From positions 1 to 35,761 of the forward strand of contig JAJZFA010000062.1 of NCBI GenBank assembly GCA_021805565.1: 35,761 nt of DNA, in the 5' to 3' direction. Position numbers and translations under genes: made by a program. Numbering within the stretch: position 1 is the first letter of the stretch; each line of letters opens with the position of its first letter. Below are positions 1 through 35,761 of this stretch, piece after piece. The notes under the pieces were generated by a model that saw only the letters and a program-made list of their open reading frames with translations, searched no databases and was not told the origin of the DNA. The stretch is from Pseudomonadota bacterium (GTDB lineage Bacteria > Pseudomonadota > Alphaproteobacteria > Acetobacterales > Acetobacteraceae).

Positions 1-126
1 ACGAGAGAATCGTAGCCGCTGAAGTCACGCAACAATTTTCGCTATCCAACTGCGCCGTCCGGCCGGCGCCCCCAACGGAGTGAGTAAGCTGAGGAGTCCG
101 TTCCGGTTCCATTCCGGGTCAGCCTC

Positions 127-675
127 TTAGCCAGGCAGCGGGAATTTATCCAGATACGGCCGATATTCCGGCTCCACATCGATTTGCAGCGTGCCCAACA
201 CCCGTACGACCGCGTTGTAGAACCCGATGATCAGCGTCAGATCCACTACCAGTTCGTTCCCCAGTCCGGCCTGCAACGCCGCGAACGTCGCTTCGTGCAT
301 CGCACCGTCCCGCGTCATCTCCCGCGCCGCTTGCAGCACCAGTTTCGACAGCGCATCCAGTGCCGTGGGTTTGCCCGCCGTGTCGTCGATCAACGCCCGC
401 ACATCGTCGTCGCTGACGCCGAAATCGTGCCCCAGCTTGATGTGGTGCGACCATTCGTATGGCGACTGGGCCAGCCAGCCGACCTGCAGGATCGCGAGTT
501 CCCGCAGCCTCGGGTTCAGCTTGCTGCCGTGACGGATGTACCCGCCCAGGCCGGAGAAGGCCCGCGCGGCCTTGGGCGAATTGACCAGTGCCTTGAACAG
601 CCAGATCGGGCGCTTGAGCAGATCCTGGTCCTCGGGTGCGAGGTCGGATGGTTCCAGGTAAGGAACGCGAGCCAT
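127..675 (-). CDS. Carboxymuconolactone decarboxylase / AhpD-like protein
   Basis: A 182-residue protein of the AhpD/carboxymuconolactone decarboxylase fold. The recognisable core is the stretch around residues 45-75 (SKLNPRLRELAILQVGWLAQ, then YEWSHH), the usual 'RERELAIL...YEWxxH' signature. The AhpD CxxC pair is absent: YEWSHH stands where a peroxidase-type member would have cysteines. It is therefore more likely a decarboxylase or hydrolase-like member than an alkylhydroperoxidase; the substrate cannot be read from sequence. The reading frame extends upstream, but the ATG at 675 is chosen because GGAGGA lies just before it. The VOC gene lies 122 bases upstream on the same strand, so the two may be co-transcribed. 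The fold call is firm, the reaction unknown. Confidence 0.82.
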   Translation of the reverse strand: MARVPYLEPSDLAPEDQDLLKRPIWLFKALVNSPKAARAFSGLGGYIRHGSKLNPRLRELAILQVGWLAQSPYEWSHHIKLGHDFGVSDDDVRALIDDTAGKPTALDALSKLVLQAAREMTRDGAMHEATFAALQAGLGNELVVDLTLIIGFYNAVVRVLGTLQIDVEPEYRPYLDKFPLPG

Positions 676-797
676 TGGCTTCCTCCGTCGATAGACACCG
701 TGCGGCGGCCAGCTCGCTGCTGGCGCATAGGGCGGCCCCTTTTGCCACCGGGCTTTCCGGCGGCAAGGGGCGGCATATTTGTTCGGCCCGCGACGAT

Positions 798-1184
798 TCA
801 GGCCGCCGGGATGCGATGGAGGGCGCACAGTTTGTTGCCGTCGGGATCGCGCAGGTAAGCCAGGTACATCGCGCCGGCGCTGCCCTGGCGAATGCCCGGC
901 GGGTCCTCGATCGAGATACCGCCATTGGCCACCCCCGCCTTGTGCCAGGCATCGGCCTGTTCCGGATTTGCCATCGCGAAGCCGATGGTGCCGCCATTGG
1001 CGTGCGTGGCGTCCTTGTTATCGATGGGTTTGGTCACCAGAAATAAATTGCCGTTATGCGCGTAAATCAGCCGGCCCTTGGCATCTTGCACCGCCGGCTT
1101 ACCGCCGATCGCGCCGAACAGGGCGTCGTAGAATTTTCGTGACCGAACGATGTCGTTGCTGCCGACCATGAGATGGCTGTACAT
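798..1184 (-). CDS. VOC-family (glyoxalase/dioxygenase fold) protein
   Basis: A 128-residue single vicinal-oxygen-chelate protein. It opens MYSHLMVGSNDIVRSRKFYD, the typical first beta-alpha module with a histidine at position 4. It ends with YLRDPDGNKLCALHR, the common 'DPDGN' metal-edge motif. Proteins of this size are usually homodimers acting as lyases, dioxygenases or resistance proteins; none can be singled out here. The ATG at 1184 follows GGGAGGAAC, an excellent ribosome binding site, and is preferred over in-frame codons upstream. It is followed on the same strand by the AhpD-like gene. Confidence 0.85.
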   Translation of the reverse strand: MYSHLMVGSNDIVRSRKFYDALFGAIGGKPAVQDAKGRLIYAHNGNLFLVTKPIDNKDATHANGGTIGFAMANPEQADAWHKAGVANGGISIEDPPGIRQGSAGAMYLAYLRDPDGNKLCALHRIPAA

Positions 1185-1244
1185 ACTTTGTTCCTCCCGC
1201 CGCACCGGCATAAAACCGACGTCTTTGCGGCACCAACAAAACAC

Positions 1245-2000
1245 GGTTGGCGCGTCGCGAAAAGACCCGGTTGGGCGACCCAGGTCAGGCGCACACGGGC
1301 GCGAGACGTCACCGCGACCATTGGGGCGTTTCGCGCGGGCTGGGAACGCGCACCCGGCCAGCTTGTGGACGGGCGCGCTGGCCCGGTTTGCGCGAGCCGG
1401 GCTTCGTGCCGCTCGATCGGACCTGTCTCACGGCAGCATCGGCCACAATACTGCACTACGCCGATAAAGTGCCGGTACAAACAATCGCTTAGGGCAAGTT
1501 CTATATCGCAATCGAAGCGATGATTGTTGAACCGCCTGAGGATATTCGAGGAAGTGGATCAGGCTGGCCCAAGTGTCGCCACACCGACCCTGAATGGCAA
1601 CGCCGGAGTTGCTTAATGACGGAGCGGCTCGGCAGCAGCAGCGAATTCTATGCCAGGCCCCGAACCGTTCGGCGCCGGGCGGCGGCGGCGTTCCATCGGT
1701 TCATCGCCGACGGGACGGCTGTCCATCGCAACGATAAAACCCAACTGTCCCCGGCGTAGCGACCCGGCGAAGGATAAAAAGACCATCGGCGCCACGGCGG
1801 ACTGGCGCGCCATGACTGGCCGGCCCGGCGATCGGGCGGTTGGGCCGCCGGCTTTCCGGAAACGCCCTGGCGATGGGCGCACTTTATATGACGCTTCCGC
1901 GAAGCATGGCAGAAACGCGCCGAACCGCCTGTTTTTTGCTCGTAACCGGCGCGTTAACCGCCTAAGTGTGCACCGCACTATCCCAAAAAGCCAGGACCGT
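1245..2000. other. Long non-coding stretch before typA
   Basis: About 750 bases lie between the divergent VOC gene and typA. The open frames here, including a leftward 137-codon one and a rightward frame continuous with typA, have arginine/proline-heavy translations and no recognisable domain, so I call no gene. An imperfect inverted repeat (ACAATCGCTT near 1482 against AAGCGATGATTGT near 1518) is the only structure seen. The typA promoter should lie in the last 150 bases, but no convincing -35/-10 pair stands out. Confidence 0.5.
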
Positions 2001-3833
2001 ATGCAGATTCGTAACGTCGCTATCATTGCCCATGTCGATCACGGGAAGACGACCCTCGTTGACAAACTCCTCGGCCAGTCGGGCGCCTTCCGCGAACATC
2101 AGGCGGTGACGGATCGTGCGCTCGATCGCAACGACCTGGAGAAGGAACGCGGCATTACCATCCTGGCGAAGTGCGCGTCGGTCGTCTGGAAAGACACCAA
2201 GATCAACATCGTCGATACGCCGGGCCACGCGGATTTCGGCGGGGAGGTCGAGCGCATCCTGAATATGGTCGATGGCGCGATCGTGCTGGTCGATGCGGCG
2301 GAAGGCGTACTGCCGCAGACCAAGTTCGTGGTCGGCAAGGCTTTGGCACGCGGTATTCACCCCATCGTCGTTGTCAACAAGGTGGATCGTCAGGACGCCC
2401 GTCCGGATGAGGTCCATACCGAAATTTTCGACCTTTTCGCGGCGCTGGGGGCATCCGACAGTCAGTTGGATTTCCCGATGCTGTACGCGTCGGGCCGCAA
2501 CGGCTGGGCCGATACGGTGCTGGACGGCCCACGCAAAGATCTGTCGGCGATGTTCGATCTGATTCTGTCGCATGTGCCGGCGCCGACGGTGAAGCCGGAC
2601 CTGCCGTTCGCCATGGTCGCCAGCATTCTGGAATACGATAATTTTCTGGGTCGGGTTCTGACCGGCCGAGTCGAGCAGGGCACCGGCAAGGTGAACATGC
2701 CGGTGAAGGTGCTACGCCGCGACGGGTCGGTGGTGGAAACCGGCCGTCTGACCAAGTTGCTGTCGTTTCGCGGCCTGGACCGCGTGACGGTTGAGGAAGT
2801 CATGGCCGGCGACATCATCGCGGTAGCCGGTCTGTCCGAAAGCACCATTCCCGATACAATAGGCGCGCCCGAACTGGTGGCCCCGCTGGAAGCCATTCCG
2901 GTCGATCCGCCGACCCTGGCCATGACCTTCCGTATCAATGACTCTCCGCTGGCCGGACGCGAAGGCAAGAAGGTGACATCGCGTCAAATCCGCGAACGTC
3001 TGTTTCGCGAGGCGGAAGGCAACGTTGCGATCAAGATTACCGACTCCAACGAAACCGACGCGTTCGAGGTCGCCGGCCGAGGCGAGCTTCAGTTGGGCGT
3101 GCTGATCGAGCAGATGCGCCGCGAGGGTTTCGAGTTGACCATCGGCCGTCCCCGCGTGCTGACCCAGCGCAATGCCGAAACCGGCGAGCGCGAGGAGCCG
3201 ATGGAAGAAGTGCTTGTCGATGTCGATGAGCCCTATACCGGCGTGGTGGTGGAGAAGCTGAGCCGCCGTAAGGGCGACATGCGCGACATGCGCCCTTCGG
3301 GCGGCGGTAAGGTCCGCATGACCTTCAATATCCCCAGCCGCGGGTTGATCGGCTATCACGGCGAATTCCTGACCGACACGCGCGGCACTGGCATCATGAA
3401 CCGGCTGTTCGCCGGGTATGGTCCCTGGAAGGGCCCGATCGAGGGTCGCCGAGCAGGGTCGCTGATCTCGACCGAGGCGGGGGAGGCTGTGCATTATTCG
3501 CTGTGGTACATTCAGGAACGCGGGACGATGTTCGTGTCCCCCGGGGAGAAGGTTTACCAGGGCATGATCCTGGGCGAGCATTCGCGGGAATCCGACCTGG
3601 AAGTGAACCCGATCAAGGAAAAGAAGCTGACGAACATCCGAGCGGCCGGCAAGGATGACGCGATGCTGCTGATCCCGCCACGGAAAATGAGTTTGGAGCA
3701 GGCGATCGCTTACGTCGAGGACGATGAATTCGTGGAGGTGACGCCGGTGGCGATCCGTTTGCGGAAGCGATACCTGGATCCGAATGAGCGGAAACGATTC
3801 GAGCGTAAGATCGACGCGGACGCGGCCGATTAA
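2001..3833 (+). CDS. typA: Ribosome-associated translational GTPase TypA/BipA
   Basis: A 610-residue protein, the normal length for TypA/BipA, an EF-G-like GTPase that binds 70S ribosomes and aids 50S assembly and stress or low-temperature growth. The start [20 protein letters not shown] carries the P-loop (residues 8-17). It is followed by ERGITI (switch I), [14 protein letters not shown] (G3) and NKVDRQDA (G4). The C-terminal TypA-specific region contains [20 protein letters not shown] and the end motif [12 protein letters not shown]. The frame is open for 117 codons upstream, but homology begins exactly at the ATG at 2001, with a weak AGGA before it. It stands alone and is followed by a strong hairpin. 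Confidence 0.97.
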
Positions 3834-3857
3834 GCCAACGCCGCCTGGGATTCGATC

Positions 3858-3899
3858 GGGACCGCCGAACCAGCCTGTCTGGCTGATCGGCGGTCTCCC
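3858..3899 (+). terminator. Candidate typA terminator hairpin
   Basis: GGGACCGCCGA (3858-3868) pairs with TCGGCGGTCTCCC (3887-3899) with a two-base bulge. An inner stem CAGCC/GGCTG (3871-3885) surrounds a 5-base loop. It begins 24 bases after the typA stop. No T-run follows, so it may work as a weak intrinsic terminator or as an mRNA 3'-end stabiliser. Confidence 0.55.
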
Positions 3900-4222
3900 G
3901 ATATGGACGCCGCGGTCGCCCGACCGAATGCCTATGCGGGCTGGCTGCATCGCCAATCAACCCCGGTCGTGCGCGAGCAGGTGCAGATGCCCTTTCACAT
4001 CCGGCCCTGTCCATTGAACTCGGTCGGGGTGGGGCCATTTGTGCGTTAAGCTTACATCGACGGCCATAAAGCACGACCGTCGATATCGTTCCGCGCCCCC
4101 CGCTTGACCGCGTATGCGCGGATTGACAAAACTGCCCGCGAGGGGACCGTCGCGGGTTTAATTCGACCTAAGACTGCTCAAATCCGGTGTGTCGAAACAC
4201 CAACATGATGAAAGGGAGTGCG
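3900..4222. promoter_or_regulatory. Leader region of the molybdenum hydroxylase operon with inverted repeat
   Basis: A non-coding stretch upstream of the small-subunit gene. ATCGACGG (4056-4063) and CCGTCGAT (4077-4084) form a perfect 8-bp inverted repeat with a 13-base spacer, a possible operator for the hydroxylase operon. A TTGACA hexamer (4123-4128) is present but has no good -10 at normal distance. No regulator gene lies next to the operon. The protein binding the repeat, if any, is unknown. Confidence 0.3.
4135..4163. terminator. Candidate intrinsic terminator or leader hairpin before the hydroxylase operon
   Basis: CCCGCGA (4135-4141) and TCGCGGG (4150-4156) form a perfect 7-bp GC-rich stem with an 8-base loop, followed by TTTAATT on the plus strand. 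On the minus strand the same stem is followed by CAGTTTTG. It could terminate in either direction. Because it lies only 60-70 bases before the start codon and after a TTGACA, it could also be part of the operon leader. Confidence 0.4.
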
Positions 4223-4708
<486 letters not shown>

Positions 4709-4737
4709 AGCGCCGCGATCGTTTGGGAGGACATATC

Positions 4738-7119
4738 ATGGGCTTCGAGGGCATCGGCGCATCCGTTCGCCGGAAAGAGGACGTCCGCTTCCTGAGCGGT
4801 AAGGGCAATTACACCGACGATATCGACCGTCCCGGCCAGCTTTACGCCTATATCAAACGAGCCGACCGGCCGCACGCCAAAATCGGCGGCATCGATACGG
4901 CGGCGGCGTCCGCCGCGCCGGGCGTTGTGCGCGTATTCACCGGCGCGGACATGGCGGCGGAGAATATCGGCGGCATCCCATGCGGCTGGCAACTGCATAA
5001 CCAGGACGGCTCGCCCATGGCCGAACCGCCCCATCCGGCGCTCGCGGTAGGCAAGGTCCGTCACGTCGGCGATCCGGTCGCGGTGGTGATCGCGGCGACA
5101 AAGCAACAGGCCAAGGACGCGGCCGAACTGCTCGCGATCGATTACACCGACCTGCCAGCCGTCGCGAACCTGAAGGATGCCGTGGCCGCCGGCGCGGCGG
5201 AAGTGCATGACGGGGTTGCCGGCAATATTTGCTACGATTGGGCAATCGGCGACAAAGCGGTGGTCGATGGTGTGTTCGCCGGCGCCAAACACGTCGTCAA
5301 ACTCGATCTGGTGAACAACCGGTTGATCCCGAACGCGATGGAACCACGCGTGGCCATCGGCGACTACGATACGTCGTCGGGCGATTTCACGCTTTATACC
5401 ACCAGTCAGAACCCGCATGTGATCCGGCTGCTGATGGGCGCGTTCGTGCTGCACATCCCGGAAAACAAGCTGCGTGTGGTTGCCCCCGACGTGGGCGGCG
5501 GCTTCGGCTCGAAAATCTATCACTACGCGGAAGAGGCGATCGTCACCTGGGCCGCCGGCAAGGTGCGCCGTCCGGTGAAATGGACCGCCGAACGCAGCGA
5601 AAGCTTCATGTCCGACGCGCATGGCCGCGATCATGTCAGCACCGCCGAGATGGCACTGGACGCGGAAGGGCATTTCCTCGGCCTTCGCATCGTCACCCTG
5701 GCAAACATGGGCGCTTATCTGTCCACCTTCGCGCCCGCTGTGCCAACTTATCTGTATGCCACGCTGCTGGCGGGCGTTTACAAAACACCTGTTATCTACT
5801 GCAACGTGAAAGCGGTTTTCACCAACACCGTGCCGGTGGACGCCTATCGCGGCGCCGGCCGGCCGGAAGCCACCTATCTGCTGGAACGGCTGATCGACGT
5901 GATCGCGCACGACACCGGCTTGGACAAAATCGAACTGCGCCGGAAAAACTTCATTCCCGCTGATGCGTTTCCCTACCAAACCCCGGTCGCGTTGGAATAC
6001 GACAGCGGCGACTACCAAACCACGCTGAAGGTCGGCCTGAAAAACGCCGGCTGGGACGGTTTCGAGGCGCGCAGGACCGAGGCGCGATCGCGCGGAAAGC
6101 TACGCGGCATCGGGATTTCCACCTATGTGGAAGCGTGCGGAATCGCTCCGTCGGCGGTCGTGGGGTCTCTGGGCGCTCGTGCCGGCCTGTATGAGGTTGC
6201 CGAGATCCGCGTTCACCCAACCGGCAGCGTAACCGTTTTCACCGGCACTCATAGCCACGGACAGGGCCACGAAACCACCCTGGCACAGCTTGTTGTCAGC
6301 CAGCTTGGCGTGCCCTTCGATCAGGTGGAAGTGGTGCATGGCGACACGGCGAAGATTCCGTTCGGCATGGGCACCTACGGCAGCCGCAGCCTCGCCGTCG
6401 GCGGTTCGGCCATGGTGAAGGCGATGGACAAGGTCATCGCCAAGGGCAAGAAGATCGCCGCCCACCTGATGGAGGCCGCGGTCGAGGACATCGAGTTCAA
6501 GGACAACGTGTTTACCGTTGCCGGCACCGACAAATCCAAGACGCTGACCGACATCTCCCTGGCCGCCTATGTTCCGCACAACTATCCAATCGAGGAACTG
6601 GAACCCGGCCTGGACGAGACCGCGTTCTACGATCCCAAGAACTTCACGTTCCCCGGCGGGTGCCACATCGCCGAGGTGGAAATCGATCCGGAAACCGGGG
6701 TCGTGGAAATGGTGAATTTCACCGCCGTTGACGACGTGGGCCGGGTCATCAATCCGATGATCGTCGAGGGCCAGGTGCAGGGCGGCGTCGCCCAAGGCAT
6801 CGGACAGGCGCTGATGGAAAATTGCAACTACGACCAAAGCGGCCAACTTCTGTCCGGATCGTTCATGGACTACACGATGCCGCGGGCAAACGACATTCCG
6901 AATATGTCTGTCGCCACCGAAAACACCATGTGTACCCACAATCCGCTCGGTTCCAAGGGTTGTGGCGAAGTCGGAGCGATCGGATCGCCCCCCGCCGTGA
7001 TCAACGCGGTGGTCGATGCATTGAAGGATTACGGCGTGCGGCATCTGGATATGCCGGCGACCGGGGCCAAACTCTGGTCCATCATCCAGGCGGCAACACC
7101 CCGGATGGCGGCGGAATAA
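4738..7119 (+). CDS. Molybdenum hydroxylase large (catalytic) subunit, form II CoxL-like
   Basis: A 793-residue Mo-pterin subunit. It begins [21 protein letters not shown], the standard family N-terminus. It has the cofactor-binding loop VGGGFGSK, the active-site loop AYRGAGR (residues 369-375) and the base-catalyst region GCGEVGAIG, with the conserved Glu near residue 744. True (form I) CO dehydrogenase carries AYxCSFR with the Cu-binding cysteine. AYRGAGR marks the form II/aldehyde-oxidase-like group, whose substrates are mostly unknown (aromatic or N-heterocyclic compounds, aldehydes). GGGAGG lies 7 bases before the ATG at 4738, which fixes the start over an in-frame TTG at 4723. It sits in a three-gene S-L-M operon; no CoxD/F/G maturation genes lie beside it. 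Confidence 0.93.
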
Positions 7120-7143
7120 GTTAAGGCGAAGGGAAAAAGCACG

Positions 7144-7938
7144 ATGTACGATTTCGCATATCAGAAACCCGGCAGCCTCGCGGACGCGGTCAAGGTTCTG
7201 TCCGGCGACCCGGACGCCAAGGCGCTCGCGGGCGGCCAGACGTTCATTCCGGTGTTGAAGCAGCGCCTGAACAAGCCATCGACGGTCGTGGACCTGTCGA
7301 AGCTGGGGCTGTCCGGCATTACCGTTTCCGGCGACAAAATCGTCATCGGAGCGATGACCCGGCACGCCGAAATTGCCTCCAACGCCGACATCAAGGCGAA
7401 AATCCCCGGACTAGCCCATCAGGCGTCCCTGATCGGGGATGAGGCGGTGCGCCATCGTGGTACCATGGGCGGATCGCTCGCGAACAACGACCCGGCGGCG
7501 TGCTACCCGTCGGCGTTGCTGGCACTGGGCGGCACCGTCAAAACTGACCGCCGGACGATTGCCGCCGACGATTTCTTCCAGGGCATGTTCACCACGGCGC
7601 TGGAGCAAGGGGAGATTATTACCTCGGTCGAACTGCCGGTCCCGCAGAAATCGGCCTATGAGAAATTCCGCAATCCAGCCTCGCGTTATGCGATTGTCGG
7701 CGTGTTCGTGGCGAAGTTCGCGTCCGGCGTGCGCCTGGCGATCACCGGCGCGGGCCAGGGCGGCGTGTTTCGCCACACCGCGATGGAAAAAGCGCTGTCG
7801 GCCAATTTCTCCCCCGATGCGATCGGCGGAATTGTTACGTCGTCGGACGATTTGAACAGCGATATCCACGCCAGTTCCGAATACCGGGCGCATCTTATCG
7901 GTGTGATTTCAAAAAGGGCCGTGGCGAAGGCAGCTTAA
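7144..7938 (+). CDS. Molybdenum hydroxylase medium subunit, FAD-binding (CoxM type)
   Basis: A 264-residue flavoprotein subunit that takes electrons from the [2Fe-2S] clusters and delivers them to the acceptor. Two FAD signatures are clear: AGGQTFIPVLKQRL (about residues 28-41) and the TIGG-type loop TMGGSLANNDPAA (about 108-120). C-terminal homology to CO dehydrogenase flavoprotein continues to the end, though the protein is a little shorter than the usual 280-290 residues. AAGGGA precedes the ATG. It lies 24 bases after the large-subunit stop and closes the operon; a perfect stem-loop follows. Confidence 0.92.
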   Translation: MYDFAYQKPGSLADAVKVLSGDPDAKALAGGQTFIPVLKQRLNKPSTVVDLSKLGLSGITVSGDKIVIGAMTRHAEIASNADIKAKIPGLAHQASLIGDEAVRHRGTMGGSLANNDPAACYPSALLALGGTVKTDRRTIAADDFFQGMFTTALEQGEIITSVELPVPQKSAYEKFRNPASRYAIVGVFVAKFASGVRLAITGAGQGGVFRHTAMEKALSANFSPDAIGGIVTSSDDLNSDIHASSEYRAHLIGVISKRAVAKAA

Positions 7939-7963
7939 CAGGCTGCTGAAAGACGTTTTGAAC

Positions 7964-7999
7964 CGGCATGGGCGTATCGGATTCGATCTGCCCATGCCG
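7964..7999 (+). terminator. Candidate terminator of the molybdenum hydroxylase operon
   Basis: CGGCATGGGC (7964-7973) and GCCCATGCCG (7990-7999) form a perfect 10-bp inverted repeat. The 16-base loop can itself fold through ATCG/CGAT. It lies 25 bases after the medium-subunit stop. No U-tract follows (TTGTAAGG), so termination efficiency is uncertain. Confidence 0.5.
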
Positions 8000-8058
8000 T
8001 TGTAAGGGCAGCATCGGCAATAAGTGCGTCCGCAGACCCTGCACGCACGTGCGATAGG

Positions 8059-8215
8059 CTGGCACCGCCAGGCCGCCTTCGCGGGCGGGATCGAGGGGTG
8101 GCCGTTTTCGGAGTAGAGCGCCGCAAACCGGTCGGCCAGCGTGCGGGTTACCCGCCGCCGGTGGCTCCGCGGTATCCGGCCGGCCGGCCGCATGTCGCTG
8201 AAAAAGCCGTCGCGT
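8059..8215 (-). pseudogene. Decayed IS5-family transposase N-terminal fragment
   Basis: Read leftward, this stretch encodes FFSDMRPAGRIP, a short gap, then DRFAALYSENGHPSIPPAK. That resembles the start of IS5/IS1182-type transposases ('LFSYV.LE.RIP...F.ALYS..GRPSIPPE.LLRALLLQ'). Homology stops soon after; no DDE catalytic region and no terminal inverted repeats were found. It is the only recognisable content of the roughly 520-base gap between the hydroxylase operon and egtB; the remainder (8216-8440) shows nothing I can name. Confidence 0.5.
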
Positions 8216-8457
8216 CGTTGGTCGAACCTCGCATTTTACCTGCCCTGGGCGTGTCGATCAGATACGCCCGTGCCGGTGCACGAAGTTTTGCAGCAATCTG
8301 CCAATGTAAAATGTCGACGTTCGATGGGATGATTGCGTTCGATCGACAAGAGAACAGGCGATGCCTCTTCCTCAACCGCGTCGCATGGCCATAATGACCG
8401 ATTGGGCCCCTCGCGTTCGATCGGTTACGCCGCTTTTTAACTATGCCGGAGGTTGGG

Positions 8458-9660
8458 ATGGATCAATCGGAACCGTATCGCAAACCTGCTCTCGCATCCG
8501 ATCTGTCTCGCCGTTTTCAGGCGGTCAGGGAGGCGACCGAGGCCGTGGCCAGCGGCTTATCGGAAGAAGACCAATGCGTGCAATCCATGCCCGACGCCAG
8601 CCCCGCCAAATGGCATCGGGCCCATACCACCTGGTTTTTTGAGCATTTCGTGCTTGTTCCGCACGTGCCGGGCTATCGCGTGTTCGATCCGGCGTTCGGG
8701 TTTCTGTTCAACTCGTATTACGACGCGGTTGGCCCGCGGCACCCGCGCCCGGAGCGCGGATTGCTGACCCGGCCATCCGCGGCGCGCGTGACCGAGTACC
8801 GCCGCCATGTCGATGCCGCACTACTGGGTGCGATCGCCGGGCTGACACCCGACTGCGCCACCATCGCCGAAGTCGGTCTGCATCACGAGCAGCAGCATCT
8901 CGAACTATTGATAACCGATATCCTACACGCATTTGCCGCCAATCCGCTTCATCCGGCCGTCATTCCCGGATGGCATGAACCGCGTGGCACCTCCGGCGGT
9001 GCGGTCTTCATTCCCGGTCCGACCGGTTTGCACGGCATCGGTCATGACGGGACCGGGTTCTGCTTCGATAACGAAACACCGGCCCACAGTACCTATCTGC
9101 ATCCTCACGCCGTAGCCTCGCGCCTTGTCCTGAACCAGGACTGGCTGGACTTTATTCAGGATGGCGGCTACCGGACCCCATCTCTGTGGATGTCCGATGG
9201 GTGGGCAATGGCACGGACATGCGGCTGGGCCGCGCCGTTGCACTGGCGCCAGCACGACGGCGTATGGTTCCAGTTCGGTCTTGGTGGCCTGGCACCCCTC
9301 GCGCTGGATGCCCCAGTGCGCCACATCGGCTGGTATGAAGCCGATGCGTTTGCTCGCTGGAGCGGCGCTCGCCTGCCAACCGAAGCAGAATGGGAGGTTG
9401 CGAGCCGCGACCCAACGATCGCCGATACAACAAATCATGTGTGGCAGTGGACTGAAAGCGCCTATCGCCCTTACCCCGGATATCAAGCCGCTCCGGGTGC
9501 GATCGGAGAATACAACGGAAAGTTCATGATCAATCAGATGGTCCTGCGCGGCGGTTCGCTGGCGACACCGCGCTGTCACACCCGCCCGAGTTATCGGAAT
9601 TTCTTTCATCCCGATAAGCGATGGCAGTTTACCGGACTTCGTTTAGCAAAAGATCTATAA
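8458..9660 (+). CDS. egtB: Ergothioneine biosynthesis sulfoxide synthase EgtB
   Basis: A 400-residue non-haem iron enzyme with an N-terminal DinB-like four-helix domain and a C-terminal formylglycine-generating-enzyme-type domain. EgtB joins trimethylhistidine (hercynine) to a thiol donor with O2. The iron ligands are visible as H53 (KWHRAHTTWFFEHF) and the HX3HXE motif at 143-149 (HHEQQHLE). The FGE-like part includes RLPTEAEWE, VWQWTESAY and VLRGGSLATP. The ATG at 8458 is preferred over an in-frame ATG at 8443 because GGAGG (8448-8452) sits 5 bases before it. The stop is 13 bases before egtD, so the two form an operon. No egtA, egtC or egtE homologue is present nearby. Confidence 0.93.
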   Translation: MDQSEPYRKPALASDLSRRFQAVREATEAVASGLSEEDQCVQSMPDASPAKWHRAHTTWFFEHFVLVPHVPGYRVFDPAFGFLFNSYYDAVGPRHPRPERGLLTRPSAARVTEYRRHVDAALLGAIAGLTPDCATIAEVGLHHEQQHLELLITDILHAFAANPLHPAVIPGWHEPRGTSGGAVFIPGPTGLHGIGHDGTGFCFDNETPAHSTYLHPHAVASRLVLNQDWLDFIQDGGYRTPSLWMSDGWAMARTCGWAAPLHWRQHDGVWFQFGLGGLAPLALDAPVRHIGWYEADAFARWSGARLPTEAEWEVASRDPTIADTTNHVWQWTESAYRPYPGYQAAPGAIGEYNGKFMINQMVLRGGSLATPRCHTRPSYRNFFHPDKRWQFTGLRLAKDL

Positions 9661-9673
9661 GCAGGAGACCGGT

Positions 9674-10624
9674 TTGCCGAACGATCCAGGATATTTTCCG
9701 CATTCGCGGGCGGATATCATACAGATTGCCTTGGCCGGGCTGACCGCATCGCCGAAAACCTTGCCGGCGATGCTGTTCTATGACGAAGAAGGATGTCGGT
9801 TATTTTACGAAATAACGCGGTTGCCAGAATATTATCTGACCAGAACGGAAATCGCACTGCTGACCTCCATCGCGGATCGGGCGATACCCGATGGCCTGCG
9901 CGACGCCGTGCTTGTGGAGTTCGGTGGCAGCGACGAATCCAAGGCGAGCATCCTGCTCGACCGGCCTGGATCGCCTTTCACCGCTTATATGCCGATCGAT
10001 GTCGCGGCTTCGTCGCTGGCCGCTTCGCAGGCCCGTCTGTCGGCCCGCCGTCCTGGTCTGACGATTGTTCCCGTCGTCGCGGATTTCATGCAGCCGTTAC
10101 GTTTGCCGTTATTCGGATCTCCCGCCGTCGGGTTTTTTCCGGGGTCCACGATCGGCAATCTCGATCCGGTTTCGGCTCAGCGATTTCTGACGTCGGCACG
10201 TCGCGGCCTCGGCGCCGGTTCATGGTTTCTGATCGGTGCGGACTTGCGAAAAAGCCCGGCGATACTGCTGCCTGCCTACAATGATTCATCCGGCCTGACA
10301 GCGGCGTTCAATCTCAATCTGCTCACCCGGCTCAACCGGGAAGCCGGAGCGGATTTCGATTTGAATGCGTTTCGGCATGAAGCTGTCTGGAACGACGGCG
10401 AAAGCCGGATCGAGATGCACCTGATTGCCACCGGCGATCGCACGGTGCACCTCGGTGCCAGGTCCATCGTGTTTCGCGAGGGCGAAACGATCCACACCGA
10501 AAACAGCTATAAATATACGCCGGACAGCCTGGCTGCGATCGCCGAGCGGTCAGGATGGGCTTTGCATCGGAACTGGCAGGATCCGGATGGATTATTCGGT
10601 ATATTTTTATTCCGATACCAATAG
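9674..10624 (+). CDS. egtD: L-histidine N-alpha-methyltransferase EgtD, TTG start
   Basis: A 316-residue SAM-dependent enzyme that trimethylates histidine to hercynine, the first step of ergothioneine synthesis. Family landmarks are PEYYLTRTE (51-59, substrate-binding tyrosine), FFPGSTIGNLDP (conserved Asn in GNLDP) and TAAFNLNLLTRLN. HTENSYKY supplies the Glu and Ser that bind the histidine amino group and imidazole. The SAM loop reads VEFGGSDESK (81-90), where most homologues have a GSGSSxKT-type sequence, a modest deviation. No ATG lies near the expected N-terminus; TTG at 9674 preceded by AGGAG (9663-9667) gives the normal length. It is co-transcribed with egtB and convergent with the sigma-factor gene 11 bases away. 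Confidence 0.92.
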   Translation: MPNDPGYFPHSRADIIQIALAGLTASPKTLPAMLFYDEEGCRLFYEITRLPEYYLTRTEIALLTSIADRAIPDGLRDAVLVEFGGSDESKASILLDRPGSPFTAYMPIDVAASSLAASQARLSARRPGLTIVPVVADFMQPLRLPLFGSPAVGFFPGSTIGNLDPVSAQRFLTSARRGLGAGSWFLIGADLRKSPAILLPAYNDSSGLTAAFNLNLLTRLNREAGADFDLNAFRHEAVWNDGESRIEMHLIATGDRTVHLGARSIVFREGETIHTENSYKYTPDSLAAIAERSGWALHRNWQDPDGLFGIFLFRYQ

Positions 10625-10635
10625 TATCGCGATTT

Positions 10636-11127
10636 TCATGCTGCCATTTTAGACGCATCCCCCATCAGGAAGGCACGAAGTTCCAGCCGCGCCCGGTGTA
10701 CCCGGCTTTTCAGCGTGCCGATCGCACAGCCGGTCTGTTCGGCTGCGTCCTCATAGGATTTTTCCTGCAAGACGATCATCGACATGGCTTCCCGCTGATC
10801 GGCCGGCAAGCGGTCCAACGCCCATGCGAGTTCCCGCAGTGCTGTCAGGTCTTCGTGCGCGGCCGCGACAGGAACTTCCGGCAAATTATCCGCATCGGTG
10901 AACTCCCGCCGACCGCGAACCCCGCTGATGAAGTGGTTTATCATGATCCGGTGAACCCAGGCTGAAAAATTCGTTCCTGGAACGAAGCATTTTTCCGCGA
11001 CCAGCACCTTGGTCGCCACATCTTGAACCAGATCGTCGGCGGCGGCCCGGTTACGCGTCAGCGCGAGCGCCCACACGCGCATTTTCGGCATAAATGAAAC
11101 GAGTTGATCATCGAATTCCCGCGACAT
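10636..11127 (-). CDS. ECF-type RNA polymerase sigma factor
   Basis: A 163-residue sigma-70 family protein of the extracytoplasmic-function group, with only regions 2 and 4. Region 2 is seen as ALTRNRAAADDLVQDVATK and FSAWVHRIMINHFIS. Region 4 is LDRLPADQREAM followed by the HTH SYEDAAEQTGCAIGTLKSRVHRAR. The region 4 helix resembles EcfG/general-stress sigmas of alphaproteobacteria, but no NepR or PhyR gene is adjacent, so subgroup assignment is open. The ATG follows GGGAGG at about 8 bases. No anti-sigma gene is visible on either side: egtD lies convergent downstream and a lytic transglycosylase lies divergent upstream. Confidence 0.9.
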   Translation of the reverse strand: MSREFDDQLVSFMPKMRVWALALTRNRAAADDLVQDVATKVLVAEKCFVPGTNFSAWVHRIMINHFISGVRGRREFTDADNLPEVPVAAAHEDLTALRELAWALDRLPADQREAMSMIVLQEKSYEDAAEQTGCAIGTLKSRVHRARLELRAFLMGDASKMAA

Positions 11128-11393
11128 GAATGAAGCCTCCCGGTCGTATGTAATTGGCCGACACCGGAGACCTGTGGTGTGCGTATTGGCTGCACAAGGC
11201 AGGTGACATGACGGTGATGAGCAGGTTGCCCAGCAGTCCGGGCAGGATGCATCGGTGTCGCACGAGGAATTTGGCGGCGGGCCGGCAGCGATTGGATCGT
11301 CCTTGGGGGTCGTCGGCGACCTGTGGTCGGCTATTCTGGACCCGATCCGATTTTCCTGGCGCCGGACACGGTTTTGTGTGAAAGGCCCGGATC

Positions 11394-12077
11394 ATGCGCG
11401 GCGGTCTTTTACCACTTGTGAGTTTGGCGTTCGCAATGCCCGCGGGCGCGTGGGCAGGTCAGGCTGTCACGTCGCTGCCGGCCGGGATGGCCAACCCCGC
11501 CATGTTATGCGAAACCGCCGCGACCACCGCCGAATACGTCGGGCGCCTGCCACCCCGCCTTTTGGGCGCCATCGGCGTAACGGAAACCGGTCGGATCGAT
11601 CCGGAAACCGGGCACATCCGGCCATGGCCGTGGACGATCAATGCCGAGGGCGAGGGCCGGTTCTTTCAAACCGAGGCGCAGGCGATCGAGGCGGTGAAGG
11701 CGCTGCAGGCCAAGGGTGTGCAGTCGATCGATGTCGGGTGTTTGCAGATCAACCTGATGTATCATCCGGATGCGTTCGCCTCGCTTCAGGAAGCGTTCGA
11801 TCCGCGCGCCAACGCGGCCTATGCCGCCCGCTTCCTTAACGCGCTATACGCCTCCGGCAAGGACTGGCCGGCTGCCATCGCCGCTTATCATTCCGAAACA
11901 CCGGACCTGGGCGACGCCTATCGTGTGCTGGTCATGGCTCGGTGGCAGAACGGCGACCCGCATTCGTCCGCGCCCGCACCCGCACCCGCGGCCTATGGCG
12001 ATTTCGCCAATGGCGATAAGGTTTATGGCGCTTTTGCCCCCAGCACGCAGGTCTATGGCGCCTTTGCGCCGCGCTGA
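11394..12077 (+). CDS. Secreted lytic transglycosylase-like protein with C-terminal YGAFAP repeats
   Basis: A 227-residue exported protein. The signal peptide runs to about A21 (cleavage after AGAWA). The SLT-type domain follows: AIGVTETGRID with the likely catalytic Glu64, then WPWTINAEGEG, DVGCLQINLMYH, and AAYAARFLNALY...WPAAIAAYHS. This is the order of small lytic transglycosylases that cleave peptidoglycan glycan strands. The tail is unusual: an alanine/proline linker (SAPAPAPAAYG), then two copies of VYGAFAP, encoded by near-identical 21-base DNA repeats (about 12018-12077). AAAGG stands 8 bases before the ATG at 11394. It has no secretion or flagellar gene neighbours, so its job is probably general wall remodelling. 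Confidence 0.8.
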   Translation: MRGGLLPLVSLAFAMPAGAWAGQAVTSLPAGMANPAMLCETAATTAEYVGRLPPRLLGAIGVTETGRIDPETGHIRPWPWTINAEGEGRFFQTEAQAIEAVKALQAKGVQSIDVGCLQINLMYHPDAFASLQEAFDPRANAAYAARFLNALYASGKDWPAAIAAYHSETPDLGDAYRVLVMARWQNGDPHSSAPAPAPAAYGDFANGDKVYGAFAPSTQVYGAFAPR

Positions 12078-12089
12078 ATGCGGATCGCG

Positions 12090-12422
12090 TCAGGCCAGCG
12101 CGAGCAGCACCACACCGGCGGAAATCAGCACCAGCGCGCCGATATGGATTGCACCGAGCGGTTCGGCGAAACCGTAATGGCCGATTAGCGCGGCGGCGAC
12201 GTAAGAGACCGCCGTGCAGGGCAGCGCGACCGACATCGGTATACGCCGAAGCGCAACAATATAAAGTAATGCCGCCCCACCGTACAGGCACAGGCCGACC
12301 ATGGTGCGGGGGTCGAACAACTGGGCAATGAAGTCAAGTGCGCCCGCGCCCGCTTTCAGCAGGGTTTGGCCAGCCATGCTGGTGACGATAGCGGCGGCCA
12401 AAATCAACCAATGAAATGTCAT
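12090..12422 (-). CDS. SMR/EamA-like small four-helix membrane protein
   Basis: A 110-residue, almost wholly hydrophobic protein with four predicted membrane segments: WLILAAAIVTSMAGQ, GLCLYGGAALLYIVAL, ALPCTAVSYVAAALIG and IGALVLISAGVVLLAL. It belongs to the small multidrug resistance/EamA group. Members next to glycosyltransferases (ArnE/ArnF style) usually flip lipid-linked sugars rather than export drugs. The start at 12422 overlaps the GT2 stop by 4 bases (ATGA), so translation is coupled. The frame is open far upstream inside the GT2 gene, but that extension is antisense-style arginine-rich and is not used. Function as a flippase is inferred from context. Confidence 0.75.
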   Translation of the reverse strand: MTFHWLILAAAIVTSMAGQTLLKAGAGALDFIAQLFDPRTMVGLCLYGGAALLYIVALRRIPMSVALPCTAVSYVAAALIGHYGFAEPLGAIHIGALVLISAGVVLLALA

Positions 12423-13411
12423 GCCCGATCCAGGCCGGCGTCGTTGCGTCTGATCTCGCGCACGGTTCCCTGCGGCTTGCCGTTGGCGGACAGGAAGGTC
12501 CGGCCAACGTATTCGCCCAGAACGCCCAGGATCATCGACTGCACGCCCGACACCAGCAGCAGGACAACCATGGTGGACGCCCAGCCGGATGGCGTGCGAT
12601 GAACGAACAGTGCCTCCGATATCGTCGCCACGGCGCCGATCGTGCCCAGCGCCGATAATGCCAATCCGGCATAAATCGCCAGGCGCAGCGGCGCCAGGGA
12701 AAAGCTGGTCGCCAAATTCAGCCACAGGCGCACCAGCCGGACCAGGGTATAGTTGGAGTTTCCGTTCAGCCGGGGCAAATGGCGCACTTCGATACTGTCG
12801 ATGTGTTGGGTCACCTGCATGATCAGGCCATCGACATAAGGATACGGACCGCTATAGCGGGTGACGGCCCCTACCACCATCGCCGACATGCAGCGGAAGG
12901 ACGACAGGTACAACCCTTTCGGCTTGTCCAGAAGCCGGTCGGCGACCGCATTGGCGAAGCGGCTGCCCAGGTTGCGCCAGCCCGTGTGCTGCTTCACGGC
13001 ATAGCGCGTATAAACCGCGTCCCAGCCGCCCAGGCGGGCGTGGTCGTATAGTTTCACCACCTCCTCCACCGGGTTTTGCAGGTCGTCGTCCATGGTGACG
13101 ACGAAGTCGCCGCTCGCATGGCGCAGGCCGGTCATGACCGCGTTATGCTCGCCGTAGTTACGGGCGTGCTCGATATAGATCAGCGGAATGCGTGCGGTTG
13201 CCAACAGTCCGCGGCAGACCTCGCCGGAGTTGTCGGGACTGCCGTCGTTCACCAGCACGACTTCCAGCCCGCCTGCGGGGTTCAGGTCGGACAGCGCATC
13301 GACCAACCGCTCCACGGTGGCAGCGCCGCGATAGACCGGCACGACAATGGACAGACCCGGACGTATGGCCCGGTTCAGGGCGGTTTCGATCAGGGCGACG
13401 GTGTCGTTCAT
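12419..13411 (-). CDS. Family 2 glycosyltransferase, polyprenyl-phosphate type with two C-terminal TM helices
   Basis: A 330-residue GT-A enzyme of the DPM1/ArnC/GtrB class that moves a sugar from a nucleotide donor to undecaprenyl phosphate at the inner membrane. Motifs are LSIVVPVYRGAATVERLV (about 20-37), VLVNDGSPDNSG (the DGSxD loop), and VTMDDDLQNPVEEV with the metal-binding DDD/DLQNP. The C-terminal third has two membrane helices, LAIYAGLALSALGTIGAVAT and MVVLLLVSGVQSMILGVLGE, followed by EYVGR as in ArnC. The ATG at 13411 lies in the overlap with the methyltransferase stop (ATGA). The donor sugar cannot be predicted. It is the middle gene of a coupled trio. Confidence 0.9.
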   Translation of the reverse strand: MNDTVALIETALNRAIRPGLSIVVPVYRGAATVERLVDALSDLNPAGGLEVVLVNDGSPDNSGEVCRGLLATARIPLIYIEHARNYGEHNAVMTGLRHASGDFVVTMDDDLQNPVEEVVKLYDHARLGGWDAVYTRYAVKQHTGWRNLGSRFANAVADRLLDKPKGLYLSSFRCMSAMVVGAVTRYSGPYPYVDGLIMQVTQHIDSIEVRHLPRLNGNSNYTLVRLVRLWLNLATSFSLAPLRLAIYAGLALSALGTIGAVATISEALFVHRTPSGWASTMVVLLLVSGVQSMILGVLGEYVGRTFLSANGKPQGTVREIRRNDAGLDRA

Positions 13412-14121
13412 GGTCTCTCTGCTATTGCCAGCACCGACCCGCCGAAGGGAAGCGGCACCGGTAGGCGCCGTTCGATTTTCGTCGCGGCGTGGAATGTTGC
13501 ATCCAGCCATGGCGAAAACGGGGCAACGTCGGACACCGGGTTGCGAGGAGCGAGCAGCTTTCGCTGGGCGATCATCAGCGGCAGCAGCAGGCTGTTCCAG
13601 TAGGCGGTGCGGATACGGGCGAACCCGACATCGCGCAGCAGCGCGGCGGCGCCGCGTGCGGTAAACCGCCGAACATTGTGGACATGGCGATCGTGGGCGG
13701 ACATCAGCCACCGATACGACGGCAAATTCAGCACCAGCCGCCCGTTCGGCTTCAGCACCCGCCGCAGTTCGTTCAGTGTCGCCCAGGGGTCCACGGCCGC
13801 ATGGCACAGCACGTCGGCGCTGACCACCGCATCGAACGCGCCGGCGGCAAAGGGAAGTGTATTGACGCTACCCCTGGCGACGAGGGCCTCGGATTTGCTA
13901 CGGGCGCGGAGCGCCGCGGTTGGGTCCCATTCCAGACCGAATCGTGTCAGGTCGGGCCGCTGGTCTTTCACAAGGGCCAAGAACCCGCCCATGCCGCAGC
14001 CGGCATCCAGGATGCAGCCCCGGACCGGTGCCAAAGCGTCCAGCAGCCGCCGATGCAGCGCGCGGTACCACCACATCCGGCCCTCGGCCGCGTCCATAAG
14101 GGTGTATTCGGCCGGTTCCAT
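13408..14121 (-). CDS. Class I SAM-dependent methyltransferase
   Basis: A 237-residue methyltransferase. Motif I is ILDAGCGMGGFLALV (about residues 37-51). The acidic ribose-binding position is in FGLEWDP. Motif II/III are FDAVVSADVLCH and LRRVLKPNGRLVLNLPS. The C-terminal part (WNSLLLPLMIAQRKL) resembles small-molecule or lipid-linked methyltransferases found in glycan clusters. It heads the trio methyltransferase - GT2 - SMR protein, each overlapping the next by ATGA. It could act on the sugar, the polyprenyl carrier or a lipid. The ribosome binding site is weak (AAGG at a long distance). Confidence 0.85.
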   Translation of the reverse strand: MEPAEYTLMDAAEGRMWWYRALHRRLLDALAPVRGCILDAGCGMGGFLALVKDQRPDLTRFGLEWDPTAALRARSKSEALVARGSVNTLPFAAGAFDAVVSADVLCHAAVDPWATLNELRRVLKPNGRLVLNLPSYRWLMSAHDRHVHNVRRFTARGAAALLRDVGFARIRTAYWNSLLLPLMIAQRKLLAPRNPVSDVAPFSPWLDATFHAATKIERRLPVPLPFGGSVLAIAERP

Positions 14122-14257
14122 GCGCGATAATTGCCTTGCGGGCGGTTTCGCCGCAAGCGATAGCTAACAATCGGGGGGAATCGTCAAGTCGTGCGCCGTA
14201 ACCGCCGGACGGGTGCTGACCGATGACACCGACGGTCTTTCATTACGGCCGTCCATA

Positions 14258-14740
14258 TTATTGCAGGAAACCCCACCGAGCCACCGCGGGTTCCGCCGAA
14301 GCCCATTTCCACGTGGCGTCCTGCTTGCAGACATCGGAGGTAAACCACGCCCGCTTCGATTTTTCGCCCGTGCCGGTATCGACCGAGAAGGCAATTTCCT
14401 TGCAGGCCGCGAGCGGGGAATCGATTGAACGGATCACCCGAAGCTGGCCATGTTCGTTGCCGATCGGCAGGGTGTGGACGATGGTCCACGCGGCCTCGGT
14501 TCCGGCGGGAAGCGCCCCGGCCACTTCGGCCATTGCGTCCTGTTCCGACCCTTGCCAGGTCCGGCCAAAATACTGGAAGGCGTAATTGCCCGCCGCATCC
14601 AGCGCCACGCCGACGGCGAATCCGATCGCTGGATTGGCCGTGGCGGCGCCTGCCGCACCGCCGCCGACGATGGCCGCGATTTGCGGTGTGGAACTACAGC
14701 CGGCCACCACGGCGATCGCTGCAACCGACAAGCCCTTCAC
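14258..14740 (-). CDS. Putative lipoprotein, paralogue of the upstream gene
   Basis: A 160-residue exported lipoprotein of unknown function. The GTG start at 14740 overlaps the upstream paralogue's TGA stop (GTGA). The signal sequence ends in the lipobox VAGC (Cys15). It is followed by a glycine/alanine-rich helix-like segment (IAAIVGGGAAGAATANPAIG, glycine-zipper-like) and a soluble domain ending KWASAEPAVARWGFLQ. Cysteines in the soluble part (CKEIAF, VCKQ) match those of the neighbour (CKEIVF, ICQD), suggesting a conserved disulfide. No standard domain is recognised. Translation probably depends on coupling to the gene above. Confidence 0.75.
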   Translation of the reverse strand: MKGLSVAAIAVVAGCSSTPQIAAIVGGGAAGAATANPAIGFAVGVALDAAGNYAFQYFGRTWQGSEQDAMAEVAGALPAGTEAAWTIVHTLPIGNEHGQLRVIRSIDSPLAACKEIAFSVDTGTGEKSKRAWFTSDVCKQDATWKWASAEPAVARWGFLQ

Positions 14741-15246
14741 TGCAAGGACCCCCACCGCGCTGTCGCCGGTTCGGCGGATGCCCATTTCCAGACGGGTCCA
14801 TCCTGGCAAATCGTGGCCACATAGAAGGCACGCAGTGCCACCTTTTTCTTAATCGTATCGACCGAAAAGACAATTTCCTTACAATTGAAATCGTCTGCCC
14901 CGATCAGCCTTGTCACAACAACGTCGCCGTGGGCGTTATCCTCGATCTGGATGGTATGCGTTATACTCCAGTGGCCGACCACACCCGGTTCCAGAGTGCC
15001 TGCTGTTTGTGCGATCCCATCTTGTTCGTTCCGGTGAACCACGCGTTCGGCATATTGCAGGCCTGCCGTGGCGCCGGCCGCGACCCCCAGGCCAATACCG
15101 GTCGCGGCGGCAGGGCTCCGGGTAATCGCGCTCGCGATACCCGCGCCGCCGATTCCGGCGACATCTGTTGTGGTCGCCGTCAGGACCGACGAACAAGCCG
15201 ACACTGAAGACAAGCAAACAAGCAGGATAGAAAACCGAACACGCAT
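14737..15246 (-). CDS. Putative lipoprotein, first of a tandem paralogous pair
   Basis: A 169-residue lipoprotein with the signal MRVRFSILLVCLSSVSAC and lipobox VSAC (Cys18). A glycine-rich segment follows (GIGGAGIASAI...GIGLGVAAGATAG). The soluble domain ends KWASAEPATARWGSLQ. Both family members share EQD, WxIxHT, HG, CKEI.FSVDT and the C-terminal 'WKWASAEPA.ARWG.LQ'. The middle glycine-zipper suggests membrane association or oligomerisation, but function is unknown. The ATG at 15246 has no clear Shine-Dalgarno sequence. It is transcribed toward the methyltransferase operon, with a 136-base gap after the second copy. Confidence 0.75.
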   Translation of the reverse strand: MRVRFSILLVCLSSVSACSSVLTATTTDVAGIGGAGIASAITRSPAAATGIGLGVAAGATAGLQYAERVVHRNEQDGIAQTAGTLEPGVVGHWSITHTIQIEDNAHGDVVVTRLIGADDFNCKEIVFSVDTIKKKVALRAFYVATICQDGPVWKWASAEPATARWGSLQ

Positions 15247-15314
15247 TATTGTCCGTTGTAACGGCCCAGACCAGCCTGTCCAATCACAGGACCGTCGGTT
15301 TCGTTGCAAAATTT

Positions 15315-16196
15315 TCACTTCATCCCGGTGATCGACGCCACCATCGATCTTGGATCGCGCTTCGGCCAGCGCCCGCACTCGACCTGGACGATAAAGTCCC
15401 CTACCAGCCGGTTGAACTGATCCGGATCCTCCAGATTGATCGTGTGGCCGCAGTTCGGCATCACCGACAAGGCGGCGGTGGGAATCGTCTGTTTCATCAG
15501 CAACGCCGGTTGCAGGCAGGGCCAGTCTTCGTCTCCGGTCAGGATCAGCACGGGCATGGTCAACGCTGCCATTCGGTCTGTCAGGTCATACAGCGACGGG
15601 CGTTCCCCCTGCACGCCAAGCTGGGTATTGCGGGCACCGATGGCGGCATGTTCGGCGAGTTGGCGTTTGAATTCCTCGAATCCGCGGGGATTTTTGTTCT
15701 CGAACTGCACGCGGGTTGGGCCATAGGCGTATCGGGCGGCGAACGCCGCCATGCCATGTGCGTCCAGAAACGCGGCGACAGCGGCGACTTCCGACCGGAA
15801 TTTGTCCTGCTGGCCCTTTTCGGCGCCATAGCCGCAGCCGGCAACGCACAGCGACAAGGCCCGGGCCGGATGCCGGATGCCAAAATGCAGCGTGGCGAAC
15901 CCACCCATCGACAGCCCGACCACATGTGCCTTGCCGATTCCGAGACTATCGAGGACCGCGGCGATGTCGTCGGCCGCGCGGGCCTGATTGTATTTCGTTA
16001 CGTCGTCCGGCACGTCCGATGGCGGATAGCCGCGCGCGGCATAGGCGATGGCTCGGTAACGCTGCCCGAAATGCCGCATCTGGGCTTCCCAAGATCGATG
16101 ATCGCCCGCGTATTCGTGCACGAACACCACCGGGACGCCGGTGCCAGTTTCTTCGTAATGCAGACGAATCCCGTCATCGGTTTGGGCGAATGGCAT
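15315..16196 (-). CDS. Alpha/beta-fold hydrolase
   Basis: A 293-residue serine hydrolase of the 3-oxoadipate-enol-lactonase/haloperoxidase-like group. The oxyanion region is VVFVHEYAGDHRSW. The nucleophile elbow GLSMGG places Ser96. The acid is probably in LTGDEDWPC, and the catalytic His is in NCGHTINLEDPDQF. Substrate is unknown; such enzymes hydrolyse esters or lactones. GGAGGAG lies a few bases before the ATG at 16196. It stands alone, transcribed away from the PIN-like gene, with a 272-base gap that shows no recognisable gene. Confidence 0.88.
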   Translation of the reverse strand: MPFAQTDDGIRLHYEETGTGVPVVFVHEYAGDHRSWEAQMRHFGQRYRAIAYAARGYPPSDVPDDVTKYNQARAADDIAAVLDSLGIGKAHVVGLSMGGFATLHFGIRHPARALSLCVAGCGYGAEKGQQDKFRSEVAAVAAFLDAHGMAAFAARYAYGPTRVQFENKNPRGFEEFKRQLAEHAAIGARNTQLGVQGERPSLYDLTDRMAALTMPVLILTGDEDWPCLQPALLMKQTIPTAALSVMPNCGHTINLEDPDQFNRLVGDFIVQVECGRWPKRDPRSMVASITGMK

Positions 16197-16468
16197 TGAC
16201 TCTCCTCCGCATGGATAACGTCAGACTACCTTATCGGCGATGGTTGACCAGAGCGAACCGCCCAGCCGATGGGGCAGTGGCGCGGACATCCAGACCGGTC
16301 CCGCCAGGCATTCGCTTCACGGGGTTACCGCCGGCGGCATCATCGCCCAGGCCGGGCAGCAGGAAGACGACCGCCGGCGGATCGCGGGTCCGTATGAAGC
16401 CGAGCATGCGGCTTTTGTTTCCGGTAATATCGGCCCGAAATTGGCGATGGGAGGTTGATCGGGGGGCG

Positions 16469-17065
16469 ATGAGGCGGAAGCTGTTGGATGTTGCCGTCAT
16501 CCTTCCGGACGCCAGCCCGGTGATCACGCTCGCGCGGATCGACCGCCTCGATTTGTTTGAGACGTTCACCGCGCCGATCCAGATTGTCGATCAGGTCCAA
16601 TACGACATCACCAAGCCGGCGAACGACCCGGACGGTACGGTCGCTGGATGGCTGGCGCGGATGGGAAACCGGATCGCGATTATCGAGACCTTGGTGGGGT
16701 TCGGCTTCCGGACGAAGATGGAGCGGGGCGAGACACCGAAAGGCGGAAACCTGGGCGAGATCGCGGTGGACGAATACGCCACGCAACTGGCATTGGCGGC
16801 GTCACCGACCTTCGTGCCGCTCGTGTTGTTCGAGGATCCGGACGTGCTGGAAACGCGCATCGCCCGGTTGCCGCGCGTGCATCTGCTGAACACGGCGGCC
16901 TGGATCCGGGCGCTGGCGGATGAGGGGATCATTCCGGACGGTGCGAAAGTGCTGGACGCTATCAACGCACAGCGCAAATCGCCGACGATCCCGATCGAAC
17001 GGCCGGGACGCACAAGCCGCATTCAATCGAAATGGTTGAGGAAACCGAAAAATGACGCTGGCTGA
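16469..17065 (+). CDS. PIN-like nuclease-fold protein, possible toxin
   Basis: A 198-residue protein that begins VILPDASPVITLARIDRLDL, the N-terminal strand-helix of PIN-domain (DUF3368-like) proteins. The spaced acidic residues of a PIN active site can be placed: D14 (PDASP), E97/D101 (LGEIAVDEY) and D123 (FEDPD). PIN proteins are Mg-dependent ribonucleases, most often toxins of VapBC-like systems. The C-terminal 50 residues are basic (SRIQSKWLRKPKN). The start at 16469 follows a GGGGGG run at suitable spacing; the frame is open upstream, but antisense to the hydrolase. It overlaps the next small gene by 14 bases. Toxin function is inferred. Confidence 0.6.
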   Translation: MRRKLLDVAVILPDASPVITLARIDRLDLFETFTAPIQIVDQVQYDITKPANDPDGTVAGWLARMGNRIAIIETLVGFGFRTKMERGETPKGGNLGEIAVDEYATQLALAASPTFVPLVLFEDPDVLETRIARLPRVHLLNTAAWIRALADEGIIPDGAKVLDAINAQRKSPTIPIERPGRTSRIQSKWLRKPKNDAG

Positions 17066-17279
17066 GATGTTGGATCAATTGGAGCCTGGCCGGATCGGAC
17101 ACTCCGAGGCAATGCGTTGGCTGGGGGTCGATAGCTATGCCGCGCTGGTGAAGGTCGTGCATGCGAACGGGCGACAGATGCCCGGACACAGGGCGATGCG
17201 AGTGACGGCGGAGACGCGGGCGTTGCTTCGTTCGGTGACCAAGCCGGTGGATGGGCAGGGAGTACGGGCGCCGGCGTGA
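17052..17279 (+). CDS. Small HTH-like protein, possible antitoxin partner
   Basis: A 75-residue protein overlapping the PIN-like gene by 14 bases. The centre, GHSEAMRWLGVDSYAALVKVV, reads like a short helix-turn-helix of the excisionase/antitoxin type. It is followed by HANGRQMPGHRAMRVTAETR. No named family is recognised with confidence. A small DNA-binding-like protein coupled to a PIN-like protein fits a toxin-antitoxin pair, though antitoxins usually come first. Nothing recognisable follows before the next gene (17280-17493). Confidence 0.5.
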   Translation: MTLAEMLDQLEPGRIGHSEAMRWLGVDSYAALVKVVHANGRQMPGHRAMRVTAETRALLRSVTKPVDGQGVRAPA

Positions 17280-17493
17280 TCGCGAACCGGACGCGGGATA
17301 AAGACGCTGCTGGACGCACCCATCGGGTGAAACCCGCCGAAACGGTTCCGCCTCCATTCGACGCGGCGGATCGGAGCGACACCGCGCGCGAGCAATTCCA
17401 ATCGCCTGGTTAGGCGGAAACGGACAATGCCGAAATCCGCAACCGCAATGCCCCGCCTATCCCCCCAACCCCGCCCGCGCTATACCCCGCCGC

Positions 17494-19398
17494 ATGGCCG
17501 CGACGCGCTCCCTTCTTCGCATCGCCGTCAACGTCGCCCTGGACGGCGGCTTGGCGGCTCTTTCCGTCCCGGTGGCGCGCTGGCTCGCTGACCCGGCCGG
17601 CCCCGCGTGGCACCCGCTTTACACATTGCCGCTCGGCGCCGTCACGCTTCTGCTGGCCGGACTTCCGTTCCGCCTCTCGCTGCAATACTGGCGGTTTGCC
17701 GCCATCGGCGACATCCTGACCGTCGCCGCCAGCGCAGCGCTGGGTGCCGCGCTGTTCGCCGTCGCCAGCGGGCTTCCGCAACCCAACTCGGCCTTTCCCT
17801 TCATCCATGCCCTGACCTTGCTGTTGATCCTGGGCGCCCCCCGAGCCTTCTACCGCTGGCGCCGGGGTCGGCCGCTGACCAAGCCCGACCACTTGGACGC
17901 CGCCGCCATTCTGCTGGTCGGCAGTATCGAGGACGCCGACCTGTTCATCAGGGCGCTGGCCCAGGACAGGCGGCAGGCGTTCCAAATCCAGGGCCTGCTC
18001 GCATCGTCCGATCGCCAGACCGGCCGCCGCATTCAGGGTCACCGCATTCTGGGGTCGCTCAACGACGCCGCCGCCGTCCTGACACAACTTCAAAACGAAG
18101 ACCGCCTGCCGGGCACCTTGGTTTTCGTCACGCCGGAACTGAACGGCGCCCGCCTCGCCCAGGTTGTCGCGCAAGCGGACCATTTCGGGCTTCAGGTTCG
18201 CCAGGCCCCGCGCCCCACCGCCCTGGCCGATCCCGACAAACCGCGCCCCGTCGAACTCCGCCCCGTCGCGATCGAGGATTTGCTCAACCGTCCGCAAGTC
18301 CCGCTCGATCGCGATGGCATGGCACGCCTGATCCAGGGCCGGCGGGTCATCGTCACGGGCGCCGGCGGCACCATCGGCAGCGAACTCGCCCGTCAGGTCG
18401 CCGCGTTCGGCCCCGGCACGCTTACTCTACTGGACAACGGCGAATATGCTCTGTGGCAGATCGATCTGGAACTTGCCGAGACCCACCCCAGGGTCAACCG
18501 CCGCACCCTGATCGCCGACATCCGCGACGAAGCCCGGGTGAAGGCGATTTTCGAGGAATACCGCCCCGAACTGGTGTTCCACGCAGCGGCGCTGAAACAC
18601 GTCCCAATGGTCGAAGCCAATCCGCTGGAAGGCATGGCCACCAACGCCGCCGGCACGCGCCACGTCGCCGACGCCGCCAGGGCGGCCGGCGCACTGGCGA
18701 TGGTGCTGATTTCCACCGACAAGGCGGTCAATCCCACCAGCGTGATGGGCGCGTCCAAACGATTGGCGGAGATGTATTGCCAGGCGCTGGATATCGCCGG
18801 ACGCGCCAGCCATCAGGGCATGCGCTGTATCACCGTCCGTTTCGGCAACGTGCTCGGCAGCACCGGGTCCGTCGTACCGCTGTTTCAGCGCCAACTCGCG
18901 CGCGGCGGCCCGCTGACCGTGACCCATCCGGACATGCAGCGGTATTTCATGACGGTGCGGGAAGCCGTCGGGCTGGTGCTGCAAGCCAGCGTTCTGGGCG
19001 TCAACGGCGCCGCTTTGCCGTCGGGCGAGAATGGCGGCATCTTCGTGCTGGATATGGGCGAACCGGTGAAGATCGTCGATCTCGCGCGCCAGATGATCAG
19101 GCTGGCCGGCCTGCAGCCGGAACAGGATATCGAAATCCGCTTCACCGGCCTGCGTCCGGGCGAAAAATTGTACGAAGAACTGTTTCATGGCAAGGAACCG
19201 CCCGAACCGACGGGTTATCCCGGTCTGCTGATGGCGTCTCCGCGCACCGCCGACCCAGCCATCGTTGCCCGCGCCATCGAGGAAATTGGCAGTGCCTGCC
19301 GCGGCGGCCAGGTCAAACTGGCGCTGACGCTGCTGGGGCGGTCGATCCCTGAATTCGAACACAACATCGACGGCACCGCCGGCGAAATACGAGCCTGA
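17494..19398 (+). CDS. Membrane-bound nucleotide-sugar 4,6-dehydratase (CapD/PglF/WbpM family)
   Basis: A 634-residue protein. The N-terminal ~130 residues hold about four membrane helices. A CoA-binding-like Rossmann domain follows (AAILLVGSIEDADLFIRAL), then a C-terminal SDR dehydratase domain starting VTGAGGTIGSELARQ (about residue 286). The catalytic segment is STDKAVNPTSVMGASKR. Methionine replaces the usual SDR tyrosine, as in the long WbpM/PglF enzymes that convert UDP-GlcNAc to a 4-keto-6-deoxy sugar. GLRPGEKLYEEL is also diagnostic. No strong ribosome binding site precedes the ATG at 17494. The DegT aminotransferase gene follows after 13 bases, so the pair likely makes a UDP-4-amino-4,6-dideoxy sugar. 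Confidence 0.92.
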   Translation: MAATRSLLRIAVNVALDGGLAALSVPVARWLADPAGPAWHPLYTLPLGAVTLLLAGLPFRLSLQYWRFAAIGDILTVAASAALGAALFAVASGLPQPNSAFPFIHALTLLLILGAPRAFYRWRRGRPLTKPDHLDAAAILLVGSIEDADLFIRALAQDRRQAFQIQGLLASSDRQTGRRIQGHRILGSLNDAAAVLTQLQNEDRLPGTLVFVTPELNGARLAQVVAQADHFGLQVRQAPRPTALADPDKPRPVELRPVAIEDLLNRPQVPLDRDGMARLIQGRRVIVTGAGGTIGSELARQVAAFGPGTLTLLDNGEYALWQIDLELAETHPRVNRRTLIADIRDEARVKAIFEEYRPELVFHAAALKHVPMVEANPLEGMATNAAGTRHVADAARAAGALAMVLISTDKAVNPTSVMGASKRLAEMYCQALDIAGRASHQGMRCITVRFGNVLGSTGSVVPLFQRQLARGGPLTVTHPDMQRYFMTVREAVGLVLQASVLGVNGAALPSGENGGIFVLDMGEPVKIVDLARQMIRLAGLQPEQDIEIRFTGLRPGEKLYEELFHGKEPPEPTGYPGLLMASPRTADPAIVARAIEEIGSACRGGQVKLALTLLGRSIPEFEHNIDGTAGEIRA

Positions 19399-19411
19399 CC
19401 GAGGTCCTTAT

Positions 19412-20548
19412 ATGTCCGCAGCGCCCATCCAGTTCCTCGACCTCAAAGCCCAACAGGCCCGCATAGCGGCCGACTTGCGCCGCCGCCTCGACACGGTGCT
19501 GGACCACTGCCAGTTCATCCTGGGGCCGGAAGTCCAGGAACTGGAAGCCGAACTGGCGCGTTTCTGCGGCGCTGCCCACTGCGTCAGCGTCAGCTCCGGC
19601 ACCGACGCGTTGCAAATCGCGATGATGGCGGAAGATATCGGCCGCGGCGACGCCATTTTCCTGCCCGCCTTCACTTACACCGCCACCGCCGAGGTTCCGC
19701 TGCTTCTGGGTGCCACCCCGGTCTTCGTCGATGTCGATCCGCGCACATTCCAGATCGACCCCGCCCATCTGGCCCAGCGCATCGAACACGTCCGAACCGC
19801 CGGCACGCTGAAACCGCGCGCGATCATCGGCGTGGATTTGTTCGGCCAGCCCGCCGACTGGCCGGCCCTGACCGAAATCGCCCGGGCAAATGAGTTGTTC
19901 CTGCTCGACGACCTCGCTCAAAGCTTCGGTGGCTCCCTCCATGGCAAGATGCTCGGTTCCCAGGCCGACGCCACCGCGACCAGCTTCTTTCCATCCAAGC
20001 CGCTGGGGGCCTATGGCGACGGGGGCGCCCTGTTCACCGAAAGCGCGGATCGGGCCGATCTGTATCGCAGCCTGCGCACCCACGGCGAGGGCAAGACACG
20101 CTATGAGGTTCTGCGCACCGGGATGAACGGTCGCCTGGATTCCATCCAGGCGGCTGTGCTTCTGGCCAAGCTGGGCGTATTCCGGGAGGAACTGGACGCC
20201 CGAGAGCGGATCGCCCGCGTTTACGACCAGCGGTTGGGGAACGTGGTTATCACGCCGAAACGGGTGCCGGACAGCACCAGCGCATGGGCGATTTACGCCA
20301 TTTTGTTGCCGGACGAGGCAGCGCGGGACCGAATGCAAGCCTCGTTGCGGGCCCGCGGCGTTCCCACCGCGATCTACTATCCCCGCCCGCTGCATCGCCA
20401 ACCCGCCTACAGCGCCCACCACGACGGTTCCGCCTTGCCCGTGTCGGAGGATCTGGCAACGCGGATTCTGGCGCTGCCGATCCATCCCGATCTGACAGAC
20501 GCCGACGTGGATCGCGTCTGCGAGGCGGTTCTGGCCGCGGCGGTATAG
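19412..20548 (+). CDS. DegT/DnrJ/EryC1/StrS-family PLP sugar aminotransferase
   Basis: A 378-residue PLP enzyme. It starts FLDLKAQQARI and has the SSGTDAL loop that grips PLP phosphate, FTYTATAEVPLLLGATPVFVD, DDLAQSFGG (Asp to the PLP nitrogen) and FFPSKPLGAYGDGGA with the PLP lysine at 196. The C-terminal NGRLDSIQAAVL and YYPRPLHRQPAY are typical. Next to a 4,6-dehydratase it probably aminates the 4-keto sugar (PglE-like role); a 3-amination role (WbpE-like) cannot be excluded. It ends the operon and converges on the epoxide hydrolase gene 12 bases away. The sugar product would feed a surface glycan whose other genes are not in this window. Confidence 0.92.
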   Translation: MSAAPIQFLDLKAQQARIAADLRRRLDTVLDHCQFILGPEVQELEAELARFCGAAHCVSVSSGTDALQIAMMAEDIGRGDAIFLPAFTYTATAEVPLLLGATPVFVDVDPRTFQIDPAHLAQRIEHVRTAGTLKPRAIIGVDLFGQPADWPALTEIARANELFLLDDLAQSFGGSLHGKMLGSQADATATSFFPSKPLGAYGDGGALFTESADRADLYRSLRTHGEGKTRYEVLRTGMNGRLDSIQAAVLLAKLGVFREELDARERIARVYDQRLGNVVITPKRVPDSTSAWAIYAILLPDEAARDRMQASLRARGVPTAIYYPRPLHRQPAYSAHHDGSALPVSEDLATRILALPIHPDLTDADVDRVCEAVLAAAV

Positions 20549-20560
20549 ACGCCGGGGGAA

Positions 20561-21691
20561 TCAGTTTCGCGTATCGGTGCCGCCGTTCCGCAAAAACGCC
20601 AATAGCAACGCGATCACGCCGGCCGGATTTTCCTGCTGCACCCAGTGACCCGCGTTGTCTAACAAATGGCAACCCAGCATGTGCGTGCAGGCACTGGCTT
20701 GCATGCGCTCAATGGCGCCGAAGGTTTGATAGATACCCCAATCCCGCGCCCCGGCGATGAACATCGAGGGCACATCGATGGTGCGGCCGGCGAAGACCTG
20801 CAATTCCCGGTTGCCCACACCCTGCGTGCGGCAGCGATACCATTGAAGGCCGCCCTGGAAGCCGGTGCGTTCGTATTCGCCGCTGTAAACACGCAATTCG
20901 GCGTCGGGTAGCCATTCGCAGGCGGCGATCGCCTCGGGGGTTGGCATTTCGGCGGCGACGGTTTCCGCCATGCCGCGATCGCGGTCCATGATGTAATAGG
21001 TGGGCATCCGGGCCAGTTCCGGCGCGGTGGCCCCGGCCAGACGAAACGGCTGGTTACCGGGCCAATCGGCGCTTTTGTGGTGGTAGTAGGCGCGCAGGAA
21101 CGCATGCATGCCCTGGCGGCTTCGCGTCATGGCGGCGTTGGCTTCCCGCGTCGAGTAATACCACTGGTAATGCTTGCGGGGGCGGTCCAGCGCCGCCAGC
21201 GCCGCGTGAACGTCCGGTGCGGGCGGCGGTGTCAGGGCCGGCGGGCCGGCGAACGGCGCGCTCATGAGCGTGACGGAGCGGAAGATATCGGGTCGCAGCA
21301 CGGCGCACCACGCGGCGACCGAAGCGCCGAAATCGTGCCCAACCACCGCCTGCACATGCGTCTGGCCGAGTGCCGCCAAAACGCCGATGACGTCGCGGAC
21401 GAGGTTCAGCATCCCGAACGATGCCAGATCGCCATCGTAATCCGGATCCCAACCGGTGGTGCGGCCGTACCCGCGCTGATCGGGGGCGATGACGTAATAC
21501 CCAGCCCCGGCCAGGGCGGGTATGATTTTGCGCCAGGAATACGCCAGTTCGGGAAACCCGTGCAGCAGCAGCACGCAGGGCTGACCGGGTTGGCCCGCTT
21601 CCAGCACGTGGAGCCGCAAACCGTTCACGCCATCGACAAAGCGGGCGCGGATTCCCGCCGGCAGGATATCCGCGCCGAACGCCTCGATCAT
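20561..21691 (-). CDS. Epoxide hydrolase (alpha/beta-fold)
   Basis: A 376-residue alpha/beta hydrolase of the epoxide hydrolase class. It has the oxyanion motif LLLHGFPELAYSWR (HGFPE), DQRGYGRT, and a nucleophile elbow VVGHDFGA in which Asp120, not Ser, is the nucleophile. A tyrosine-rich cap (HYQWYYST, AYYHHK) could supply the epoxide-activating tyrosines, and the catalytic His is in DNAGHWVQQENP. The product is a vicinal diol. The start overlaps the CYP153 stop by 4 bases (ATGA), so expression is coupled. This ties it to P450 products: terminal alkenes would give epoxides. A fluoroacetate/haloacetate dehalogenase is the alternative, made less likely by the context. Confidence 0.88.
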   Translation of the reverse strand: MIEAFGADILPAGIRARFVDGVNGLRLHVLEAGQPGQPCVLLLHGFPELAYSWRKIIPALAGAGYYVIAPDQRGYGRTTGWDPDYDGDLASFGMLNLVRDVIGVLAALGQTHVQAVVGHDFGASVAAWCAVLRPDIFRSVTLMSAPFAGPPALTPPPAPDVHAALAALDRPRKHYQWYYSTREANAAMTRSRQGMHAFLRAYYHHKSADWPGNQPFRLAGATAPELARMPTYYIMDRDRGMAETVAAEMPTPEAIAACEWLPDAELRVYSGEYERTGFQGGLQWYRCRTQGVGNRELQVFAGRTIDVPSMFIAGARDWGIYQTFGAIERMQASACTHMLGCHLLDNAGHWVQQENPAGVIALLLAFLRNGGTDTRN

Positions 21692-22944
21692 GCCGGAATA
21701 CGCACTTTCATCTCAGAGATGCCGTGGATGAAGTTCGAGTAGATGCGCTTCGGTTCCTCGACCAGTTCGATGACGGGAAAGCGTTTCATGATCTCTTCCC
21801 ACAGAATGATCAGTTGCATTTCCGCGAGGCGATTGCCGACGCAGCGATGCACGCCGAAACCGAAAGATAGATGATGCCGGGGCCGGGTCCGGTCCACGAT
21901 GAACCGGTTGGGATTGTCGATCGCATCCTCATCGCGGTTGCCGGAAATATACCACATCACGACCTTGTCGCCGGCCTTGATCTGCTTGCCGCCGAGTTCG
22001 GTGTCGGCCAGCGCGGTGCGGCGCATATGCACGATGGGCGATTGCCAACGGATGATTTCCGGCACCATTGCGGGAATGACACCGGGGTTGTCGCGCAGCT
22101 TTTGGTATTCGGCGGGGTTTTTGCACAAAGCCCAAAGTCCGCCGCTCATGGAGTTGCGGGTGGTATCGTTGCCGCCGACGATCAGCAGCGTCAGGTTACC
22201 CAGGAATTCCGCCGGATCGTTGACCAGATTCTTGGTCGCCTCGCTGTGCGCCAGCATGGAGATCAGGTCGAATCCGGGCGGTTTCGCGGCGCGTTCATGC
22301 CACATGGCGGTGAAGGTGCGCAGCGCCTCGGTTAAGAATTCCAGCCGCTTTTCCTCGGAATCGACAACGCCGCCGGCATTTACGTCCGCGGTGGCGCAAT
22401 CGGACCAGAAGGTCAGTTTGCCGCGATCCTCAATGGGAAAATCGAACAGGGTCGTCAGCATCAGCGTGGTCAGTTCGATCGAGACATGCTCCACCCAGTC
22501 GAATGTTTCGCCACGCGGCAATCCGTCGAGCACCTTGCAGACACGTTCGCGGATGACCGGCGCCATGTTGTTGAGGTTGGCGGGGGCGACGATCGGGCTG
22601 ACCACCTTGCGCTGATCGTCATGGCGCGGCGGATCCATGGAGATAAAGCTGGACCGGCGAAACTCCATCGGCCGGTCGGTGATGCTGATCCCGCCGAGTT
22701 TCGCTTCCGAGGAATAAATCTCCGGATGCGTTTCGACCGTCATGATGTCCTTGAACTTGGTCACCGACCAGAACGACCCGTATTTGCCGTCCTTGCGGTA
22801 GTGCACCGGGTCCTCGCGGCGCAGACGCTCGAAATACGGATAGTAGGTATCGTCCTGGAATAGTTTGGGATCGCTGACATCGATCTGGCTGAGCGGTGTC
22901 GTATAGGCATCCGAAGCAGGATCGAAATGGACCGGTGCGTTCAT
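21688..22944 (-). CDS. Cytochrome P450, CYP153 family (alkane/terminal hydroxylase)
   Basis: A 418-residue soluble P450. The I-helix oxygen-binding motif is VGGNDTTRNSMSGG, the ExxR helix is PEIIRWQ, and the haem loop FGFGVHRCVGNRLAEMQ has Cys368 as axial ligand. The run MRRTALADTELGGKQIKAGD and the ending EEPKRIYSNFIHG are hallmarks of CYP153, known for terminal hydroxylation of medium-chain alkanes and fatty acids and for epoxidising terminal alkenes. AGGAGG precedes the ATG at 22944. It lies 28 bases after the ferredoxin gene and overlaps the epoxide hydrolase gene. Its electron-transfer partners are in the same operon, so the system is self-contained. Confidence 0.95.
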   Translation of the reverse strand: MNAPVHFDPASDAYTTPLSQIDVSDPKLFQDDTYYPYFERLRREDPVHYRKDGKYGSFWSVTKFKDIMTVETHPEIYSSEAKLGGISITDRPMEFRRSSFISMDPPRHDDQRKVVSPIVAPANLNNMAPVIRERVCKVLDGLPRGETFDWVEHVSIELTTLMLTTLFDFPIEDRGKLTFWSDCATADVNAGGVVDSEEKRLEFLTEALRTFTAMWHERAAKPPGFDLISMLAHSEATKNLVNDPAEFLGNLTLLIVGGNDTTRNSMSGGLWALCKNPAEYQKLRDNPGVIPAMVPEIIRWQSPIVHMRRTALADTELGGKQIKAGDKVVMWYISGNRDEDAIDNPNRFIVDRTRPRHHLSFGFGVHRCVGNRLAEMQLIILWEEIMKRFPVIELVEEPKRIYSNFIHGISEMKVRIPA

Positions 22945-22972
22945 AGGCGGAGCCTCCTGTTTTATTTGTTGT

Positions 22973-23299
22973 TCAGTGCTGTCCCTCGGGCATCCTGACG
23001 ATCAGGCCATCGTGCGCGTCCGTGACATGAATCTGGCAGGACAGGCGTGAATCCGGCTGGGTGACGGCGGCGAAGCTGAGCATGCTGGCTTCCTGCGATC
23101 CGGGAACCGGCAGGCCGATGCGGTCCAGCCATGCGGCGTCGATATAGACGTGGCAGGTGGCGCAGGCGCATTCGCCTCCGCAATCCGCGTCGATGCCTGG
23201 AACATTGTTATCGACCGCGCCTTGCATGACCGATTTGCCAATGGGCACCTCGATCGCATGCGCCGATCCGTTGTGTTCGATGTATGTTATTTTAGGCAT
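22973..23299 (-). CDS. [2Fe-2S] ferredoxin, adrenodoxin/putidaredoxin type
   Basis: A 108-residue electron carrier with the ligand pattern C40-x5-C46-x2-C49 ([16 protein letters not shown]) and the fourth ligand C88 (SRLSCQIH), the adrenodoxin-type arrangement that serves bacterial P450s. The ATG at 23299 follows AGGGAAC and gives the usual N-terminus [11 protein letters not shown]; codons further upstream overlap the reductase end and are not needed. It sits between the reductase (28-base gap) and the CYP153 gene. Confidence 0.94.
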
Positions 23300-23327
23300 T
23301 GAGCGTTCCCTGATTGCCGGCATTTGA

Positions 23328-24560
23328 TTAGGCCGCGAGTTCATGCATCGATATTGACACATCTTCTATTTGGACGCGAGTGAGCCGTTTGCGCCGCTGG
23401 ACGATCCGGCGTCCGCCCATGAATTCGGGCGCCGCGTTCACCGCTTCCACCGCCTGCACGGTGCCATCCGCCGTCAAATGGAACAGCGCGAATGTCCCCG
23501 TGCTTATGTCGCCACGCACCGCGATTTCCGTCGTATCGAACGGCATGCCGGCGATTTGCAGCCGCAGATCGTATTGGTCGGACCAGAACCACGGCACCTC
23601 CGGCGCGGGTGCGGGCTTACCGCAGATCGATGCCGCGGCTTGCTTGGCCTGTTCCAGCGCGTTCGGCACGCTTTCCAGCCGCCCGATCCGGCCGTACAGG
23701 GGCAGCGGCCGGCTGGTGCAGTCGCCGATCGCGAAGATCGCGGGGTCATCGGTGCGGGCCGACAGGTCCACGGCGATTCCGTTGGCACAGGTCAGGCCGG
23801 CGTCGCGGGCGAGTTCCTCGTTCGCCACCGCGCCGACGCCGATCAGGGCCGCGTCGCATGGAACCACCCGTCCGTCGCCCAGGCGCACCCCGGTTATCCG
23901 CCCGTCCAGACCTTCCAGCGCGGCGACCTGGGCAGCGACCTCGATCGTTACCCCCTGGCGGCGGTGAAACGCCTGGAAGAAATCCGACAGGATCGGACAG
24001 GCAACTCGCGCCAGAACCCGGCTTTCCCGTTCGATAATGACGACTTCGGCACCCAGTGCCCGAGCGGATGCGGCGGCTTCGAGGCCGATATAGCCGCCGC
24101 CGACGACGGCAAGACGGGCCCCTGGGCGCAGAACTGCCTTCAGCCGGTCGGCATCGACCGCCGTCCGCAATTCCAGCACGCCGCCCAGGTCCGCGCCGGG
24201 TAAGGACAGTCGCCTTGCCCGCGCACCCAGCGCCAGAATCAGGTAATCGTAGGATACAGCCTCGCCATTGGGCAGCAGGACCGCCTTGGCCGGCCGGTCG
24301 ATGCAGGTGACCCGCGTGTCAAGCCGCAGGCCGATCGCCGCATCCGAATAAAAAGCTGGTGGCCGCAGCGCCAGGCTTTCGGCCGTTGCCTCCCCCTTCA
24401 GCCATGCTTTCGACAACGGGGGGCGCTGATAGGGCAGGATTGGTTCCTCGCCGATCAGCACGATAGCACCCTGCCAGCCAAGTTGCCGCAGCATCGCGGC
24501 GGCGGACCCGCCGGCATGGCCCGCGCCGGCAATCACGATCTGTCGGCTGTCCTGAACCAC
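23328..24560 (-). CDS. NAD(P)H-dependent ferredoxin reductase (FAD), GTG start
   Basis: A 410-residue flavoprotein of the putidaredoxin-reductase/rhodocoxin-reductase family. Features in order: FAD-binding [10 protein letters not shown] near the N-terminus, [10 protein letters not shown], the NAD-binding [30 protein letters not shown] (second FAD contact) and the C-terminal [15 protein letters not shown]. No ATG exists near the right place. GTG at 24560, with GGGAG upstream, gives the family length; the longer in-frame opening toward 24812 would run through the SRP RNA gene. It reduces the ferredoxin encoded next and heads the four-gene CYP153 operon. The operon promoter must lie in the ~120 bases between this start and ffs. 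Confidence 0.92.
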
Positions 24561-24647
24561 CCCGTCCGCTCCCGCGCTTATTTGCCAGGATATCAGCAGC
24601 ACGCGACGGTCTCGGCAAGCGGGTCGAAGCAGTTTCGCCAAGCCGTC

Positions 24648-24677
24648 TTGCCCCCACCCCCCTGGTACGTGGTAAGC
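24648..24677 (+). promoter_or_regulatory. Candidate ffs promoter
   Basis: TTGCCC (24648-24653) and GTAAGC (24672-24677) are separated by 18 bases and place the transcription start about 7 bases on, exactly at the 5' end of the SRP RNA stem (24684). The -35 fits alphaproteobacterial promoters; the -10 is poor. Confidence 0.35.
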
Positions 24678-24683
24678 AGGCAA

Positions 24684-24781
24684 TGGGAGACCGGCGATGG
24701 ACGGGCGCCTCGCCAACCCGGTCAGGTCCGGAAGGAAGCAGCCGCAACGGGTCACCGCTCGGGTCGTTTGCCGGTCTCCCA
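24684..24781 (+). ncRNA. ffs: Signal recognition particle 4.5S-type RNA
   Basis: A roughly 98-base RNA folding into one long hairpin. TGGGAGACCGGC (24684-24695) pairs perfectly with GCCGGTCTCCCA (24770-24781). The apex carries the universally conserved SRP signature GGTCAGGTCCGGAAGGAAGC (from about 24720), which includes the GGAA tetraloop and the Ffh-binding internal loops. It pairs with Ffh to target membrane proteins co-translationally. CTTTTCTC follows the terminal stem, so the closing stem may also act in termination. Its position directly before dnaX is common in alphaproteobacteria. Confidence 0.96.
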
Positions 24782-24828
24782 CTTTTCTCATCTCGCCGCA
24801 CGCTCCGGCCATCAGGTGATTGCCCCGA

Positions 24829-26673
24829 ATGTCCGGCTTGTTTCAGGACGATCCAGCGGAACAGGACGACACCCCGCCGCTGCCGGACGGGCCGGGCTTG
24901 TTCGGCGATTCGCTGGCGGTGTCGCTGCCTGCGCCGACGCTTGCGGTCCCATACCGGGTGCTGGCGCGGAAATATCGCCCCACCACGTTCGGCGACCTGA
25001 TCGGGCAAGAGACGATGGTGCGCACCCTGCGCAACGCCTTCGCCGCTGGCCGGGTCGCGCACGCCTTCATGCTGACCGGGGTGCGCGGCGTCGGCAAAAC
25101 CACCACCGCCCGCATCATTGCCCGAGCACTGAATTGCATCGGACCGAATGGCACCGGCGGCCCAACGGCGGACCCGTGCGGTGTTTGCGCCAACTGCATC
25201 GGTATCCTGGCCGACCGGCACCCCGACGTGGTCGAGATGGACGCCGCCAGCCGGACGGGCGTGGAAGACATGCGGGAGGTGATCGAGGCCACCCGCTTCC
25301 GCCCAATGCAGGCGCGCACCAAGGTTTTCGTCATCGACGAAATTCATATGCTGAGCCGCAACGCCTTCAACGCACTGCTGAAAACGCTGGAAGAACCGCC
25401 GCCGCACGTCAAATTCGTATTTGCGACGACCGAAATCCGTAAGGTGCCGATCACCGTTCTGTCGCGCTGTCAGCGTTTCGATTTGCGGCGGGTGCGGGTT
25501 GCCGAGCTATCGGATTTGTTCGGCCGCATCGCGGTGAAGGAAAATGTGACGATCGAGCCGGCCGCGCTAGAGCAGATCGCCCGATCCGCCGACGGGTCGG
25601 TGCGCGACGGATTGTCGATGCTGGATCAGGCGATCGCCCAGGCGGAGGGCACGATTACCGGCGCCGCGGTTGCCGAGATGCTGGGGTTGGCGGATCGCGA
25701 GGCGGTGTTCGAACTGATGGACGCCGTCATGGGCGGCAAACCCGCGGCCGCGCTGGCGATTACCGACCGGGCCTATGAGCGCGGCGCCGACCTTGGTGCA
25801 TTGCTGCAGGATTTATTGGAATTACTGCACACCGTCACCCGGCTGAAATCCGTCCCCGCGCTGCGCGACAGCCCGGATTTGCCGGAGGCCGAACGCACCC
25901 TGGGCGCGGCATTCGCGGATCGGCTGAGCGTGTCCGTGCTGGCCCGGGCGTGGCAGATGTTGCTGAAGGGCGTCGGCGAGGTGGAAATCGCGCCCGACCG
26001 CCGGGCGGCGGCCGAAATGGTGCTGATCAGACTGTGCCATGTGTCGGACATGCCGACCCCCGCCGACCTGATCAGGCGTCTTTCGGCTGCTGGCACGTCC
26101 GGCGGTCCTGCCCCATCGATGCCGGCCGGTGGCGGAGGGGGCGCGCGGGCTGTCGCCAACGGGGCCCCGGCGATGTTCGCCGAACCGGCGGTTCAGCCGG
26201 GTCCGCGCCTCGGCACGTTCCGCGACGTTGTGGCCTGGGTGGGGGACCGGAAAGAGGCGATGCTCCACGCGCATCTGCTCCATTCGGTTCATCTGGTGCG
26301 ATTTGCCCCGCCGGTGATCGAACTGCGCCCGCTTGCCGACGCGCCGCGCGATCTTTCATCGAGGCTGTCGGCGCTGCTGTCGGACGCCACCGGAACGCGC
26401 TGGACCATCGCCGTTTCGCGGGAGGCCGGGGAGGCGACCATCGCCGACCAGGGGAATGCGGCCGACACCGCGCGCAAGACCGCCGCGGCCGATCACCCCT
26501 TGGTGCGCGCGATCCTGGCGGCGTTTCCGGGCGCGCGCGTGGATACGGTGCATGATAAGACGATGGACGCTTACGGACTGCCGGCGCCGGTGCCGGACGT
26601 TCCCGACATCCCGGCGTTCGCGCCGCCCGACGCCGACTATTTCGACGAAGAGCCGATGGAGATGGACCTATGA
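24829..26673 (+). CDS. dnaX: DNA polymerase III subunits gamma and tau
   Basis: A 614-residue clamp-loader ATPase. After a 40-residue tail come [20 protein letters not shown], the Walker [13 protein letters not shown] (about residues 85-96), a zinc site with four cysteines (LNC...DPCGVCANC), the Walker [30 protein letters not shown] and sensor motif SRCQRFD. The C-terminal third is the tau-specific part, with an acidic end (DEEPMEMDL). ATG at 24829 is preferred over an in-frame TTG three codons earlier; AGGTGA lies upstream. It overlaps ybaB by ATGA. I saw no A-rich slippery sequence that would make gamma by frameshifting. Confidence 0.97.
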
Positions 26674-26993
26674 AAAACCTTGCCGGCCTGATGAAACAGG
26701 CGCAGCAGATGCAATCCAAAATGGCGGAGATGCATGCCGCGCTGGAGGCGATGGAGATCGTCGGAGAGGCAGGCGCCGGGTTGGTAAAGATGACCCTGAA
26801 CGGCAAAAGCGACCTGCGGCGGATCAAGATCGATCCCAAGATCGTCGATCCGGCCGAAACCGAGATGCTGGAAGACCTGATCCTGGCAGCACATCGCGAC
26901 GCGAAAACGAAGATCGAGGCGGCCTCGGCCGAGGAGATGCAGAAAGCCACCGGCGGATTGCAGCTTCCGCCGGGCATGAAACTGCCGTTTTAA
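26670..26993 (+). CDS. ybaB: Nucleoid-associated protein, YbaB/EbfC family
   Basis: A 107-residue DNA-binding dimer. The N-terminal helix [20 protein letters not shown], the central strand [18 protein letters not shown] and the C-terminal LPPGMKLPF are standard. It binds DNA broadly and is conserved between dnaX and recR, as here. The start codon overlaps the dnaX stop. Confidence 0.97.
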
Positions 26994-27047
26994 CGATGTC
27001 CCGCGCGGAATGATGCGATGTTCGCGTTAACCGGACGGTAGGGCCGG

Positions 27048-27641
27048 ATGGGCGGTCCCGAGGTTGACCGGCTGATTGGCTTGCTGTCGAAACTGCCCGG
27101 CCTGGGGCCGCGCAGCGCCCGCCGGGCCGCGTTGAAAATGCTGCAGCAGCCGGAATCGCGTATGCTGCCGCTGGCGGCCGCGCTGACGGATGCGGCCCGC
27201 GCGGTGCGGCCCTGTGCCGATTGTGGCAATATCGACAGCCAGGATCCGTGTTCGGTTTGCGCCGACCCGCAGCGCGACCGTACTATCGTTTGTGTCGTCG
27301 AGGGCGTCGGGGATCTCTGGGCGCTGGAACGGGCCCACGTTCATCGCGGGCTCTATCACGTCCTGGGCGGCACTCTGTCGGCGATGTCCGGCATCGGTCC
27401 CGAAGATCTGGCCGTTAGCGGCCTGTTGAGCAGGATTGCCGAAGGCGACGTGACAGAGGTGATCCTGGCGTTGGGTGCCACCGTCGATGGTGCCGCGACC
27501 GCCCATTGGCTGACCGACCAGCTTCGTTCCACCGGCGTCGAGATTACCCGGGTCGGTCAGGGCGTTCCAATGGGCGGGGCGCTCGATGTGCTTGACGACG
27601 GCACGCTTGCCGCAGCCCTGCGCACGCGGCGGGCAACCTGA
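27048..27641 (+). CDS. recR: Recombination mediator RecR
   Basis: A 197-residue protein of the RecFOR pathway, which helps load RecA at gaps. It has the N-terminal helix-hairpin-helix LPGLGPRSARRAALKML. The zinc finger is C56, C59, C68, C71 (CADCGNIDSQDPCSVC). The TOPRIM domain contains VVEGVGDLWALE and LALGATVDGAATA. The C-terminal Walker-like tail is RVGQGVPMGGALD. The ATG at 27048 has only a weak ribosome binding site. It is the last gene of the dnaX-ybaB-recR block and converges on uspA 9 bases away. Confidence 0.97.
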   Translation: MGGPEVDRLIGLLSKLPGLGPRSARRAALKMLQQPESRMLPLAAALTDAARAVRPCADCGNIDSQDPCSVCADPQRDRTIVCVVEGVGDLWALERAHVHRGLYHVLGGTLSAMSGIGPEDLAVSGLLSRIAEGDVTEVILALGATVDGAATAHWLTDQLRSTGVEITRVGQGVPMGGALDVLDDGTLAAALRTRRAT

Positions 27642-27650
27642 TTTGGCCGC

Positions 27651-28109
27651 TCAGGCCGGCGGGTTGGCGGGCGCATCCGCTTCCGGTGCCTTGACGACCA
27701 GAACCGGGCACGGCGCGCGGCGCATGACCGCTTCCGCGACACTGCCCTGCACGACGCGCTGAAGGCCGCCGCGGCCGTGGCTGCCGATCACGACGATATC
27801 GGCCGGCCATTCCCTGGCGGCCTTGACGATCTCATCGGCGGCGATGCCGGCCGGCATGAATTCGATGTGCGCCGGATCTGGTGGGTCGCGGCGAACGGCG
27901 GCGATACGGTCATGGGCCGCCTCCCTGGCGATCTCGATCGCCTGATCCGGTGGAAGTCCGGTTCCGGCACCGATTTCGCTCGGTGGCTCAATAACATAGA
28001 CGAAGGCGATTTTCGCCCCGAGCGCCTGCGCGAGGTCCGACCCCACCGCGGCGGCGTGGACCGCCAGCGGGTCGTCGTCGAGCGCGATCAGGATACGCTG
28101 GACCTTCAT
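27651..28109 (-). CDS. Universal stress protein, UspA family
   Basis: A 152-residue single-domain Usp. It starts VQRILIALDDDPLAVHA and carries the ATP-binding pattern G-2x-G-9x-G-S at residues 109-123 (IGSHGRGG...QGSVAEAV), followed by APCPVLVVKAPE. It is therefore likely an ATP-binding rather than a UspA-like non-binding member. The ATG at 28109 has no clear Shine-Dalgarno sequence. An upstream leftward open frame ends with an ATGA overlap at this start, but its coding value is doubtful. Confidence 0.92.
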   Translation of the reverse strand: MKVQRILIALDDDPLAVHAAAVGSDLAQALGAKIAFVYVIEPPSEIGAGTGLPPDQAIEIAREAAHDRIAAVRRDPPDPAHIEFMPAGIAADEIVKAAREWPADIVVIGSHGRGGLQRVVQGSVAEAVMRRAPCPVLVVKAPEADAPANPPA

Positions 28110-28515
28110 GGCGGGTACTCGATACTGGGGCCGGTCGCGAAACCGTACGCTTGAGCCATTACGCTAAAGCGCCGCGCAAGACTAATCAATTCGGGGCGCG
28201 CTTTCCCCGGACAGGCAATTCGGACGCCGTTACGGACCGGCGAAGCCAGCGACCCCGCGCGCCTGCTGCCGTGGGTCTTCGCGGGCCGACCGAAGCGGGC
28301 GACGGCAACGACCGCCGCACGGATCGTTTTGGAAGGTTCGCGGTTCATCGTGTCGCCGGCTCGGGACTTGGTAAAGCGACGTCCCATGGCATCGGTACCC
28401 TGGCGACCAAAACCGGCCCGACGGTGCGCCCTTGTCCGGATGGCTGCCTTCGTCGCGAACAATGGCCCGTTCATCGAAAGCTTTATACCTTGGCCGAAAG
28501 GCGTCATATGGACGG
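28110..28515. other. Gap between uspA and the GNAT gene
   Basis: About 400 bases between divergent genes. A leftward frame that could start near 28348 (MNREPSKTIRAAVVAVARFG) would end exactly with an ATGA overlap on uspA. It is arginine/alanine-rich, has no recognised domain and no good ribosome binding site, so I do not call it a gene. No repeat, tRNA or terminator was seen. Confidence 0.4.
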
Positions 28516-29046
28516 ATGCTTCCCGCCACCTTTCGCACGGCGCGCCTGACACTCCGCCCGATCGCAATGGCCGATGCCGGGCCGATCTTTGCCGCCTATT
28601 CGCGCAACCCAGAGGTGACCCGGTTCCTGATCTGGCAGCCGCACCGAACCCGCGGCGATATCGAGGCTTATATTCGGGCTTGCCTGGCGACGCCACCCCA
28701 CCGTGCGCGTACGTATGTCCTTGTTGGACGGAAAGACAGTGTGATCCGGGGCGGTTTCGATCTCCGGCAAGCCGGCCGGCACCGGCTGGAGTTCGGCTAT
28801 GTCCTGGCGCGGGCGTTTTGGGGCCAGGGCCTGATGACAGAGGCGCTGACCGAGATCGTGCGGTGGGGTTTGGCACAGCCCGCGATCTTCCGCATCGGCG
28901 CGGTATGCGACGTAGAAAATGTCGGGTCCGCTCGGGTCATGGAGAAGTCCGGTCTGGTGCGGGAAGGCTTACTGCGCCGGTATCTGGTTCACCCCGGCAT
29001 GGGTCAAGAACCGCGCGACTGTTTCAGTTATGCGCTCGTTCGGTAA
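28516..29046 (+). CDS. GNAT-family N-acetyltransferase, RimJ/RimL-like
   Basis: A 176-residue acetyltransferase. TARLTLRPIAMADAGPIF begins the fold; EFGYVLARAFWGQGLMTEAL contains the acetyl-CoA pyrophosphate loop (R/Q-x-x-G-x-G/A region, here FWGQGLMTEA). CDVENVGSARVMEKSGLVREG is the typical RimJ-type motif B. Close relatives acetylate ribosomal protein N-termini or small molecules; the target here is unknown. The ATG at 28516 gives the usual length; GGACGG lies just before it. It is convergent with modC. Confidence 0.88.
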   Translation: MLPATFRTARLTLRPIAMADAGPIFAAYSRNPEVTRFLIWQPHRTRGDIEAYIRACLATPPHRARTYVLVGRKDSVIRGGFDLRQAGRHRLEFGYVLARAFWGQGLMTEALTEIVRWGLAQPAIFRIGAVCDVENVGSARVMEKSGLVREGLLRRYLVHPGMGQEPRDCFSYALVR

Positions 29047-29094
29047 GGGCAGCTCTATCGGCATACTGACGCACCTATGGCCGATGCTGTCCCT
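29046..29094. terminator. Candidate bidirectional terminator between the GNAT gene and modC
   Basis: AGGGCAGC (29046-29053) can pair with GCTGTCCCT (29086-29094), and inside it ATCGGCAT (29057-29064) pairs with ATGGCCGAT (29077-29085), with small bulges. The structure spans the gap between the two convergent stop codons. No T-run is present on either side. Confidence 0.45.
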
Positions 29095-30172
29095 ACGTCC
29101 CGATCGCCTCGATCGAAGTCGATTTGATCAGCGCCAGCACCGGGGCACCCAGCGACAGGTTCAGGCGAACGACGGCATCCGGTGTCACCCTGGACAGCAG
29201 CGCGCCATCCGGTAAGGCGATCTCGACCATCGCGGATCGACTGTCGGGGTCGCCGGCGATGCGCCGGACTGTTCCGGGAACGACATTGTGAAGGCTGATC
29301 CCCTCCGGCGTCCGGCTTGCCAGGATGACCTCGCGCGCTGGGATACGCACGCGGCACTGCGCGCCGGGCGGAAGGTTCAGCAACGGCACCCACAGGGCCG
29401 TGCCGCCGCCCATCAGGCGGGTCAAGGCCCGGGGATGGTCATGTTCCGCCACTTCGCACAGCAGCAGCGCGGCGGCATCGTCGCGCCGTGCCAGCGGCAA
29501 ATCGGCACGTCCGGCGATGTCCTGCACCGAACCAAACGCCGTAACACGCCCCTCGTCGATCAGCACCAGGGAATCGGCCAGTCTGGCCGCCTCATCCAGG
29601 GCATGCGTGACATAGAGCACCGGCAGGCGCAGGGCCGTCTTCAAGCCGGTCAGATACGGCAGGATTTCCGCTTTCCGCGCCGAATCCAGGGCGGCCAGCG
29701 GTTCGTCCATCAACAGCAGGCGTGGCTGCGCCAGCAAGGCCCGGCCGATCGCCACGCGCTGCCGTTCGCCTCCGGACAAGGTGTACGGACGCCGGTCCAG
29801 CAGGCCGGATAGGCCCAGCAGGTCCACGACATCGCCGAAGCCGATCGCGCCGGGGGGCACACGCCGCATGCCATAACGCAGGTTGGCGGCCACCCGCATA
29901 TGCGGAAACAACCGCGAATCCTGAAACACCACCCCTGCCCGCCGGCGCTCCGGCGGTAACCAGATGCCGGCGCCGATGTCGGCCAGCACCGCATTATCGA
30001 CCGCGATACGACAGCTATCGGGCCGCAACAGGCCCGAGGCGACGCTGACGATGGTGGATTTTCCAGACCCGGACGGGCCGAACAGAACGGTGACGCCGGG
30101 CGACGGAACATCGAACGCGATATCCAACTGGAACGATGGAAAGCGATGGCGTATCGCGACGGAGACACTCAT
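29093..30172 (-). CDS. modC: Molybdate ABC transporter ATP-binding protein ModC
   Basis: A 359-residue ABC ATPase. Walker A is GPSGSGKST (32-40), Q-loop VVFQDSRLFPHM, signature LSGGERQRVA (132 on), Walker B LLLMDEPLAALD and switch H190 (YVTHALDEA). The C-terminal ~90 residues form a TOBE/Mop domain (IPAREVILASRTPEGISLHN, then LGAPVLALIKSTSIEAIG), which in ModC binds molybdate or tungstate and gates transport. The Mop segment and 'SLHNVVPG' separate it from sulfate and iron importers. The ATG at 30172 overlaps the modB stop (ATGA). Last gene of the DUF2325-modB-modC operon. Confidence 0.94.
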   Translation of the reverse strand: MSVSVAIRHRFPSFQLDIAFDVPSPGVTVLFGPSGSGKSTIVSVASGLLRPDSCRIAVDNAVLADIGAGIWLPPERRRAGVVFQDSRLFPHMRVAANLRYGMRRVPPGAIGFGDVVDLLGLSGLLDRRPYTLSGGERQRVAIGRALLAQPRLLLMDEPLAALDSARKAEILPYLTGLKTALRLPVLYVTHALDEAARLADSLVLIDEGRVTAFGSVQDIAGRADLPLARRDDAAALLLCEVAEHDHPRALTRLMGGGTALWVPLLNLPPGAQCRVRIPAREVILASRTPEGISLHNVVPGTVRRIAGDPDSRSAMVEIALPDGALLSRVTPDAVVRLNLSLGAPVLALIKSTSIEAIGT

Positions 30173-30861
30173 CGCCCGAGCGCTGTGTTCAGTCGCTTGC
30201 CGAACCATTCCGATAGCAGCAGTCCGGTCAGTGCCAGGGTCAGCGAAATCATCGACAGTCCGGCGGCCTTGGCCTCGCCGCCGGGGACCTGCAATGCGCT
30301 GTAAATTGCCAGCGGCAGGGTTTGCGTCTGCCCGGGGATGTTGGCAGCGAAGGTGATGACGGCGCCGAATTCGCCCAGGCAGGTCGCATAGCCGACAATG
30401 GCGGCCGCCAGAATACCGGGCGATGCGAGCGGCAAGGTGACGGTGAACAGGCGGTCCAGCCAGCCCGCGCCCAGGGTTCGCGCCGCCTGTTCCAGGCCGC
30501 CGTCGATTGCATCCAGCGACAGCCGGACGGCACGCACCATGATCGGGAATGTCATGACCGCGCAGGCGAGACTGGCGCCAGCGGTGGTGAACACCAGGCG
30601 GATGCCGAACCAATCGTGAAGCAGCACGCCGATCGGTCCGCGGATACCGAAAACGATCAGCAGCAGCCAGCCGGTGACAACCGGGGGCAGCACCATCGGC
30701 AGATGGACCACCGCATTCAGCAGCCCCCGACCCGGAAAGCGGCAGCGCGCGAGGATCCACGCGGTCAGGATAGCGACAGGCAGCCCGAAGCCGATCGCGC
30801 GCGCGGCGACTGCCAGGGTCAGCCAGACGGTTTCCCATTCTTCCGGCGTTAATGTCGTCAT
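30169..30861 (-). CDS. modB: Molybdate ABC transporter permease ModB
   Basis: A 230-residue inner-membrane permease with five to six helices. Typical ModB sequence includes TVWLTLAVAARAIGFGLPVA, HLPMVLPPVVTGWLLL, and the EAA loop EQAARTLGAGWLDRLFTVTL that docks ModC. GEFGAVITFAANIPGQTQTL is diagnostic for molybdate permeases. The ATG at 30861 is chosen; an in-frame TTG at 30894 is the alternative and would leave only a 3-base gap after the DUF2325 stop. No modA (periplasmic binding protein) is in the operon, which is unusual and means ModA must come from elsewhere or another binding protein serves. Confidence 0.94.
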   Translation of the reverse strand: MTTLTPEEWETVWLTLAVAARAIGFGLPVAILTAWILARCRFPGRGLLNAVVHLPMVLPPVVTGWLLLIVFGIRGPIGVLLHDWFGIRLVFTTAGASLACAVMTFPIMVRAVRLSLDAIDGGLEQAARTLGAGWLDRLFTVTLPLASPGILAAAIVGYATCLGEFGAVITFAANIPGQTQTLPLAIYSALQVPGGEAKAAGLSMISLTLALTGLLLSEWFGKRLNTALGR

Positions 30862-30897
30862 GAGATCGCTATAGCCGTGAACAGGCAGCGGCAACAG

Positions 30898-32127
30898 TCA
30901 GGCGGCGACAGTCAGCGATCGGAGGGCGGCTAGCAGCGCGGTGACGCTGGCAGAGCGCAACGGAATGAACCGCTTGCCGGCCTGGCGGGACAACGATTTG
31001 ACCGCGTTCGCGGCTTCGTGGCTGATGCAATCGACTGGAAACAAGGCGATATCGGATTGGCTCATCAGCCCTGCCAGCAGGCTGGGCCGATGCTCCATGC
31101 CGCCGTCGTGATGCAGGAATGCCGCGCCCAGACCTTGTGTCGCCGCACGCATCGGGGCGACCTGATTGGGGCGGCCACCGACATACAGTAACGTTAGGCC
31201 GTCCAAACGCATCGGCGGCGTGTCGGACGGTGCCACACCCAGCGCCTCTTCGGCCGCGCGCAGTTCGTGGCGCATGGCATCGCAGGCCGCTTCGGCCGCG
31301 ATGCGTGCCGCCCGTTCGGCATCGCGATCCGCCTGCATCGCTTTCAGCCGGCTGTCCAGCGTGGTTCGGGGCCTGGATTCGGCGGCGAGGCGCTTTTCCC
31401 GGTCGGCGACAAGACCGAACAGAGGGGTGTTGTCAGTGGGAAGGACGGCGGAGGCATCGGAGACAATCTTGTCGGCCAGCGTCTGCCGCAACGCCTGGAT
31501 CTGGGTATCGCGATCGGCAACCGCCCGGTGCAAGGCGTGTTGCTGGCGCTCGAGCCTGGATTCCAGGTCCGCTTTGTCAGTTTCAAGTTGACAGAGACGC
31601 CTTATGTCCGCCCGGTTGGCCGATCCGATAAGGTGGGACAACATATGCACGTCCCCGAACGCATCCCGGACGATCGTCTGGTTGGTGTGCGGATGGGTCA
31701 GCGTCGCCCAATAGGCGCCGGGAATGTCGCCGCGGCGCGCGGACTCCTGCCATAGCACCTGAACGCCGGCCGCGTCGGCGGCCCGGGCGAACCGGTTGAC
31801 CGCCAGCTTATGGCGATGATCGAGCGCCTTGTTGAGTTGCCTGGCGGTATCGTCGTGCCGCCCCGCCACGGTGACGGCCATGCCATGCAATTCGTGATCG
31901 GTACGGCCGTGGACCGGCAGGCCGGCCTTTTTCAGTATTTGCCTCAGGTCCGGTGCCGACAGGCAGGTGCCGATGATCGAGCAGTGCAGGTTGGTGTTGA
32001 ATTCCCATATCTTAGTGCGGCGTGGCGCGGCGGGGCGCTGGACCAGCGCGGGCGGAATCGTGCGGAGATCGAAAGGCCGCGCCAGCAGCGGGGTTTTGAT
32101 CGCGATCGAGTGTCCTGCTCCGCTCAT
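30898..32127 (-). CDS. DUF2325 domain protein heading the modBC operon
   Basis: A 409-residue cytoplasmic protein of unknown function. The C-terminal ~90 residues are the DUF2325 domain: LLYVGGRPNQVAPMRAAT, HHDGGMEHRP, FPVDCISHEAANAVK and FIPLRSASVTALL. The middle (about 185-310) is charged and likely coiled coil (RLERQQHALHRAVADRDTQI). The N-terminal part has potential metal ligands: LHCSIIGTC, DHELHG and DVHMLSH. It begins the operon with modB and modC and lies directly under two Mo-box-like palindromes. That suggests a role in molybdenum uptake, sensing or use; this is inference. AGGG (complement of 32135-32138) lies 7 bases before the ATG. Confidence 0.88.
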   Translation of the reverse strand: MSGAGHSIAIKTPLLARPFDLRTIPPALVQRPAAPRRTKIWEFNTNLHCSIIGTCLSAPDLRQILKKAGLPVHGRTDHELHGMAVTVAGRHDDTARQLNKALDHRHKLAVNRFARAADAAGVQVLWQESARRGDIPGAYWATLTHPHTNQTIVRDAFGDVHMLSHLIGSANRADIRRLCQLETDKADLESRLERQQHALHRAVADRDTQIQALRQTLADKIVSDASAVLPTDNTPLFGLVADREKRLAAESRPRTTLDSRLKAMQADRDAERAARIAAEAACDAMRHELRAAEEALGVAPSDTPPMRLDGLTLLYVGGRPNQVAPMRAATQGLGAAFLHHDGGMEHRPSLLAGLMSQSDIALFPVDCISHEAANAVKSLSRQAGKRFIPLRSASVTALLAALRSLTVAA

Positions 32128-32144
32128 TGGATCGCCCTGTGCTT

Positions 32145-32172
32145 TTCGTTAGTTCAAATTGGATATAACGAC
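32145..32172 (-). promoter_or_regulatory. Candidate ModE operator (Mo-box 1)
   Basis: Half-sites TTCGTTAGTTC (32145-32155) and GATATAACGAC (32162-32172) flank exactly 6 bases. They match each other as an inverted repeat at 8 of 11 positions. Against the known ModE half-sites ATCGCTATATA / TATATAACGAT they match 6 and 9 of 11. The site overlaps the likely -10 and start region of the DUF2325-modB-modC operon, where molybdate-bound ModE would repress. No modE gene is in the window. Confidence 0.55.
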
Positions 32173-32191
32173 TCGCGCCGGCCCTGGTCCA
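32162..32191 (-). promoter_or_regulatory. Candidate promoter of the DUF2325-modBC operon
   Basis: Read leftward: -35 TGGACC (complement of 32186-32191), 18-base spacer, -10 TATATC (complement of 32162-32167). Each hexamer matches the sigma-70 consensus at 4 of 6 positions. The predicted start is about 28 bases before the ATG at 32127. Both Mo-box-like palindromes touch it. Confidence 0.4.
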
Positions 32192-32218
32192 TCGTAATAT
32201 TCCACAGGGTATAGCGAC
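32191..32218 (-). promoter_or_regulatory. Candidate ModE operator (Mo-box 2)
   Basis: Half-sites ATCGTAATATT (32191-32201) and GGTATAGCGAC (32208-32218), again with a 6-base spacer, match the ModE half-sites at 8 and 7 of 11 positions. Its centre is 46 bases from that of Mo-box 1. The same spacer length and motif in two neighbouring sites is unlikely by chance. It reaches the upstream edge of the candidate -35. Confidence 0.5.
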
Positions 32219-32523
32219 CATGCCCCAAGGGGCTAGATCCGCCAAGCGGAAAGCAAACAACCCGTGCGTGCTCGGTGGACGCTGGAGGACAACGGAGTGG
32301 AACAGAGCATCGCCGAGCGCGCCGGCGGCACCAGGATCTGGCTGTATAGCGAACAAGCAAACGCTCATCGCCGAGGACAGAGCGTGGGAAAAATAATGAA
32401 ATCGCAATGAAACCAGGACGGACTGGCACTTCGCAACGGCCGATGCCCGGATCGCGCTTATATGGGCCGATCCGGCGCTATGAGCGACTCAGTGCCCTAA
32501 AGTCTAGATTTGTCCGACGGGTT
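32219..32523. other. Gap between the Mo-box region and the acyl-CoA dehydrogenase genes
   Basis: About 300 bases with no convincing gene. A short CCCCAAGGGG palindrome occurs near 32223-32232 and a lone TATAGCGA half-site-like sequence near 32345; neither is interpretable alone. This is the 3' side of the leftward acyl-CoA dehydrogenase operon; no clear terminator was seen. Confidence 0.4.
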
Positions 32524-33639
32524 TCAGTACCCCATTAAATGGGCGTAACGATCGCGGCAGAACCGGGAATCTCCGAACGCAGCCTGCGCGGCGCGCGCGC
32601 GCTTCATGAAAAAGCCGATCTCGTGCTCATCCGTCATACCGATGCCACCGTGCATCTGCACGCCCTCGTTCCCGCAGAGAAACAGCGTTTCGTTCGCCTT
32701 GGCCTTGGCCAGCGCGACCAGGGCCGCGGCGTCGTTTGTGTTGCCGTCCAGCGCGGACACGGCCGCCAGGACAGCGGAGCGGGTTATCTCCACTTCGCAG
32801 AACATCTGTGCGGCCCGGTGTTTCAGCGCCTGGAAGCTGCCGATGGCGACGCCGAACTGTTTGCGGTCTTTCAAATACTGAACGGTGCGATCGAAGGATT
32901 CCTGCGCACTGCCCAGCATTTCGGCGGCCAATCCGGCTCGGGCGCGGTCCAGGACCGGTTCCAGGATCGCGGCGCCCTGGCCGGCGCGACCCAGCACGGC
33001 ACTGGAACCCACCGCGACGTTATCGAAACGGATAAGGGCCGCATTGCGGCTGTCAACCATGGTCAACCGCGTCCGGCTTGTGGCTTCGGCCGGAATCAGG
33101 AACAGGGTCGTGCCGGAGTCCGTTTCGGCGGCAACGATCAGCGTGTCGGCGATGTGACCGTCCAGCACGAAGGTCTTCTGCCCGTTCAGGCGGTAACCCG
33201 TTCCGTCCCGTCCGGCCTTCAGTTCGATCCGGGCGGGCGCGTGGCGGGCGGTTTCCTCCAGCGCAAGGGCGAAGATATGCTCTCCGGCCAGCAAGGACGG
33301 CAGGTACTCGGCTTTTTGACCGGCGGTGCCGCCCAGCGACAGCATCGACGCGCCGATCAGTGCGGTCGAAAGCAGCGGGGAAGCGGCCAGCGTGCGGCCG
33401 GCGGCCTCCATGACCTGCGCAAGGCCGGTCATGCCGAAAGCCGATCCGCCGTCGTCCTCGGCAACCAGGAAACCGGTCCAGCCCAGTTCTGCCATCTGGC
33501 GCCACAGATCGCGGGAAAACCCAACGGGGTCGCTATCGTCGCGTAGTTTCCGCAACGCGGTCACCGGGCTGCGTTCGCGAAAGAAATCCAGCGCGGTTTC
33601 GCGCACCATTCGGGCTTCTTCGGACAGGATCAGGGGCAT
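32524..33639 (-). CDS. Acyl-CoA dehydrogenase, small non-catalytic-type subunit
   Basis: A 371-residue acyl-CoA dehydrogenase-fold protein. The N-terminal helical domain starts LILSEEARMVRETALDFFRE, then GWTGFLVAEDDGGSAFGM. The C-terminal domain has YLKDRKQFGVAIGSFQALKH and VQMHGGIGMTDEHEIGFFMKR. The usual 'EGT' catalytic glutamate segment is missing at the C-terminus, which ends RDRYAHLMGY. That matches the beta-type partner in heterotetrameric (alpha2beta2) dehydrogenases such as those of steroid side-chain breakdown, where only one subunit carries the catalytic base. It lies 4 bases after the partner's stop. No clear Shine-Dalgarno sequence, so coupling is likely. Confidence 0.88.
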   Translation of the reverse strand: MPLILSEEARMVRETALDFFRERSPVTALRKLRDDSDPVGFSRDLWRQMAELGWTGFLVAEDDGGSAFGMTGLAQVMEAAGRTLAASPLLSTALIGASMLSLGGTAGQKAEYLPSLLAGEHIFALALEETARHAPARIELKAGRDGTGYRLNGQKTFVLDGHIADTLIVAAETDSGTTLFLIPAEATSRTRLTMVDSRNAALIRFDNVAVGSSAVLGRAGQGAAILEPVLDRARAGLAAEMLGSAQESFDRTVQYLKDRKQFGVAIGSFQALKHRAAQMFCEVEITRSAVLAAVSALDGNTNDAAALVALAKAKANETLFLCGNEGVQMHGGIGMTDEHEIGFFMKRARAAQAAFGDSRFCRDRYAHLMGY

Positions 33640-33643
33640 GGGC

Positions 33644-34825
33644 TTAATCCGGCAGGCCAAGCACGCGCTTGGCAATAATATTGAGCTGAACCTCGGACGT
33701 TCCGCCCTCGATGGTGTTAGCTTTGGAGCGCAGCCATTCGCGGGTGAAGCGCAGTTCGTCCTCGGTGAAACCGTCGCCCTCCCAGCCAAGTCCCTGAAAG
33801 CCCTCGGCCTCCAGCAGCATTTCATAGCGGCGCTTGTTGAGTTCGGTGCCCTGAAGCTTGAACATTGCCGATAACGGGCCTGGCGGGGCGCCGGATTCGG
33901 CTTCCTCGGCGGCCCTGCGGCGGGTCAGTTGGAAGGCGTGCAGGTCCATGCTGTAGGCGGCGATGCGATCGCGTAGCACGGGGTCGGCGATTTTCCCGTC
34001 CGTTTCTCCGGCGAAGTGTTTCGCGACATCCTCGATGGCGGCCTCGAATTTCGCGGCGGCACGGGATCCGATGCCGCCAATGCCTTTGCGTTCGTGTTCC
34101 AGCAAGCGTTTGGCGATGGTCCAGCCCTTGTTGAGCGGGCCGACCAGATTGCCGGCGGGCACGCGGACGTTTTCCAGGAATGTTTCGCAGAAGACCGACG
34201 CGCCGCTGATCAGGCGGATGGGGCGCGGGCGGACGCCCGGATCGTCCATGTCGATCAGCAGGAAGCTGATGCCTTCGTGCTTTTTCGCGGCCGGGTCGGT
34301 GCGGACGAGGCAGAAGATCCAGTCGGAATGATGCGCGTTGGAGGTCCAGATTTTGTGGCCATTGACCAGGAAATGTTCGCCTTGCAACACCGCCCGGGTG
34401 CGCAGGCTGGCAAGATCGGAACCGGCTTCGGGTTCGGAATAGCCCTGGCACCAGCGAATCTCGCCGCGGACGATGGGCGGTATGTGGGTGCGGCGCTGTT
34501 CTTCCGTCCCGTATTCCAACAGGACAGGGCCGAGCATGGACAGGCCCATGCCGCGCAGGGGCGGACGGCAGCCGAGGTCCTGCATTTCCTCTTCCAGGAT
34601 CAGGGCTTCGTCGTTGGACAGGCCGCCGCCGCCGTATTGGGTGGGCCATGTCGGGGCGGTCCAGCCCTTGGCGGCCATGCGGTCCAGCCATTGTTTTTGT
34701 TCGGGGCGTACGTATTCGGCGCGTTTGCCGCCGGCGACCTGTTCGGAGTCCGGCATGCGGGTGCGCATAGCGGGCGGGCAGTTGTCCTCCAGCCAGGCGC
34801 GGGTCGCGGCTCGGAAGGTGGACAT
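33644..34825 (-). CDS. Acyl-CoA dehydrogenase, catalytic subunit of a pair
   Basis: A 393-residue FAD enzyme. Landmarks are AAKGWTAPTWPTQYGGGGLS, the FAD/substrate loop WCQGYSEPEAGSDLASLRT, GHKIWTSNAHHSDWIFCLVR, and the C-terminal TIEGGTSEVQLNIIAKRVLG, where Glu373 is the likely catalytic base. This is the FadE-type pattern of acyl-CoA dehydrogenases that pair with a degenerate partner. AAGGAA lies about 8 bases before the ATG. The pair would introduce a double bond into a CoA ester, perhaps a bulky one (steroid, bile-acid or branched chain). The substrate is not readable, and no thiolase or ligase gene is adjacent. Confidence 0.92.
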   Translation of the reverse strand: MSTFRAATRAWLEDNCPPAMRTRMPDSEQVAGGKRAEYVRPEQKQWLDRMAAKGWTAPTWPTQYGGGGLSNDEALILEEEMQDLGCRPPLRGMGLSMLGPVLLEYGTEEQRRTHIPPIVRGEIRWCQGYSEPEAGSDLASLRTRAVLQGEHFLVNGHKIWTSNAHHSDWIFCLVRTDPAAKKHEGISFLLIDMDDPGVRPRPIRLISGASVFCETFLENVRVPAGNLVGPLNKGWTIAKRLLEHERKGIGGIGSRAAAKFEAAIEDVAKHFAGETDGKIADPVLRDRIAAYSMDLHAFQLTRRRAAEEAESGAPPGPLSAMFKLQGTELNKRRYEMLLEAEGFQGLGWEGDGFTEDELRFTREWLRSKANTIEGGTSEVQLNIIAKRVLGLPD

Positions 34826-35033
34826 CGGCGGTTCCTTGTGTTTCCCCAGAGGGTGTCAAAGGAGCATCATCTCGGCGGGTGAGCAAGTGGGGCATGTGCA
34901 TGGTGGGTTGGCCATTTAGCCCACAACCGGAACGATCCGGACGATGTTCTTCATCGGCTCCTAACCTGCTGTCGCAAAGCTACCGTTCATCGCCTGCTGC
35001 TACACATGCGCATAGGACGTTGCCGGCGATGAG

Positions 35034-35385
35034 TGAGGTGGACCCCATTGGCTGGACAGAAATCGGACTAACTTAAGAGAGCCTCCGACCCATTTCACGA
35101 TCCCCTACCCGCTCAGGAATTACTGATCTTATACTTACCTTAATATTTGATTCGATGAAGGCCTTTTCTTGCGGTTGTTGGGCCTATGAAGATGTGGTCA
35201 ACGTGCTTGCGTTGTCCACATATCCATGGGTCATGCCGGTGAAAACCTCGCGCGGCGTCTGGTATCCGTGCGTCCGATGAGGTCGTTCGTCATTATAGTA
35301 GCTCGGCCACGCTCCGATCCCACCCCGCGCCTCGGACGGTGACCCGTCGGCTTTCAGGAAAATCTCTTGAGGGAATCTCGAAATA
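35034..35385 (-). mobile_element. Remnant of an IS3-family element (3' end only)
   Basis: The outer end reads TGAGGTGGACCCCATTGGCT (from 35034), the style of IS3-family terminal repeats (TGAnnTGnACCCC). About 115 non-coding bases follow before the transposase stop at 35184. The element is cut at about 35385, so most of orfB, all of orfA and the other end are gone. The 208 bases between the acyl-CoA dehydrogenase start and this end (34826-35033) show no feature beyond the expected operon promoter region. Confidence 0.75.
35184..35385 (-). pseudogene. IS3-family transposase orfB, C-terminal fragment
   Basis: Leftward translation gives EIFLKADGSPSEARGGIGAW, then WPSYYNDERPHRTHGYQTP, then REVFTGMTHGYVDNASTLTT and a TAG stop at 35184-35186. 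This is the end of the rve integrase core; the DDE glutamate lies upstream and is lost. A small deletion just upstream of EIFLKA shifts the frame (SLK in another frame), followed by an in-frame stop. It has no start codon and is inactive. Confidence 0.8.
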
Positions 35386-35494
35386 TCCTATTTTTCGCGC
35401 TTAATGGCAGCGGATGGGGTCACGACAAGGCCACCCAGCACAGGCGGCATGGCTGCGGCGGGCAAATTGCCCGTCATGGTAGTTTCAATCCAAG

Positions 35495-35512
35495 GGAACC
35501 TCTAAAAATCCC
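35495..35512 (+). repeat. Candidate left inverted repeat of an IS5-family element
   Basis: GGAACCTCTAAAAATCCC resembles the outer ends of several IS5-family elements (GGAACCTCTGAAAA-type). It lies 67 bases before the transposase start. The right-hand repeat would be outside the window, so this cannot be confirmed here. Confidence 0.4.
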
Positions 35513-35578
35513 TCTTCCCAACCGCCGCGAACCTCGATTCAATAAAGCAACCACCCTCCGCGCCTGATGGGATTCGCG

Positions 35579-35761
35579 ATGCACCAGCCTGGCTTCTTCG
35601 ACCTCGGCCGCCGCTACGACAGCCTCGACGCCAAGCCCGATCCGCTCGTGGCGATCAACCGCCTGGTCCCTTGGGACAGCTTCCGCGACAGGTTGCGCGC
35701 GGCCCTCGAACAAGCAGGCCAGCGCAAGACGGCCGAGGCGCGCAAGTCCGCCGCCGGGCGC
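35579..35761 (+). CDS. IS5-family transposase, N-terminal part, truncated by the window end
   Basis: An open frame of 61 codons that runs off the right edge. It begins MHQPGFFDLGRRYDSLDAKP and continues LVAINRLVPWDSFRDRLRAA, the typical N-terminus of IS5-family transposases ('MRQPGFFD...L..L...VDFE.FR..L..AL'). An in-frame ATG at 35567 is an alternative start. The catalytic DDE region lies beyond the window, so integrity is unknown. Confidence 0.8.
   Translation, partial: MHQPGFFDLGRRYDSLDAKPDPLVAINRLVPWDSFRDRLRAALEQAGQRKTAEARKSAAGR

Follow-up and report, generated by a model that had tools for sequence, protein, structure and literature searches.

The window, i.e., the whole stretch of 35,761 nucleotides analyzed here, carries on its minus strand an operon composed of a DUF2325 gene, modB, and modC, which is preceded by two palindromes resembling the Mo-box. 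The individual features are as follows.

29093..30172, minus strand: modC, molybdate ABC transporter ATPase (TIGR02142, 391 bits; cut-off, 285)
30169..30861, minus strand: modB, molybdate ABC transporter permease (TIGR02141, 205 bits; cut-off, 182.6)
30898..32127, minus strand: DUF2325 gene, 409 amino acids, ATG at 32127 (PF10087, 49 bits, E = 7.2e-13)
32145..32172, no strand: proximal Mo-box, candidate ModE operator, -18 to -45 from the DUF2325 start (21.4 bits)
32191..32218, no strand: distal Mo-box, candidate ModE operator, -64 to -91 from the DUF2325 start (21.7 bits)
32217..32222: weak candidate -10 element CATGGT, 17 bp downstream of the -35 candidate and touching the distal Mo-box
32240..32245, minus strand: candidate -35 element TTGGCG, suggested by similar hexamers in relatives

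The gene identities assigned in a preliminary description of the window were borne out by these profile matches, the permease and the ATPase of the molybdate transporter both scoring above their cut-offs. The listed modB open reading frame has a possible start at 30894, and modC overlaps modB by 4 bases and possesses a C-terminal TOBE domain (PF03459). The operon contains no modA; the single modA match in the genome (G000:C24:95713) stands behind a gene for a binding protein (SBP) that has its own Mo-box. Two other gene groups were observed in the window. (i) A three-gene cluster on the plus strand (4205 to 7938) encodes the 2Fe-2S, molybdopterin-binding, and FAD subunits of a molybdenum hydroxylase (Fer2_2, MoCoBD_1/2, and FAD_binding_5); it is a possible consumer of the imported molybdate, and no Mo-box above threshold was found at this cluster. 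(ii) On the minus strand (20561 to 24602), there are a cytochrome P450 gene, an adjoining 2Fe-2S ferredoxin gene, and an apparent reductase gene, the latter judged from its start only.

A scan with the sigma-70 consensus upstream of the DUF2325 gene found no promoter pair. By eye, ten relatives (all those with a DUF2325 match except G023, G004, and G009) share TTGGC(A/G) or TTGCCG followed, after 16 to 17 bases, by a CANTAT-like hexamer extending into the distal site; judging from these sequences, this footprint is likely the promoter. The plausible promoter proposed earlier is thus upheld insofar as relatives show a -35/-10-like footprint adjacent to the distal site, and falls short in that there is no consensus pair and the -10 element is weak here.

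Each palindrome consists of two 11-base half-sites separated by 6 bases, and both the starts and the centers of the pair are 46 bp apart; the coordinates, the 11-6-11 layout, and the distance in the preliminary description were all correct. The consensus of Escherichia coli ModE, as excerpted from PMC545781, is ATCGNTATATA-N6-TATATANCGAT, and the window sites show these inverted half-sites with the exact 6-bp gap. The proximal site, in which the higher-coordinate half-site is good and the other degenerate, matches the E. coli half-sites at 15 of 22 positions in either orientation. The same figure had been given for the distal site; it holds on the plus strand, and 17 of 22 positions match on the gene's own (minus) strand. 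Since a single match of 15/22 is expected 0.24 times per window and was present in 20.75% of 400 simulated windows, a lone match is unremarkable. Two such matches within 28 to 100 bp occurred in 0 of the 400 simulated windows.

As the E. coli consensus alone proved too weak a yardstick, a motif was learned from the genus itself. A palindromic search without any Mo-box input, covering the 500 bases upstream of modA in 30 genus genomes, returned GtCGCTATATCcgat.GGaTATATCGTC; 14 of the 30 regions contained a clear site (score of at least 18, in natural-log units). The modA site of G000 was missed in these regions because it sits 1.1 kb upstream of modA, before the SBP gene. The resulting matrix ranked the distal site first (21.7 bits) and the proximal site second (21.4 bits) in the window, about 12 bits above the third place (9.1 bits); simulated first-order Markov sequence gave no such score at any of 2,144,040 positions (maximum, 16.5). 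The matrix scan that had been suggested as a check and the view that chance matches are unlikely thus came out in agreement. A half-site-like copy (GTATAGCGA) was also noticed at 32338 to 32365, with 14/22 matches to the E. coli consensus; the stretch that resembles the distal site is 135 bases away from its counterpart there, and the copy is absent from the 12 best places of the window by the genus motif.

A DUF2325 match was found in 14 of 33 genus genomes (those in G009 and G017 are fragments) and in 0 of 26 others searched alongside. The relatives that bear names are Rhodopila, Acidisphaera, and an unplaced Acetobacteraceae bacterium, which suggests a Rhodopila-like acetobacterium for G000. 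The palindromes are conserved upstream of these orthologous genes, a point on which the preliminary description had made its reading depend: scored with a matrix containing no DUF2325 sites, 12 of the 14 upstream regions (G000 included) reach at least 13 bits, and permuted decoy motifs gave a mean of 0.03 and a maximum of 2 at this threshold. The regions below it belong to G004 (11.0 bits) and to the fragment in G009. In seven relatives (G025, G022, G014, G020, G002, G029, and G017), a second site lies exactly 47 bp from the first, and the spacer between the paired sites differs among them although the spacing is fixed. The two sites are 46 bases apart in G000 and 69 in G023, and the distal site alone is kept in G008, G006, and G024. 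These data bear on the possibility that the palindromes are AT-rich chance occurrences without function. The base rate speaks for chance in the case of a single site only, but the pair was never met in simulation and is conserved in relatives with fixed spacing; a chance origin of the pair was ruled out by conservation, matrix statistics, and simulation together, and we consider this explanation hardly credible.

In G006, the genes form one cluster that reads aldehyde dehydrogenase (ALDH), box, DUF2325, mop, modE, box, SBP, modA, modB, modC; that of G008 is similar, except that the box separating modE from the SBP gene is weak (10.4 bits). DUF2325, mop, modE, a box, the SBP gene, and modABC stand together in G004, and parts of the cluster are found in G023 and G009. 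In G000, the genes are spread over three places, with boxes at both pieces of the transporter, as would be expected if selection had kept ModE control.

For the genome-wide search, an asymmetric model (R1, 14 modA sites) missed the window sites, and a symmetric model was therefore used instead (R2, 31 rows comprising sites and their reverse complements, none from G000). An earlier pass had given 105 matches, both strands together, of which 40 places were rescored; the R2 result is the one relied on. Over the 4.49-Mb genome, R2 retrieved only five sites in four loci at an E value of ≤10, a list that is possibly incomplete since 150 of 642 first-look candidates were scored. The distal Mo-box was matched with an E value of 0.198 and the proximal one partially (E = 7.1). 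The other three sites are the following.

L170:5595-5622: 12 bases before the SBP gene, with modA next
L043:4749-4776: 85 bases before an ALDH gene
L042:4717-4744: between a BBP2 porin gene and an SDR gene

Two further places were taken as chance, namely, C45:82846 (16 to 17 bits), inside an open frame reading like a response regulator, and C9:64492 (6.9 bits), which falls within a predicted gene.

The preliminary description noted that no ModE gene is in the window, and the single ModE match of the genome indeed sits on another contig (C8:40133; TIGR00637, E = 1.3e-24, 88 bits, which is below the curated cut-off of 98.5); the ModE-type regulator that this reading needs is thus present in the genome. 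It comprises 135 amino acids and matches only HTH_1 in Pfam and only the DNA-binding model ModE_repress in NCBIfam; neither database gave a C-terminal TOBE/Mop molybdate-binding domain. Its closest solved relative is 2IJL (E = 1.9e-22), a "molybdenum-binding transcriptional repressor" with a 135-residue chain, which we take to be from Agrobacterium tumefaciens, followed by the ModE structures 1O7L/1B9M (E = 3.9e-12), presumably those of E. coli. In total, 34 ModE-like matches were detected in 23 of the 33 genus genomes. Twenty-nine were read, and the 28 usable frames extend at most 169 residues from the match start, which is too short for an HTH domain plus two TOBE repeats; length, rather than a TOBE scan of each frame, is the basis of this statement, and one match (L074) aligned badly. 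Several larger genomes encode second, divergent ModE-like proteins (L069 in G025, L070 in G024, L071 in G008, L072 in G006, and L073 in G022) that are 36 to 49% identical to G000 ModE. A stand-alone Mop was not found in G000, where the TOBE model matched modC and open frames of 567 and 372 amino acids; the same model gives a Mop of the genus 61.9 bits, so that a Mop in G000 should have shown up.

The presence of ModE goes along with that of the motif. A Mo-box within 1.5 kb upstream of modA was found in 20 of 22 genomes with ModE and in 2 of 8 without it (leave-one-out scoring; Fisher P = 0.0011, a value that is too optimistic because it is uncorrected for kinship, the genomes of one genus not being independent, and because the 12-bit threshold was set by us). 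The table covers 30 of the 33 genomes and no modA locus of G014, G021, or G027. The exceptions with ModE are G013, with no site within 1.5 kb of modA, and G008, with 10.4 bits only; a Mo-box without a detected ModE occurs in G012 (100% complete), G002 (80%), and G014 (91%; outside the Fisher table). The palindromes could in principle be sites of another regulator, of the LysR or TetR type, that merely look like Mo-boxes, given that about one simulated window in five contains a single 15/22 match by chance. However, the same 28-bp motif emerged de novo at modA genes, goes with ModE, and precedes DUF2325, modE, and mod genes in other families, which makes a different regulator very improbable. 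Very probably, the palindromes are docking sites of the small ModE-type regulator.

Regarding the mode of action, we consider it highly likely that a ModE operator pair controls DUF2325-modB-modC as part of a small regulon that the one-domain ModE represses when molybdenum is sufficient. Each 28-bp palindrome would bind one dimer of this protein, in the region of the promoter and the gene start. With sufficient molybdenum, dimers on both boxes would block the promoter and repress the operon; as molybdenum falls, DUF2325-modBC and SBP-modA would be expressed together. The regulon would comprise the two sites in the window and one each at SBP-modA, ALDH, and the porin/SDR pair. Repression is proposed by analogy with MopA/MopB of Rhodobacter capsulatus, and repression when molybdate is plentiful, as suggested previously, would need a sensor, since G000 ModE has no TOBE domain. 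The same feature, together with the 28 genus frames too short for a two-TOBE half, is consistent with an alternative in which ModE binds, but the one-domain form is an activator or a dual regulator and itself not molybdate responsive, for example with activation from the distal site and repression from the proximal one. Paired sites at a fixed 47-bp spacing are also more elaborate than a simple block requires, and in G025 a 30-bit Mo-box precedes a molybdenum hydroxylase gene, where induction by molybdenum would make sense. Against this, the distal site coincides with or immediately follows the likely -10 element of the putative promoter, which is a repressor position. Genes for molybdate uptake stand out among the targets, and MopA/MopB repress modABC-type operons in R. 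capsulatus (excerpt of PMC6925177). Activation or dual control is hence an unlikely alternative to repression.

The proposal that ModE operators stand at molybdate uptake genes was supported, and it requires extension, since the predicted regulon also covers ALDH, porin/SDR, and DUF2325 genes. (i) The ALDH group of G000 (E ≤ 1e-200) is present in 18 of 33 genus genomes, 16 of which have enough upstream sequence; 6 of these 16 possess a site of at least 13 bits (decoys, at most 1), located at -113 in G000, G017, G019, G005, and G020 and at -107 in G013. Weak or decayed sites lie near the same place in G014 (7.9 bits, -111) and G025 (3.1 bits, -113), a 12.0-bit site lies at -129 in G010, and the remaining seven of the 16 upstream regions show no convincing site. 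In relatives, different ALDH genes are divergent to DUF2325 across the same boxes. Control of ALDH by a Mo-box hints at Mo-sparing, a term for which the literature searched gave no match in connection with molybdenum. (ii) The BBP2 porin has matches in 3 of 33 genus genomes, with three further copies in two genomes, and a Mo-box is found about 101 bases upstream in all four copies; it is a candidate outer-membrane route for molybdate or a molybdenum complex. (iii) The SBP encoded before modA, behind a Mo-box, is of the Peripla_BP_2 type (L170:5635-6618; family tested in G000 only), and its ligand may be a molybdenum complex. Its orthologues at L029, L033, L034, L036, L037, and L039 likewise stand behind a Mo-box (weak in L033) and before modA or modB, with an SDR gene instead of a mod gene after the SBP gene in L037.

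The DUF2325 protein consists of an N-terminal helical domain with invariant His and Cys residues, a long coiled coil, and the C-terminal DUF2325 domain. Sixty-six of the listed homologues, with identities as low as 33%, were selected and aligned; across all of these, H48, C49, C55, H81, H145, H161, H165, H340, D341, C367, and H370 are invariant, and a metal or oxyanion site is plausible. The structure model (pLDDT, 84.6; pTM, 0.46) is helical in the N-domain, continues as a coiled coil, and ends in an alpha/beta domain; a fold comparison gave no solved match at an E value of ≤0.001 (best, 0.022, with low TM-scores).

Outside the genus, tblastn placed the protein in 38 plasmid records, of which 16 were read, and a class-wide search gave matches in 5 of 385 genomes (including G000), from which five matches in the four other genomes were read. 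When 450 bases upstream were considered (550 at the five nonplasmid loci), 14 of these 21 loci showed a site of at least 11.9 bits; background predicts 0.034 sites per region, and equal-rate decoys average 1.19 in the 21 loci (maximum, 10). A fifteenth is the Shinella locus L174, with a perfect palindrome before a NUDIX gene preceding DUF2325. Counting L174, boxes were found at the plasmid loci of Rhizobium (2/2), Methylorubrum (1/1), Shinella (3/3), Aureimonas (1/1), Ensifer (2/2), Caballeronia (4/4), and Burkholderia (1/1) and at none of the two Azospirillum loci; among the nonplasmid matches, one (48% identical) has a site and four (34 to 41%) have none.

Molybdenum genes were detected near DUF2325 at 5 of 10 annotated plasmid loci: a TOBE protein gene, modCBA, glp, and, as the immediate upstream neighbor of DUF2325, a winged-HTH gene in Methylorubrum extorquens CM4; modA, ALDH, and winged-HTH genes in Aureimonas; a 135-amino-acid LysR-type gene (ModE-like by position), nifQ, and a molybdopterin oxidoreductase gene in Caballeronia Lep1P3; XdhC and molybdenum hydroxylase genes in Shinella HZN7; and glp in Rhizobium B21/90. 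On the Shinella sp. HZN7 plasmid (L174, 2719 to 10976), an annotated NAD-dependent formate dehydrogenase was also noticed near DUF2325 and the molybdenum hydroxylase genes; it may be a molybdenum-free enzyme that serves as a partner in Mo-sparing. The other five annotated loci (Ensifer PDNC004, two Shinella zoogloeoides, and two Azospirillum) have no molybdenum genes. At four of six unannotated loci (three Caballeronia and one Burkholderia), a ModE match stands beside DUF2325 (tblastn, 38 to 45% identical), and at the other two there is none.

DUF2325 was rejected as an obligate partner of ModE: 11 genus genomes have a ModE match and no DUF2325 match, so that DUF2325 is not needed in general, and 9 of 10 such genomes examined have a Mo-box upstream of modA. 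Because boxes and molybdenum-gene neighbors recur in several genera, the long-form DUF2325 protein looks, on sequence grounds, like a ModE-regulon protein of molybdenum homeostasis; the literature searched, as far as the excerpts extend, holds no link between DUF2325 and molybdenum. A more far-reaching joint reading is tentative, and we rate it as possible rather than probable: long-form DUF2325 would be a molybdenum-scarcity protein of alpha- and betaproteobacteria, conserved in the ModE regulon, that binds a metal or oxyanion via its invariant His and Cys residues and handles molybdenum in the cell or relays molybdenum status to the one-domain ModE, and an NAD(P)-type ALDH would be swapped in when molybdenum-dependent aldehyde oxidoreductases cannot be made, i.e., Mo-sparing outside nitrogenase.

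These data place DUF2325, a family whose function is unknown, in a context, in that the long form is preceded by a Mo-type site not only in this genus but also in seven named genera from two classes of proteobacteria, and about half of the plasmid loci read lie near modE, modABC, mop, glp, nifQ, or molybdenum hydroxylase genes. They also make it testable how a ModE without a molybdate-binding domain senses molybdenum, the species of the window offering a test case with a one-domain ModE, four regulon loci found so far, and no Mop detected.

Several comparisons can be made with known systems. (i) As in the ModE/Mo-box control of E. coli, an 11-6-11 palindrome has molybdate transporter genes behind it and a ModE-type HTH protein in the genome. 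In contrast to E. coli, ModE has no molybdate-binding domains here, the sites are paired 46 to 47 bp apart, modA is elsewhere, and DUF2325 heads the operon. (ii) According to the excerpt of PMC6925177, MopA/MopB of R. capsulatus repress via Mo-boxes at mopA, anfA, and morA when molybdate is present, the targets being mopA-modABC, anfA (the regulator of the molybdenum-free Fe-nitrogenase), and morAB. The Mo-boxes are alphaproteobacterial in both cases, whereas the molybdenum-free alternative is the Fe-nitrogenase there and, as a candidate, an ALDH here. (iii) Campylobacter Cj1384, strongly induced under violet-blue light (excerpt of PMC9426514), is a short protein of 104 amino acids that shares the DUF2325 domain; the form described here is long, with an extra N-terminal His/Cys domain, a coiled coil, and Mo-boxes upstream. 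(iv) One-domain ModE proteins, for which molybdenum sensing is "not clear," were described in two Desulfovibrio species and D. psychrophila, and the Desulfovibrio proteins were assigned another motif, CGGTCACG-N14-CGTGACCG (excerpts of PMC545781). Like these proteins and 2IJL, G000 ModE is a DNA-binding domain only, but unlike in Desulfovibrio, it goes with an E. coli-type Mo-box. None of the excerpts of the literature searched showed E. coli-type boxes combined with a one-domain ModE, in a genome where no Mop was found and with DUF2325 as a recurring target. Taken together, the operator pair is a further case of the known ModE/Mo-box operators, in a one-domain ModE setting with DUF2325 as a recurring target.
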